64,000 nucleotides of DNA from Flavobacteriaceae bacterium (GTDB lineage Bacteria; Bacteroidota; Bacteroidia; Flavobacteriales; Flavobacteriaceae), in assembly GCA_018608625.1 (NCBI GenBank), contig JABAZC010000058.1, forward strand, positions 22,333 through 86,332, read 5' to 3'. Shown here piece after piece: positions 1 to 64,000 of the stretch. Below the pieces are notes generated by a model. It was given only the letters and a program-made list of their open reading frames with translations. It was not told the origin of the DNA and did not search any database. Numbering within the stretch: the first letter of the stretch is position 1; every line of letters begins with the position of its first letter. The position numbers and the translations under genes were made by a program.

Positions 1-1055
1 TGGTCTTCAATCACAAGAAAATCTGATGCTACTAATTTCTTAGCGTTTTCAAGAAGCTGATTTTTAATTTTAATCCCGTATTCGGTTTCTATTTTTTGGA
101 GAGAGACACCCCATATAGTTCGTAATCCCGTCATTACATATTCGTTAAATCTATTTTCAATGGACAGAATTTCTGACTCAGAAGGCAAGACGGAGGCTTC
201 TATGGATTTGATATACTTAGAGTTGTTTGCTATATTCCAGCTTCTTTTTTTTCCGTCAAAGGAATGCGCTGATGGACCGACCCCTAAATAAGGCTTCCCC
301 AGCCAGTAACTAGTATTATGTTTAGAGAAATACCCAGGGCTTCCAAAGCTACAAGTTTCGTAGTGAATTAGACCTTGTTGTGAGGTTTCCTCGATTAGAA
401 CTTTAAAATGCTGTGCCGCTAACTCATCATCCATGGGTGGATGGCATCCCTTTTTGATGAAATGCTCTAATACTGTTTGGGGCTCCACCGTCATAGCGTA
501 GCAGGATAGGTGTTTGACTCCAAAACTGAAAGCAGTTTGTAAATTATGACTCCAAAGTTCAACTGTCATGGCGGGCATTCCGTAAATTAAATCAATCGTG
601 ATATTATCAAAATATGAAGCAGCAATTTTTAAACATTGTTTAGCCTCCTCGGAATCGTGAGCTCGATTCATGGATACTAAATCCGAATCATGAAAGGATT
701 GTATCCCAATACTCAGTCGATTAATACGAGTTTTTGAGAGAGCTATTATGGTGTCTGAATCTAGATCATCTGGATTGGCTTCTAATGTGACTTCAGGGTT
801 AATAGAAACATTGTAAATATCATAAATAACATCAAGGATTATTGATAATTCGGAAACTTCTAAAACAGTTGGCGTTCCACCTCCAAAGTAAATAGTTTGA
901 ATTTCTTTAGTGGAATATTCATAACTCCGAAGCTTAAGCTCTTGACAAACCGCTTTAATAAAAGACAATTTTGAGTTTTGATTTGTAGAAAAGTGAAAGT
1001 TACAATAGTGACATGCTTTTTTACAAAATGGTATATGAATATAGATGCCTGACAC
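1..1055 (-). CDS. hemW: Radical SAM HemW-like (coproporphyrinogen III oxidase-like) protein, C-terminus truncated by window edge
   Basis: Minus-strand frame reads (GTG)SGIYIHIPFCKKACHYCNFH, the CxxxCxxC radical SAM motif typical of HemW; start codon (GTG 1055) is a guess; runs off the left edge. Confidence 0.85.
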   Translation of the reverse strand, partial: MSGIYIHIPFCKKACHYCNFHFSTNQNSKLSFIKAVCQELKLRSYEYSTKEIQTIYFGGGTPTVLEVSELSIILDVIYDIYNVSINPEVTLEANPDDLDSDTIIALSKTRINRLSIGIQSFHDSDLVSMNRAHDSEEAKQCLKIAASYFDNITIDLIYGMPAMTVELWSHNLQTAFSFGVKHLSCYAMTVEPQTVLEHFIKKGCHPPMDDELAAQHFKVLIEETSQQGLIHYETCSFGSPGYFSKHNTSYWLGKPYLGVGPSAHSFDGKKRSWNIANNSKYIKSIEASVLPSESEILSIENRFNEYVMTGLRTIWGVSLQKIETEYGIKIKNQLLENAKKLVASDFLVIED

Positions 1056-1160
1056 TAGTGTATGATTTTTGATTAAAGTAAAGGCTTAACACCTAATAAA
1101 TATTGAACGGTTTGACTTAGTGATCGATGAGATTAATTTTAATACGAATCTCTGGGAATA

Positions 1161-1715
1161 TTACTTTTTAACGCGACTTTCATTTTGCTTTACAAAAGCA
1201 CCCCAGCCTGAGTAACTTTTACCTCCTGTGACTTTACCTCTGTTATAAAAATGACAAACAGCAGCCGCTAATCCGTCAGTTGAGTCGAGATTTTTAGGAA
1301 GCTCTTTTAAGTCTAAAAGGCTTTGGAGCATTTTAGCTACTTGCTCTTTACTGGCATTTCCATTGCCTGTAATTGCCATTTTAATTTTTTTAGGCGCATA
1401 CTCAGTTATTGGAATTTCTCTAGAAAGCCCTGCTGCCATAGCAACACCCTGTGCCCTTCCGAGCTTTAGCATACTCTGCACATTTTTTCCAAAAAATGGG
1501 GCCTCAATCGCAATTTCATCAGGATGATATGTGTCGATTAGTTCTATGGTACGCTCAAAGATCAGTTTAAGTTTTAGATAATGGTCATCATATTTTTGAA
1601 GTAATAACTCATTCAATTGTAAAAACTGCATAGACTTACCTGTCACTTTAATTAGCCCAAATCCCATGATGGTGGTTCCGGGGTCTATACCTAATATGAT
1701 TTTATCTTCAGCCAT
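1161..1715 (-). CDS. ruvC: Crossover junction endodeoxyribonuclease RuvC
   Basis: LGIDPGTTIMGFGLI and EAPFFGKNVQSMLKLGRAQGVA motifs. Confidence 0.97.
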   Translation of the reverse strand: MAEDKIILGIDPGTTIMGFGLIKVTGKSMQFLQLNELLLQKYDDHYLKLKLIFERTIELIDTYHPDEIAIEAPFFGKNVQSMLKLGRAQGVAMAAGLSREIPITEYAPKKIKMAITGNGNASKEQVAKMLQSLLDLKELPKNLDSTDGLAAAVCHFYNRGKVTGGKSYSGWGAFVKQNESRVKK

Positions 1716-2191
1716 TATTTTACAACTAATATTAGTGGAATCTGAAAGGCCGCCTGAACTTGCTGACTCCTTTTAATTGCGGGATAAAGCTTTGGTAAAC
1801 TTGCCAAGCTATTACCAATAATGGAATCTAAGTGTGGGATTTGATCTTGTGTTAATGCTTGTGATTGAATATAGGAAATATTAATATTTCCTATATTTGT
1901 GACTAAAAAATCCATCAAAATAGTGTCACTTACCTTTTGATTCACTACCAACTCATTAGCTTGGAAATAATTAGAAATATGCATCACGACCGTTTGCTCA
2001 AAACAGCTTTTGGTTTCTTGAAAATCAATAGAGGCATCACAGGTTTCGAAAGTTGGGTAACGATCTAGTTCATTCCACTTAAACGTTTTTAATTCTTCAA
2101 TTAAAATAGTTTCAGAGTTTAGCTTCTTTTTCTCAAAATAATTACATGAAAAAAAAGAACCAAAAAACATCAAAATAAACAAATACTTCAT
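1715..2191 (-). CDS. Hypothetical lipoprotein
   Basis: Signal peptide with lipobox-like FGSFFSC; no family recognised. Confidence 0.7.
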   Translation of the reverse strand: MKYLFILMFFGSFFSCNYFEKKKLNSETILIEELKTFKWNELDRYPTFETCDASIDFQETKSCFEQTVVMHISNYFQANELVVNQKVSDTILMDFLVTNIGNINISYIQSQALTQDQIPHLDSIIGNSLASLPKLYPAIKRSQQVQAAFQIPLILVVK

Positions 2192-2265
2192 AGAATCGTA
2201 TGAGACTATAAAATTACAATTTTTTATTTTTTAAACACAACCCTGCGTAAACTATTACAAAAAGA

Positions 2266-3876
2266 CTAAACAGATTTTGGTCCGCCGTCTAATATTTCTG
2301 TGTTGGCATAACTTTCAAACTTTTTGAAGTTATCACTGAAAGATTTTGCTAATTTATAAGCTGTTTCATAAAATGCTTTATCATTTTTCCATGTCTTGCG
2401 TGGACTCAAAAATTCTGTGGGTACATTGGGGCACACCCTCGGCTGAAAGACTCCAAATACAGAATGAATATGGTAGTTGTCCTTATTGGTAGCTTCTAAT
2501 GACCCATCTATAGCAGCATTAATCATCGCCCGTGTATACGACAACTTCATGCGAGTCCCTATACCATAAGGGCCTCCAGTCCAGCCTGTATTAACTAGCC
2601 AAACATTAACGCCGGAGGACTTCATTTTAGCACTTAACATTTCTGCGTATTTTGTTGGATGTAAGGGCATAAAAGGAGCCCCAAAACAAGCAGAAAAACT
2701 AGGTACCGGTTCGGTAACACCTGCTTCGGTCCCGGCAACTTTAGCTGTATACCCAGATATAAAATGATACGCCGCTTGACCTGGATTTAACTTTGATATT
2801 GGAGGAAGAACCCCAAAAGCATCAGCAGTAAGAAAGAATATATTTTTAGGATTTTCTCCTATAGAATTTGGCTGAATGTTTTCGATAAAATCAAGGGGAT
2901 AACTAACACGAGTATTTGGAGTAATAGATGTATCCGAGTAGTCTACCTCTCCGTGAACATCTATAATCACATTTTCAAGAATAGCTCCTTTTTTGATGGC
3001 TGAAAAAATTTCTGGTTCACTACTATTCGATAAATTAATGACCTTAGCATAACAGCCGCCTTCAAAATTAAAGATAGTGTTTTCAGCAGTCCAACCATGC
3101 TCATCATCACCAATTAGTTGGCGTGTTTTATCCGTAGATAAAGTGGTTTTTCCAGTCCCTGAAAGGCCAAAAAATATGGCAGTATCCCCTTCTGGCCCTA
3201 CATTGGCACTACAGTGCATTGGAAGGGTGTTTTTGAAAACAGGAAGTATAAAATTTAGCGCCGAAAATATACCTTTTTTAATTTCTCCTGTATAGCCAGT
3301 CCCTCCAATAAGAGCTATCTTCTTAGTAAAGTTTAAAATGGCAAAGTTATGCTGACGCGTAGCATCTAATTCTGGGTCTGCCTTGAACCCAGGGGCATTG
3401 ATCACTGTCCATTCAGGCTCGAAGCCTTCTAATTCGGAGTCTGTTGGCCTTAGAAACATATTATATGCAAAATAATTACTCCATGGATGTTCGTTAATTA
3501 CACGAATATTAGTTCGATATCTAGGGTCTGAGCACGCATAAGAATCTCTTACAAATAATTCTTTATGACTTAGATAAGCAGTGACTTTATCGTAGAGCAA
3601 ATCAAAGTTCTCAATAGAAAATGGGATGTTAACATCCCCCCACCAAACACGGTCTTTAGTAATTGTGTCTTTTACAATAAAACGATCTTTTGGAGAACGG
3701 CCAGTAAACTCCCCTGTTCGTATTGCCAAGGCTCCTGTTTTGGTTTCTACACCCTGTTTGTTATTAACTACGCACTCATGCAATTCAGTTGCTGATAGCT
3801 GATAATTAACTTTTTTTGAACTTATAGAATAGGGATTTAACGAAATCGTTTTCGTAACTGAACCAGGATATAACAT
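2266..3876 (-). CDS. pckA: Phosphoenolpyruvate carboxykinase (ATP)
   Basis: GRSPKDRFIV, FFGLSGTGKTTLS, GDDEHGW motifs. Confidence 0.98.
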   Translation of the reverse strand: MLYPGSVTKTISLNPYSISSKKVNYQLSATELHECVVNNKQGVETKTGALAIRTGEFTGRSPKDRFIVKDTITKDRVWWGDVNIPFSIENFDLLYDKVTAYLSHKELFVRDSYACSDPRYRTNIRVINEHPWSNYFAYNMFLRPTDSELEGFEPEWTVINAPGFKADPELDATRQHNFAILNFTKKIALIGGTGYTGEIKKGIFSALNFILPVFKNTLPMHCSANVGPEGDTAIFFGLSGTGKTTLSTDKTRQLIGDDEHGWTAENTIFNFEGGCYAKVINLSNSSEPEIFSAIKKGAILENVIIDVHGEVDYSDTSITPNTRVSYPLDFIENIQPNSIGENPKNIFFLTADAFGVLPPISKLNPGQAAYHFISGYTAKVAGTEAGVTEPVPSFSACFGAPFMPLHPTKYAEMLSAKMKSSGVNVWLVNTGWTGGPYGIGTRMKLSYTRAMINAAIDGSLEATNKDNYHIHSVFGVFQPRVCPNVPTEFLSPRKTWKNDKAFYETAYKLAKSFSDNFKKFESYANTEILDGGPKSV

Positions 3877-3900
3877 TTTGTGATAATTTGATTTACATTA

Positions 3901-3908
3901 CAAAAGTA
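3901..3908 (-). promoter_or_regulatory. Bacteroidetes -7 box (TACTTTTG) upstream of pckA
   Basis: Exact match to TAnnTTTG, 25 nt upstream of the ATG. Confidence 0.5.
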
Positions 3909-3933
3909 TTGATTAAAATTAAGACGACCGTAT

Positions 3934-4341
3934 TTAACTTTTATTTCTTAAGTTATATACAAACAAACTAATCCAAGCACTAATGAGAAACAAGCCTCCT
4001 AAGGGAGTAATAAACCCAATGAATTTAAATTCAAATGTGGTCAAGTCGTTAGTAGCCAATAAATAAATAGATCCAGAAAACAGCAAAACACCCACAAGAA
4101 TTAACTTAAATAAAAGGGACTGTTGTTTGCTAGTTAAACGATTTGTAGAAGCAATGTAAAACAGTAAAAAAGCATGGTACATCTGATAGCGAATTCCAGT
4201 ACCTAAACTATCCATTGCGGAGTGACTAAGAACCGGTTTAAGGCCATGGGCCGCAAAAGCCCCAAGAATTACAGCAAGCCCACCAGTAATACTGGCCAAT
4301 AAAATTATTTTCCGTTCCATATATAAATATAAAGTGCTCAA
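3934..4341 (-). CDS. DUF423 family membrane protein
   Basis: GGLAVILGAFAAHGLKP and GIRYQMYHAFLLF pattern typical of DUF423. Confidence 0.85.
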   Translation of the reverse strand: MSTLYLYMERKIILLASITGGLAVILGAFAAHGLKPVLSHSAMDSLGTGIRYQMYHAFLLFYIASTNRLTSKQQSLLFKLILVGVLLFSGSIYLLATNDLTTFEFKFIGFITPLGGLFLISAWISLFVYNLRNKS

Positions 4342-4393
4342 TTTACTACATTAGTACACAAACTAACAATAAAAATAAGAATCTCTAATAAAT

Positions 4394-5758
4394 ATGCGTA
4401 AAATTTTAATCATTGGAGCTGGTAAATCGGCTTCTTTCCTTGTAAGATATTTTTTAGATAAATCCATTTCTGAAAAACTAGACATAACCATTGGAGATTT
4501 GGACCTATCAAATGCTGAAAAATGGATTATAAATAATCCAAATGCTCATACATTAAAACTAAACATATTTGAAGAAGAAGCCCGTAAGAAGGCTATTAAA
4601 AGTGCTGATATTGTGGTGTCAATGTTGCCTGCTAGATTTCATATAGAGGTAGCAAAAGACTGTTTATCGCTTGGAAAACACATGGTGACAGCATCTTATG
4701 TTAGCAAAGAAATGCAAGCTCTGGATGAAGAAGCAAAGTTTAAAAATCTAGTATTTTTAAATGAGATTGGAGTCGATCCAGGGATTGACCACATGAGTGC
4801 AATGCAGGTCATTGATCGCATTCGTGAATCGGGAGGTAAAATTTTATTGTTTGAATCTTTTACAGGCGGACTAATGGCTCCTGAAAGCGACACTAACCTT
4901 TGGAACTATAAGTTTACATGGAACCCACGCAATGTTGTTTTGGCAGGCCAAGGCGGTGCTGCGAAATTCCTTCAAGAGGGTAGGTTTAAATACATTCCCT
5001 ACCACCGTCTATTTAGAAGAACTGAGTTTCTGGAGGTTGATGGATATGGACGGTTTGAAGCATATGCCAATCGCGACTCCCTAAAATACAAAGAGATTTA
5101 TGGATTGGATACTATAAAAACACTCTATAGAGGTACAATTAGACGAGTTGGATTTGGTAGAGCATGGCAAATCTTTGTAATCTTAGGTCTAACTGATGAT
5201 AGCTATAAAATAGCAGATAGCGAAAATATGAGCTATCGTGACTTCATTAATTCATTTCTGCCTTACAGCCCTACAGACTCAGTTGAATTAAAACTAAGAT
5301 ATAAACTTAAAATAGACCAAGATGATATCTTGTGGGAGAAACTAGAAGAATTAGATGTTTTTAATGCTGAAAAAAAAGTAACATTAAAAAATGCATCTCC
5401 AGCTCAAATTCTACAAAAAATACTTTTAGACAGCTGGAGCTTAAAACCTAAAGATCAAGATATGATCGTAATGTATCATAAGTTTGGGTATGAGTTAAAC
5501 GGAGAAAAACATCAAATTGATGCTACCATGGTTTGTACTGGAGATGATCAAACATTTACCGCGATGGCCAAAACAGTAGGTTTACCGGTCGGAATTGCAA
5601 CATTAGCTATACTAAACAATAAAATTAAAAGATATGGGGTTCAAATCCCAACAAATAAAGATATATACAAACCCATATTAAGCGAACTAGAGAGTTTCGG
5701 TGTCATATTTAAAGAAAAAGAAGTGAAATACCTTGGATATAACCCATTAAATATATAA
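4394..5758 (+). CDS. Saccharopine dehydrogenase family protein
   Basis: ILIIGAGKSASFLVRY Rossmann start; EIGVDPGIDHMSAM motif. Confidence 0.9.
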   Translation: MRKILIIGAGKSASFLVRYFLDKSISEKLDITIGDLDLSNAEKWIINNPNAHTLKLNIFEEEARKKAIKSADIVVSMLPARFHIEVAKDCLSLGKHMVTASYVSKEMQALDEEAKFKNLVFLNEIGVDPGIDHMSAMQVIDRIRESGGKILLFESFTGGLMAPESDTNLWNYKFTWNPRNVVLAGQGGAAKFLQEGRFKYIPYHRLFRRTEFLEVDGYGRFEAYANRDSLKYKEIYGLDTIKTLYRGTIRRVGFGRAWQIFVILGLTDDSYKIADSENMSYRDFINSFLPYSPTDSVELKLRYKLKIDQDDILWEKLEELDVFNAEKKVTLKNASPAQILQKILLDSWSLKPKDQDMIVMYHKFGYELNGEKHQIDATMVCTGDDQTFTAMAKTVGLPVGIATLAILNNKIKRYGVQIPTNKDIYKPILSELESFGVIFKEKEVKYLGYNPLNI

Positions 5759-5821
5759 TTTAGTTATGAATTGATACATGTTTAACACTATTAATTCGTA
5801 AACCCATTAAATTAAGCACTA

Positions 5822-6283
5822 TTGAGCAAAAAAACTGAAATAGATGGTATTGATAAAACCATTTTAAGAGCCTTAATGAAGGACGCCCGAACTCCCGTTT
5901 TAGAAATTGCAAGAGCCGTGGGTATTTCTGGCGCTGCAATTCACCAAAGACTAAGAAAACTAGAAAGCTCAGGTCTTATCGCAGGCTCTAAATTTATAAT
6001 AAACCCCAAAGCACTCGGCTACACCACTATGGCATTTGTAGGTGTATTTCTTGATAAAGCCAAAAGTAATTCTGATGCCGTCAAACAACTCAAAAGAATT
6101 CCAGAAGTGCTAGAATGCCATTATACAACCGGAAATTGGAGCGTCCTAATTAAAATTCTCTGCAAAGATAACGAGCACCTAATGTCTGTTTTAAATAAAG
6201 AAATTCAAACTATTTCTGGCGTGTCACGAACAGAAACATTTATTTCATTAGAACAACAGATTGATCGGCAAATTAAAATCTAG
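5822..6283 (+). CDS. Lrp/AsnC family transcriptional regulator
   Basis: IDGIDKTILRALMKDARTPVLEIARAVGISGAAIHQRLRKLESSGLI HTH; start appears to be TTG. Confidence 0.93.
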   Translation: MSKKTEIDGIDKTILRALMKDARTPVLEIARAVGISGAAIHQRLRKLESSGLIAGSKFIINPKALGYTTMAFVGVFLDKAKSNSDAVKQLKRIPEVLECHYTTGNWSVLIKILCKDNEHLMSVLNKEIQTISGVSRTETFISLEQQIDRQIKI

Positions 6284-6312
6284 CCATAAGAAATCCTAGA
6301 ATCTAAAAAAAA

Positions 6313-6585
6313 CTAACGTTTTCTGTATTTAAAGATAAAGACTAAAAGAGTAAAAGAGGATATTAGAGTGATTGTATTTGCGAATATCATGGACAAACTC
6401 TCCAAATAGATCCCGTAAACTAACCAAAATATAATGCCTATAAAAAACAAAGAAAACGTTGGTAGTGAAAATCCCGAGACATCTTTGGTCTTCCAAGTTT
6501 TATAAACTTGTGGCAAAAACGCATACGTAGTTAAACTCGCAGCTATAAGCCCTACAACTTCGATGTTATCTATATTATCCAACAA
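6313..6585 (-). CDS. SemiSWEET-type sugar transporter (PQ-loop)
   Basis: GLIAASLTTYAFLPQVYKTWKTKDVSGFSL; three TM segments. Confidence 0.9.
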   Translation of the reverse strand: MLDNIDNIEVVGLIAASLTTYAFLPQVYKTWKTKDVSGFSLPTFSLFFIGIIFWLVYGIYLESLSMIFANTITLISSFTLLVFIFKYRKR

Positions 6586-9391
6586 TATTCACGATTTTAC
6601 CTGGCACAACTATTACTTTTTTAGGAGCGCGTCCTGCTAATTGTACTTGTGTTTTTTCATTGGCCATCACTGCTTCTTCAATCGCTTCTTTGCTTAAATC
6701 TAATGACAACTCTATAGTAAAACGTGTTTTTCCATTAAAAGAAACAGGGTATGCCTTTGTGCTTTCAATTAAATGGCTTGCATCAAACTCCGGAAATTTA
6801 GCAGTTGTGATAGACTCTTTATGTCCTAAATACTGCCACAACTCTTCTGCAATATGTGGCGCATAAGGCGCTATTAAAATCAAAAGAGGTTCAAGAATTA
6901 TTTTAGAAGTACACTTTTTAGCGCCTAACTCATTCACGGCAATCATGAAAGTAGACACCGATGTGTTGAACGAAAAGTTTTCTATATCTTCAGTGACTTT
7001 TTTAATCGTTTTATGAAGGGTTTTTAAGTGATCCTTACTTGGGTCAGAATCAATTACGACACTACCGTCCTCACTAATATAGAGCTTCCATAGTTTTTTC
7101 AGAAACCCATGAACCCCTGTAATACCGGCAGTATTCCATGGCTTATATTGCTCCAGTGGCCCTAAAAACATTTCATATAAACGAAGGGAGTCAGCGCCAT
7201 ATTTCTCGCAAATAGCATCTGGATTGACAACATTGTATTTAGATTTTGACATTTTCTCAACCTCTCTTTTTACCTTGAAAAGACGGTTGTCATCGGCAAT
7301 AAACGTTGCTGTATTAAACTCTGATCTCCAAGACTTAAAAGCGTCTATATCCAATTCATCCGATGAGTTCACAAAAGAAACATCTGCATGTATCCACTGA
7401 ATCTTTTCGTCTGTAATTTTGTCTGCAGAGATGAAAGTATTAGTACCTTCAACTCTTCCCACAAACGCACTAGTCCCTAGTATCATCCCCTGATTAATCA
7501 ATTTTTTAGCAAATTCATCAACAGGAACAAAACCTAGATCAAATAAGAATTTTTGCCAAAATCGTGCATACAACAAATGGCCTGTTGCATGCTCACTTCC
7601 TCCAATATACAAATCTACTTCTTTCCAGTAATTTAAGGCCTCTGAACTCGCAAATTCATCAGAATTATGAGCATCCATATAGCGGTTAAAGTACCAAGAA
7701 CTCCCCGCCCATCCAGGCATTGTGTTTAGTTCTAACGGGAAAATAGATTTATAATCAATTCGGCTATTTTCAACTACTTTATTCTTAACGGTATCCCAAG
7801 CCCAAATGTCAGCCCTTGCCAAAGGCGGCTCTCCTTGCTTAGTCGGGAGGTATTTCTCAACCTCTGGGAGCGTAATTGGCAAATGTTCCGCAGCTACCAT
7901 TTGAGGCATTCCGTCCATATAGTAAACAGGGAATGGTTCTCCCCAGTAACGCTGTCTAGAAAAAACTGCATCTCTTAATCTATAATTAGTTTTACCCAAA
8001 CCATGACTTTGAGCTTCTAAAGCGTCAATGGCTTTTTTTAATGCTTCTTTATAGGGCAATCCGGTTAAAAAATCACTACTTGTAATGATCGTGTTAACTT
8101 TGTCTGTGTAGGCCTCTTCACTAATGTCAGCGTCTTCAAATATATTTGGAATTTGGAGGTTAAAGTGTTTAGCAAAGTCATAATCTCTTTGGTCGCCACA
8201 AGGCACAGACATAACTGCCCCTGTTCCATAACCTGCCAATACATAATCTCCAACCCAAACCGGAACTGGTTCCTTGGTAAATGGATGTTCGGCATACGCC
8301 CCAGTAAACACGCCTGATATGCTTTTCACATCCGCCATTCGCTCACGCTCACTTCGCTTGGCAGTTGCGAGAACGTAAGCCTCAACTGCTGCTTTTTGTT
8401 CAGCTGTAGTGATCTGATTGACCAATTCATGCTCTGGTGCTAAGGTCATAAAAGAAACACCAAAAATAGTGTCTGGACGGGTTGTGAAAACCTCAATAGT
8501 GGCGTCATAATCCTTTAAATTAAACAAGACCGAGGCGCCAATAGATTTTCCAATCCAATTTCGCTGACTTTCTTTCAAGGCATCTGTCCAATCAATTGTA
8601 TTGAGCCCTTGTAGAAGCCGCTCCGCATAAGCAGAAATTCGCATGCTCCACTGGGTCATTTTTTTCCTAACTACTTGGTAGCCTCCACGTTCCGAAACGC
8701 CGTCAATAATCTCATCATTAGCCAAGACGGTCCCTAATTCTGGACACCAGTTGACCTCGGTTTCAGCCAAATATGTTAATCGATATTGTAATAATATTTC
8801 TTGTTGTTGCTTTGGAAGGAAAGCATTCCACTGGTCGGCACTAAACGCAAATGTAGAGTCATTACAGACTGCTTGAACATTACTATTCCCTTCACTTGCA
8901 AACAGATGAATAAGTGAGCTAATAGGCGTTGCTTTATCAGTCGATTTATTATACCAAGAATTAAATAATTGAATGAAAATCCATTGGGTCCATTTATAAT
9001 ATTCTGGAGAAGAGGTTCGAACCTCTTTTGACCAATCAAAAGAAAAGCCCATTTGATCGAGTTGACGTCGATAGGTTTTTATATTTGCTTCAGTCGTAAC
9101 CGCTGGATGTTGCCCCGTTTGAATGGCATACTGCTCTGCGGGTAACCCAAAACTATCATAGCCTTGTGGATGTAATACATTGAATCCCTTATGACGCTTA
9201 TAACGGGCATAAATATCTGAAGCAATATAGCCTAAAGGGTGCCCAACATGAAGTCCCGCACCACTTGGATAAGGGAACATGTCTAAGACATAATATTTAG
9301 GTTTACTTGAAGTACTTTCGGCCTGAAACGTTTTGTTTTCAGACCAGTATTTTTGCCACTTAGCTTCAATTTCATTGAAATTGTAAATCAT
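6575..9391 (-). CDS. leuS: Leucyl-tRNA synthetase
   Basis: FPYPSGAGLHVGHPLGY (HIGH) and MSKSKYN (KMSKS) motifs. Confidence 0.98.
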   Translation of the reverse strand: MIYNFNEIEAKWQKYWSENKTFQAESTSSKPKYYVLDMFPYPSGAGLHVGHPLGYIASDIYARYKRHKGFNVLHPQGYDSFGLPAEQYAIQTGQHPAVTTEANIKTYRRQLDQMGFSFDWSKEVRTSSPEYYKWTQWIFIQLFNSWYNKSTDKATPISSLIHLFASEGNSNVQAVCNDSTFAFSADQWNAFLPKQQQEILLQYRLTYLAETEVNWCPELGTVLANDEIIDGVSERGGYQVVRKKMTQWSMRISAYAERLLQGLNTIDWTDALKESQRNWIGKSIGASVLFNLKDYDATIEVFTTRPDTIFGVSFMTLAPEHELVNQITTAEQKAAVEAYVLATAKRSERERMADVKSISGVFTGAYAEHPFTKEPVPVWVGDYVLAGYGTGAVMSVPCGDQRDYDFAKHFNLQIPNIFEDADISEEAYTDKVNTIITSSDFLTGLPYKEALKKAIDALEAQSHGLGKTNYRLRDAVFSRQRYWGEPFPVYYMDGMPQMVAAEHLPITLPEVEKYLPTKQGEPPLARADIWAWDTVKNKVVENSRIDYKSIFPLELNTMPGWAGSSWYFNRYMDAHNSDEFASSEALNYWKEVDLYIGGSEHATGHLLYARFWQKFLFDLGFVPVDEFAKKLINQGMILGTSAFVGRVEGTNTFISADKITDEKIQWIHADVSFVNSSDELDIDAFKSWRSEFNTATFIADDNRLFKVKREVEKMSKSKYNVVNPDAICEKYGADSLRLYEMFLGPLEQYKPWNTAGITGVHGFLKKLWKLYISEDGSVVIDSDPSKDHLKTLHKTIKKVTEDIENFSFNTSVSTFMIAVNELGAKKCTSKIILEPLLILIAPYAPHIAEELWQYLGHKESITTAKFPEFDASHLIESTKAYPVSFNGKTRFTIELSLDLSKEAIEEAVMANEKTQVQLAGRAPKKVIVVPGKIVNIVG

Positions 9392-9410
9392 ATCAACATC
9401 ATTATAACCA

Positions 9411-9418
9411 CAAATTTA
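9411..9418 (-). promoter_or_regulatory. -7 box (TAAATTTG) upstream of leuS
   Basis: Exact TAnnTTTG match 20 nt upstream of the ATG. Confidence 0.5.
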
Positions 9419-9548
9419 CGCTTTATTTAGCAAGTAAAAAACTATGTTTAATGAAACAGCTACACAAAGGAATATTAATTTGTTTTCAGGGAAATACTAG
9501 CCTTTTAAGTAAGTTTTTTTATACTTTTACAATTGTAAGACATTAACC

Positions 9549-10427
9549 ATGAGTTCATCATTTGAAAAACATCAAAAACGCCGCTTAATTTCGTCCTATT
9601 TTTCAGTCGTTATTAGCATTGCGCTAGTCCTTTTTTTACTTGGCTCGCTGGGATTATTAGTCCTAAACGCAAAATCTATTTCTGATAACTTTAAAGAACA
9701 AGTTATTCTTACTATTTACTTAGAGGACAGTTCTAAAGACGTTGAAATAAAACAACTTGAAAAAAGCCTCGCTTTTTCTGAATATATAAAACAAACAGAG
9801 TTTGTTTCTAAAGAGTCAGCGGCAGACTTCATGAAGCTTGAATATGGTGAAGACTTTTTGGATGACATAGGATACAACCCTTTAAAAAACTCGATTCAAG
9901 TTAACTTAAAAGCAAGTTACGTGACTACTAGACGCTTAGATAGCATCTCAGAAAGTAACCTAAAAAAGAATTTTGTAGAAGACATAAAATACGATAAAGA
10001 CCTTGTATCACTCATGAATAGCAACGTAAAACGACTTAGTTTGTGGATTTTAATCATAAGCGGAATCTTTACAGCCATTGCGGTTTTATTAATCAACAGT
10101 TCTATTCGTCTTGCAGTGTACTCAAAACGGTTTTCTATTAAGACCATGCAAATGGTTGGCGCTACTAAAAAATTTATTCGCACACCGTTTATTTGGAGAA
10201 GTATCCGACTAGGCATTATAGGTTCCTTAATAGCAATTACAGGGATGGCTATTGTCCTGTACTATGTGAACATATCATTCCCTGAGTTTCAGCTGATCCA
10301 AAACAAAGTATCTATTGGACTCCTTTTTGCATCAATATTTTTAACAGGTATCTTGATTGCTTGGTGGAGTACTTTTTTTGCTACTCAACGCTTTTTAAAC
10401 CTTAAAACCGAACAACTTTACTATTAA
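9549..10427 (+). CDS. ftsX: Cell division protein FtsX (permease)
   Basis: N-terminal TM, FKEQVILTIYLED, FSIKTMQMVGATKKFIRTPF. Confidence 0.93.
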   Translation: MSSSFEKHQKRRLISSYFSVVISIALVLFLLGSLGLLVLNAKSISDNFKEQVILTIYLEDSSKDVEIKQLEKSLAFSEYIKQTEFVSKESAADFMKLEYGEDFLDDIGYNPLKNSIQVNLKASYVTTRRLDSISESNLKKNFVEDIKYDKDLVSLMNSNVKRLSLWILIISGIFTAIAVLLINSSIRLAVYSKRFSIKTMQMVGATKKFIRTPFIWRSIRLGIIGSLIAITGMAIVLYYVNISFPEFQLIQNKVSIGLLFASIFLTGILIAWWSTFFATQRFLNLKTEQLYY

Positions 10428-10466
10428 TAATCTAGTAGACACTAATTCAGTTATTTTTAATTAATT

Positions 10467-10718
10467 ATGGGAGAACAAAAACGAAAAGAAAATAAAAAAT
10501 CAACTTTTATTTTTGGAACACAAAACTACAAATGGATGTTTATAGGTCTTGGGCTAATTGCTCTAGGCTTTATTTTAATGGCTGGAGGTGGCTTCGATGA
10601 CCCAAATGTATTTAATCCTGAAATATATAACATCCGGAGAATTCGGGTGGCACCTACTTTGATTTTGGTAGGGTTTGGAATTCAAATTTTTGCAATCCTA
10701 AAAGACTTTAAAAAATAA
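10467..10718 (+). CDS. DUF3098 domain protein
   Basis: FGTQNYKWMFIGLGLIALGFILMAGGGFDDPNVFNPEIY; located between ftsX and uppP. Confidence 0.85.
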   Translation: MGEQKRKENKKSTFIFGTQNYKWMFIGLGLIALGFILMAGGGFDDPNVFNPEIYNIRRIRVAPTLILVGFGIQIFAILKDFKK

Positions 10719-11507
10719 ATGGATATCCTTGACAGCATCTTACTTGGCATCGTTCAAGGACTGACCGAGTTCTTGCCTGTTTCATCAAGTGGACATTTAG
10801 AAATTGGCAAAGCACTGCTAGGAAACAACTCCATTGCTGAAGAGAGTTTGATTTTTACCGTTGTTCTTCATTTTGCAACAGCCTTAAGCACCTTAATTGT
10901 ATTTCGGAAAGATATTGTCCTAATCATCTCACAGCTATTAAAGTTTAGATGGAACGAAGACACACAATTCATTGTTAAAATAATCATATCCATCCTGCCT
11001 GCTGGACTTGTTGGATTAATGTTTGAAAAACAATTGGAATCTCTTTTTGGAAATAATATACCTTTGGTTGGATCGATGCTAATAGTCACTGCACTATTAT
11101 TATTTTTAGCCGATCGCGCCAAGCCAACAACAAAGAAAGTTGGGTTTTGGGATGCGCTGATTATAGGCATGTCGCAAGCAGTTGCCATGCTTCCTGGAGT
11201 ATCACGCTCAGGAGCTACTATATCAACCTCTGTTCTGCTTGGGAATGACAAGTCAAAAGCAGCCCGTTTCTCGTTTTTAATGGTAATTCCGTTGATTTTC
11301 GGAAAGATTGCCAAGGACCTTATTAGTGGGGACTTAAATTACGATGCTGCAAATTTTTGGAGTTTGTCATCTGGATTTTTAGCTGCATTTTTAGTGGGTT
11401 TACTTGCATGCACACTGATGATTAAACTTGTTAAAAATAGTCAATTAAAATATTTCGCCTACTACTGTTTAGTAGTCGGTATTTTGACCCTCTTTATAAC
11501 TCTTTAA
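10719..11507 (+). CDS. uppP: Undecaprenyl-diphosphatase
   Basis: GIVQGLTEFLPVSSSGHLEIG and LPGVSRSGATIS motifs. Confidence 0.97.
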   Translation: MDILDSILLGIVQGLTEFLPVSSSGHLEIGKALLGNNSIAEESLIFTVVLHFATALSTLIVFRKDIVLIISQLLKFRWNEDTQFIVKIIISILPAGLVGLMFEKQLESLFGNNIPLVGSMLIVTALLLFLADRAKPTTKKVGFWDALIIGMSQAVAMLPGVSRSGATISTSVLLGNDKSKAARFSFLMVIPLIFGKIAKDLISGDLNYDAANFWSLSSGFLAAFLVGLLACTLMIKLVKNSQLKYFAYYCLVVGILTLFITL

Positions 11508-12203
11508 ATGAAAATAAAAACCGTTCAAGACTATTTAAATGGCGAGGTCTTGTTAGTCGACAAGCCCTTACATTGGACCTCTTTTCAGGTCGTTAATAAA
11601 TTGCGATGGCACATTCGTCAAACATTTAATCTAAAGAAGATAAAAGTAGGACACGCAGGGACTTTAGATCCGCTGGCTACGGGACTTCTAGTAATTTGCA
11701 CCGGTAAAATGACGAAGCAAATTGACACATTCCAAGGGCAAATAAAGACGTATACAGGCACCTTGGAGCTAGGTGGCACAACCCCTTCCTATGACCTAGA
11801 AACTGCAATAGATCAAACGTTCCCTACAGCTCACATAACGACTGAGCTGATCCACAACACCGCCAATAAGTTCAACGGGGAAATCGATCAATTTCCACCA
11901 ATTTTTTCTGCTTTAAAAAAAGAAGGGAAACGCTTATATGAATTCGCACGCGCTGGGGAAGAAGTTAAAATTGACTCTAGGAAAGTAACTATTCAAAACT
12001 TTGAAATTCTAGCTATCACAGACACAACAGTTGATTTTAGTGTCACCTGCAGTAAAGGGACTTACATTCGATCCTTAGCTCATGACTTTGGAAAAGCACT
12101 AGATTCAGGAGCGCACCTAACAGCACTTAGGCGTACAAAAATAGGCGCATTTAATGTGGGGAAGGCTGTTTCTGTTCAAGAGTTTATCTCAAGTTTGAAG
12201 TGA
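11508..12203 (+). CDS. truB: tRNA pseudouridine(55) synthase
   Basis: KVGHAGTLDPLATGLLVICTGKMTK motif. Confidence 0.97.
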   Translation: MKIKTVQDYLNGEVLLVDKPLHWTSFQVVNKLRWHIRQTFNLKKIKVGHAGTLDPLATGLLVICTGKMTKQIDTFQGQIKTYTGTLELGGTTPSYDLETAIDQTFPTAHITTELIHNTANKFNGEIDQFPPIFSALKKEGKRLYEFARAGEEVKIDSRKVTIQNFEILAITDTTVDFSVTCSKGTYIRSLAHDFGKALDSGAHLTALRRTKIGAFNVGKAVSVQEFISSLK

Positions 12204-12484
12204 TTTTATTTTAAATAATATCTATGCTCTCAATCTCCTCATGCTTTACATGATTTCATCTTCCAAACAAAAGTGGAAACCAAGTTAATTCTAATTGATT
12301 CGCTTCGGCCTAAAAATCAAGGCTTCTCTTATAAAATTAAACATCTAAAAACACTAAACTATTTGTGAAGATTATAGATTTGGAGACAATGAAAAATAAT
12401 TTTACGTTTTTTGGGCCAAGTACATTTTTTCTAAACAATATACTTGGATATAAATTAGAAAAAAGTTGTTTCAGAAACAGTAAA

Positions 12485-13255
12485 TTAGCTAGTGTAGGGA
12501 ATTATCTCTAGGAGCTTCTCAATAACATCAACTCTTGCCCTACTTTTTTTGTTAGCTCTAATAATAATCCAAGGTGCAATTTCTGTATTAGTTTGGTCAA
12601 ACATTTTTGATTTGTAGGACGTATAGTCATCCCAGCGCTCAAGTGCTGTTTTATCAACTGGACTAAATTTCCATTTCTTAACGGGACTTGATTTTATGTC
12701 TTCAAAACGCGCTGACTGCTCATCTTTAGAAATAGAAAAATAAAATTTTACCACTCTAATACCAGAATCAATAATCATTTTCTCAAAACTATTGACCTGA
12801 TTCATAAAGATGTCATATTCTTCATTACTGCAGAAACCATTTACAGGCTCTACAACAGCACGGTTGTACCAGCTTCTGTCAAAAAAAGTGATTTGACCAT
12901 TCCTGGGTAAGTTCTTTACATAACGTTGAAAATACCACTGAGTCTTTTCTTCATCTGTTGGTTTTGGAAGTGCTACAACATTAAATTCTCTAGGATTCAA
13001 GTGCTGAGTCATACGTCGAATTGCGCCCCCCTTTCCTGCAGCATCTCGGCCCTCAAATATAACAACTAACTTCTCTCCCTCAGCCTCAACCCATTGTTGG
13101 AGCTTAATGAGCTCTTCTTGCAAACGCTCTAACTGTGTTTCGTGATTCAAAATCTTTAATGCTTTTTGAACCGTCATATCATCATGACTTAGAAATAATT
13201 GTAAGCCACGCTTACTATTTAGTTTTTTTAAATTTTTTGCTGTAAGAGTTTCCAT
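12485..13255 (-). CDS. ppk2: Polyphosphate kinase 2 family protein (copy 1)
   Basis: VVIFEGRDAAGKGGAIRRMTQHLNPRE (Walker A), FFDRSWYNRAVVEPV. Confidence 0.95.
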   Translation of the reverse strand: METLTAKNLKKLNSKRGLQLFLSHDDMTVQKALKILNHETQLERLQEELIKLQQWVEAEGEKLVVIFEGRDAAGKGGAIRRMTQHLNPREFNVVALPKPTDEEKTQWYFQRYVKNLPRNGQITFFDRSWYNRAVVEPVNGFCSNEEYDIFMNQVNSFEKMIIDSGIRVVKFYFSISKDEQSARFEDIKSSPVKKWKFSPVDKTALERWDDYTSYKSKMFDQTNTEIAPWIIIRANKKSRARVDVIEKLLEIIPYTS

Positions 13256-13257
13256 AA

Positions 13258-14112
13258 TTAATCTATTTGAGAAATTAGTCTATGATAGCGTTGTACAACA
13301 TTTGGATCTGGTAGTACCGTAGTCTTTGAACTGCCTTTTCGATCATATTCAAAACGAGATAATACATGTCTAATACTTTCTAAGCGTGCTTGTTTTTTAC
13401 TATTTGTTTTGATAATGATCCAGGGGCTAAAAGCGGTATGCGTTTGACTAAACATCTGTTCTTTATAGGAAGTATATTTATCCCATCTAGTCTGACCTTC
13501 TTTATCCACTGGGCTAAACTTCCACTGTTTAAGTGGGTTTTTTAACCTTGAATTAAATCGTTTTTTCTGTTCTTCTTTTGATATTGAAAACCAAAATTTT
13601 ATAATAATCACTCCGTCTTCATAAAGCATATGTTCAAATTCAGGGACCTGTAACATAAACTTATTGTATTCTTCATCTGTACAGAAATCCATTACAGGCT
13701 CAACAACAGCACGATTGTACCAGCTTCTATCAAAGAAAACTAGCTCGCCAGGCTCGGGCAATTCTTTTATGTAACGCCTAAAATACCACTGGCCTTTTTC
13801 AATCTCCGTCGGCTTTGTAAGGGCGACTACACGCATAGATCGTGGGTTTAAATGCTCTGTAAATCGACGTATGGCCCCGCCTTTACCGGCGGCATCTCTT
13901 CCCTCAAATAGCACACAAACACGCTTTTTATGTTTTGCTGCCCATTGTTGCAAGTCTACTAATTCGGCTTGTAATTTTAGCAATTCTGACCCATAGTGTA
14001 CCACATCAATTAATGAATCGTAACGACTTTTCTTGAGCTTGGATTTTAAAACTTCTTTGAATGACTCTTTCCCAGAATACAACTCAAAATCTTCTTTAGA
14101 TAGCATAGGCAA
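13258..14112 (-). CDS. ppk2: Polyphosphate kinase 2 family protein (copy 2)
   Basis: CVLFEGRDAAGKGGAIRRFTEHLNPRSMRVVAL, VFFDRSWYNRAVVEPVMDFC. Confidence 0.95.
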   Translation of the reverse strand: MPMLSKEDFELYSGKESFKEVLKSKLKKSRYDSLIDVVHYGSELLKLQAELVDLQQWAAKHKKRVCVLFEGRDAAGKGGAIRRFTEHLNPRSMRVVALTKPTEIEKGQWYFRRYIKELPEPGELVFFDRSWYNRAVVEPVMDFCTDEEYNKFMLQVPEFEHMLYEDGVIIIKFWFSISKEEQKKRFNSRLKNPLKQWKFSPVDKEGQTRWDKYTSYKEQMFSQTHTAFSPWIIIKTNSKKQARLESIRHVLSRFEYDRKGSSKTTVLPDPNVVQRYHRLISQID

Positions 14113-14134
14113 TTAGATTGCTTTTAATTATTGT

Positions 14135-14776
14135 TTATACACTTTGGAATGGAATTAAATGCTGCATGAAATCAGATCTGTTTATTTTCTCAGCCCCTAA
14201 ACTTTCTAGGTGCGATGAGTGAACTTGACAATCAATTAGTTTAAATTCGGACATTTGAATAAAGCTTATAAAACCAATTTTACTAGCATTACTTACATAA
14301 CTAAACATGCTTTCGCCGCAAAACAAATCCTCATTAAACTGAACACCATAAAGTCCTCCTACAAGTTTATTATCGAGCCAAACCTCAACAGATTTAGCAA
14401 ACCCCATTTGGTGTAACTCACAGTAGACGTCAATCATTTTATCTGTAATCCAAGTGCCCGACTGAGACTGTCTTTTAACCTTCGCACAGGCTAGGATTAC
14501 ATCTTTGAAGTTGCGATTTACACTAACTTCAAATTTTTTAGATTTTAAAAGCCGTTTACTGCTTTTGGAAACCTTTAGTTTACTCGGGTATAAAACGAAA
14601 CGGGGATTTGGTGCCCACCACAACAGTGGCTGATTAGCTTCATACCACGGAAAAATTCCACTTTGATAAGCAAGCAGGACCCGTTTAGACGACAAGTCTC
14701 CCCCAACAGCTAACAAACCGTCGTTGTTTGCCTCTGATAGAGGAGGAAATTCTATAGTGTCATTAAGCCATCGCAT
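14135..14776 (-). CDS. aat: Leucyl/phenylalanyl-tRNA--protein transferase
   Basis: FPPLSEANNDGLLAVGGDLSSKRVLLAYQSGIFPWY; GESMFS. Confidence 0.96.
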   Translation of the reverse strand: MRWLNDTIEFPPLSEANNDGLLAVGGDLSSKRVLLAYQSGIFPWYEANQPLLWWAPNPRFVLYPSKLKVSKSSKRLLKSKKFEVSVNRNFKDVILACAKVKRQSQSGTWITDKMIDVYCELHQMGFAKSVEVWLDNKLVGGLYGVQFNEDLFCGESMFSYVSNASKIGFISFIQMSEFKLIDCQVHSSHLESLGAEKINRSDFMQHLIPFQSV

Positions 14777-14815
14777 ACGTATATTAAATGGAAGTATCTC
14801 TTGTTTTAACTTTAG

Positions 14816-15190
14816 TTAAAACGGCAAATCATTTGGTTCATCTTCAGTCAAATCAGTTGCTGGCTCAAAAGCATCAGCTGGAGGGACTGCTGTACCAGCC
14901 GGAGCCTGTGCTTGTTGTAGGTTCTCAATACGCCATCCTTGAATTGCATTAAAATACTTCGCTTCTCCCTGAGGGTTTATCCACTCTCTTCCACGCAAAT
15001 TAATACCTACCTTGATCGGCTGTCCAACTTGAAAGTTATTCAAAAGATCTGTTTTATCTTGAACAAATTCTACTAAAATATGTTGTGGATATTGCTCTTC
15101 TGTAGTTAAAACTAGTTCGCGTTTTCTAAACCCATTAGACCCAATCGATTGTGTTTCCCCAATGACTTTTATTTTTCCTTGTAACTCCAT
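14816..15190 (-). CDS. DUF3127 domain protein
   Basis: GKIKVIGETQSIGSNGFRKRELVLTTEEQYPQHILVEF pattern. Confidence 0.88.
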   Translation of the reverse strand: MELQGKIKVIGETQSIGSNGFRKRELVLTTEEQYPQHILVEFVQDKTDLLNNFQVGQPIKVGINLRGREWINPQGEAKYFNAIQGWRIENLQQAQAPAGTAVPPADAFEPATDLTEDEPNDLPF

Positions 15191-15350
15191 TTTAAAAATT
15201 CAATTTTAGTTTTGTATGATTAATCTAACATTTTTTCTAAATATATACAAATTTAACAAATTATGACGCCACCAAAAAGGAGAAAGCCATAATATAAAGT
15301 AATAAAATCAGTATAATTACATTATATTTAAGATTGAAAAAAATAAACCA

Positions 15351-16502
15351 ATGAAATTCACCTCAAAACAACACTTGTTACGCTGGATAATGATCGTCAT
15401 TTCATTTTTAACTATTTCATTAATCTTATGGAATACTTACCAGTTTTTTCAAAAGTTTAAGGAAGAAGAGCGGGTGAAAATGGAGAATTTTTCTCAAGCA
15501 CAAATTGAATTAGGCAAAGTCATTGACCTTAACGGAAACATTAGTGATTTTCCGTTAAAAATTATTCAAAGTAATTCTTCAACTCCAATGATTATTGAAG
15601 ACTCCGAAGGTAATTTTCAATCAAAAAATATTGAGCTTATTTCTGAAGATAGTCAAGGGTATCTGAAAACATTATCAGAAAAGTTCAAAGACCAAAATAA
15701 ACCGATTCCTGTAATTTACAACGGAAAGACATTATCTACAATGTACTATGGCAATTCTGAATTACTAAACAAACTCAAATACTATCCATTTGCTCTGCTA
15801 CTAATATTTTTACTATTTAGTGCTGTTGTTTGGCTCTTTTACAAGAGTACGCAAGTTGCATCGCAAAACAAATTATGGACAGGAATGGCCAAAGAAACTG
15901 CACATCAAATTGGCACTCCTTTATCTTCCTTAATTGGATGGACAGAACTCTTGAAAATAGATGCTGTTAATCCTGATTATATTTCCGAAATTGAAAAAGA
16001 CATTAAACGCCTTGAAACTATTACAGATCGATTTAGTAAGATAGGCTCCAAGCCATTACTTAAAACAAGCGATATAGTCTTAGCTACTATTGAGTCTTTT
16101 AATTATTTAAAAGCGCGAAACAGCAAATTAATTACATTTGAAATAAAAGCTCCAGAAACAGAAATTCTTGTAGCGCTTAATATTGAGCTATTTAGCTGGG
16201 CCATTGAGAATTTAGTTAAAAATGGTATTGATGCCATGAAAGGGCAAGGGCATATTATTGTTTCCTTAGAGTCTACGGGAACGATGGTGTTCATTAACAT
16301 AATAGACCGTGGCAAAGGAATTACAAAGAAACTCTTCAAAAAGATATTTGAAACAGGGTTTACATCTAAAAAACGAGGATGGGGATTGGGATTATCACTT
16401 TCGAAACGAATTATCGAAGAGTATCATAGCGGAAAAATCAAGGTACTCCAATCGGAAAAAGAGGTTGGAACCACCATGCAGATTAGTTTGAAAACTCTAT
16501 AA
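15351..16502 (+). CDS. Sensor histidine kinase (orphan)
   Basis: Two TM segments, H-box AKETAHQIGTPLSSLIGW, N-box ENLVKNGIDAM, G-boxes DRGKGI / GWGLGLSL. Confidence 0.92.
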   Translation: MKFTSKQHLLRWIMIVISFLTISLILWNTYQFFQKFKEEERVKMENFSQAQIELGKVIDLNGNISDFPLKIIQSNSSTPMIIEDSEGNFQSKNIELISEDSQGYLKTLSEKFKDQNKPIPVIYNGKTLSTMYYGNSELLNKLKYYPFALLLIFLLFSAVVWLFYKSTQVASQNKLWTGMAKETAHQIGTPLSSLIGWTELLKIDAVNPDYISEIEKDIKRLETITDRFSKIGSKPLLKTSDIVLATIESFNYLKARNSKLITFEIKAPETEILVALNIELFSWAIENLVKNGIDAMKGQGHIIVSLESTGTMVFINIIDRGKGITKKLFKKIFETGFTSKKRGWGLGLSLSKRIIEEYHSGKIKVLQSEKEVGTTMQISLKTL

Positions 16503-16886
16503 AAAAGACGCTATTTTATTTGCGATTTGAATAAACTCTTCAGCAACTAGGTCCTCCTTTTTCACAAACTGAGCATCCTCCATTAAATTCAATGGAATTA
16601 GGTGCACATGAACATGCGGCACCTCTAGCCCTATAACTGTCATGCCAACTCGTTTACAATTAATAGCCTTCTCTAAAGCTATGGCAACTGTTCTAGAAAA
16701 ATCCATTAAGTCTAGATAGACTGATGGCTCTAGATCAAATAGTTTATTAACCTCTTGTTTTGGAACACAAAGCGTGTGTCCTTTAGCGTTTGGATTAACA
16801 TCTAAAAACGCCAAAAAATGATCAGTCTCAGCGATTTTATAACAAGGAATTTCTTTATTAATTATTTTAGTGAAAATCGAGCTCAT
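16497..16886 (-). CDS. HIT family protein
   Basis: IFTKIINKEIPCYKIAETDHFLAFLD and HVHVHLIP histidine triad. Confidence 0.95.
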   Translation of the reverse strand: MSSIFTKIINKEIPCYKIAETDHFLAFLDVNPNAKGHTLCVPKQEVNKLFDLEPSVYLDLMDFSRTVAIALEKAINCKRVGMTVIGLEVPHVHVHLIPLNLMEDAQFVKKEDLVAEEFIQIANKIASFL

Positions 16887-16908
16887 CGATTGAATATTTA
16901 AAATTAGT

Positions 16909-17382
16909 TTATCTAGAGATATTTAAAATTTCAAACTTCAAAATACCATTTGGGACTTGAATTTCGGCAATATCTCCAACACTTTTACCTAAAAGCCCTT
17001 TGCCAATGGGAGAGTTTACAGATAATTTACCTGCAGACAAATCAGCTTCTCCATCTGCTACTAAAAGGTAGTCCAATTCCATACCATTTGACTGGTTTTT
17101 TATTTTCACTTTAGACAACACTAAAGCCTTAGTGTTATCTAGCTGAGATTCATCAATTAAACGCGCTCCTGCAAGAGTATCTTCAAGTTTTGATATACGC
17201 ATCTCCAGCATGCCTTGTGCTTCTTTGGCAGCATCATATTCTGCGTTTTCACTCAGATCCCCTTTGTCCCTTGCTTCTGCGATAGCCCTAGAAGCTTTAA
17301 CGCGCTCCACATCTTTGAGTTGTTTTAATTCAGCTCTTAATTTTTTTAATCCTTCGGCCGTGTAATAAGATACATTGCTCAT
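16909..17382 (-). CDS. greA: Transcription elongation factor GreA
   Basis: YYTAEGLKKLRAELKQLK; EARDKGDLSENAEYDAAKEAQ. Confidence 0.97.
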   Translation of the reverse strand: MSNVSYYTAEGLKKLRAELKQLKDVERVKASRAIAEARDKGDLSENAEYDAAKEAQGMLEMRISKLEDTLAGARLIDESQLDNTKALVLSKVKIKNQSNGMELDYLLVADGEADLSAGKLSVNSPIGKGLLGKSVGDIAEIQVPNGILKFEILNISR

Positions 17383-17456
17383 AACTAATAATTTTTAAAG
17401 TAGTCGTTTATTTAGGTTTTTGAATAGTCTAAAAAGAATTTAGAACTAAACACAAA

Positions 17457-17476
17457 AATCTCGTTTTCACGAGATT
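17457..17476 (-). promoter_or_regulatory. Hairpin at the predicted 5' end of the greA leader
   Basis: Minus strand AATCTCGT-GAAA-ACGAGATT (perfect 8 bp) followed by TTT. Confidence 0.55.
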
Positions 17477-17482
17477 GCTACA

Positions 17483-17490
17483 CAAATATA
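17483..17490 (-). promoter_or_regulatory. -7 box (TATATTTG) upstream of greA
   Basis: Exact TAnnTTTG match. Confidence 0.55.
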
Positions 17491-17578
17491 CAAAATATTT
17501 ATCTTCCAATACTTTTTGTCGTAAATTGAACTTCAAATTATTAGGACGTTATATAGTCCACAAATACAATTCCAATGA

Positions 17579-18022
17579 ATGAATATGAGTCTTAAAAAAT
17601 TAAAAATAATAGCTGTAGCAGCTTTTGTTTTCATAGGCTGTTCAAAGAGCAATAACTACGATGCGTCTTGCAACTTTTTAGCTGACATTAACGTTATTTC
17701 CTCACTAAACCTTAATCTTTCTCAATACAATCAGCTTACGTTCCCAAGCAACCCTGTTTACGTTCCTAATGTTGGGAATGGAGGGATTATCGTTAACAAT
17801 TCAGGCACAGGCTATGTAGCCTTTGATGCTGCAGACCCTAATCACATATACAGCAGCTGCTCGGTGTTATCAATTAATGGAGTTGAAGGCATCTGTGGTT
17901 GTGACGATAATAATAAGTACAGCTTATTCACAGGACAGCCTTTAGAAAACCCTGAACTTCGCTGTGGCCTCAAACCATACTTTGTAGAAAGCAGCGGAAA
18001 TAGCCTTTTTATTTCCAATTAA
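17579..18022 (+). CDS. Hypothetical lipoprotein
   Basis: Signal peptide with lipobox FIGCSK; no family recognised. Confidence 0.7.
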   Translation: MNMSLKKLKIIAVAAFVFIGCSKSNNYDASCNFLADINVISSLNLNLSQYNQLTFPSNPVYVPNVGNGGIIVNNSGTGYVAFDAADPNHIYSSCSVLSINGVEGICGCDDNNKYSLFTGQPLENPELRCGLKPYFVESSGNSLFISN

Positions 18023-18024
18023 AA

Positions 18025-18046
18025 AAAGTGTACCGAAGTACGCTTT
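18025..18046 (-). terminator. Intrinsic terminator after the TonB-dependent receptor gene
   Basis: Minus strand AAAGCGTAC-TTCG-GTACACTTT then a T-run. Confidence 0.7.
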
Positions 18047-18068
18047 CACTAATCCAATATTTTAATTT

Positions 18069-20231
18069 TTAGAATTTCAAAGTCACTCCAACTAAAAAGT
18101 TTCGAGTGGCTTGTGGATAATACCCGGCCCCTTCAATAGTCGTTAATTGACCTGGTACCGACCAGTCGTCGTCATACGTATAATAGTAACCATTGGACAC
18201 ATATTCTTTATCAAAAATATTATTTACTAAAGCGGAGACCACCACAGTACTAAAAACTGATTTCGGATTCCATTCGTAAGTGATATTTAAATCATTGACA
18301 AAATACTCTTTTAACTTTGAGGTATCAGTATCGGTGTTACCCATATATTGATCTCCAACATACTTGGTGAGAAAACTTAGACTAAAATTCTTTAAAGGAC
18401 TGTATATAAAAGCATTTGAAGCGACAACTTCTGGAGAAAAAGAAATGTTTGTGGTTCCAAAATCTTTTAAAATGCCGTCAACCTGAGAATAGGTTTGCTT
18501 GTTCTTATTTGAACTTAACGTTAGCACAGGCTGTATTATAAACGTATCAGACAATGAAAAAGCAGCTTCTATTTCTAGACCTAATCTATAACTATCTCCA
18601 CTATTAGTTCGTATTGGCGCCCCAACATCATCCAAAGCACCTGTTAAGATTAGCTGTTCATTGTATTGCATATAATAAGAGTTGATATTTAACATAACCC
18701 CTTCTTTATTGTAGCGCCATCCCATTTCAAAATCGTTTAGTTGTTCTGGCTTTACATCCGGATTACTTTCAAAATCAGAACGGCTTGGTTCTCTATTGGC
18801 TCTCGCGTAAGAAGCATATAGACTTGAATTAGACGCTAACTGATAAGACACTCCAACTTTTGGATTAAAAAAGCTGTAAGACTCATCGATCCGCATATTT
18901 TCTAAATCAGAAGTAAGGCCAAACGTTTTATAACCAACATTTCTTAGTTGTAAATCCCCATAAACATCAATTTTAGAATTTAATGTATAGGTGGCTTTTG
19001 CAAAGGCACTAAAATCTGTTTTCTTTCCATTTCCAAAATAATACTGATCTCTAATTGAGGTTTCCGAAGCAAATTGCCTAGCCCAAATCACCTCTCCAAA
19101 ATGATCTCCATCATAGTTACTGTAAGACCCCCCGACTATAAAATTAAGATCTGATTCTTTATAGTTGGCAGTTGCATTAATAACATAGAAATCATTATCT
19201 AACCAGCGTCTTCTAATGAGGTCTGTCACCGCTGTACCATAAAAATCAACTCCAGTGGCTTCTACAATTCCGCCATAAGTGCTAGCAGCATCGTCTTGTC
19301 TATATTGTTCATAGTAACCCCGACCATATGTATAGTTCAATCCTAAATTAGTAGACCAGTTTTGGTTAAATTTTTGATTCCAGTGAAGCTGGTAATGGTC
19401 CTGCTTATAGTTGTCAATTTCGTTTTCGTAAGTGTAAGGATTTTGACGGCGATCATCTTCTAATTGCTGTTTAGTCAACCCTTCCCAAGACTGATATGTT
19501 TTTTCATGACCACCAAAAACCAATGCTTTAATAAGAGTCCCGTTATTATTGTAAGTCCCTTGTAAAAAATAGGATTTAAGATCGGAGAAAGCACGATCTA
19601 CGTAGCCATCAGAATTTATTGTTGACAAACGTCCTGAGAGCTCAAAAACATCATTGATTTTTCCTGTACTAAACTTCACTGAGTGTTTCCTCGTGTTGTA
19701 ACTTCCAAAAGAATTTGAAACTTCAGCAGTAGGGATGTAAGACGAAGCATCTGTTAGGATGTTAACACTTGCGCCAAAGGCTCCCGAGCCATTGGTGGAC
19801 GTACCAACTCCTCTTTGAAGCTGAAGGCTTTCAACTGATGACGTAAAGTCAGGCATGTTTACCCAAAAAGCACCCAAAGACTCCGCATCGGTAAATGGGA
19901 TTCCATTAATTGTAACATTTGTAGAAAGAGGGCTCACACCACGGACTCTAATTCCAGTGTATCCAATTCCTGCACCAGCATCACTTGTTGTGACTACAGA
20001 AGGCAAGTAGTTCAATAAAATAGGAAGATCCTGGCCCAAATTACGAGACTGTAATTGCGCCTTGGTAAGATTGGAATGAGCGATTGGAGCGTTGGGTTTT
20101 ACCCTAACAGATTGTACCAAAACTTCTTCTAAAGTTTGTGTTCTTGTAGAGTCTGACTCTACTTGATTTTGTTGTCCAAAGATTGTTGTTGTAGACAACA
20201 AAAATGCAGACAAAAGAATATAATTTTTCAT
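18069..20231 (-). CDS. TonB-dependent receptor, predicted thiamine/TPP uptake
   Basis: Plug domain GAGIGYTGIRVRGVSPLSTNVTINGIPFTDAESLG and beta-barrel C-terminus; TPP riboswitch in its 5' leader. Confidence 0.93.
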   Translation of the reverse strand: MKNYILLSAFLLSTTTIFGQQNQVESDSTRTQTLEEVLVQSVRVKPNAPIAHSNLTKAQLQSRNLGQDLPILLNYLPSVVTTSDAGAGIGYTGIRVRGVSPLSTNVTINGIPFTDAESLGAFWVNMPDFTSSVESLQLQRGVGTSTNGSGAFGASVNILTDASSYIPTAEVSNSFGSYNTRKHSVKFSTGKINDVFELSGRLSTINSDGYVDRAFSDLKSYFLQGTYNNNGTLIKALVFGGHEKTYQSWEGLTKQQLEDDRRQNPYTYENEIDNYKQDHYQLHWNQKFNQNWSTNLGLNYTYGRGYYEQYRQDDAASTYGGIVEATGVDFYGTAVTDLIRRRWLDNDFYVINATANYKESDLNFIVGGSYSNYDGDHFGEVIWARQFASETSIRDQYYFGNGKKTDFSAFAKATYTLNSKIDVYGDLQLRNVGYKTFGLTSDLENMRIDESYSFFNPKVGVSYQLASNSSLYASYARANREPSRSDFESNPDVKPEQLNDFEMGWRYNKEGVMLNINSYYMQYNEQLILTGALDDVGAPIRTNSGDSYRLGLEIEAAFSLSDTFIIQPVLTLSSNKNKQTYSQVDGILKDFGTTNISFSPEVVASNAFIYSPLKNFSLSFLTKYVGDQYMGNTDTDTSKLKEYFVNDLNITYEWNPKSVFSTVVVSALVNNIFDKEYVSNGYYYTYDDDWSVPGQLTTIEGAGYYPQATRNFLVGVTLKF

Positions 20232-20340
20232 GCGATAAAATAATAACGAATAAAAAGAGGTGATTATTCTTTGTTAATTAATAAAATATTTGAAGCTAAC
20301 GCTTCGTTGAACTTCAATTAAAGACAAAGCTTTAACTGTA

Positions 20341-20422
20341 GTTCGATTCCCTAAACAGCATTACCTGTTCTAGGTTCAATGGGTATGATCTCAGCCGATA
20401 TCGGCACCCCTTTATTGAGAAC
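20341..20422 (-). ncRNA. TPP (THI-box) riboswitch
   Basis: Minus strand GTTCTCAATAAAGGGGTGCC..GGCTGAGATCATACCC..GAACCTAGAACAGGTAATGCTGTTTAGGGAATCGAAC: CTGAGA and ACCTGnnnnGGnTAATGCnnnnnAGGGA-like core. Confidence 0.93.
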
Positions 20423-20426
20423 GGTA

Positions 20427-20434
20427 CAAATATA
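20427..20434 (-). promoter_or_regulatory. -7 box (TATATTTG) for the riboswitch transcript
   Basis: Exact TAnnTTTG match just 5' of the riboswitch. Confidence 0.6.
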
Positions 20435-20547
20435 GTTTAGATAAATATTTTAATAAAGTTTTATTTACTTTTTTTTGGATGATTCAACAAAAAGCTAGTT
20501 TGTAGGGCTTACTTGATAAGCTTGCTTAAAAAGGTCATTAACTCATT

Positions 20548-21117
20548 TCACAGGGTATGTTTTAATAACTTATTAATTTCTTCTGTAGCTAATTTAAGCC
20601 TTTCTTTTTTACTTCCCTTTAAGATTATATATGGTTTATTGTATTTTTTTAACTGATCTTCAAAGGCCTGAAACATTTTTTTTCTGGAATTGGGTTTATC
20701 TCTCAAATCATCAGCCTCCCAAGGCACATCAATATAGGTCAATAAATATAAATCATACTCGTTTTTGATGGCAAATTTTTCTAAAAGAGGATCACAACTC
20801 CCTGAATAATAAGCCTCTGAATACACTTTTGTTTCCAATAAATTAGTATCGCATATCAAAACTGTATTTGTTTTTTGAGACAGTTCATTTTCTAAGTACA
20901 TTTGACCTAAAGCGATAGGTAATAAGTCACTTGGCTCGCATGTTTTACGCTCATTATTCCACTTATCTTGTAGGTATTCGCGAGCATACTCTGGAACCCA
21001 GACAGAATTATAATACCGCGCTAAAGCCTTAGAGAGCGTCGTTTTCCCTGTAGACTCTGGCCCAAATAAAACGACTCTTATACAGTCTGAATGCTGTTGC
21101 TTAAGTTCTTTTTCCAT
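20548..21117 (-). CDS. NadR-like AAA/P-loop ATPase-kinase
   Basis: VVLFGPESTGKTTLSKALARYYNSVWVPEYAREYL (NadR ribosylnicotinamide kinase-domain-like). Confidence 0.85.
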   Translation of the reverse strand: MEKELKQQHSDCIRVVLFGPESTGKTTLSKALARYYNSVWVPEYAREYLQDKWNNERKTCEPSDLLPIALGQMYLENELSQKTNTVLICDTNLLETKVYSEAYYSGSCDPLLEKFAIKNEYDLYLLTYIDVPWEADDLRDKPNSRKKMFQAFEDQLKKYNKPYIILKGSKKERLKLATEEINKLLKHTL

Positions 21118-21734
21118 GCTAAAAATCCAAATATTGCTAAAATTGTGAAACCAAAATACTGTATGCTAGTAAATGTTAATCCTTTATAAAGGTATAGTGG
21201 AATTGAAATGATATCGGCTACAACCCAGAAATACCAATTTTCAATTTTCCGTTTGGCCATAAGCCACATCCCAACAAAAAACAAGGCCGTTGTCAACGTA
21301 TCTACATAAGCGACCCAATTAGTCCACATATCATAAAATTGATACACTTGATAAACCAATACCAAGGTTAATGCAAAAATTATAACCGCAATTATTTTTT
21401 CAGATTTTGTGGCTCTTGAAATAGGCGTTACGTTTTTTGCATCTACTTTTCGAGTCCATATATACCAACCATAGAGACTCATAATAAAGTAATAGCCGTT
21501 GATCATCATGTCGCCTAATAGTTGCCATTTAAATAATAAATACACAAATATAGAAGTACTGATTAGCCCTGTAGGAAAGACTAAAATATTATTCTGTTTT
21601 GAATACCAAACGGAAGCAAATCCAAAAAACACCGCCGTAATTTCCAGAACAATATCTAAAACTGCATAAGAACTATATTGTTCAAATAAAAAATTAAAAA
21701 TTTGGCTCATAATCACTTCGGTCAGATTTAACAA
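21078..21734 (-). CDS. PnuC/PnuT family vitamin transporter
   Basis: ITAVFFGFASVWYSKQNNILVFPTGLIS, YGWYIWTRK, FWVVADIISIPLYLYKGL; start may be the internal Met at 21710. Confidence 0.92.
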   Translation of the reverse strand: MLNLTEVIMSQIFNFLFEQYSSYAVLDIVLEITAVFFGFASVWYSKQNNILVFPTGLISTSIFVYLLFKWQLLGDMMINGYYFIMSLYGWYIWTRKVDAKNVTPISRATKSEKIIAVIIFALTLVLVYQVYQFYDMWTNWVAYVDTLTTALFFVGMWLMAKRKIENWYFWVVADIISIPLYLYKGLTFTSIQYFGFTILAIFGFLAWKKNLSNSIQTV

Positions 21735-21954
21735 TTTTCATGTTTAAAACAACATTATCTATAGCTTCGAATGACTCTTTTATGGCTTTTGCAACAAATA
21801 GCATCAAAGCATCAAACTCACCATAGATCTGGGTGCTCAAGGGTGTTTCAATAACCTTGTAACCTGACTTTCTCAAGTCTATGATGAATGCTATAATTGG
21901 TGGCTCAAAATCAGCTTGCAAAGGAGTTAATGTGAATTCTATCGATATATTCAT
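21694..21954 (-). CDS. Thiamine-binding (YkoF/MTH1187-like) family protein
   Basis: Small protein MNISIEFTLTPLQADFEPPIIAFIIDLRKSGYKVIETPLSTQIYGEFDALMLFVAKA; DUF77/thiamine-binding-like pattern plus context. Confidence 0.65.
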   Translation of the reverse strand: MNISIEFTLTPLQADFEPPIIAFIIDLRKSGYKVIETPLSTQIYGEFDALMLFVAKAIKESFEAIDNVVLNMKIVKSDRSDYEPNF

Positions 21955-21962
21955 TGTACTGT

Positions 21963-22601
21963 TTAAGGTAAAATTTCTGGTTCTGTAATGACAAGCCCAA
22001 AGCCTTCAAACTCTATAAAAGTAGCGACAAACTTCAACTTATGATTTGCTCGGACGATCCAAGCAGTCGTTTGATTTGATTCTGTGCCAAAGGGAAGTAC
22101 CAAAAAATGTTTTTTAAAAATCATTCCTTGCGTGCCATATAATTTATAAAGGGCTTCTTTGGTACACCAAACCCAAGTTAGTTTCTGGATTTGAGCTGCA
22201 TCGTTTTTATTTAAATAAAAGGTTTCATAGCCAATAAATTTTGGCGCTATTTGGATTATTTTAGAACGTTGTTTTTCAATGTCAATTCCAACCTCGTGGC
22301 AGCTAATCACTACAGTTGAAAAACTATATGAATGCGAAATAGATATTTGCATTCCATCTTTAAGAAACGGCTTCCCAAAAGAATCGTAAAATAAATCTGA
22401 ATCCGAATAACCAAATTCTCCTAATAGCATTCTAACACTTAAAAACGCTCTTTGATGAAGATCACTTTTCATGCCTCTAACACGCTCTAAACTTTCAGGG
22501 GTTAAAACTAATCTGCTCGTCAAAAACTCGATGGACTCTGATATCTTCCATACTTTAACATTAGTTTGTGAGTTTAAATCGAGTGATTTGTAAAGTGGCA
22601 T
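21963..22601 (-). CDS. 4'-phosphopantetheinyl transferase superfamily protein
   Basis: ISISHSYSFSTVVIS..VGIDIEK and WCTKEALYKLYG motifs. Confidence 0.9.
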   Translation of the reverse strand: MPLYKSLDLNSQTNVKVWKISESIEFLTSRLVLTPESLERVRGMKSDLHQRAFLSVRMLLGEFGYSDSDLFYDSFGKPFLKDGMQISISHSYSFSTVVISCHEVGIDIEKQRSKIIQIAPKFIGYETFYLNKNDAAQIQKLTWVWCTKEALYKLYGTQGMIFKKHFLVLPFGTESNQTTAWIVRANHKLKFVATFIEFEGFGLVITEPEILP

Positions 22602-22624
22602 TTAATTTTTAAAAAGTTAATAGT

Positions 22625-22632
22625 TATCTTTG
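22625..22632 (+). promoter_or_regulatory. -7 box (TATCTTTG) upstream of ahcY
   Basis: Exact TAnnTTTG match. Confidence 0.5.
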
Positions 22633-22710
22633 CAGTATATAAAATTAAAAAAACGAAAATACGCTATTTTATAAATTTAAACCAAAATAGTGCATTTAAA
22701 AAATTGCCAT

Positions 22711-24027
22711 ATGAACGTAAAAACCATCCCCTACATTCCTTACAAAGTAAAAGACATGTCTCTTGCAGATTGGGGTCGCAAAGAAATTGAACTTGCTGAA
22801 GCAGAAATGCCCGGCTTGATGAGCCTTCGTGAAGAATACAAAGATATCCAACCCTTAAAAGGGGCGCGAATTGCAGGGTGTTTACACATGACCATTCAAA
22901 CGGCAGTTTTAATTGAAACTTTAGTGGCACTTGGTGCAGATGTTACATGGAGCTCATGTAATGTATTTTCAACTCAAGATCAGGCAGCTGCAGCGATTGC
23001 AGCTACTGGAGTTCCAGTGTATGCTTGGAAAGGTCTAACTGAAGAAGAATTTGACTGGTGTATCGAACAAACTTTATTTTTTGGAGAAGATCGCCAACCT
23101 TTAAATATGATTCTTGATGATGGTGGTGATTTAACTAATCTTGTTTTTGATCATTACCCAGAGTTGATGGCTGGAATTAATGGATTAAGTGAAGAAACGA
23201 CAACAGGCGTTCACCGTCTGTATGAGCGCATGAAAAACGGAACGTTATCAATGCCCGCAATCAATGTGAATGATTCAGTTACAAAAAGTAAATTTGACAA
23301 TAAATACGGATGTAAAGAAAGTGCTGTAGATGCTGTTCGTCGTGCTACTGATATTATGTTGGCTGGAAAACGAGTTGTGGTTTGTGGCTATGGAGATGTT
23401 GGAAAAGGAACTGCCGCCTCTTTTCAGGGAGCTGGTAGTATTGTGACAATCACCGAAATTGACCCTATCTGTGCTTTACAAGCTGCCATGGATGGATTTG
23501 AAGTTAAAAAACTAGAGACTGTTTTGCCAACAGCTGACATTGTAGTAACAGCAACCGGAAATAAAGACATCGTGTTAAGTGCTCATTTCGAGGCAATGAA
23601 AGACAAAACAATTGTTTGTAATATTGGCCACTTTGATAATGAAATAGATATGACATGGTTAAATGACACACATGGAGATACGAAAGTTGAAATTAAAGCA
23701 CAAGTTGACAAATACACGATTGATGGAAATGACATTATTGTTTTGGCTGAAGGTCGTTTAGTAAACTTAGGCTGTGCAACTGGTCACCCTAGTTTTGTAA
23801 TGAGTAACTCATTTACAAACCAAGTGTTAGCTCAAATTGAATTATGGACTAACAAAAAGGCCTATGAAAATGAAGTGTATATGTTACCAAAATATTTAGA
23901 TGAAAAGGTAGCTAAACTTCACCTAGCCAAAATTGGCGTAGAACTTACTGAACTTCGAAATGAGCAAGCAAGCTATATTGGTGTAGAAGTTCAAGGGCCA
24001 TTTAAGCCGGAGTATTATCGCTACTAA
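22711..24027 (+). CDS. ahcY: Adenosylhomocysteinase
   Basis: [51 protein letters not shown]; probable start [11 protein letters not shown] inside the 22690 ORF. Confidence 0.97.
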
Positions 24028-24048
24028 AAAGTATTTAAAAACTACAAA

Positions 24049-24078
24049 AGCCAAAGTAATCACTTTGGCTTTTTTTTA
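24049..24078 (+). terminator. Intrinsic terminator after ahcY
   Basis: AGCCAAAGT-AATC-ACTTTGGCT followed by T8. Confidence 0.9.
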
Positions 24079-24106
24079 TTTAAATTTATTAATTAAAAAT
24101 TAATTA

Positions 24107-24625
24107 ATGAAATTTATAAAGACAAAAATAAAAGATCTTCAACAAATAATGAAAATTATTGGGGAGGCTCAAAAATTTCTGGCGAGTCATAAAATTGATC
24201 AGTGGCAAAATGGCTATCCAAACGAAGAGGCCATAATTAAAGATATCACAAATAATGAAAGTTATATAATTACATCTATAGATTCAATACTGATTGGTAC
24301 AGCTATGTTCTCTACTAAAAAAGAACCAACCTACAAATCAATTGAGGGGAAATGGATCACCAAATCAGATGCAATATATGGAGTGATCCACAGAATGGCC
24401 GTCACAAATGAATTTAGAAAAAAAGGCATTGCAAAATTTATCTTTGAGCAGTGTGAACAACAACTATTAAAAAATAATATCATATCAATGCGCATCGATA
24501 CACATGAAGATAACCTGGTAATGCAAAGTTTACTGAAGAAATTAAAATACCTCTATTGTGGCGTTATTTATCTTGACAATGGCGACAAACGCTTGGCTTA
24601 TGAGAAATGTCTAAATAATTTATAG
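24107..24625 (+). CDS. GNAT family N-acetyltransferase
   Basis: GVIHRMAVTNEFRKKGIAKFIFEQCEQQL acetyl-CoA-binding motif. Confidence 0.88.
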   Translation: MKFIKTKIKDLQQIMKIIGEAQKFLASHKIDQWQNGYPNEEAIIKDITNNESYIITSIDSILIGTAMFSTKKEPTYKSIEGKWITKSDAIYGVIHRMAVTNEFRKKGIAKFIFEQCEQQLLKNNIISMRIDTHEDNLVMQSLLKKLKYLYCGVIYLDNGDKRLAYEKCLNNL

Positions 24626-24630
24626 GACAA

Positions 24631-24660
24631 AAAAAAGCCTCGCTATGCGAGGCTTTTTTT
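24631..24660. terminator. Bidirectional terminator between the GNAT gene and rpmA
   Basis: A-run, GCCTCGC-TAT-GCGAGGC, T7. Confidence 0.92.
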
Positions 24661-24676
24661 ATACTAGTCTGTCTGA

Positions 24677-24937
24677 TTAAGCTTCAAAAGGGACAATAGA
24701 CACATAGGACTTATTGTTTCTCTTTTTAGCAAATTTCACAAGCCCATCTACTTTAGCGTGAAGGGTATGATCTTTTCCAGCATACACATTCTCGCCTGGA
24801 TTATGTGCAGTACCACGTTGTCTTACGATAATGTTCCCAGCTATAGCTGCTTGACCACCAAAAATCTTTACGCCTAAACGTTTTGATTCTGATTCTCTAC
24901 CATTTTTCGAACTTCCGACTCCTTTTTTATGTGCCAT
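24677..24937 (-). CDS. rpmA: Ribosomal protein bL27
   Basis: [29 protein letters not shown]. Confidence 0.98.
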
Positions 24938-24964
24938 TTTATTTCGATTTTATTGTTATATGAT

Positions 24965-25507
24965 TTAGCTTAAGGCTGAAATTAAATCAGCTTTTTTCAT
25001 AGCTGAAATTCCAGGAACTCCTTTAGCTTTCGCTAATTCTTTTAATTTTGTAACTGTCATTGATGACAAGTCTGCAGTAGCCTCTGCCTTTGGAGTAGCA
25101 GCTTTAGCAGCTGGTTTAGAAACTTCTTTCTTTGCGGCTGGCTTTGCTTCTGCTTTCGGCGAAGCAGCTTTCGCTGGTGACGCTTTCTTAGCTCCTGAGG
25201 CAACAATGCTTTCAATTTGTATTTCAGTTAAAGACTGGCGATGGCCATTTTTAACTCTATAGCCTTTACGTCGTTTCTTTTTGAATACGATCACTTTATC
25301 ACCTTTAAGGTGCTTTAAGACTTTAGCTCCTACCTGAGCTCCGTCTATAGCTGGGGCGCCTATAGTTACTTTGGTCCCATCTGCTAAAAGAAGTACATTG
25401 TCGAAAGTGACCTTGTTTCCTTCTTCTGTTTGCAAACGGTTAACAAAGACTTTTTGGTCTTTTTCAACTTTGAATTGATGCCCTGCTATCTCTACAATTG
25501 CGTACAT
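24965..25507 (-). CDS. rplU: Ribosomal protein bL21 with Ala/Lys-rich C-terminal extension
   Basis: MYAIVEIAGHQFKVEKDQ; KKKRRKGYRVKNGHRQSLTEIQIESI; extra ~75 aa tail ending LSSMTVTKLKELAKAKGVPGISAMKKADLISALS. Confidence 0.96.
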   Translation of the reverse strand: MYAIVEIAGHQFKVEKDQKVFVNRLQTEEGNKVTFDNVLLLADGTKVTIGAPAIDGAQVGAKVLKHLKGDKVIVFKKKRRKGYRVKNGHRQSLTEIQIESIVASGAKKASPAKAASPKAEAKPAAKKEVSKPAAKAATPKAEATADLSSMTVTKLKELAKAKGVPGISAMKKADLISALS

Positions 25508-25535
25508 AGCGTAACGTTTTTTATTAGATTAATAT

Positions 25536-25554
25536 CCTTACCAAAAAAGTAAGG
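25536..25554 (-). promoter_or_regulatory. Hairpin in the rplU-rpmA leader
   Basis: CCTTAC-(7 nt)-GTAAGG, 6 nt downstream of the -7 box. Confidence 0.5.
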
Positions 25555-25560
25555 CGGGTG

Positions 25561-25568
25561 CAAATATA
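25561..25568 (-). promoter_or_regulatory. -7 box (TATATTTG) upstream of rplU
   Basis: Exact TAnnTTTG match. Confidence 0.55.
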
Positions 25569-25650
25569 ATTCTATTATATTAATCTGCAAATAATTACAG
25601 TGATATCCTTATAAATAGTTTAATAAAATGTGTGGTTTTAAAAAAAATAT

Positions 25651-25658
25651 TACTTTTG
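25651..25658 (+). promoter_or_regulatory. -7 box (TACTTTTG) upstream of the M16 peptidase operon
   Basis: Exact TAnnTTTG match. Confidence 0.5.
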
Positions 25659-25726
25659 AAATAATTCTGTAACAAATTTACAGATTAAACGTCTAACGTA
25701 TAAATTATAAATTTAAAAAATAACTC

Positions 25727-27046
25727 ATGAAAAAATGCTTATGTTTATTAGCTGCTTTGCTTGGATTAACCTCAACAATCTACGCACAAGAAGTTAAATT
25801 TGAAGAGTACGATTTAAATAACGGCATGCACGTTATCTTACATCAAGACAATTCTGCTCCAGTTGTAACAACTTCAGTTATGTACCATGTTGGCGCTAAA
25901 GATGAAAACCCCGAGCGTACTGGGTTTGCTCACTTCTTTGAACATTTATTGTTCGAAGGAACTAAAAATATTCCTAAAGGAGAGTGGTTTACAATTGTAA
26001 CTTCTAATGGAGGTAGTAATAATGCCAATACTACAGATGACCGAACCTATTATTATGAAGTATTTCCTTCAAACAATGTAGAGCTAGGTCTTTGGATGGA
26101 ATCTGAGCGTTTACTTCACCCGGTTATTAACCAAGATGGAGTGGACACACAAAATGAAGTTGTAAAAGAAGAAAAGAGATTGAGAGTTGACAATAGTCCC
26201 TATGGAAAATTCCTTGAAATGATCAAGTTGAATATGTTTAAAAAACACCCCTATAAAGGAACAACCATTGGAAAAATGGAACATTTAGATGCTGCAACCT
26301 TAGAAGAATTTCAAGCATTTAATGCTAAGTTTTATGTTCCAAATAACGCAGTACTAGTAGTTGCTGGGGATATTAATGTGGCTGAAGTTAAGGTAATGAT
26401 TGAAAATTATTTTGGGCCAATTCCAAGAGGAAACGATATTGAAAGAAACTTCCCAAAAGAAGATCCTATTAACGCTCCGATGAGAGCTAAAGCATATGAT
26501 TCTAACATTCAGATTCCAGCAATAATGGCGGCTTACAGAACTCCTTCATTTAAAGAAAGAGATTCTTATGTACTTAGTATGATCTCCACTTACTTAAGTG
26601 ACGGAAAAACATCTAAACTTTATAAAAAAATTGTTGACGATAAGAAAATGGCACTACAAGTTGGAGCGATCAATCTTAGTCAAGAAGACTACGGAACTTA
26701 TATCCTATATGGGTTACCATTAGGGGACGTTTCACTTGACGATTTAGTGGCTGAAATGGATGAGGAAATTTTAAAACTTAAAAACAACCTTATTTCTGAA
26801 AGAGACTACCAAAAAATTCAAAACAAGTTTGAGAACAACTTTGTAAGCTCCAACTCAAGTTTTGAGGGGATTGCAAATTCACTGGCCCGTTATTATATGT
26901 TATATGGCGATGTTAATTTAATTAATAATGAAATTGACATTTACCGTTCTATCACACGTGAAGAAATCCAATCAGTTGCTAATAAATATCTTAACGCAGA
27001 CCAACGATTGTTATTAGAATACTTACCAGAATCCGAAAAGGAATAA
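25727..27046 (+). CDS. M16 family zinc metallopeptidase (catalytic subunit-like)
   Basis: Inverted zinc motif HFFEHLLFEGT; signal peptide. Confidence 0.95.
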   Translation: MKKCLCLLAALLGLTSTIYAQEVKFEEYDLNNGMHVILHQDNSAPVVTTSVMYHVGAKDENPERTGFAHFFEHLLFEGTKNIPKGEWFTIVTSNGGSNNANTTDDRTYYYEVFPSNNVELGLWMESERLLHPVINQDGVDTQNEVVKEEKRLRVDNSPYGKFLEMIKLNMFKKHPYKGTTIGKMEHLDAATLEEFQAFNAKFYVPNNAVLVVAGDINVAEVKVMIENYFGPIPRGNDIERNFPKEDPINAPMRAKAYDSNIQIPAIMAAYRTPSFKERDSYVLSMISTYLSDGKTSKLYKKIVDDKKMALQVGAINLSQEDYGTYILYGLPLGDVSLDDLVAEMDEEILKLKNNLISERDYQKIQNKFENNFVSSNSSFEGIANSLARYYMLYGDVNLINNEIDIYRSITREEIQSVANKYLNADQRLLLEYLPESEKE

Positions 27047-27064
27047 TCAATAAAAAACCTTAAA

Positions 27065-29131
27065 ATGAAAACTAAATTATACATATTAATTGCCGTGTTT
27101 TTTATGTCTACAGGAGTTAACGCTCAGATTGACCGCTCACAGCAACCTAAACCAGGTCCCGCTCCAGAAATTTCTTTGGAAGAGCCACAAGAATTTGAAC
27201 TAAAAAACGGCCTTAAAATAATGGTTGTTGAAAACCACAAACTCCCTAGAGTATCCTTTAGACTTGCTTTTGACAGAGATCCAGTTGTTGAAGGTAGTAA
27301 AGCTGGAGTTACTTCGCTATTAGGTGCGATGTTAGGTAATGGAACAACAAATATTTCTAAAGACGAATTCAATGAAGAAATAGACTTTTTAGGAGCAAGA
27401 CTAAGCTTTGGTTTTGGTGGCGGTTCAGCGTCTTCGATAACTAAATATAGCAATCGTATGCTAGAGCTATTGGCAGATGCAGCAATGAACCCCTTGCTAA
27501 CTGAAAAAGAATTTCAGAAAGAAAAGGAAAAGTTAATTGAAGGCATAAAATCTAGCGCCAAAAGTGTAGATGCAATTGCTGGACGTGTTGGCGGGGCATT
27601 AGCTTACGGCAAACAGCATCCTTATGGAGAATTTATCACTGAAGAAACTGCTAACGAGGTAACTCTTGGTGATGTAAATGCTTATTACGAAAAATACTTT
27701 AACCCAAATAATACGTACTTAGTAATTATTGGAGATGTAAAAACAAAAGCTATTATGAAGCTTGTGAAAAAACATTTCAAAAAATGGGACAAAGCAGAAT
27801 CTATGACTACCGTAATTATAGAGCCTAACGAAAACCCTAAAACTTTAGAGATTAATTTTATTGACATGCCTAATGCTGTACAGTCGAACATCTCCTTGTC
27901 AAGTAATGTGTCTCTAAAAATGAGTGATCTAGATTACCACGCGGTACTAATTGCAAATAAAATACTTGGAGGTGGATTTAATAGCTATTTAAACATGAAT
28001 CTTCGTGAGGAGCATGGTTACACGTATGGTGCTAGGTCATCTGTTGGAACAGACAAGTATGTTTCTAGATTTAGCGCTGGGGCAGCAGTTAGAAACGCTG
28101 TCACAGATAGTGCTGTTGTAGAAACTGTAAAAGAAATCAAACGCATTAAGGCAGAGCCTGTTACTGCAGATGCCTTATCAAATGCGAAAGCTAAATATGT
28201 GGGTGATTTTGTAATGGCACTAGAAAGACCTAGTACTATTGCTCAATATGCAATTAGCACAAAAGTAAACGAACTTCCTGAGGATTTCTATACAACTTAC
28301 CTTCAAAAAATAAATGCGGTTACAATTGAAGATGTTCAACGAGTGGCTAACAAGTACTTCAGTGCTGAAAATGCTCGAATCATTATTGTAGGTAAAGGAA
28401 GTGAAGTGATCGAAAATCTTGAAAAAACAGGAATACCAATTAACTACTTCGACACTTTTGCAAATCCAGTTGAAAAGCCTGAGTTTTCAAAACCCATCCC
28501 AGCTGGAGTAACGGCATCAACAGTTATTGAAGGTTACATCACAGCAATTGGTGGATTAGAGGCTGTAAATGCAGTAACCTCTGTAATGATAGCAGCTAAC
28601 GTTACTATTGAAGGAATGCCCTTTAAACCAACAGCGATGATGAAAACGATGTCACCAAACATGTCCTCAATGGAAATGTCTATTGAAGGAATGGGAACAG
28701 TCATGAAACAAAAGTATAACGGAAGCGAAGGATATGCCGAACAGCAAGGCATGAAAATGCCAATGTCAGAAACTGAACTCGCTGAAAAAGCAGAAGAAAA
28801 AGGCTTATTTCCAGAAACGTATTTAGATGTAAGTACACTTACACTAATTAGCCTTACAGCTATAGATGGTGTTGATGTTTATAAAGTAAAAGTGAAAGAG
28901 GATTCTTTCCGATACTATAACTCAACTACTGGTCTTCTAGTAAGAACCGAAAAAACAGAAGAAGCACAAGGCCAAAAGGTAACGTCTGTTCAGGATCTAT
29001 CTGACTATAGAATGGTCAACGGAGTGCTATTTCCATATGAACAGAAAATCACAGCAGGCCCCCAAGTAATTGGCTTGACTGCAAGTGAAATTACTATTAA
29101 TGTAGGAGTTTCTGCGGAAGATTTCAATTAA
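27065..29131 (+). CDS. M16 family peptidase-like protein with C-terminal extension
   Basis: Signal peptide, M16 fold pattern without HxxEH, about 200-aa C-terminal domain. Confidence 0.92.
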   Translation: MKTKLYILIAVFFMSTGVNAQIDRSQQPKPGPAPEISLEEPQEFELKNGLKIMVVENHKLPRVSFRLAFDRDPVVEGSKAGVTSLLGAMLGNGTTNISKDEFNEEIDFLGARLSFGFGGGSASSITKYSNRMLELLADAAMNPLLTEKEFQKEKEKLIEGIKSSAKSVDAIAGRVGGALAYGKQHPYGEFITEETANEVTLGDVNAYYEKYFNPNNTYLVIIGDVKTKAIMKLVKKHFKKWDKAESMTTVIIEPNENPKTLEINFIDMPNAVQSNISLSSNVSLKMSDLDYHAVLIANKILGGGFNSYLNMNLREEHGYTYGARSSVGTDKYVSRFSAGAAVRNAVTDSAVVETVKEIKRIKAEPVTADALSNAKAKYVGDFVMALERPSTIAQYAISTKVNELPEDFYTTYLQKINAVTIEDVQRVANKYFSAENARIIIVGKGSEVIENLEKTGIPINYFDTFANPVEKPEFSKPIPAGVTASTVIEGYITAIGGLEAVNAVTSVMIAANVTIEGMPFKPTAMMKTMSPNMSSMEMSIEGMGTVMKQKYNGSEGYAEQQGMKMPMSETELAEKAEEKGLFPETYLDVSTLTLISLTAIDGVDVYKVKVKEDSFRYYNSTTGLLVRTEKTEEAQGQKVTSVQDLSDYRMVNGVLFPYEQKITAGPQVIGLTASEITINVGVSAEDFN

Positions 29132-29151
29132 GTAAATATTCTATAACAAAA

Positions 29152-29181
29152 AAGGCCGAAGCATTCACTTCGGCCTTTTTT
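29152..29181. terminator. Bidirectional terminator
   Basis: AAGGCCGAAG-CATTCA-CTTCGGCCTT with A-run and T-run on either side. Confidence 0.92.
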
Positions 29182-30056
29182 TATGCTTTTTTATTTACTA
29201 GATAAACTCCCAATAATATAAGTGATGATGCAAGCCCTTGGTTTATTCCAAAGACCTCTCCATCTAATAGCCCCCATAGTAGTGCCACAAGTGGCATTAG
29301 GTAGGCAACTGAAGATGCAAATACTGGACTAGAAATTTGAATCAGCGAATTAAATATAATTTTAGCCATCACCGTTCCAAATAAAGAAAGAATGACTACA
29401 GAACCAATTGACATATATATTGTATCATTTTGGAAAGTCTCAGTTGTAAAAAAGTTAGAAAAGCTTAAAACTAAAATAGCTGGTATGATTATAGCTACAA
29501 AGTTACCGGTTGCAATTGCAATCGGTTTAACATCTTGAAGATAGCGTTTTATTATATTTACACTACTGGCATACATTACGGTCGCTAAAATAACAAATCC
29601 TGCATATAAATAATTTTGATCAGGATGAAGCTCCATGCTATTAAAAATAAGCATTGAAGCTCCTACAAAGCCGAGTATCACTCCAAAGACTTGAGTTTTA
29701 GTTGAAGTTATCTTAAAAACTGCCAGGCCTATTAGAACTGTATTTAAAGGAACCAAGGAATTTAGAATAGAAACGATCCCACTGTCGACTTCCGTTTCTG
29801 CAAACGCAAATAAAAAGGACGGAAAAAATGTACCAATAAATCCAGTGATAATAATCCACTTCCATTGATGACTTTGAATTGTTTTAAGAGATTTAAACCC
29901 TATTATAAAAATAAACAATGAGGACATTACAGTTCTTAAACTCCCTAATTGAAAGGGAGAAAGACCCAAAAGACCTTTTTTTATTAAAATAAAAGAACTT
30001 CCCCAAGTTAATGCAAGTAGAAAAAGATAAAACCACTTTTTTTGTTCTGTGTTCAT
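29181..30056 (-). CDS. DMT/EamA family transporter
   Basis: Ten TM segments; WGSSFILIKKGLLGLSPFQLGSLR. Confidence 0.92.
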   Translation of the reverse strand: MNTEQKKWFYLFLLALTWGSSFILIKKGLLGLSPFQLGSLRTVMSSLFIFIIGFKSLKTIQSHQWKWIIITGFIGTFFPSFLFAFAETEVDSGIVSILNSLVPLNTVLIGLAVFKITSTKTQVFGVILGFVGASMLIFNSMELHPDQNYLYAGFVILATVMYASSVNIIKRYLQDVKPIAIATGNFVAIIIPAILVLSFSNFFTTETFQNDTIYMSIGSVVILSLFGTVMAKIIFNSLIQISSPVFASSVAYLMPLVALLWGLLDGEVFGINQGLASSLILLGVYLVNKKA

Positions 30057-30146
30057 TCCGAATTATTAAAAGAATACAAAATTGAACAATAAATTAGAAA
30101 AACAATCAAATATCTTTACATTTGTTTACAAATATAAAATAGTTCT

Positions 30147-30539
30147 ATGAAGTTTTTAAAAAATATTTTAAGCGTAACATTTATTTTAATCCTATTATCA
30201 TCTTGTAAGACAGATAAAAAAGTAGAAATCAAAACTATTGATGTTAGTTCAGAAAAAATAAGCCAAAAGCTAGACCCTAATGCAGTTTATTCAAAAGCTG
30301 AGTTTAGTATTAAAGGGATGACTTGTGAAATGGGTTGTGCCAAAACTATTGAGAAAAAACTAGCAAAAATGTATGGCATGAAGTCAGCTACTGTAGATTT
30401 CAAAAATGAACTCGCTTTAGTTGAATTTGACGTTGCTAAAATAAACCCTTTGAGTATTACTAAAACAGTGAATGATATAAGCAATATTTATTCTGTTGAA
30501 AATATGCAAATTATTAAAGCCGCATACACAAGTAACTAA
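30147..30539 (+). CDS. Lipoprotein with heavy-metal-associated (HMA) domain
   Basis: Lipobox LLSSC; FSIKGMTCEMGCAKTIEKKLAKMYGMKSATVDF. Confidence 0.9.
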   Translation: MKFLKNILSVTFILILLSSCKTDKKVEIKTIDVSSEKISQKLDPNAVYSKAEFSIKGMTCEMGCAKTIEKKLAKMYGMKSATVDFKNELALVEFDVAKINPLSITKTVNDISNIYSVENMQIIKAAYTSN

Positions 30540-30546
30540 GATTTAG

Positions 30547-30750
30547 AAAGCCACTTTAATTATTGGAACTTTTTCAGAAGAAAGACCTTTAAAATGTAGT
30601 AGACTAGGAATTAAAAGGTGTTCTGTTGAGAATATGAAACATCTATTTTCGAATAGTTTTAAATTAGAAGGACAATTAAGGACAGATCATACAACCCCTT
30701 TTGATACAATTCAGGACTTTAATTTCTGTATTCTTAAAAAAATAAAGTAA
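30547..30750 (+). pseudogene. 3' remnant of a class I SAM-dependent methyltransferase
   Basis: Open frame without start: KATLIIGTFSEERPLKCSRLGIKRCSVENMKHLFSNSFKLEGQLRTDHTTPFDTIQDFNFCILKKIK*, resembling the C-terminus of small class I methyltransferases (..FSxxGPxKCSGL..YS..L...F......EDHTTPF.T.QNF.FC..KK); N-terminal SAM-binding part absent. Confidence 0.65.
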
Positions 30751-30752
30751 AG

Positions 30753-32279
30753 CTATTTTACTATAAGTTTTTTAATTGAGATTGAATTATTTTCTTGAAA
30801 CTTTACAAAATAAATACCACTACTTAAAATAGAGATATCGATACTAGCTCTGTTGTCCCCTGCCAATACCTTGTCACCAGTAATATCATAAATTTCATAT
30901 TTTAAATATTCCCTAGAAGATGAAATGCTGAAGAAGTCTTTTGCAGGATTAGGGTGAATGAAAATAGCTGAGTCAGAATTATTATTTATTCCTAAACTGT
31001 TATTCATTATATGCTCAAAAAATAACCATACTTCTAGAGAAGCATCTATATCCATATTAGCCCCTTGAGAACCAGGCCAGTCATGGCCACCTCCATAAAT
31101 TTTATATAACCAAACCTCATTATTATTGTCTGATCCGTAATTTTTTTCACTTACAACGGAACTACCATCCGAAGTGTTAGTGTTAGGTAAATCCTCAGTG
31201 AAGAATTCAGTACAATTATTCAAATCAGCCCAATATTCAATAATTGAAGGAATGCTTGGGTAAGCTCCCCAACCGCCAGATGATGTGGGGTCTCCATCAT
31301 AGTAAGTAACGTTATCGTTAACTCCATGGATTTCAAAAATAGAAATTAAACTAGAGGGGTTACAAGTATCCATTATTTCTTGCAACATCATACCTGCTAC
31401 AGGTGCAATAGCTTTAAAAGTCTCAGACGCTTGGCAAGCTAACATGTAGCACATATCTCCTCCATTTGACATTCCAGATGCAAATGTTTTATCAGCACTT
31501 AAATTATTTTCAGACTGTAAATAGATGGCTAGTTCTTTTAAAAAGTCAACATCATCAACGGTTTCGTTTGGGTGAAAATCATAACCAACATTCCAGAATC
31601 TATTTCCAGAATCATCCACAGTTCCTCTAGGATAGCATACTGCAAATCTATACTCATCAGCGATATCATTCATGTTAGAATAATTTCTAATATTCTCTGC
31701 ATCGCCACTATATCCATGCATGACAAAAACTAAAGGAGAGTTTTCTTCTAATCCTTCTGGCTCATAATAGATGTAATCTCTATCAATTCCATGATGTGAA
31801 AAGCTAGTATAAGTTGATTCTGGTGGAGTATTAGATTCAATAAGCTGAAAATCAAAACTTGAATTACTCCAAAAACTATCCCATGCAATGTAGTAAGTAA
31901 CTCCAGCAGTAGCCTCAAAAGTAGCAGTAGATAAAAAGGTGTTATAAAGAATTCCTCCATCATCATTTCCTGCTACACAAACTAAATTATCACAGGGTCC
32001 TTCATACACATGAAGCCTTGTGTCATCATTTTGATTGGATTCTAAATCAGAAGTTACTGTTACAAATATGTTTTGATCAGGTACATAAGAAAACCATTCT
32101 AAATTAGAATTATCATAACTATCTAGCTCTGTGCAGTCAAGACTATATGTATCCCCGCTTATATTATCGACATAATAATCTCCAGCAATAATTTCAATTG
32201 ATTCTTCACAGGAGTTGCCATTTTGAGCAGATAAAAAATAAGTTGAGAATAATAATATACAAAAGATATAAGTTTTCAT
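30753..32279 (-). CDS. Secreted PHB depolymerase/feruloyl esterase-like hydrolase with T9SS type A sorting domain
   Basis: PLVFVMHGYSGDAENIR, SGMSNGGDMCYMLAC (GxSxG), HDWPGS; C-terminal IFIHPNPAKDFFSI...GIYFVKF..KKLIVK. Confidence 0.9.
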   Translation of the reverse strand: MKTYIFCILLFSTYFLSAQNGNSCEESIEIIAGDYYVDNISGDTYSLDCTELDSYDNSNLEWFSYVPDQNIFVTVTSDLESNQNDDTRLHVYEGPCDNLVCVAGNDDGGILYNTFLSTATFEATAGVTYYIAWDSFWSNSSFDFQLIESNTPPESTYTSFSHHGIDRDYIYYEPEGLEENSPLVFVMHGYSGDAENIRNYSNMNDIADEYRFAVCYPRGTVDDSGNRFWNVGYDFHPNETVDDVDFLKELAIYLQSENNLSADKTFASGMSNGGDMCYMLACQASETFKAIAPVAGMMLQEIMDTCNPSSLISIFEIHGVNDNVTYYDGDPTSSGGWGAYPSIPSIIEYWADLNNCTEFFTEDLPNTNTSDGSSVVSEKNYGSDNNNEVWLYKIYGGGHDWPGSQGANMDIDASLEVWLFFEHIMNNSLGINNNSDSAIFIHPNPAKDFFSISSSREYLKYEIYDITGDKVLAGDNRASIDISILSSGIYFVKFQENNSISIKKLIVK

Positions 32280-32302
32280 AAAACTCTAGTTGGTTAAGTC
32301 AA

Positions 32303-32440
32303 TTACTTTTTTGTGATTTCTACTATCATATCTCTAGCAGTCATAAATTTTACTTTATGAACTGAATTTTTCACTAAATCATTATCGATTCGGTTTTCCA
32401 AATATTCTATAATTTCTTTTGCTGTTGAGTCTTGGTTCAT
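32303..32440 (-). CDS. Small ORF (45 aa), hypothetical
   Basis: MNQDSTAKEIIEYLENRIDNDLVKNSVHKVKFMTARDMIVEITKK; below the track length cutoff. Confidence 0.4.
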   Translation of the reverse strand: MNQDSTAKEIIEYLENRIDNDLVKNSVHKVKFMTARDMIVEITKK

Positions 32441-32520
32441 CCAATAAATTTATTAAATAAAAAACAATAACTTTCATTATATTTAATATATAAACTAAAT
32501 AATTTTAAATCTTTGAATTC

Positions 32521-33816
32521 TTAATTAGAGTTCATTAATGCTTCAATTTCATCAATTTCAATAGGGATATTCTGCATTAAATTTACAGGAGATCCTTTGG
32601 CTTGAATCACTACATCGTCCTCAAGTCTAATTCCCATGTTTTCTTCAGGAATATAAATTCCTGGCTCAACAGTAAAAACCATATTAGCTTGCATAGGCGA
32701 TTTCAGAGCGCCAAAATCATGAGTGTCTAAACCCATGTGATGAGAAGTCCCATGCATGAAATACTTTTTATAAGCAGGCCACTTTGGATCTTCGTTTTGT
32801 ACATCTACTTTATTAATTAATTCCAAACCCAAAAGTTCAGATGTCATTAGTTTCCCGACCTCTACGTGATAGGCATCCCACATGGTTCCAGGTACAAGTA
32901 ATTTAGTTGCTTGATTTTTGACGTTTAGAACTGCTTGATAGACAGCCTTTTGACGTGCGGTAAACCGTCCATTAACAGGGACTGTTCGTGTCATATCGCT
33001 CGAGTAATTTGCATACTCAGCAGCAACATCCATAAGTAAAAGATCGCCATCCTTACACTCTTGATTATTATCTATATAATGTAGAACACAGGCATTATAT
33101 CCAGAGGCTATAATAGGTGTATAAGCAAACCCTTTCGAACGATTTCTTAGAAACTCATGTGTATATTCTGCTTCAATCTCGTACTCCATAACTCCTGGCT
33201 TCACAAACCCTAGAACTCTGTTAAATCCTTTTTCAGTGATATCACAAGCCGTTTTAATAAGTGAAATTTCCTCCGATTCTTTAACCCCTCTAAGCGCTTC
33301 CATAATTGGAAAATTAGGAACCATTTTGTGAGCTGGATACGAAGATTTAACCATTTTCAAAAAACGATCTTCGCGTGTCTCCATTTCTACTGCTTGACGG
33401 TAGTGCTCGTTATTGTTGTAGTAAAAATGAGTAGACTCTTCCATTAATCTTGAAAAAATATACTGAAACTCTTCCAACCAATACACGGTCTTAATTCCAG
33501 ACGAAGCGGTTGCTTGTAATTTACTAAGTTTAGCGCCTTCCCAGATAGCAATGTGATCGTTGGTCTCTTTTACAAATAGCACTTCACGATGCGCTTCTTG
33601 TTTAGCGTCTGGAAAAACAAGTAAGATACTCTCTTCCTGATCTACGCCGGTTAGGTAAAAAATGTTTCGGTGCTGTTCAAATGGAAGTGTACTGTCGGCA
33701 CCTGTAGAAAATACATCATTTGAATTAAATATAGCTATAGAATTTGAAACCATCTGTTTAGATAGCTTCAATCTGTTTTTGATAAATAATTCAGGGCTTA
33801 TCGGAAGGTATTTCAT
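32521..33816 (-). CDS. pepP: Aminopeptidase P family protein
   Basis: LLMDVAAEYANYSSDMTRTVPVNG; HGTSHHMGLDTHD; VFTVEPGIYIPEENMGIRLEDDV. Confidence 0.95.
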   Translation of the reverse strand: MKYLPISPELFIKNRLKLSKQMVSNSIAIFNSNDVFSTGADSTLPFEQHRNIFYLTGVDQEESILLVFPDAKQEAHREVLFVKETNDHIAIWEGAKLSKLQATASSGIKTVYWLEEFQYIFSRLMEESTHFYYNNNEHYRQAVEMETREDRFLKMVKSSYPAHKMVPNFPIMEALRGVKESEEISLIKTACDITEKGFNRVLGFVKPGVMEYEIEAEYTHEFLRNRSKGFAYTPIIASGYNACVLHYIDNNQECKDGDLLLMDVAAEYANYSSDMTRTVPVNGRFTARQKAVYQAVLNVKNQATKLLVPGTMWDAYHVEVGKLMTSELLGLELINKVDVQNEDPKWPAYKKYFMHGTSHHMGLDTHDFGALKSPMQANMVFTVEPGIYIPEENMGIRLEDDVVIQAKGSPVNLMQNIPIEIDEIEALMNSN

Positions 33817-33965
33817 ATTGAATTTTATTTAACTCAAATTTAAAAATTTTATAACACAATAAACAAATAAAACAATTTAATTACTCTGATGTATTGTGCT
33901 TATTTAAAACTATTCTAAATAATAAAATTATGCCTGTAGTTATTGTCTAAAACCTTACCGTGAAG

Positions 33966-33973
33966 TACCTTTG
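33966..33973 (+). promoter_or_regulatory. -7 box (TACCTTTG) upstream of sdhCAB
   Basis: Exact TAnnTTTG with TTG 20 nt upstream. Confidence 0.6.
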
Positions 33974-33996
33974 TATAGTAAAAAAATTAAATAATA

Positions 33997-34680
33997 ATGA
34001 GTGAGGTTTTAAAGTCATCAATTGGAAGAAAGATAGCCATGGCGCTCTCTGCATTTTTCCTTATGTTTTTCATTTTACAGCATTTTGCAATCAATATTTT
34101 ATCTGTTTTAGACCCAGACACTTTTAACGAGGTGTCTCATTTCATGGGAACAAATCCATTGGTACAGTATGTATTACAACCCGTTCTTATTTTTGGTGTT
34201 ATTTTTCACTTTGCAATGGGATTTGTTTTAGAATTTAAGAACAAATCTTCAAGATCAGTAAGCTATGCCAAAAACAATGCAAATGCCAATTCTACTTGGA
34301 TGAGTAGAAATATGATATACAGCGGCGGATTTATTCTTTTTTTTCTGGTCATCCATTTTATAGATTTCTGGATTCCTGAATTAAATATAAAATATGTAAT
34401 TGGAGATTCCTCTGGTCTCTTAGAAGATGGTTCAGGGTACCGCTACTTTGAGGAACTTCAACATAAATTTGTACCGCTTTGGCGCGTAGTTTTATATTGT
34501 GGTGGTTTTGTGTTTTTAGCATTACATTTATTACATGGATTCAACTCTGCATTCCAATCAGTTGGAGCAAACAATAAATATACCAAATCATTAAAAGGGT
34601 TTGGTAAAGCATATGCGATCCTAATTCCACTAGGGTTTATCATAATTGCCCTTTTCCACTATTTTAATAATTCACACTAA
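33997..34680 (+). CDS. sdhC: Succinate dehydrogenase cytochrome b subunit
   Basis: Five-TM b558-type subunit upstream of sdhA and sdh[18 protein letters not shown]. Confidence 0.95.
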
Positions 34681-34691
34681 AACATAGGATT

Positions 34692-36689
34692 ATGGCTTTA
34701 GATTCAAAAATACCAGAAGGTCCATTAGCAGATAAATGGACTAACCACAAAAACACTATTGACCTAGTAAACCCTGCCAACAAACGTCTGTTAGACGTCA
34801 TCGTTGTAGGAACTGGTCTAGCTGGAGGCTCCGCAGCAGCTACACTCGCAGAACTTGGCTATAACGTAAAAGCGTTTTGTTTTCAGGATTCACCAAGACG
34901 TGCGCACTCAATTGCAGCGCAAGGGGGTATTAATGCTGCTAAAAATTACCAAGGAGATGGAGATTCTACCTATCGACTTTTTTACGATACGGTTAAGGGT
35001 GGTGACTACCGTTCAAGAGAAGCAAATGTGCATCGTTTAGCCGAAGTATCAACAAATATTATTGACCAATGTGTAGCACAAGGCGTTCCTTTTGCAAGAG
35101 ATTATGGCGGGCTTTTGGATAACCGTTCATTTGGTGGGGTTCTAGTTTCAAGAACTTTTTATGCTAAAGGACAAACAGGTCAACAACTATTACTAGGAGC
35201 TTACTCGGCTATGAACCGACAAATTGGTCGTGGAAAGATCAAAATGTACAACCGTCACGAAATGCTTGATGTAGTCTTGGTTGATGGAAAAGCTCGTGGA
35301 ATTATAGCACGTAACTTAGTGACTGGCGAAATCGAAAGACACTCAGCACACGCTGTTGTTTTAGGGTCTGGTGGGTATGGAAATGTTTTTTACTTATCGA
35401 CTAATGCGATGGGTAGTAACGTCACTGCTGCATGGAAAGCACACAAACGTGGTGCTTACTTTGCAAACCCTTGCTATACACAAATTCACCCTACATGTAT
35501 TCCTGTTTCGGGGGATCACCAATCGAAGTTAACTCTCATGTCCGAATCCTTAAGAAATGATGGTCGTATATGGGTGCCAAAAAACTTAGAAGATGCTAAA
35601 GCGATACAGAATCGAGAATTAAAGCCAACAGATCTTGCAGAAGATAAACGAGATTATTTCTTAGAAAGACGTTATCCTGCTTTTGGAAATTTAGTTCCTA
35701 GAGATGTTGCTTCAAGAGCCGCTAAGGAACGATGTGATGCTGGTTTTGGCGTGAATAAAACAGGCGAAGCAGTTTTCTTGGACTTTGCAGCTGCCATTAT
35801 TAGATACGGAAAAGAAAAAGCGCACGTCAAAGGGCTAAATGAAGAGGATGAAACGCTTATTCGAACCCTAGGAAAAGAAGTCGTTAAAGGTAAATACGGC
35901 AACTTATTCCAGATGTATGAGAAAATTGTGGATGAAAATCCTTACGAAACTCCCATGATGATTTATCCAGCTGTTCACTATACTATGGGGGGGGTTTGGG
36001 TTGACTACAACCTGCAAACAACCATCCCTGGTTTGTATGCAATTGGAGAAGCTAACTTTTCTGAGCATGGTGCAAATCGCTTAGGAGCATCTGCTTTGAT
36101 GCAAGGTTTAGCAGACGGCTATTTTGTGTTACCATATACAATTGGAAATTACCTGTCTAAAGATATTAGAACAGGACCTATTTCAACGGAATCTATAGAA
36201 TTTGAAGAAGCAGAGGCAAAAGTAAAGTCTGAAATTGATCACTTTATAAATAACAAGGGAACCAAACCTGTGGATTATTTCCACAAACGTCTTGGGAAAA
36301 TTATGTGGAATAAATGTGGTATGGCTCGTAATGAAAAAGAATTAAATGAAGCGATCGAAGAAATTTCAGCACTTCGTGAAGAATTTTATAAGGACGTTCG
36401 AGTTCCTGGTAACGCTAATGAATTTAATGAAGAACTTGCAAAAGCAGGCCGCGTTGCTGACTTCCTTGAGTTAGGAGAGCTGTTTGCCAAAGACGCATTG
36501 GTTCGTGAAGAATCTGCTGGCGGTCACTTCAGAGAAGAATACCAAACAGCTGAAGGGGAGGCGCAACGAAGAAAAGAGTTTCAATTTGTATCGGCATGGG
36601 AATACAAAGGGGCTCCTAAAGATGCTGAACTGCATAAAGAAGAATTAGTTTACGAAAACATTGAAGTTAAAGAACGATCCTACAAATAA
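34692..36689 (+). CDS. sdhA: Fumarate reductase/succinate dehydrogenase flavoprotein subunit
   Basis: [49 protein letters not shown]. Confidence 0.98.
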
Positions 36690-36697
36690 GCACTGCT

Positions 36698-37444
36698 ATG
36701 AATTTAACATTACAAATATGGCGACAAGAAAACGCCAAGGCTAAAGGGAAAATTGTAGAATATCCTATTAAAGATATCTCTCCAGACATGTCATTTCTGG
36801 AAATGTTAGATATCCTTAACAGACAACTCATAACCAATGGAGACACTCCTGTAGCTTTTGACCATGATTGTAGAGAAGGTATTTGTGGATCTTGTTCACT
36901 ATATATCAACGGAGAAGCTCATGGACCTGACCGTCGTGTAACGACCTGTCAATTACACATGCGTAAATTTAAAGATGGTGATACTATTTTTATTGAGCCT
37001 TTTAGAGCTGATGCATTTCCTGTTATAAAAGATTTAGTAGTCGACCGCTCGGCTTTTGATAGAATACAACATGCTGGTGGTTTTATATCTGTAAACACTT
37101 CTGGGAATACACAAGACGGAAATTCTATTCCTATTTCAAAACACGATGCTGATGAGGCGATGGATGCCGCGACTTGCATTGGGTGTGGAGCTTGTGTTGC
37201 AAGCTGTAAAAACTCCTCTGCAATGCTATTTGTAGGGGCTAAAGTATCTCAGTATGCTTTATTACCACAAGGTCAAATTGAAGCCACGGACCGTGTTCAA
37301 AACATGGTAGCCCAAATGGATCTAGAAGGCTTTGGAAACTGTACAAATACAGGCGCTTGTGAGGTTGAATGTCCTAAAGGGATTTCATTAGAAAATATTG
37401 CAAGAATGAATCGGGAATTAATTAAGGCAAGCGTAAAGTCCTAA
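36698..37444 (+). CDS. sdhB: Succinate dehydrogenase/fumarate reductase iron-sulfur subunit
   Basis: [35 protein letters not shown]. Confidence 0.98.
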
Positions 37445-39042
37445 TTATCTAAGACAAACTCCTCTATAGTGTCCCAACCCGCACGTACTTCAATGGGTTC
37501 TGAAGCATAGCTAACACGTTCTGGCTGAACTTTGCTTAAATAGTCACCGGTATCGTATAAACCGTTTTTATCGGAGTCAAAAATAGCTCTTAGAAAATAA
37601 ATTCCTGGACTGACGTCTTTAAAATCAACTGGCGAGGAATCCTTGGCAAAAAAAGACTCAACAACAACCCCTTTAGCATTTGTTATTTGAATGATCATAG
37701 GGTAAACACCGTTACCAATATTAACCCTTACATTTCCATAATCAGATTGAAATTTAGTGGTAGCATTATAATTTATAGTATCATTTTCAGCGCCAAAAAA
37801 ATCTATGAAAGCCCCTGGCAAGAACTGAATCTTATAGCTGTTTTTTTCAGTTTTATCAAAATTCAGTACAACGTTATTAGTCATTGAATCCAAGAACATC
37901 GTTGTCTTTAGAAAAACAGAATCTTTGTTGATAACTTGCACTTTTGACTGGTTAACTTTTTCTAAAGGTATTGTAGCACTGACTATATAGGGATCTTTTA
38001 GTTTAAGATTGGAAGTAAGAGACTTAAAGACCAAAGAGTCTGATTTAAAGTCTTTAATTCTCACTACAACTGTGTCTATAAAGTGAGCACGAACGACTTC
38101 GAAAATTAAAGAATCAACCTCAAATGTAGGGCGGTACCAATAGTTCAAAGTATCTTTATCTATTTCTTTGGTGATTACTGATGAAAAGTCGTCAGGAACG
38201 TCAGAGAGCATTTTAATAAGCATCGATTCACCTTCACCTTCATAACCAAAAGCAATTTTATTTTGAGATGCTTGTCGTGCCCGCTTAAAACTGTAATCAA
38301 TCGATTCCTTGAACAATCGCAATACATAAGCCGTATCGGAAGGAACTGTAATAAATTGCTTTCTGTAGGCTATTTTGTCGGTTTTTTGTTGGTACGTATA
38401 ATTCGGACTATCCTCTTTAAGAGCTGTTAATAGATATGATCCTTTTTTTATGTTTTCAAGACTAAATACAGAGCTACTGTCTGTGACTGCTACATATTTA
38501 GGCTTTTGATTATACACAATTGAATCGTAGAAAGAGGAGTCTACTTCGTACAATAGTACCGCGACACGTTCATCAACGTCTTTGTTTAAAGCATCTGAGA
38601 CGATTCCTGAAACAGAAAGAGAATCAATATAATTTCCTGTAGAAAACACATACTTATAGTATGGAAACAAATTACCCTCGTTATTGTCAGATATACTTTC
38701 TCCAAAGTTAAACGCGTAAGTAGTGTTGGGTTGAAGGGTGTCAAAAATTTTAATTGTAATAACTTTACTTGCAATCCCAACGGGTGTAATCTCTGGCTCA
38801 ATATTCATTGGGGGAGAGATAATAAGCTGTTTCTGAATGTTTTTTAGCTTTACATATTCGTCAAATTGAATTTCAATTTCTTGGGCGTCAAAATTTATTG
38901 AGAAATTTTTTGGACTGGACTTAACAATTACTGGGGGCGTTTCGTCTTTGTCTCCACCCGTTGTAGTGCCCCTATTGGCACATTGTGATAAAATCAAACT
39001 GACCACAATAAAAAACCCTAAGTTAGCTAACTTTTTACCCAT
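37441..39042 (-). CDS. Ig-like (Big_5 type) domain lipoprotein
   Basis: Lipobox [44 protein letters not shown]. Confidence 0.88.
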
Positions 39043-39419
39043 TAAAACTGCATTTTATGCAAAGTAACAATATATTTTAGTAGTAACGAAAAATGGAATG
39101 CGTAATTGCGGGAGTTGATAAACTTAAATGCCTATTTGTAATGTTTTTAAAAAATTAAGACTCTACCAACTCAACGTATCGCCATTTATCAAAAAAATCG
39201 CTAAAAGCTTATTAATAATCAGAATAGTGATTAGTTAACGACAACTAATACCGAAAGCTAACACAAATATAAATTTCGTAATCAGGCAAAATCATAGAAT
39301 ATTTTTGGAAAAAATATTTATCAGGAAACCAAATATTAGACATAGTGTAGTAAATTCATAAAATTGAAATTATATTTCATATTTACATGTAAGTTTAACT
39401 TATAATTCACAAGGTTTTT

Positions 39420-39427
39420 TATTTTTG
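39420..39427 (+). promoter_or_regulatory. -7 box (TATTTTTG) immediately upstream of glyS
   Basis: Exact TAnnTTTG match 4 nt before the ATG. Confidence 0.45.
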
Positions 39428-39431
39428 TAAC

Positions 39432-40973
39432 ATGACAAATCAAACAGATGCTTTTAAAAAGGTAATATCCCATGCTAAAGAATACGGATTTGTATTTCAA
39501 AGCAGTGAAATATATGATGGCTTAAGTGCTGTTTACGACTATGCACAAAACGGTGTAGAGCTGAAGAAAAATATTCGTGAATACTGGTGGAAAGCCATGG
39601 TTCAAATGAATGATAATATCGTAGGGTTAGATGCTGCTATTTTAATGCACCCAACTACCTGGAAAGCTTCTGGTCATGTCGACGCCTTTAACGACCCTTT
39701 AATTGACAACAAAGATTCAAAAAAACGCTACAGAGCTGATGTTTTAATTGAAGACTATTGTGCTAAGATTGAAGGAAAGATTGAAAAAGAAATAAAAAAA
39801 GCAGAAAAACGCTTTGGCGACAGTTTTGACAAAGTTGAGTTCATTAGCACCAATAGTCGCGTAGTTGCCTATCAAGACAAAATTAAGGCTATTTTATCAC
39901 GAATGGGGCAATCATTAGAAAACGAAGACTTACCAGATGTAAAAGCACTTATTGAAGAGCTTGAAATATCAGACCCCTTAACAGGTAGTAAAAACTGGAC
40001 GGATGTTAAGCAATTTAATTTGATGTTTGGCACTAAACTAGGGGCGAGTGCAGAAAACGCTATGGATTTGTACTTAAGACCTGAAACTGCACAAGGAATA
40101 TTTGTAAACTTTTTAAATGTCCAAAAAACTGGTCGTATGAAAATCCCTTTTGGGATTGCACAAACCGGAAAAGCTTTTAGAAATGAGATTGTAGCCCGTC
40201 AGTTTATTTTTAGGATGCGTGAATTTGAACAAATGGAACTGCAGTTCTTTATCAAACCTGGTACACAAGCAAAATGGTATGAGCATTGGAAAGAAGCACG
40301 CATGAAATGGCATTTGTCGTTGGGTATGAATAGTGAGAACTATCGTTTTCATGACCACGATAAGCTAGCTCATTATGCTGATGCTGCTTCTGATATTGAA
40401 TTTAAATTCCCCTTTGGTTTTAAAGAACTTGAAGGTATCCATTCTAGAACAGATTTTGACTTGAATCAACACGAGACTCATTCTGGGAAAAAGCTACAAT
40501 ACTTTGATCATGAGGAAAATAAAAGTTACACCCCATATGTTCTAGAAACTTCTATTGGGTTAGATAGAATGTTTCTAGCTGTATTCTCAAACGCGCTGAC
40601 TGAAGAGACCTTAGAAAATAACACAACTAGGACTGTATTAAAACTACCTGCGGTCTTGGCTCCTACTAAAGCTGCAATACTTCCCTTAGTAAAAAAAGAT
40701 GGACTTCCAGAAGTTGCAAAATCCATTGTAAAAGAATTAAAATGGGACTTTAATGTGGTTTATGACGAAAAAGATGCTGTTGGAAGGCGTTACCGTCGTC
40801 AAGATGCCCTGGGTACTCCTTTTTGTATTACTGTAGACCATGACTCCTTAGAAGATAAATGTGTAACTATTAGGCAACGAGACACTATGAGTCAACAACG
40901 TGTTAAGATAGAAGATCTAAAGTCTATTATAGAAAATGAAGTTTCCATGAAAAGCTGGCTAAAGAGAATATAA
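39432..40973 (+). CDS. glyS: Glycyl-tRNA synthetase
   Basis: FKKVISHAKEYGFVFQSSEIYDGLSAVYDY; RPETAQGIFVNF; FRNEIVARQFIFRMREFEQMELQFF. Confidence 0.97.
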   Translation: MTNQTDAFKKVISHAKEYGFVFQSSEIYDGLSAVYDYAQNGVELKKNIREYWWKAMVQMNDNIVGLDAAILMHPTTWKASGHVDAFNDPLIDNKDSKKRYRADVLIEDYCAKIEGKIEKEIKKAEKRFGDSFDKVEFISTNSRVVAYQDKIKAILSRMGQSLENEDLPDVKALIEELEISDPLTGSKNWTDVKQFNLMFGTKLGASAENAMDLYLRPETAQGIFVNFLNVQKTGRMKIPFGIAQTGKAFRNEIVARQFIFRMREFEQMELQFFIKPGTQAKWYEHWKEARMKWHLSLGMNSENYRFHDHDKLAHYADAASDIEFKFPFGFKELEGIHSRTDFDLNQHETHSGKKLQYFDHEENKSYTPYVLETSIGLDRMFLAVFSNALTEETLENNTTRTVLKLPAVLAPTKAAILPLVKKDGLPEVAKSIVKELKWDFNVVYDEKDAVGRRYRRQDALGTPFCITVDHDSLEDKCVTIRQRDTMSQQRVKIEDLKSIIENEVSMKSWLKRI

Positions 40974-40987
40974 TTAATATCAAAAAA

Positions 40988-43825
40988 ATGAAACTTAATA
41001 AACTTTGTTATTTTACTCTAATAACTTTTTTAATTTCCTTAAAAGGTCACTCCCAATTAAACGCTAGTGTAATTGGATCTGCGCAAGTTTTAGACAACAA
41101 CTGCTTTTTAATAACTCCAGCTGTTAACGATCAATCAGGAGGTGTTTGGTATGACAATTCCATTGATTTCTCAAACGACTTCACCATTTATTATCAAAGT
41201 TATTTTGGTAGCAACGATGCAGATGGTGCAGATGGAATGGCTCTGGTTTTTAAACAAAATTCTACTCCAGCAATTGGTAATACAGGGGCATATGTTGGTT
41301 ATGGAGGTATTGACCAGTCTTTAATTATTGAATTTGATACGTTTCAAAATAATGGAGGAGCTGACCAAGGGCCAGAGGCTTTTAGCGACCCAACCTATGA
41401 CCACATAGCTATTATGAAAAATGGCGTTTCTGACCATGCTTCTTCTTCAAACTTGTCGGGTCCGATTCAGGCCAGCATTAGTAGTGTAAATATAGAAGAT
41501 GGCGTTGACCACGATGTTAAAATTGAGTGGGTTTCTAGCAGTCAAACACTTAATGTTTACTTTGATTGTAATTTAAGACTGAGTGTAACTGAAGATTTTA
41601 AAAATACAATTTTTGAAGGAGACAGCAGTGTTTATTTTGGCTTTGTAGGTTCAACTGGAGGGCTCAATAATATCCATCGTGTGTGTTTTAATAGTATCTC
41701 ATTTATTGATAATTTAACTCTGGACGACGAAACTATTTGCGAAGGGGAAAGCATACAAGTGGATGCTAGCATTCCTAGTGGAGACAGCTATTTGTGGTCA
41801 CCACCACTAGGAGTTAGTGACATTAATAGCCCTTCCCCTTTATTGTCTCCAATAGAAACTACAACTTATTTTGTTTCAATTACCGATATTTGCGGAGACC
41901 CTTCATCACAAAGTATTACTATTAATGTGGCTCAAGGAGAAGCTCCTTTGTTTGAACAAATTGCTCCTATCTGTTTTGAAGATGTTCTTGACCCTCTTCC
42001 AAATACCTCAATTGAAGGTATTACAGGGACATGGCTACCTGCTATTGACAATACATTAACCACAGAATATACATTTACCCCAGATGACGGTCAGTGCGCA
42101 TCTACAACTGAAATGACTATCATTGTTCTTACTCAAACTAATCCTGACTTTAATCAAATTGATGATGTCTGCGAAGGAACAGAAATTTGGACTGGTGGCT
42201 CTCCTTTTTCTGTAGAATCAAATAACGGAATAATTGGTGTATGGACACCTGCTTTTGATGCATACAATACAACTACTTACAGTTTCATTCCTGATGATGG
42301 TCAGTGTGCTTCTACATCTGAAATGACTGTTGTTATCATTCCTCAAACTAATCCTGACTTTACTCAAATTGATGATGTTTGCGAAGGAACTCAATTAACT
42401 TTACCGACTACATCAAATGAGGGTATTACAGGAACATGGTCACCTATGATTAACAATACAATAACAACTGAATATACCTTCACACCAGATCCTGATCAAT
42501 GTGCTAACCAAACAACTATGACTGTTGTTGTAAACGAAAAAATAAACCCTGTTTTTGACTCTGTAGATACTATATGTAGTGGTGAAATAATACCTGAATT
42601 TCCTACAACATCTTTAAACGGAATTACAGGAACTTGGTCACCCGCATTAGATAATACTGTAACTACAACTTACACATTCACCCCAGACGACGATGAATGT
42701 GCTAATTCAATAAACACTACAATTAATGTGCTACCTAACTTAGAATCCACTTTTAATCAACTGGATGAAATATGCGAGGGACAATCACTAACACTACCCT
42801 TGACTTCAAACGAAGGTATTTCGGGTACTTGGCTTCCCGCTATTGATAATACATTAACTACAGAATATACGTTTACTCCAGATACTAATCAGTGTGCTAG
42901 TGAAGGAACTATGGTTGTAACGGTAACTCCCTTAATCATTCCAACCTTTACAGAGATTGGCACTATTTGTATTGGTGATACTTTACCAGAGTTACCATCA
43001 ACATCAATTAATAATATAACTGGCTCTTGGTCGCCAACAATTAGTAACGCAGCAAGTGCGGAATATACGTTTACACCAAATGATGGTCAATGCGCTTTAG
43101 ATACCACAATGACTGTAACTGTTATTGAAGAAATTGAGCCTGAGTTTACACAAATAGATCCTATATGTATAGGGCAAATCATTAGTCCTCTACCACAAGT
43201 CTCAAATAATAATATTACTGGTACTTGGTCCCCTGCATTAAATAACTTAGAAACCACTACTTATACATTTACTCCAGAAAATGGACAATGTTCTTATTTA
43301 ACCTCGATGACAATTGAGGTGGGGACTTTCAGTCCAATATCAATTACTGCAAGCAACATCTCAAATGATTTTGATTCAAATCAAATCATTTCAGTGACTG
43401 CGTCAGGTGGAAGTGGTAACTATGAGTTTCAATTAGATGGAGGTTCATGGCAGTCCAATTCGATTTTTGAATATGTAACTGGGTGTGAAGAACACATAGT
43501 AGCAGCTAGAGATGTAGATGGATGCATATTTGAAACTGAAACCAGCGTAATGATTATGGACTATCCAAAATTCTTCACTCCAAATGGTGATGGTTATAAC
43601 GATACTTGGAATATCAAATGCCTAGAGGACAACCCATTAGCTAAAGTCAGTATTTTTGATCGTTTTGGTAAATTATTATTAAGTTTTAAACCAACTCAAA
43701 ATGATTGGGATGGTACATTTAATGGACAATTAGTACCAACTAGCGATTATTGGTTCGTGGCGAGCTACCTAAACAGTGACGGAACAGAAACTCAATTTAG
43801 ATCCCATTTCACGTTGCGTTACTAA
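40988..43825 (+). CDS. L-type lectin-domain adhesin-like protein with tandem repeats and T9SS type B sorting domain
   Basis: GADGMALVFKQN..YGGIDQSLIIEFDTFQN lectin fold; seven ~65-aa repeats; C-terminal FFTPNGDGYNDTWNI...VSIFDRFGKLL. Confidence 0.92.
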   Translation: MKLNKLCYFTLITFLISLKGHSQLNASVIGSAQVLDNNCFLITPAVNDQSGGVWYDNSIDFSNDFTIYYQSYFGSNDADGADGMALVFKQNSTPAIGNTGAYVGYGGIDQSLIIEFDTFQNNGGADQGPEAFSDPTYDHIAIMKNGVSDHASSSNLSGPIQASISSVNIEDGVDHDVKIEWVSSSQTLNVYFDCNLRLSVTEDFKNTIFEGDSSVYFGFVGSTGGLNNIHRVCFNSISFIDNLTLDDETICEGESIQVDASIPSGDSYLWSPPLGVSDINSPSPLLSPIETTTYFVSITDICGDPSSQSITINVAQGEAPLFEQIAPICFEDVLDPLPNTSIEGITGTWLPAIDNTLTTEYTFTPDDGQCASTTEMTIIVLTQTNPDFNQIDDVCEGTEIWTGGSPFSVESNNGIIGVWTPAFDAYNTTTYSFIPDDGQCASTSEMTVVIIPQTNPDFTQIDDVCEGTQLTLPTTSNEGITGTWSPMINNTITTEYTFTPDPDQCANQTTMTVVVNEKINPVFDSVDTICSGEIIPEFPTTSLNGITGTWSPALDNTVTTTYTFTPDDDECANSINTTINVLPNLESTFNQLDEICEGQSLTLPLTSNEGISGTWLPAIDNTLTTEYTFTPDTNQCASEGTMVVTVTPLIIPTFTEIGTICIGDTLPELPSTSINNITGSWSPTISNAASAEYTFTPNDGQCALDTTMTVTVIEEIEPEFTQIDPICIGQIISPLPQVSNNNITGTWSPALNNLETTTYTFTPENGQCSYLTSMTIEVGTFSPISITASNISNDFDSNQIISVTASGGSGNYEFQLDGGSWQSNSIFEYVTGCEEHIVAARDVDGCIFETETSVMIMDYPKFFTPNGDGYNDTWNIKCLEDNPLAKVSIFDRFGKLLLSFKPTQNDWDGTFNGQLVPTSDYWFVASYLNSDGTETQFRSHFTLRY
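41936..43323 (+). repeat. Seven in-frame tandem repeats (~198 nt each)
   Basis: Recurring xPxFxQIdxICeG....GITGTWSPAIdNTxTTeYTFTPDdgQCA..tTMTVtV. Confidence 0.95.
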
Positions 43826-43848
43826 CGTCATATCTCTAAAAATTCAAT

Positions 43849-46800
43849 TTAAAAATAGGCTCTTATTTGAATGGTTCCTGTATGAATCGTACGACTAGTT
43901 TCACTCTTTCTTCCGAAGTAATTTAAATTCAAATCTAAATATTTAGTAAGTTTTTTTTGAGCGACCAAAGACCACGTAAAGTTAGTTCCAGGCTGTAATC
44001 CTTCCATCATTTGATAAGCAACCGGAGAGCTTGGGTTTCCGGAGAATTTGTTAGAAAAATAATTAAATTCTCCTGAAATGGCTGCTTTCTGGCTTTGAGT
44101 TAAGGTAAAAGAAAAGCCATATTTTTCTTGTATTAATTGCTCGAGATTTCCAATAGAATTATCTTTTTTCTGATACTGATAAAACAAATCAAATCGCTTG
44201 TTTTGATCTAATAAATAAGAGACTTTAGGGCTTAAAAGAGTCTTGTTTAATTGATGGTTTTTAGAAGAAAAATTCTCGCTTTCGCTACTGATTTTATCTA
44301 GATTACTTTGCAAATTAAGAAGCCATTGATTTTTGATTTTATGAGTAATATTCAATTGGTGACTAACAGATTCAAGTTCGATATATCCAAATGAAAGTAC
44401 GTTTCTAGCCTTTGAATCCAAATAGCTGTAGGAGACCGTATAGTGCTGCTTACCTCTATTTAAGAATAATTGATTTCTAAAATTAGATTGGAGACCGAGC
44501 TGGTCCTCAACTTTTGAATAAAATGGATTTAAGCGAATTGATTGATTGTTGTTTTTATCTTTTCGATCAATTAAAAAAGAGGTTTGATTGTAAAAATGAG
44601 ACCAAAACTTCTTGTTGGACTGACTGGAATTAGACCACTGAGTGGGGTTAAATATAAGCGATTGGCTCAACTTATTTTGATGCGTTCGAATATAAACCTG
44701 ATTAGGCAACAAGACTCTTATATAAATCGCCTGGTCTTGAAATTGTGCGACTTCAAATTCTTCTAATTCCTGAATTCCATTATCGTTGTAATCAAACCAA
44801 ACGAAGCTACCTTGTCCAGGCTCCACTTCAACATATGTAAAATCTTGCCGAGGTAGCCGTCCTGCATTAGTTTCAAAAAGCGTGTTCCAATGGATCAGAT
44901 TATTTGCTATCTTTTGACTGTACTGAAGTCTTGAGTTGATAGATTTCTGTGACGGAGAACTGCTGTCTTCTGTTTTGAATTCACGGTAATTGGCATATAA
45001 ACTGAGTTGTGTATTTTTATTTTGAATCCATTTAGAATCCAAATAATAGGTATTTGAAGAGTTTACCTTAGTAAGAAGATTGTCTTTTATACTGTCATTA
45101 ACCCGATGGACATATCCTATTTTGGCAAATACTTTCGTGGAATCCCCTATCCCTTTAAAGAGTTCGTAAGATTTAAACTTTTGACTCACAGGGTTTAAAA
45201 TATTTGATACAAGTTCTTTTTTTTCGTTGTGCTCAGTAGAAAACTTAACACCTGCCCACCCTTTGTCATAACTGTATTTTAGCTGTGTGTTTGACCTATA
45301 AAAAAGAGATTTAGAGACCTTGGCATTTGTTTCTAGTAGACTAGAGTTTGAAAAAAACTGAAAACGATCAATTTTTAGCTTTGCTAAAACCAAATGTCGC
45401 TGGCCTTCATAGTTTTCATTATAATTTAACTTCTGAAACTGATAGTTGAATTGGCCGATTTCTGGGTGTGCTAGTTTAGCGGCTGTTTTAATAAAAACTT
45501 GATCTCCAAGATCTGATATAAGTTGGTTACTATAGGGCTGGTCAAGATTCCAATCTCTATTAAATTCTGGATTATATAAGCCTTCAAGATTCCTAAAATT
45601 TTCATGGATGTAATCAATATCTGTGGTCAAATTTAACTTCCATATTTGAGAAGGCTTTAGTAGTTGATGTGCAATCGACAATTGGGTCGCTACCCCAGTA
45701 TTATCTTGATCTTCTAATGATGAATATAAATTCAAATCGTTTTTACTTGCAGCAAACTCAAAATTAACAAAGGTATTTTTATTAGGAACAAAGGAACCAT
45801 TGACAACCGCTAACTGCAACTTGACTGGCGCAACTAGCCGAACAATTGGTTCATAGTCTCCTTGTTTTACTCCATCTACAGGAGCGATATATTCATAAAT
45901 ATTAGAGATTGCATTTGAGCTGGCAATCATATAATTACCTTGTTCAACTCCTACTGAAGTGAAGTTAACAAGGTAAAGTTCATCTTCGGAATTAGTTGAA
46001 AACTCAAAAACTTCCAGATCATTCACCAGTATCTTTTTATATAAGATTCTATTTTCATTGTAAGACTCTAGACTTGACGAAGGCGCTGACATTAGTGATT
46101 GGTTATCACCAGCGTTCGATAGAATTGATACTTGATCTGAGCTAAGTGATTGCTGCAGCGGCTGATTTTTTAAATCACTTTCGCTGTAAACAGAGGCTCC
46201 AATGGTCCATTTTTCAGTTTTAAACTGACTTCCTCCATAGCCAATGAAACGCGAGTAATTACGGGCACTGGATTGATAATCAACAGTGATTCGCATTTCT
46301 GATGTAATAGGGTATGTCGAATTAAAAATAATTTCACCTGCGTTATAATCAATATTATAGTCTTCTGTCGCGCCACGGCGCAATGGAACTCCGTTAACGT
46401 AGACTGTTTCGCTTCCCGAAACTACCAAAACATAAAGTTCATTGTTTTGGCCTACTAGCTTATATGGTCCCTGGTTACCTTCTTGAGCAATAAATTGACT
46501 TGTGGTAAATTGTCCACGAACTAAGGCACCGGCAGCAAAGGCGGTGTATTCAGAGTTGTTATTTTTAAAATGTGTAGATAACGACAAGCCTTGAACACGC
46601 TTTGAAAATTCGGCATAGTAAGAATCCTTATTTTTGAGATCGATATCCCCAGCTCTAATTCTCCATTTATCACTAAAAACTTCTACAAAAACTTGATCAA
46701 ATTCATCCAAACGTTGTGAATACCCACTTTCTTGCAATGGGATGTTTGAATCTTGGATTGATGCCCTTAAGGTTACCTTATCATTTAACTTTCCACTAAT

Positions 46801-47310
46801 CTGAAGGTCAAGCTCACTGTTGAGAACCGAGTTTTGATTGTTTCCTATGGTAACTCCTCTAGAGATACTCCCCGATGAAATTAACCCATCAAAAGGAGAA
46901 ATAGCTGGCGTTTCACTTGGCTCTGACAATCTGTAAAGCTTCTGCAAGTTCCCCGTTCGATTGACAATAACTGATTCCTCGATTTCTTGATACGTCTTTG
47001 TGATAAATTTCGGATATGTTAAGTAATGAACTCGAATAGAATCCTGAGTAGTGTTTTGTGTGAAACTCAAAGTGGCTTTTTGGAAATCTACAGAGTATAA
47101 TGCAGCTGAAATACGCTCGTTTTTTAAATTGGTGATAAAAAAGGAGGAAGGATTAATACTCACAGAGTCAAGCTGAATGTTGTCAGTAACCGTCACTGTT
47201 TTGAGTCTGTACAGTGAAGACGACTCTTGAGATGAGCTCCGGCTGATTGAGAAAAGAAATAAAATGATAAAAAAGTACTTCATTATAACTCTTAAACTGA
47301 AAAAAATCAA
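43849..47310 (-). CDS. Large outer-membrane beta-barrel-like protein of unknown function
   Basis: Signal peptide MKYFFIILFLFSISRSSSQ; alternating aromatic beta-strand patterns; ends in an aromatic residue (..IRAYF); true start is probably internal. Confidence 0.75.
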   Translation of the reverse strand: MIFFSLRVIMKYFFIILFLFSISRSSSQESSSLYRLKTVTVTDNIQLDSVSINPSSFFITNLKNERISAALYSVDFQKATLSFTQNTTQDSIRVHYLTYPKFITKTYQEIEESVIVNRTGNLQKLYRLSEPSETPAISPFDGLISSGSISRGVTIGNNQNSVLNSELDLQISGKLNDKVTLRASIQDSNIPLQESGYSQRLDEFDQVFVEVFSDKWRIRAGDIDLKNKDSYYAEFSKRVQGLSLSTHFKNNNSEYTAFAAGALVRGQFTTSQFIAQEGNQGPYKLVGQNNELYVLVVSGSETVYVNGVPLRRGATEDYNIDYNAGEIIFNSTYPITSEMRITVDYQSSARNYSRFIGYGGSQFKTEKWTIGASVYSESDLKNQPLQQSLSSDQVSILSNAGDNQSLMSAPSSSLESYNENRILYKKILVNDLEVFEFSTNSEDELYLVNFTSVGVEQGNYMIASSNAISNIYEYIAPVDGVKQGDYEPIVRLVAPVKLQLAVVNGSFVPNKNTFVNFEFAASKNDLNLYSSLEDQDNTGVATQLSIAHQLLKPSQIWKLNLTTDIDYIHENFRNLEGLYNPEFNRDWNLDQPYSNQLISDLGDQVFIKTAAKLAHPEIGQFNYQFQKLNYNENYEGQRHLVLAKLKIDRFQFFSNSSLLETNAKVSKSLFYRSNTQLKYSYDKGWAGVKFSTEHNEKKELVSNILNPVSQKFKSYELFKGIGDSTKVFAKIGYVHRVNDSIKDNLLTKVNSSNTYYLDSKWIQNKNTQLSLYANYREFKTEDSSSPSQKSINSRLQYSQKIANNLIHWNTLFETNAGRLPRQDFTYVEVEPGQGSFVWFDYNDNGIQELEEFEVAQFQDQAIYIRVLLPNQVYIRTHQNKLSQSLIFNPTQWSNSSQSNKKFWSHFYNQTSFLIDRKDKNNNQSIRLNPFYSKVEDQLGLQSNFRNQLFLNRGKQHYTVSYSYLDSKARNVLSFGYIELESVSHQLNITHKIKNQWLLNLQSNLDKISSESENFSSKNHQLNKTLLSPKVSYLLDQNKRFDLFYQYQKKDNSIGNLEQLIQEKYGFSFTLTQSQKAAISGEFNYFSNKFSGNPSSPVAYQMMEGLQPGTNFTWSLVAQKKLTKYLDLNLNYFGRKSETSRTIHTGTIQIRAYF

Positions 47311-47405
47311 AAATATTTTGTTGATATTTTTCGTTAAAACAAGACTAAATATTTAGGGTAAAAGTACTCTATTAATTATTTTAGCTAAAATTAATGATCC
47401 AATAG

Positions 47406-48167
47406 ATGAAAATTATTTCTTACAACGTTAACGGAATTAGAGCTGCGCTTAAAAAAGGGTTTATTGATTGGCTGAAAAGTGCCAATCCAGACGTGATCTG
47501 TTTACAAGAAATAAAAGCACAGGAAGATCAACTGGATTTAAGTGTTTTTGAAAATGCTGGATACCATTACAGTTATTGGTTCAGTGCTCAAAAAAAAGGC
47601 TATAGCGGCGTTGCTATTTTATCAAAAAAAGAACCAACTAACGTTGTCTATGGAACTGGAATTGAATCTATGGATTTTGAAGGTCGCAATATTCGTGTTG
47701 ATTTTGATGGAGTCTCAGTTATGAGTCTATATTTACCTTCTGGAACCAACTTAGCAAGGCTAGAACACAAGCTTGAATACATGGATTTATTTCAAGACTA
47801 CATAAACACACTGAAAAAAGAAGTTCCAAACCTTATTATTTGCGGAGATTACAACATCTGTCACGAAGCCATTGATATTCATGACCCTGTTAGGAACAAG
47901 AATATATCTGGATTTTTACCTGAAGAAAGGGCTTGGATGAGTCAGTTTTTAGAGAACGGGTTTGTGGATGCCTTTCGTGAATTTAATTCAGAAGCTCACA
48001 ACTATAGCTGGTGGAGTTATCGTGCGAACTCTCGTACGAATAATAAAGGGTGGCGATTGGATTACACATTAGTTACTCAATCTTTACAAGAAAAGTTGAA
48101 AAGAGCCGTTATTTTATCGGAAGCGGTCCATAGTGACCATTGCCCGGTTTTAGTTGAATTAAAATAA
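47406..48167 (+). CDS. xth: Exodeoxyribonuclease III
   Basis: MKIISYNVNGIRAALKKGFIDWLKSANPDVICLQEIKA; WRLDYTLVT; HSDHCPV. Confidence 0.96.
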   Translation: MKIISYNVNGIRAALKKGFIDWLKSANPDVICLQEIKAQEDQLDLSVFENAGYHYSYWFSAQKKGYSGVAILSKKEPTNVVYGTGIESMDFEGRNIRVDFDGVSVMSLYLPSGTNLARLEHKLEYMDLFQDYINTLKKEVPNLIICGDYNICHEAIDIHDPVRNKNISGFLPEERAWMSQFLENGFVDAFREFNSEAHNYSWWSYRANSRTNNKGWRLDYTLVTQSLQEKLKRAVILSEAVHSDHCPVLVELK

Positions 48168-48190
48168 ATTAATATTAAAAATTACATACA

Positions 48191-49150
48191 ATGTTTAAAA
48201 AAATTCTAGTTTTATCACTCATTATTTCTGTATCTAGTTCATGCGTATCTTCAAAGATTTATAAAGAATTAGACGGAAAATACACCTCTCTAAAAAACGA
48301 TTATGATACTTTAAGTGCACAAAACGAAGCCGTTATAAACGAAAGAAATTCCTTGCAAAATCAACTAGATCAGTTACAAAAAAAGTATGACTCTTTAATA
48401 ACAGATCGAAATGCACTGCAACAAGAACTGACAGCGCTTCATAAAAAATACGAAGCCTTAAATGAATCCTACTCAGCATTGGAACAAAATAGCTCCAAGG
48501 AAATCGCTGATAATATTCAGAAAAACAGAGAGCTTCTAGCACAGTTAGAAGCTAAAGAACTCGCCTTGGCTGCGGAAAATGACCGTCTTTTAAAGCTAGA
48601 AGCTGACATGCAAGAACGTTCTCAACGAATTGCAGAATTAGAGTTACTGATTACTTCCAAAGACCAAGCTATGCGTGATTTAAAAAATGCCATTTCAAGT
48701 GCCTTAACTGCGTTTGAAGGCAAGGGATTAACTGTTGAACAGCGGAATGGGAAGGTTTATGTGTCCATGGAAAATAAATTACTTTTTAAATCTGGTAGTT
48801 GGGCCATTGGATCTAAAGGACGTATCGCAATCGAACAGCTAGGCTCTGTTTTAGCAGATAATCCAGAAATTGCAGTACTCATTGAAGGTCATACAGATAA
48901 TGACCCTTTTTCAAGTGGTGGACAAATTGCCAACAACTGGGATTTATCTACTAAACGCGCAACCGCAATTGTTCAAATACTGAGTGAAAACGCAAGTATA
49001 AACCCTGAAAGCTTAACGGCGGCTGGACGTGGAGAATATGCGCCTATCACCTCTAACGACGATACGGAAGGAAAAGCAAAAAACAGACGAATTGAAGTTA
49101 TTCTTACTCCAAAATTAGATGAAATATCTAAGCTTTTAAATAACGATTAA
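48191..49150 (+). CDS. OmpA family lipoprotein with coiled coil
   Basis: Lipobox SSSCV; coiled coil; IAVLIEGHTDNDPF...LSTKRATAIVQIL...NRRIEVILTP. Confidence 0.95.
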   Translation: MFKKILVLSLIISVSSSCVSSKIYKELDGKYTSLKNDYDTLSAQNEAVINERNSLQNQLDQLQKKYDSLITDRNALQQELTALHKKYEALNESYSALEQNSSKEIADNIQKNRELLAQLEAKELALAAENDRLLKLEADMQERSQRIAELELLITSKDQAMRDLKNAISSALTAFEGKGLTVEQRNGKVYVSMENKLLFKSGSWAIGSKGRIAIEQLGSVLADNPEIAVLIEGHTDNDPFSSGGQIANNWDLSTKRATAIVQILSENASINPESLTAAGRGEYAPITSNDDTEGKAKNRRIEVILTPKLDEISKLLNND

Positions 49151-50187
49151 TGAAATACACCAAACTACCAAGTACTGATATTAAAATAAGTGAAATTTGC
49201 TTAGGCACCATGACCTGGGGTAATCAAAATACCGAGGGTGAAGGGCATCAACAAATGGATTTTGCATTGGACCGAGGAGTTAACTTTATAGATACTGCAG
49301 AGCTATATCCAGTTCCGGCAACAGCAGAAACCCAAGGGCTAACAAGTAAATATATTGGCAGTTGGCTCAAAAAAAACAAGACTAGAGATCAAGTAATTAT
49401 TGCCAGTAAAATTGCAGGGCCTGGCGATTATACAGCACACATTAGGACCACTGGGTTTTCTCCACACTCTATAAAAGAAGCCCTAGATTTAGAACTCAAG
49501 CGCTTACAAACAGATTATATTGATTTGTATCAATTACATTGGCCCGAGCGTCAAACGAATACGTTTGGAGTTCGAGATTTTAAACCAAATCCAAACGATC
49601 GGTGGGTAGATAATTTTAATGAGGTATTGCACACCTTGCACACCTTTGTAGAGGCCGGTAAAATTCGAGCCGTTGGAATTTCTAATGAAAAAGCATGGGG
49701 AACAATGCGCTTTGCTGAAGAAGTTCGGAATCATAATTTTACTCCTATCAGCACCACACAAAATGCATATTCAATGTTAAACAGGGTTTTTGAAGGCGAT
49801 ATGGCAGAAGTTTCTATGCGTGAGAACATCGGACTTTTGGCATATTCTCCCTTAGCATTTGGAGTCCTTACAGGAAAGTATATTGAAGGGACCGCCGCAG
49901 ACAATGCACGTCTAAATTTGTTTCCGCGATTTGCACGCTATAGCAGCGAACAGTCAAGCGAAGCGACTAAGCAATACCTTCTGTTAGCAAAAGATTTAGG
50001 AATGAGTCTAACCACTTTAGCGTTGGCATTTGTCAACCAAAGACCATTTGTCACTAGCAATATTATTGGAGCAACTAATTTAGAGCAGTTGAAAGAAAAC
50101 ATTGACAGCATAAACATCCAGCTTTCAAAAGAAACACTGGACCGAATCAATGCAATTCACGCCAGCATACCCAACCCAGCTCCATAA
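49150..50187 (+). CDS. Aldo/keto reductase (Tas-like)
   Basis: CLGTMTWGNQNTEGEGHQQMDFALDRGVNFIDTAELYPVP; DYIDLYQLHWPER. Confidence 0.95.
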   Translation: MKYTKLPSTDIKISEICLGTMTWGNQNTEGEGHQQMDFALDRGVNFIDTAELYPVPATAETQGLTSKYIGSWLKKNKTRDQVIIASKIAGPGDYTAHIRTTGFSPHSIKEALDLELKRLQTDYIDLYQLHWPERQTNTFGVRDFKPNPNDRWVDNFNEVLHTLHTFVEAGKIRAVGISNEKAWGTMRFAEEVRNHNFTPISTTQNAYSMLNRVFEGDMAEVSMRENIGLLAYSPLAFGVLTGKYIEGTAADNARLNLFPRFARYSSEQSSEATKQYLLLAKDLGMSLTTLALAFVNQRPFVTSNIIGATNLEQLKENIDSINIQLSKETLDRINAIHASIPNPAP

Positions 50188-50205
50188 ATTTACACTAAAT
50201 AAGTT

Positions 50206-51252
50206 TTAGGCTTGATCCTTATTGGCTAATTGACCGCAGGCAGCATCAATATCTTTACCACGAGATCTGCGAACTGTAACAGTAATGTTTTTCGCTTCCA
50301 GCATAGAAACATATAAGTCGATAGCAGCGTTGCTCGCTTGTTGAAACACCCCATCATCAATAGGGTTATATTCAATAAGGTTAACCTTGCTAGGCGCAAA
50401 TTTACAAAAGTCAATTAATGCTTCAATATCTATTTTAGTGTCATTGATTCCTTCCCAAACGACGTACTCATATGTAATAATACGACTCGTTGCAGCATAC
50501 CAGTGTTTTAGAGCCTCACGTAAATCTTTCAATGGAAATGTTTCATTGAATGGCATTATGGAAGTACGAACGCTGTCAATCGCCGAATGCAAAGACACTG
50601 CTAAATTAAATTTAACCGCATCATCAGCCATTTTTTTAATCATCTTTGGAACTCCAGACGTAGACACAACAATCCGCTTTGGCGACATCCCTAAGCCCTC
50701 TTTAGACGTAATCTTTTCAATCGCCTTAAGTACGTTATTGTAATTCATTAAAGGCTCTCCCATTCCCATAAAAACAATGTTGGATAAAGGGCGATTGTAG
50801 TATAGTTTACTTTGTTTATCAATGGCTACTACTTGATCATAAATTTCATCAGGGTTAAGATTGCGCATGCGTTTTAAACGCGAGGTCGCACAAAACTTAC
50901 AATCAAGACTACATCCAACTTGAGATGATACACAGGCAGTAGATCGCTTAGCTGTTGGAATTAAAACTGATTCTACAATCATTCCATCATGAAGTCGGAT
51001 TCCATTTTTTATGGTCCCATCTGTGCTTCTTTGCATTGAATCCACTTTGATGTGATTAATGCTAAAATTAGCATCCATCATCTGTCGGGTTTCTTTTGAC
51101 AAATTTGTCATATCATCAAAATGATGGGCCCCTTTTTGCCAGAGCCACTCATAAACTTGGGTACCTCTAAAAGCTTGATCCCCATTAGAAGTAAAGAACT
51201 CTCTTAACTCCTCTTTTGATAAGGCACGAATATCTTTTTTGATGGTATTCAT
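50206..51252 (-). CDS. rlmN: 23S rRNA (adenine(2503)-C(2))-methyltransferase
   Basis: CVSSQVGCSLDCKFCATS; NIVFMGMGEPLMNYNNV. Confidence 0.98.
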   Translation of the reverse strand: MNTIKKDIRALSKEELREFFTSNGDQAFRGTQVYEWLWQKGAHHFDDMTNLSKETRQMMDANFSINHIKVDSMQRSTDGTIKNGIRLHDGMIVESVLIPTAKRSTACVSSQVGCSLDCKFCATSRLKRMRNLNPDEIYDQVVAIDKQSKLYYNRPLSNIVFMGMGEPLMNYNNVLKAIEKITSKEGLGMSPKRIVVSTSGVPKMIKKMADDAVKFNLAVSLHSAIDSVRTSIMPFNETFPLKDLREALKHWYAATSRIITYEYVVWEGINDTKIDIEALIDFCKFAPSKVNLIEYNPIDDGVFQQASNAAIDLYVSMLEAKNITVTVRRSRGKDIDAACGQLANKDQA

Positions 51253-51274
51253 CTTAATTAAAACTATTAAACAT

Positions 51275-51302
51275 TAAAAAAAAGCCTCAACATGGAGGCT
51301 TT
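51275..51302 (-). terminator. Terminator between queA and rlmN
   Basis: AAAGCCTC-(6 nt)-GAGGCTTT then T-run on minus strand. Confidence 0.8.
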
Positions 51303-51312
51303 TAAATTGGTT

Positions 51313-52362
51313 TTAGATGATCAGCATGGCATCACCATAACTATAAAATTTGTATTTTTCCTTAACTGCTTCTTCATAAGCCTTTTTTACAAAATCATGT
51401 CCGCCAAATGCGGCAGTCATCATTAAAAGTGTTGATTTTGGTGTGTGAAAATTAGTGATCATACAGTTTGCTATTGAGAATTCATATGGTGGGAAAATAA
51501 ATTTATTCGTCCATCCTGAATAATCATTCAGATTTCCTTTAGAAGATACGGAGCTCTCAATTGCCCGCATGGCGGTTGTACCTACTGCACAGATTCTACG
51601 TTTTTCTTTAAGTGCTGTATTTGTTTTATCTGCTGTTTGGATTGGTATAATGATTTCCTCACTATCCATTTTATGTTTAGATAAATCTTCAACTTCTACT
51701 GGATTAAACGTCCCTAAGCCAACATGTAGTGTGACCTCAGCGAAGTTAATTCCTTTTATCTCTAGGCGTTTTAATAAGTGTTTTGAAAAATGCAGTCCAG
51801 CTGTTGGAGCTGCGACAGCCCCTTCATTTTTAGCATAAATTGTTTGATAACGTTCCTCATCCTCAGGCTCAACCTCACGATTGATGTATTTTGGCAACGG
51901 TGTTTGACCAAGCTGAGTTAGTTTTTTCCTGAACTCCTCATAGGATCCATCATATAAAAAACGTAGTGTACGTCCTCTTGATGTTGTATTGTCAATCACT
52001 TCAGCGACCAACATTTCATCCTCACCAAAATAGAGTTTATTACCTATTCTAATCTTACGAGCAGGGTCTACTAATACATCCCATAAACGTTGCTCCGCAT
52101 TTAATTCTCTAAGAAGAAATACCTCTATTCGCGCACCTGTTTTTTCTTTATTACCAAACAAGCGAGCTGGAAACACTTTAGTGTCGTTCAGAATCATTAC
52201 ATCATCCTCGTTGAAGTAATCAATCAAGTCCTTAAACTGTTTATGCTCAATGGTTTGTTTTTCACGATTCAAGACCATAAGACGTGACTCATCTCTGTGT
52301 TCAGAAGGGTATTCTGCTAATAATTCGTCTGGTAATTCAAAGTTAAAATGCGATAATTTCAT
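51313..52362 (-). CDS. queA: S-adenosylmethionine:tRNA ribosyltransferase-isomerase
   Basis: [47 protein letters not shown]. Confidence 0.97.
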
Positions 52363-52437
52363 GCTTGGTTTTTATATTTTCAAGTAGCGAATATACAACC
52401 TCAAAATAGGGGTTGTCAAGTATTTGAACTATTATTT

Positions 52438-53664
52438 TTAAGATTCGTAGATATTGAAACCTAATTCTAATAAATTTTCCCAAAAATCAGGGAAGGATTT
52501 AGAAACAACCTCAGCTTCTTTTATAGAAAAAGAAGTTAAAAGTACGAGAGGCGCAAACGCCATAGCCATACGATGATCGTTAAACGTTTCTACAGTACAG
52601 CCGGAAACTAATGGCTTTGGGTCTAAAAGAAACAAGCTATCACTAGTTATATTAAGGTCCGTGCCAAATTTATAAATCTCACTTTTCAATGCCTCTAAAC
52701 GGTCTGTTTCTTTGATTTTTAGGGTGTGTAATCCGGTGAGACGGCATTGTATTTGAAGCCCTAAACAAGTTACTACAATTGTTTGAGCAATATCTGGAGC
52801 ATTGGCTAAGTCGGAATGGATCGATATAGGCAACGATTTGTTTATTTTTTTTAAAATGATTTTAGAGCCTTCAAAAGTAGTTTCGACTCCCATTTGTTTA
52901 TAGATATCTTTCAGAACTGCATCGCCTTGTAGGCTGTCTTTTTTGTAAGTGCTCAGACGAACTTGAGTGCCTGGGGGACTCAATGCGATAATACTGTAAA
53001 AATAAGAAGCAGAAGACCAGTCAGATTCTACAGTGAGAGTTTTTAAATCGGTCTCTAAATAAGGGTTTACATTGATGGTTTGACCTTCAAAAGACGTCTC
53101 AACTCCAATTTGTTCTAATAATGATAGGGTCATATTGATGTAGGGAACCGATGTGATTTTTCCTTCGAGATGTAGCTTCAATCCATTTTCAAGCTTTGTA
53201 GCCATGAGTACTAATGCTGAAATGTATTGGCTACTTACATTTGCCTTCATTCGAACCTCATCTTTAAACAACCGTTTGCCTGTTATTCGCAGAGGAGGGT
53301 AGCCCTCTTGGCTAGCATATTCAATATCTGCTCCTAAGTCTCTGAGGGCATCGACTAGTATTTTGATGGGGCGTTCTTGCATTCGCTGAGAACCCGTCAA
53401 TAGTATTGTACTGCCTTCTAATGTTGCGAAATATGCTGTCAGGAAACGCATTGCCGTACCCGCATGATGGATATCTACAGTATTAGATTCCGTACTTAAT
53501 GCCTTAAGCATATACTGGCTGTCATCTGAATTAGAGATATTTTGTACTTCTAAACTACTAAAAAGAGCTTTAAGTAATAAAAGTCGGTTGGATTCACTTT
53601 TAGACCCTGTAATGGTAAGATCTGTACTTGAATTTATTTTTGAATTTTGGAGTTGAAGCTGCAA
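52438..53664 (-). CDS. aroA: 3-phosphoshikimate 1-carboxyvinyltransferase
   Basis: GSKSESNRLLLLKAL; HAGTAMRFLTAY; IKETDRLEALKSE; FNDHRMAMAFAPL. Confidence 0.96.
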   Translation of the reverse strand: MQLQLQNSKINSSTDLTITGSKSESNRLLLLKALFSSLEVQNISNSDDSQYMLKALSTESNTVDIHHAGTAMRFLTAYFATLEGSTILLTGSQRMQERPIKILVDALRDLGADIEYASQEGYPPLRITGKRLFKDEVRMKANVSSQYISALVLMATKLENGLKLHLEGKITSVPYINMTLSLLEQIGVETSFEGQTINVNPYLETDLKTLTVESDWSSASYFYSIIALSPPGTQVRLSTYKKDSLQGDAVLKDIYKQMGVETTFEGSKIILKKINKSLPISIHSDLANAPDIAQTIVVTCLGLQIQCRLTGLHTLKIKETDRLEALKSEIYKFGTDLNITSDSLFLLDPKPLVSGCTVETFNDHRMAMAFAPLVLLTSFSIKEAEVVSKSFPDFWENLLELGFNIYES

Positions 53665-53666
53665 AT

Positions 53667-53993
53667 CTATTTTAGTTTTTCGTTGCTATGGTGGCGGTTG
53701 TGATCCCTATTGGTTTTTAACTGTAGTTTTTTGTCAAAAGCTTCTTGTAAATTTACACTTGTTTGGTTGGCTAAACAGAGAACAACAAATAAAACATCTG
53801 CAAGTTCTTCTCCAAGATCTTTATTTTTGTCACTTTCTTTTTCACTTTGCTCGCCATAGCGTCGAGAAATAATACGGGCTACTTCCCCTACTTCCTCAGT
53901 AAGCTGCGCCATGTTTGTCAGTTCGTTAAAATAGCGAACTCCGTGGTTATTGATCCAATTATCAACTACTTTTTGTGCGTTTTGAAGGTCCAT
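53667..53993 (-). CDS. MazG-like nucleotide pyrophosphohydrolase
   Basis: LTEEVGEVARIISRRYG...DLGEELADVLFVVLCLAN. Confidence 0.93.
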   Translation of the reverse strand: MDLQNAQKVVDNWINNHGVRYFNELTNMAQLTEEVGEVARIISRRYGEQSEKESDKNKDLGEELADVLFVVLCLANQTSVNLQEAFDKKLQLKTNRDHNRHHSNEKLK

Positions 53994-54085
53994 TTATTTA
54001 GAATTATATGACTACTAAATTAGTCAATCTTCAAATTAAATCAAATTAAATCAACCACTAATAGTAATGGAAAAACAATAAATTA

Positions 54086-54535
54086 TCAGCGTTCTTTCGT
54101 GTCGATAATTATAGTCACAGGCCCGTCATTTGTCAGTGCTACTTTCATGTTAGCACCAAATTTACCTGTGTGAATTGTTTGATCTAAATCTGCTTCAAAT
54201 TGCTTTATAAATTGTTTGTAAAGTGGTTTGGCGATTTCTGGCTTTGCAGCTTTGATATAACTTGGTCGGTTTCCTTTTTTGGTTTGTGCATACAATGTAA
54301 ACTGACTCACTACTAAAGCGTCCCCTGCAATATCTTTGAGCGAACTATTCATCACCCCTTCGGCATCATTAAAAATACGGAGATTTGAAAGTTTATTACT
54401 TAACCAGCTAATGTCATCACTAGTGTCCGTGTCTATGATTCCCAAAAATACTACTAATCCAGACTCCATCTCGGCGATATTGATACATTCAACAGAAACG
54501 ATTGCTTGGGAAACACGTTGAATTACCGCTCTCAT
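54086..54535 (-). CDS. dtd: D-aminoacyl-tRNA deacylase
   Basis: MRAVIQRVSQAIVSVE; VVSQFTLYAQTKKGNRPSY; TGKFGANMKVALTNDGPVTI. Confidence 0.97.
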   Translation of the reverse strand: MRAVIQRVSQAIVSVECINIAEMESGLVVFLGIIDTDTSDDISWLSNKLSNLRIFNDAEGVMNSSLKDIAGDALVVSQFTLYAQTKKGNRPSYIKAAKPEIAKPLYKQFIKQFEADLDQTIHTGKFGANMKVALTNDGPVTIIIDTKER

Positions 54536-55506
54536 TTTGGTTCGTAATTATCAGTTCGGTAATGCTCTTCATCGCCCTCTAATATTTGTGTGTAGCTTTT
54601 GTAGCGAGATGCTGCAACTTGGTTGTTTTCTATGGCTGATTTTACAGCGCACTGTGGCTCGTGTAAATGCAAACAATTATTAAACTTGCACGACTGCTTT
54701 AATGCAAATAGCTCTGGGAAGTAATTATCCAACTCGGAGGGTTCCATATCTACAACTCCAAACCCTTTGATTCCAGGTGTATCTATAATTTGAGCTTCAA
54801 AACTGAGATCAAACATTTCGGCAAAAGTAGTGGTGTGCTGCCCTTGTTTATGCTGATCAGAAATCTCTTTTGTCTTAATATTTAAGCCAGGCTCAATACT
54901 ATTAACTAAAGTGGATTTCCCAACACCCGAATGTCCAGCAAACATGCTTGACTTCCCAGTCATGAGGCTTTTCACGGCTTCAATGTTTTCACCTGTTTTA
55001 GCAGAGATACTTAAACACTGATATCCTATCCCTTCATAAAGGGTTGTTAGGTCCTTGACAATATCTTTAGTATTAGCATCATTTACGTCTACCTTATTAA
55101 AAAGCAACACTGCTTTAATTGAATACGCCTCGGTAGTCGCTAAAAAACGATCAATAAAACTTGTAAAGGTAGGGGGGTTATCAATAGTGACTAACAGAAA
55201 AACTTGATCAATATTACTAGCAATAATATGCGTTTGCTTCGAGAGATTGACTGATTTTCTAACGATGTAATTTTTGCGCGAATGTATTGTTTTAATGACC
55301 CCTGTTTGGGTATTATTACTAGTTTCTAAATCAAAATCTACCACATCTCCAACTGCTAAAGGGTTCGTGCTTTTGATACCCTGAATACGGAACTTTCCTT
55401 TTATACGGCAGTCATAAAACGTTCCGTCTTGTGCCTTAATCGAGTACCAACTTCCGGTAGATTTATATACGATTCCTGTCATTCTTATTTTTAAATATCT
55501 TCGCAA
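54532..55506 (-). CDS. rsgA: Ribosome small subunit-dependent GTPase A
   Basis: FAGHSGVGKSTLVNSIEP; QHTTTFAEMF; IDTPGIKGFG (circularly permuted GTPase). Confidence 0.97.
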   Translation of the reverse strand: MRRYLKIRMTGIVYKSTGSWYSIKAQDGTFYDCRIKGKFRIQGIKSTNPLAVGDVVDFDLETSNNTQTGVIKTIHSRKNYIVRKSVNLSKQTHIIASNIDQVFLLVTIDNPPTFTSFIDRFLATTEAYSIKAVLLFNKVDVNDANTKDIVKDLTTLYEGIGYQCLSISAKTGENIEAVKSLMTGKSSMFAGHSGVGKSTLVNSIEPGLNIKTKEISDQHKQGQHTTTFAEMFDLSFEAQIIDTPGIKGFGVVDMEPSELDNYFPELFALKQSCKFNNCLHLHEPQCAVKSAIENNQVAASRYKSYTQILEGDEEHYRTDNYEPK

Positions 55507-55545
55507 AGAAACAAATTTCTTTTAAGACCTCATTTCTATGTAAAC

Positions 55546-55575
55546 AAAAAAGGCTCGCAATGCGAGCCTTTTTTT
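55546..55575. terminator. Bidirectional terminator at the end of the aromatic operon
   Basis: A-run, GGCTCGCAATGCGAGCC, T7. Confidence 0.9.
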
Positions 55576-56674
55576 ATTTATTCAAGATTTTCTCTTGATG
55601 ATTGATCGATTCTTGGTGTATCGCCTTAAATAATTTGAGTATAAACTCTTCACTTAAATTGTACTGCTCCCCTTCAAGGACCATTTTACCTAAAATTTCA
55701 TTCCATCGCTTACTTTGTAAAACAGCAACATTCTTTTGTTTTTTAAGAGAACCGATTCCCTCTGCTACTTTCATTCGCTTTCCTAAAGTATCAAGTAGCT
55801 GATTATCCATTACATCAATTTGAGCACGTAAATTTTGGAGTTGATCGTTATAATCTGCTTCTGGCGTTGATTCTTTTCTGATTTTTAGATCTTTCATAAT
55901 CTGAATCAATGAAGCTGGCGTTACTTGTTGTGCTGCATCACTCCACGCATTATCTGGGTCAAAATGAGTTTCAATCATAAGACCATCAAAATTTAAATCT
56001 AAAGCTGTTTGTGAAACATCAAAAATCATATCACGGTTTCCTGTGATGTGAGATGGGTCGTTAATCAATGGAAGGTCTGGAAACTTTGTTTGAAGTTCTA
56101 TTGCCATTTGCCATTCTGGTGTGTTTCTGTATTTAGTTTTCTCATATGATGAAAACCCTCTGTGAATGACTCCTAAGTTTTTTATATCTGCTGTTGCCAA
56201 TCGTTCAACTGCTCCAAGCCATAATGCTAAATCAGGATTTACAGGGTTTTTAACTAAAACAATTTTATCGGTGCCATTTAATGCATCTGCAATTTCTTGC
56301 ACAATAAATGGACTCACCGTTGAGCGCGCACCAATCCAAAGCAAATCGATATCGTGCTCTAAAGCTAATTCTACATGGGCTCTATTAGCAACCTCAGTAG
56401 CTGTTTTTAAACCGGTCTCTGCTTTTACTTTTTGAAGCCATTTTAGACCTAATGCGCCAACCCCTTCAAAATTTCCTGGACGCGTACGGGGCTTCCAAAT
56501 TCCAGCACGGTAGTAGTTAACATCCGTATTTTTTAGCTCATGAGCAATTTTTAATACTTGCTCTTCGGTTTCAGCACTGCAGGGTCCCGCGATAACTAAG
56601 GGGTGGTCTAGGTTTAAGTCATTCAACCAACTTCTGAGTTCTTTTTTATTTTCCATTTTTTTATTTTTAAGCAA
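55574..56674 (-). CDS. Bifunctional DAHP synthase/chorismate mutase
   Basis: DHPLVIAGPCSAETEEQVL; IWKPRTRPGNFEGVGALGLKWL; chorismate mutase type II C-terminus LRAQIDVMDNQLLDTLGKRMKVAEGIGSLKKQKN. Confidence 0.96.
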   Translation of the reverse strand: MLKNKKMENKKELRSWLNDLNLDHPLVIAGPCSAETEEQVLKIAHELKNTDVNYYRAGIWKPRTRPGNFEGVGALGLKWLQKVKAETGLKTATEVANRAHVELALEHDIDLLWIGARSTVSPFIVQEIADALNGTDKIVLVKNPVNPDLALWLGAVERLATADIKNLGVIHRGFSSYEKTKYRNTPEWQMAIELQTKFPDLPLINDPSHITGNRDMIFDVSQTALDLNFDGLMIETHFDPDNAWSDAAQQVTPASLIQIMKDLKIRKESTPEADYNDQLQNLRAQIDVMDNQLLDTLGKRMKVAEGIGSLKKQKNVAVLQSKRWNEILGKMVLEGEQYNLSEEFILKLFKAIHQESINHQEKILNK

Positions 56675-57518
56675 TTCCTTTTAGTATTTTTTTTATGTGA
56701 TTTGTGTTTTTCATCTCGGAATATACAGCATCAAAATCATCATTTTCAATATATGCTTTAAATTGATTTAAGTTTTGAATATACTCATTAAGAGTTTCTA
56801 TAACGTTCTCTTTATTTTGTTCGAAAATCGGAGTCCACATCGCTGGTGAACTTTTAGCTAATCGAACTGTAGATTCAAATCCACTTCCAGCCATATCAAA
56901 GATATTTGACTCATTTTTTTCTTTATCAATTACTGTCTTACCTAACATAAAGGAACTAATATGTGATAGATGTGACACATATGCTATGTGTTTATCGTGA
57001 TCAATAGCTTTCATGTATCTAATATGCATTCCCATTGTTTCAAAAAGCGCTATAGCCTTTCCTGCGAGCACTGTTGAAGTTTGATTTAATTCACAGATAA
57101 TATTAGTTTTGTTCTTAAACAATCCTTTTAACGCTGCGGAAGGGCCTGAAAACTCAGTTCCAGCAATAGGGTGTGTTGCTAAGAAATTAGCGCGTTTAGG
57201 GTGTGCAGCAACTGCCTCACAGATTGCTTGTTTGGTAGACCCCATGTCAATCACAATAGCTTGATTAGGTATCAAATCTAAAACCTGTATCAATACATTA
57301 ATCGCTGTATTTACAGGAAGAGCTATCAAGACAAGTTCGGCAGAACTTACGGATGCTAAATCGCCGGTTTGATCGATTATACCTAGCTTTAATGCTTCCT
57401 TTAAATGCGCATCATTTTGGTCAATTCCAGAAATATAAACTCCAGGGAAATGACTCTTGAGATCTAATGCAAAGCTTCCACCTATTAACCCAACCCCTAT
57501 GATGCTTATATGTTTCAT
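56667..57518 (-). CDS. tyrA: Prephenate dehydrogenase
   Basis: ISIIGVGLIGGSFALDLK; DMGSTKQAI; THPIAGTEFSGP. Confidence 0.95.
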   Translation of the reverse strand: MKHISIIGVGLIGGSFALDLKSHFPGVYISGIDQNDAHLKEALKLGIIDQTGDLASVSSAELVLIALPVNTAINVLIQVLDLIPNQAIVIDMGSTKQAICEAVAAHPKRANFLATHPIAGTEFSGPSAALKGLFKNKTNIICELNQTSTVLAGKAIALFETMGMHIRYMKAIDHDKHIAYVSHLSHISSFMLGKTVIDKEKNESNIFDMAGSGFESTVRLAKSSPAMWTPIFEQNKENVIETLNEYIQNLNQFKAYIENDDFDAVYSEMKNTNHIKKILKGIA

Positions 57519-58657
57519 AATACGCGTTTTATAGCCAATTCAATAGACTCACTTGGAGCACATAATGAAAAGCGTATGTAGCCCTCTCCATTGGTTCCGA
57601 ATATGGTTCCAGGTGCAATAAACAAGTGGTAATCATGTAGTATTTTATCAATAAATGCTTCGGACTTAAGCCCTCTAGGCAATTTAGCCCATACAAACAT
57701 TCCTGAGGTATTTGTTTCAAAGGTGCAATTTAAAGCCGTTGCCAATTCCCATACCAGTTTCCGGCGTTCTGAATAAATGAGATTCAAGTCGCTAAACCAA
57801 TTTTTGGAGCTATTTAGAGCTTCAATTGCTCCTTTTTGAATACCATAAAACATCCCAGAATCCATATTGCTTTTAACTTTAATAACATTGTCTAGATGCG
57901 CTTTAGCACCTGTTAACATTCCCACACGCCATCCAGCCATATTAAATGTTTTACTTAAAGAGTTCAATTCTAAACAAACCTGCTCAGCGCCTTCAACATT
58001 AAAAATACTAGAGGGTTGGTTATTTAAAATAAAGCTGTAGGGATTGTCATTGATAAGGAGTATCTCATTCTTTTTTGCAAAATCAACAAGTCCTTTTAAA
58101 ATCTTTTTGTTTCCCAAAGTACCCGTGGGCATGTGCGGGTAGTTAATCCACATTAATTTGACCTTAGACACATCCATAGCCTCTAGAGAAACTAAGTCTG
58201 GCTGCCAATTAGAGGTTGAGTTTAAATCGTAAAAAACAGGAGTAGCTCCTACTAACTTTGTCACAGACGTATACGTGGGATAGCCTGGGTTTGGGATCAA
58301 GACCGCATCCCCTTGGTTAAGGTATGCCATTGAAATATGCATAATCCCTTCTTTGCTTCCGATCAATGGGAGCACTTGGTTTTGAGGGTTTAGTGATATA
58401 TTATAATGCGCTTTATAAAAATTTGCCATTGCCAAGCGAAGTGCTGGTAATCCTTGATAACTTTGATACTTGTGAGCAGAGGCATCCGACAAACTATCTG
58501 TAATTGCAGTAATCACAGCTTTTGGTGGGGCTAGGTCTGGACTGCCTATTCCTAAATTAATAATAGGAGCTCCGGCCGCCTTAAGGGCATTTACCTCTCT
58601 TAATTTTTTAGAGAAGTAGTATTCTTCAACTGTGTGTAAGCGATCGGCAGTTATCAT
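57515..58657 (-). CDS. Class I/II pyridoxal-phosphate aminotransferase
   Basis: INLGIGSPDLAPP; LSKTFNMAGWRVGMLTG. Confidence 0.95.
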   Translation of the reverse strand: MITADRLHTVEEYYFSKKLREVNALKAAGAPIINLGIGSPDLAPPKAVITAITDSLSDASAHKYQSYQGLPALRLAMANFYKAHYNISLNPQNQVLPLIGSKEGIMHISMAYLNQGDAVLIPNPGYPTYTSVTKLVGATPVFYDLNSTSNWQPDLVSLEAMDVSKVKLMWINYPHMPTGTLGNKKILKGLVDFAKKNEILLINDNPYSFILNNQPSSIFNVEGAEQVCLELNSLSKTFNMAGWRVGMLTGAKAHLDNVIKVKSNMDSGMFYGIQKGAIEALNSSKNWFSDLNLIYSERRKLVWELATALNCTFETNTSGMFVWAKLPRGLKSEAFIDKILHDYHLFIAPGTIFGTNGEGYIRFSLCAPSESIELAIKRVL

Positions 58658-59484
58658 TATTTTTTCGCGTTTTTATATTCTCCTAATATTTTAAATTCTT
58701 CAGCCATGATTTTCATGATCGCTTTTCCTTTTTCATAATCCGAGTATGCTTCAAAAGTAATATCAACAAAAAAGGCGTATTTCCACGGCGTATCAATTTT
58801 AGGAAGTGATTGGATTTTAGTCAGGTTTAAATTACAATCACTCATCACATTGAGCATGGCAGCTAGACTTCCTCGCTTATGATCTAATAGAAATTTTACA
58901 GACGCTTTATTTACAGATTTAGTGTTTTTTAAATCAGAAACTCTTTCTACAATCACAAAGCGTGTTTCATTGTGTTTAATGGTTTGTATGCTCTCTGCTA
59001 AAATATCTAAATCAAATAGGTGGGCAGCTTCTAAACTGGCTATTGCAGCGACCCCCACAATTTTACCCTCATAAATTCGTTTGGCAACTTCAGCAGTGTC
59101 CGTATCCTCAATTAATTTAATGTGGGGGTACTGTTTGAAGAACGCCTTACATTGCAACAAAGCCATTGGATGTGAAAACACTTCTTTGATGTCACTAATG
59201 TTTTGACCTCTCAGAGCCATCAAGTTGTGTTGTATCTCTAGGAAATACTCCCCTGTTATATATAAATTTTGATCATCAATGTGAGCATAGTTTGGTATTA
59301 TTGAACCTGCAATAGAGTTTTCTAATGCCATGACGGCCATGTCGGTGTGTTTGGATGCCAGGCTGTCTACTACCTCTCCAAATGAAAGATAGGGTTGCAC
59401 CTCAACAACTTCCTCAAAATACGTCTGAGAGACGATGTAATGAAAAGACCCTTCTATACCCTGTATGCCTACTCTTTTTTTCAT
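58657..59484 (-). CDS. pheA: Prephenate dehydratase
   Basis: VGIQGIEGSFHYIVSQTYF; LENSIAGSI; ETRFVIVER; ACT domain. Confidence 0.95.
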   Translation of the reverse strand: MKKRVGIQGIEGSFHYIVSQTYFEEVVEVQPYLSFGEVVDSLASKHTDMAVMALENSIAGSIIPNYAHIDDQNLYITGEYFLEIQHNLMALRGQNISDIKEVFSHPMALLQCKAFFKQYPHIKLIEDTDTAEVAKRIYEGKIVGVAAIASLEAAHLFDLDILAESIQTIKHNETRFVIVERVSDLKNTKSVNKASVKFLLDHKRGSLAAMLNVMSDCNLNLTKIQSLPKIDTPWKYAFFVDITFEAYSDYEKGKAIMKIMAEEFKILGEYKNAKK

Positions 59485-59513
59485 AAAAAAAAATCTCGAT
59501 GTTTACATCGAGA
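59485..59513 (-). terminator. Leader terminator (attenuator) of the pheA operon
   Basis: Minus strand TCTCGATG-TAAA-CATCGAGA then T9, directly followed by the pheA ATG. Confidence 0.88.
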
Positions 59514-59540
59514 CTTATATTTAAAATTTATATTGATAAA

Positions 59541-59618
59541 TTATACACACAATGCCACGATTTCTTTTCTAAAAAAGAAATAATAAAAGCTATAAAAAAT
59601 ATAATTTGCGTTTATCAT
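59541..59618 (-). CDS. Predicted Phe/Tyr-rich leader peptide (25 aa)
   Basis: ATG..TAA encodes MINANYIFYSFYYFFFRKEIVALCV; 5 Phe and 4 Tyr within residues 6-16, upstream of the pheA leader terminator. Confidence 0.8.
   Translation of the reverse strand: MINANYIFYSFYYFFFRKEIVALCV
59560..59581 (-). promoter_or_regulatory. Leader hairpin 1 overlapping the Phe codons (pause/anti-antiterminator candidate)
   Basis: Minus strand ATTTCTTTT-TTAG-AAAAGAAAT, perfect 9 bp. Confidence 0.6.
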
Positions 59619-59636
59619 AAGTAATTAATTGTTAAG

Positions 59637-59644
59637 CTAAAGTA
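59637..59644 (-). promoter_or_regulatory. Candidate -7 box (TACTTTAG) for the pheA leader transcript
   Basis: 7 of 8 match to TAnnTTTG, about 20 nt upstream of the leader ATG. Confidence 0.4.
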
Positions 59645-60172
59645 TCTATTTTTATTATAACTTAATATTTAATTTCTTTTTTTTCTTGTTCTGTTGCCAG
59701 AATTGCAGATAATTTAACAAAACAAGGCATGAATTAATTAAATGCTATTTTTTTTGGATTTATTACACAATACATTTAATAGCCATCACTGAGAGTAAGC
59801 TCTAAATGTGATGATTAAAGAAATCTGTCAATCTAAAAAATGCTAACCCGAATAGTATTGGTATAGTTCTAAAACTGGAAGCATGTAAACACTTTTACAT
59901 CTATAAAATTTCTAATATCGACTGTTAAAAATTATTATTGATTAAAAATGATATAGAGACTAGTTCTATGGTGCTGCGAAAAATTGACCCCTTTTAAAAA
60001 TAAGTATCTCTAAGCTTCTCTGGCAAAGACCCAACAAAAAAAAGGAAACAGAAAAATACCAAACTAGTACCACGCCCATCACGGATGTGTTTGACTACAA
60101 AATTAAAACCAGGTAAGTTGTTTCAATATAAAACCAATATACTTAAAGTTTTTTTATTAATTCTATATTCTG

Positions 60173-60180
60173 TAAATTTG
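60173..60180 (+). promoter_or_regulatory. -7 box (TAAATTTG) upstream of the SAM-II/metK transcript
   Basis: Exact TAnnTTTG match. Confidence 0.6.
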
Positions 60181-60190
60181 CATTTATAAT

Positions 60191-60243
60191 ATAGAGGACA
60201 AATTTGATCTGATTGCAACCTCATTAAAAAACAGCTAAAGCAG
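60191..60243 (+). ncRNA. SAM-II-like riboswitch
   Basis: ATAGAGGACAAATTTGATCTGATTGCAACCTCATTAAAAAACAGCTAAAGCAG: P1 GAGG/CCTC, loop CTGATTGC with pseudoknot partner GCTAAAGCAG; resembles the characterised metX/metA SAM-II core (..ATTGCAA...TAAA..GCTAAA..); lies 60 nt upstream of metK. Confidence 0.8.
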
Positions 60244-60302
60244 TAACACTACTTCTCTATAGCCCTGCAATTTTATTACTTTGTTATCATAAAAAATTAG
60301 TT

Positions 60303-61553
60303 ATGAGTTATTTGTTTACCTCCGAAAGCGTTTCAGAAGGCCATCCAGACAAGGTAGCCGATCAGATTAGTGATGCACTAATTGATCATTTCTTAGCTTT
60401 CGACCCAAGTTCAAAAGTCGCTTGTGAAACCATGGTAACAACTGGACAGGTAATTCTAGCAGGAGAGGTTAAGTCAAAAACCTATCTAGACGTACAAAAA
60501 ATTGCACGTGATACAATAAATAAAATAGGCTACACTAAAGGTGACTACATGTTTGATGGTAATTCTTGTGGAGTTCTTTCAGCAATTCATGAGCAATCTG
60601 AAGACATTAATAGGGGTGTAGATAGAGAAGATGAAGAGCAAGGAGCAGGTGACCAAGGAATGATGTTTGGATATGCCACCAATGAAACCATAAACTTCAT
60701 GCCTTTGGCATTAGACCTTTCACATAGAATACTAATTGAACTGGCAGCTATGCGAAGAGAAGGAACTGACATTACATATCTTAGACCCGATTCAAAAAGT
60801 CAAGTTACTATAGAATATGACGACGATAATACGCCTAAACGCATAGAAGCTATTGTAATATCTACACAACATGACGATTTTGATGAAGAAAAAAGCATGT
60901 TAGAAAAAATTCGAAAGGATTTAAAGACAAAATTAATTCCTAGAGTTGTTTCAAAGTTACCCACACATATTCGAGAACTATTCAACGACAAAATTAACTA
61001 TCACATCAATCCAACTGGAAAATTTGTCATTGGAGGACCTCATGGGGACACTGGGTTAACTGGACGAAAAATTATTGTAGACACCTATGGGGGTAAAGGC
61101 GCGCATGGTGGCGGTGCATTTTCCGGAAAAGACCCCAGTAAAGTGGATAGAAGTGCAGCCTATGCAACTCGTCATATCGCAAAAAACATGGTAGCATCTG
61201 GTCTTTGTTCAGAAGTATTGGTACAAGTCAGCTATGCTATCGGGGTTGCTGAGCCGATGGGAGTATTTATTGACTCCTACGGAACTTGTCCATTTAATTT
61301 GACCGACGGAGAAATTGCAGAGAAAATCTCAAAATTATTTGATTTGAAACCTGCAGCTATTGAAAAACGATTAAAACTAAGAAGTCCTATATATAGTGAA
61401 ACTGCAGCCTATGGACATATGGGGCGTGAAAACAAGTATGTCACAAAGGTATTTCACCAACCTAATGGCAACAGTAAATCCTTAAAAGTAGAATTATTTA
61501 CATGGGAGAAACTAGACTATGTCGATGCTATAAAGAATGCATTTAGGTTATAA
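60303..61553 (+). CDS. metK: S-adenosylmethionine synthetase
   Basis: [49 protein letters not shown]. Confidence 0.98.
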
Positions 61554-61558
61554 TCTTA

Positions 61559-62389
61559 TTAACCCAGAAGCCAAGCCCCAAAGATTACCATAAACAAGGA
61601 GATAATGTAGGACCACCTAAAGCGTTCTTTCAGTACATAAACTGCGAGTATCATGGTGAATATTGAACTTGTAAGACTAACAATACTAGCAATGAAGGGA
61701 TTTGTTGTTTTAAGGCCATACATACCCGTGATTACTGCAGCAAACACTAACAAGGCCATTAAAGTTGTATAATCTAGCTTAAAAAAATTTATGGGAGACT
61801 GCTTTAAAAAGCACAACAAAAAAGCTGATATAATTAGAACCGTAAGCTCTTGATGAACTGCAAGGAAGACCACATCATATGTTTTTAAATTATACCACTG
61901 CATAATCCCAGTAGCTGAGAAACACATAGACATTATAAACAAATAACGATGATTAGAGACACTGTTTTTTTTTGTATCGTGGCGTTTATTTCTAAGAAAA
62001 ACAAAAAAGCCTAAAAATAGAAACAGAATTCCAATCGCATAGTTTTTTGGGATAATATTTTCTATAAAATACAAATACGAAGCTGTTACAATAACTCCGA
62101 ATAAGCTGTAATGAATAAACATATTAAGAGAACTTTGCTTAATCCCATAGACCATAAACACTAAACCCAAAGCACCAATAATACATGTTAAGTTAACAAA
62201 GGCAAATTGTTGTATCGTGTTATAAAACAGGAGATTATCATAATTAAAAATTAAGACGACTACACCAATAAGGCTAGTTATTATTGAGCGCTTTACAATG
62301 ACCTGCAAAGGCAAATGGACAGCGACAATCCATTTCCACAAAATATTATTAAGAGCAAAAAAAAGAGCTGATAAAATTAAATAGACCAT
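61559..62389 (-). CDS. EamA/DMT family transporter
   Basis: Ten TM segments, EamA-like repeats. Confidence 0.85.
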   Translation of the reverse strand: MVYLILSALFFALNNILWKWIVAVHLPLQVIVKRSIITSLIGVVVLIFNYDNLLFYNTIQQFAFVNLTCIIGALGLVFMVYGIKQSSLNMFIHYSLFGVIVTASYLYFIENIIPKNYAIGILFLFLGFFVFLRNKRHDTKKNSVSNHRYLFIMSMCFSATGIMQWYNLKTYDVVFLAVHQELTVLIISAFLLCFLKQSPINFFKLDYTTLMALLVFAAVITGMYGLKTTNPFIASIVSLTSSIFTMILAVYVLKERFRWSYIISLFMVIFGAWLLG

Positions 62390-62395
62390 GTTGTA

Positions 62396-63727
62396 TTAGA
62401 AATATTTCTTTAAAAAAGACAAAGTAAACCGCTTAAAACCGGTCAAATGAACTAGCTCTAAATATTCATTATGAATTTCATTTAATATTATTTGATAATT
62501 TGTAGTTTTCTGTTCTAATTGATAGCTCGCAATTAGATAAAATAGTTTGAGATAAGCATAATAAGAATTTGTTATAGAGTCGTCTAATGTCACAAGGTGT
62601 AAATGATATTCTGCTTTATCATAATTTTTGTTTTTGATCTCCACTAAAGCTAATGATATTCGGTAGGTGTTTTGAGTAGAATAATAACGCCAATTATCTG
62701 TCTCGAACAATCCGTCTTTGTATTTGGAAATTAAGTACTGCATTTCATCAAAAGCCTTTATAAAGATTAAAGCTGGGAAAATCTCAATAAAGAAAACAGA
62801 AACATGCTGGGTTTCAGCGGCCTTTTCAATTTGATTAATAACAAGACTTATTGGGATTTTTTGCTTAAAATGGGTAGTTATTAGCGAATAGCCAATCAGG
62901 CGACCGTATAATGCAGGGTAAAGCTGTAATTTAGATATATCAGGAATGTAAATTTGATATGTTGATGCTCCTGAAAGAAACAAATTGTACTGCGAAATTA
63001 AATTAACAAATATTTGATCTTGTGGTTTTTTGTCTAGTAAAATACGATTATTGATGAAAAAACCATAGTAACCATTAAAATTTGCGTAATCAATGTAAAA
63101 ATCTAAAATATTGGATTTAAAAGTATACTTATCACTCAATAAGGGCACTAATTTTTGATATTTAGTCTTAGGAAGGGTTCTTAAGACGCCGCCTACAGCA
63201 TAGGCTATTTTTATAATTTCTAAAGCTTCTTCATGGCTAATGTTATTCTTTTTAAACAAAAAAGATTGTGAACTTTTGGCAAATAAAATTTTAAGTAAAT
63301 CGATCCGTTCTCTCCTGATAAATGACTTAATTATAACACTTATAAAATAATTATAATCCGGTTGAGACTTTAATTCTAGTAAACGCTCAAGCATTTCAGA
63401 ACTTATCGAGTTTGTGTTTTCAAAATCAGAAATAAAAGTCCATCTGGCCCATTTTTCATCCTTATTGACAAATTCTGAAAATATTGAAAAAGATTTATAT
63501 CCCAAAAACTCTGAAAGGACGTCAAGTGTTTTGAATTGTGGTTCAGCTACAGGTAAAAAACCGAAGAAACGTCGCAGTGTATTAAACCCTATGGGCTTTA
63601 GTACATTAATGGTAATTTGTTCATGCAGATACTTAACATCTGCCTGTCTTTGAACAACGAAGCCAAGCTTTTGATTTATTTCAATCTTCAACTGAGATAT
63701 AAGATAATCCATATCACTAAAGTACAA
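62396..63727 (-). CDS. Hypothetical protein: Bacteroidetes HTH-like N-terminus plus helical-repeat C-terminus
   Basis: N-terminus ..GFNTLRRFFGFLPVAEPQFKTLDVLSEFLGYKSFSIFSEFV resembles the '..TLKRFFG....P...TLDTLSQFLGY.SW..F' N-terminal module of Bacteroidetes proteins; the rest is helical. Confidence 0.75.
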   Translation of the reverse strand: MYFSDMDYLISQLKIEINQKLGFVVQRQADVKYLHEQITINVLKPIGFNTLRRFFGFLPVAEPQFKTLDVLSEFLGYKSFSIFSEFVNKDEKWARWTFISDFENTNSISSEMLERLLELKSQPDYNYFISVIIKSFIRRERIDLLKILFAKSSQSFLFKKNNISHEEALEIIKIAYAVGGVLRTLPKTKYQKLVPLLSDKYTFKSNILDFYIDYANFNGYYGFFINNRILLDKKPQDQIFVNLISQYNLFLSGASTYQIYIPDISKLQLYPALYGRLIGYSLITTHFKQKIPISLVINQIEKAAETQHVSVFFIEIFPALIFIKAFDEMQYLISKYKDGLFETDNWRYYSTQNTYRISLALVEIKNKNYDKAEYHLHLVTLDDSITNSYYAYLKLFYLIASYQLEQKTTNYQIILNEIHNEYLELVHLTGFKRFTLSFLKKYF

Positions 63728-63828
63728 ATAAAAATATACCGGGCTATTTATGGGCTCAAATAATTTGAGATAAATTGTAGTTTAACAAAACCTAAACATA
63801 TTCTATAATCTAAATATATTTATTAGCC

Positions 63829-63856
63829 AAAAAACCCGTAGGAGCACGGGTTTTTT
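63829..63856. terminator. Bidirectional terminator
   Basis: AAAAAACCCGT-(6 nt)-ACGGGTTTTTT. Confidence 0.88.
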
Positions 63857-63878
63857 GGGTGCAAAATAAATTTTCTTA

Positions 63879-64000
63879 CTAAAGCTCGAATCGAACGCGA
63901 AATGTTAAGTAGCGTGGTTGAATAAAATATTCCGTAGCGCTTACCGAAATATTTGAGGCATTACTTTGGTTTTGTGAACGGGTATTGAGTAAGTTTGTAG
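63879..64000 (-). CDS. C-terminus of a TonB-dependent receptor/outer-membrane beta-barrel protein, truncated by window edge
   Basis: Minus frame ..TNLLNTRSQNQSNASNISVSATEYFIQPRYLTFRVRFEL*. Confidence 0.8.
   Translation of the reverse strand, partial: TNLLNTRSQNQSNASNISVSATEYFIQPRYLTFRVRFEL

Follow-up and report, generated by a model that had tools for sequence, protein, structure and literature searches.

The window analysed here, a 64-kb stretch of DNA from a marine flavobacterium, carries on its minus strand a pheA operon preceded by a leader region. The operon and its divergent neighbor comprise the following genes.

58657 to 59484, minus strand: pheA, prephenate dehydratase (PDT), first structural gene (PF00800, E 1.7e-51)
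57515 to 58657, minus strand: aminotransferase class I/II (PF00155)
56667 to 57518, minus strand: tyrA-type prephenate dehydrogenase (PF02153, PF20463)
55574 to 56674, minus strand: DAHP synthase/chorismate mutase fusion (PF00793 and PF01817)
60303 to 61553, plus strand: metK, S-adenosylmethionine synthetase, downstream of a SAM-II riboswitch

Within-locus matches to the aminotransferase and to the tyrA-type prephenate dehydrogenase were each found in 80/80 relatives. The SAM-II riboswitch (60188-60248, plus strand, 61.7 bits) lies 5' of metK and is divergent from the pheA leader. It was the sole match in an Rfam scan of the whole window, in which no family reached its cut-off over the pheA leader; a permissive scan (E <= 10) of the leader region gave chance-level matches only, and no Rfam 15 family covers the leader.

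Architecture of the pheA leader

Between the divergent genes, the following elements were located on the minus strand, listed in the direction of transcription.

59636 to 59644, minus strand: promoter-like box TACTTTAGC, which departs from the Bacteroidetes -7 element TAnnTTTG in reading TAnnTTAG (from conservation)
59541 to 59618, minus strand: leader ORF of 25 codons, encoding MINANYIFYSFYYFFFRKEIVALCV (read directly)
59571 to 59603, minus strand: regulatory codon run, codons 6-16, Tyr/Phe (from codon counts across aligned leaders)
59554 to 59561, minus strand: segment 2 outer arm AUCGUGGC, within leader codons 20-22, pairing with 59514-59507 (folding and covariation)
59547 to 59552, minus strand: segment 2 middle arm UUGUGU, pairing with 59520-59515, AUAUAA (folding)
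59543 to 59541, minus strand: leader stop codon
59525 to 59542, minus strand: inner AU-rich hairpin of the antiterminator, AAUUUAU-CAAU-AUAAAUU (folding)
59507 to 59514, minus strand: segment 3 GUCUCGAU, common to the antiterminator and the terminator 5' arm (read directly, folding)
59494 to 59513, minus strand: intrinsic terminator hairpin UCUCGAUG-UAAA-CAUCGAGA, -11.4 kcal/mol
59485 to 59493, minus strand: U9 tract, adjoining the pheA AUG (read directly)

Direct reading confirmed all sequence statements made about this region in a preliminary description of the DNA. The Phe/Tyr-rich ORF that it placed from 59618 to 59541 encodes MINANYIFYSFYYFFFRKEIVALCV, codons 6-16 of which include 5 for Phe and 4 for Tyr, and the hairpin that it called perfect is so, with 9 bp including a closing G-U pair and a U9 tract abutting the AUG at 59484. 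Thus, a short ORF rich in codons for the operon's products is followed, before the first structural gene, by an intrinsic terminator, an arrangement expected of a leader-peptide attenuator. With both strands of the window counted, just six short ATG ORFs reach 6 or more aromatic residues per 10, and the pheA leader is the sole one with a terminator downstream; the other five have none.

Conservation of the leader ORF, terminator and promoter-like box

A PheA search yielded 80 flavobacterial pheA loci, 78 of which were scored by script as having an aromatic leader and terminator 5' of pheA. One exception (L026) is cut inside the leader by a contig end, and the other (L049) lacks an ATG-started leader but can be read in frame from a GTG start, giving NYTYTLLYYFF. 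When the leader was searched for with a covariance model, 154 of 201 Flavobacteriaceae genomes gave a match, almost always a single one; of the 80 matches examined, comprising the 20 top-scoring ones and 60 with mid or weak scores, 79 had pheA downstream with an aromatic leader and terminator. In the other families of the class, 18/28 pheA loci had both leader and terminator, against 1/22 in other classes. Throughout the class the leaders vary widely in sequence yet retain Phe/Tyr/Trp codons. The comparison of leaders across relatives proposed in the preliminary description therefore came out positive, both for the leader and terminator (78/80) and for the aromatic codons.

The leader alignment comprised 75 sequences. 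Codon 13 encodes Tyr in 75/75 (TAT 66, TAC 9), codons 8 and 12-16 are nearly all Phe or Tyr, and at codon 11 Trp (49 leaders) outnumbers Phe (21) and Tyr (1). At this Trp position the clade of the window's leader has Phe, and a TGG to TTT swap requires two base changes; overall, Trp is present in 113 of 180 leaders. By a codon test, substitutions within the aromatic run were mostly F/Y/W swaps or synonymous. This record shows selection for Phe/Tyr/Trp residues in the leader, and the ORF is probably translated. The six core terminator pairs are intact in 73/73 distinct rows. In many relatives the annotated pheA start lies tens of nucleotides (up to about 150) past the terminator.

In eight leaders (L034, L036, L045, L046, L051, L053, L058, L073) the stop codon directly follows the aromatic run instead of occupying codon 26, and segment 2 is kept 3' of it. 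By footprint geometry, a ribosome at such an early stop would still shield much of segment 2.

The strict Bacteroidetes promoter pattern, TAnnTTTG, was found at 1 of 78 loci, and the search was therefore led to a TAnnTTAGC box. In the form TA[ACT][ACT]TTAGC, this box precedes the leader ATG at 77/77 assessable loci versus 0.3 expected by shuffling, at a near-fixed distance (median 15 nt), and in 57 of the 77 loci a TTTTG lies 18-27 nt further 5'. The box is nearly invariant 5' of leader ORFs (TACTTTAGC/TACATTAGC), a TTAG version of the -7 element for which TAnnTTTG is given as the Bacteroidetes consensus (PMC9723704). As judged from sequence, box and TTTTG together resemble a Bacteroidetes -33/-7 promoter with TTAG replacing TTTG, which would supply the predicted promoter upstream of the leader that an attenuator needs. 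Transcription would then start just before the leader ORF, near 59631, and the box argues against a transcription start 3' of the hairpin. The interval marked in the preliminary description begins at this box.

Antiterminator structure and three-way covariation

The preliminary description had proposed a 7-bp antiterminator between AUCGUGGC and GUCUCGAU. Its seven pairs and one U.U mismatch are present, but the antiterminator is longer and forms a full hairpin. In the window, with segment 2 to segment 3 folded, this hairpin has a free energy of -12.3 kcal/mol (z -4.0), whereas the fold of the whole leader is modestly below shuffles (z -1.9). Mean z for the antiterminator hairpin over the 75 sequences was -3.7, and most of them also fold with an inner spacer stem. 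These values come from per-sequence folding, used in place of RNAalifold, which, owing to poor alignment of the spacer, recovered just a 5-bp outer stem from the aligned segment 2-3 region.

Pair counts on the segment 2-3 alignment were no better than shuffles. Covariation within the family is hard to see because segment 3 is nearly constant there, and loci with differing arms were tested instead. The resulting set held 178 loci with 26 distinct terminator cores, of which one locus per core was tested, and scoring used trimmed terminator arms as untrimmed arms were noisy. Summed complementarity between segment 2 and the terminator arm over the 26 cores was 314 versus 185 +/- 19 when permuted, a value equalled in 0 of 20,000 arm permutations. 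Examples of matched arm and segment 2 are GUCCCG/CGGGAC, ACCCGG/CCGGGU, GUUCCG/CGGAAC, GCCUCG/CGAGGC and CCUGCC/GGCAGG. Full 6/6 pairing was seen in just 14 of the 26 representative arms, partly because automatic core choice is crude. The covarying terminator and antiterminator stems for which the preliminary description had advised looking are thus present, with no permutation scoring as high. Antiterminator and terminator share segment 3 and are mutually exclusive, as in an attenuator, with covariation over 26 arm types, and the three-way covariation shown among segments 2, 3 and 4 is the decisive result for the predicted switch. Segment 2 is also constrained in position with respect to the leader stop, ending a median of 13 nt before the end of the stop codon.

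Codon 21 falls within segment 2 and encodes Glu in 72 of the 75 aligned leaders (GAG 70, GAA 2). The window has GTG, which accounts for the U.U mismatch in its antiterminator; a leader from the same genus (L221) has GAA. The window's own switch may be weaker owing to this mismatch.

A second perfect hairpin of 9 bp over the Phe codons (AUUUCUUUU/AAAAGAAAU) had been noted as a possible 1:2 structure. The hairpin does exist in the window but is not conserved in relatives, where 70.9% of cells were paired, no better than slid controls, and we rejected it as a conserved element. Its overlap with the antiterminator amounts to only 2 nt. Of the 1:2/2:3/3:4 logic suggested earlier, the 2:3 versus 3:4 choice is borne out by covariation and a conserved 1:2 hairpin is not. 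Because the 1:2 hairpin is unconserved and overlaps the antiterminator so little, we describe a two-structure switch (2:3 versus 3:4) lacking the pause/protector hairpin of the E. coli trp and pheA leaders. We treat the 1:2 hairpin as an accessory of the enterobacterial form that the mechanism does not require.

Three loci (L088, L207, L214) carry tandem, complete aromatic leader ORFs before pheA, each with its own terminator. Relative to pheA these leaders lie at -342 and -189 (L088), -306 and -164 (L207), and -271 and -155 (L214). In each of the six, the post-aromatic segment pairs better with the arm of its own terminator than with that of its neighbor. A tandem arrangement of leader-peptide attenuators seems unusual.

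Proposed mechanism, alternatives and related systems

Collectively, leader codon conservation, the promoter-like box and terminator/antiterminator covariation support the earlier proposal of a ribosome-mediated Phe/Tyr attenuator. We consider it very probable that the pheA leader is a transcription attenuator sensing charged tRNA-Phe and tRNA-Tyr, with tRNA-Trp added in most relatives. Transcription would start near 59631 and the 25-codon leader would be translated. With charged aromatic tRNAs plentiful, the ribosome would reach the stop at 59543-59541 and shield segment 2 (59561-59547), allowing segments 3 and 4 to pair and the RNA to end in the U9 tract before pheA. When these tRNAs are scarce, the ribosome would stall within codons 6-16 and leave segment 2 free to pair with segment 3 (59520-59507) ahead of the synthesis of segment 4, and RNA polymerase would enter the operon. 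We infer from this scheme a response to starvation, and hence regulation.

Pairing probabilities, computed on the assumption that the ribosome footprint ends 16 nt from the P-site codon, are consistent with this geometry, in which segment 2 is free on stalling and shielded at the stop. With the ribosome at the stop codon, terminator probability was 1.00. For a stalled ribosome on an RNA that ends at segment 3, antiterminator probability was 0.80. For full-length RNA at equilibrium, the terminator prevailed even with a stalled ribosome (0.87, versus 0.12 on average for the antiterminator and 0.18 in the window); therefore, the choice must be kinetic.

Control of the terminator by a trans-acting protein or a small-molecule-binding RNA (riboswitch, T-box), with the short ORF incidental, would be compatible with the terminator/antiterminator pair, as would any attenuator, and a sub-threshold match to a PyrR site covers the region (E 0.11, 27.6 bits versus a cut-off of 54). 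Yet no Rfam family reaches its cut-off over the leader, and the conserved part beyond the hairpins is a reading frame that changes by synonymous and aromatic-for-aromatic substitutions and is constrained relative to segment 2. Leaders that diverge class-wide while keeping Phe/Tyr/Trp codons also speak against such control, which we regard as highly improbable.

We give the same very low standing to a mainly translational role, in which the leader ORF would affect pheA translation by coupling or reinitiation and the hairpin would act on ribosome access rather than transcription. Hairpin and U-tract do adjoin the pheA AUG in the window, and for many bacteria, Bacteroidetes included, leader ORFs have been proposed as sites of reinitiation (PMC4833913). 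Nonetheless, hairpin, T-run and segment 2 complementarity are kept where the pheA start lies well beyond them, and it is hard to see what a U-tract would do in a translational switch. Least credible of all is a chance run of Phe/Tyr codons in AT-rich intergenic DNA beside an ordinary terminator: UUU and UAU are common in such DNA and the leader fold scores just z -1.9, but no other aromatic short ORF of the window is followed by a terminator, and a chance origin has already been refuted by conservation, over at least 170 loci, of the reading frame, its codons, the covariation and the promoter-like box.

The preferred reading, ribosome-mediated attenuation, has precedents. In the enterobacterial pheA leader, a Phe-rich leader peptide governs a 2:3 versus 3:4 choice before pheA. 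The leader described here is alike in these respects and differs in its mixed Phe/Tyr(/Trp) codons, in an operon that also makes Tyr and DAHP, and in having no conserved 1:2 hairpin; the enterobacterial Phe leader of Rfam gave no match at its gathering threshold or at E <= 10. Leaders of the ilvGMEDA type are similarly multivalent, one leader carrying codons for several of its operon's amino-acid products, although these are branched-chain amino acids and the leaders differ in sequence and phylum.

Within Bacteroidetes, the Bacteroid-trp RNA (RF01692; Weinberg et al. 2010, PMC2864571) likewise has a leader peptide and a terminator abutting the first gene. It differs in its Trp codons and trp operon, and the RF01692 model has no match at the pheA leader. 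The window's own genome does have a single Bacteroid-trp-type match, which lies before trpE (L081, G000:C1:4199-4319, 43.1 bits, E 7.2e-4, cut-off 49), with leader MNFTLNNIWWWNSRKIKS (WWW) and a terminator touching the trpE start. A His-rich leader, MNTLLLIHHHLSTTSYQARC (HHH), with a strong terminator precedes hisG (L216, G000:C90, about 41.8 kb). Given these trpE and hisG leaders, leader peptides seem to be in use for several amino acids in this organism; a scan before ilvD and the homoserine dehydrogenase gene of the same genome found no similar leaders.

Guerin et al. 2021 (PMC9723704) reported structured 5' elements before pheA and hisG in the fish pathogen Flavobacterium psychrophilum, conserved in other Flavobacteriaceae genera and without Rfam hits, along with strong clues for leader-peptide attenuation before amino-acid biosynthesis operons. 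Their pheA element shares gene and family with the leader here, a likeness of gene position rather than of sequence alignment, and the main text of that report describes for it no leader peptide, antiterminator or covariation. As that paper lists a pheA 5' element, it had been noticed earlier; with Bacteroid-trp (RF01692) also known, attenuation in a bacteroidete, which the preliminary description considered of interest, is not new in itself. Novelty is modest; beyond those reports, the present analysis contributes the anatomy of the element, a test of covariation, the multivalent codons, its distribution across the class and the tandem cases.

On balance, we lean toward a class-wide Bacteroidia family of multivalent aromatic attenuators that would read Phe, Tyr and often Trp together for common-pathway flux, without a 1:2 hairpin and in tandem in some lineages. 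The operon's DAHP synthase would link such multivalent reading to the common aromatic pathway. The leader family is a candidate addition to RNA databases, and its tandem attenuators, multivalent sensing and natural antiterminator mismatch are testable targets. Phylogenetic evidence points to leader-peptide attenuation as a standard and conserved means by which aromatic amino-acid synthesis is controlled in a phylum whose translation is independent of Shine-Dalgarno sequences, with Trp and His leaders alongside in the same genome.
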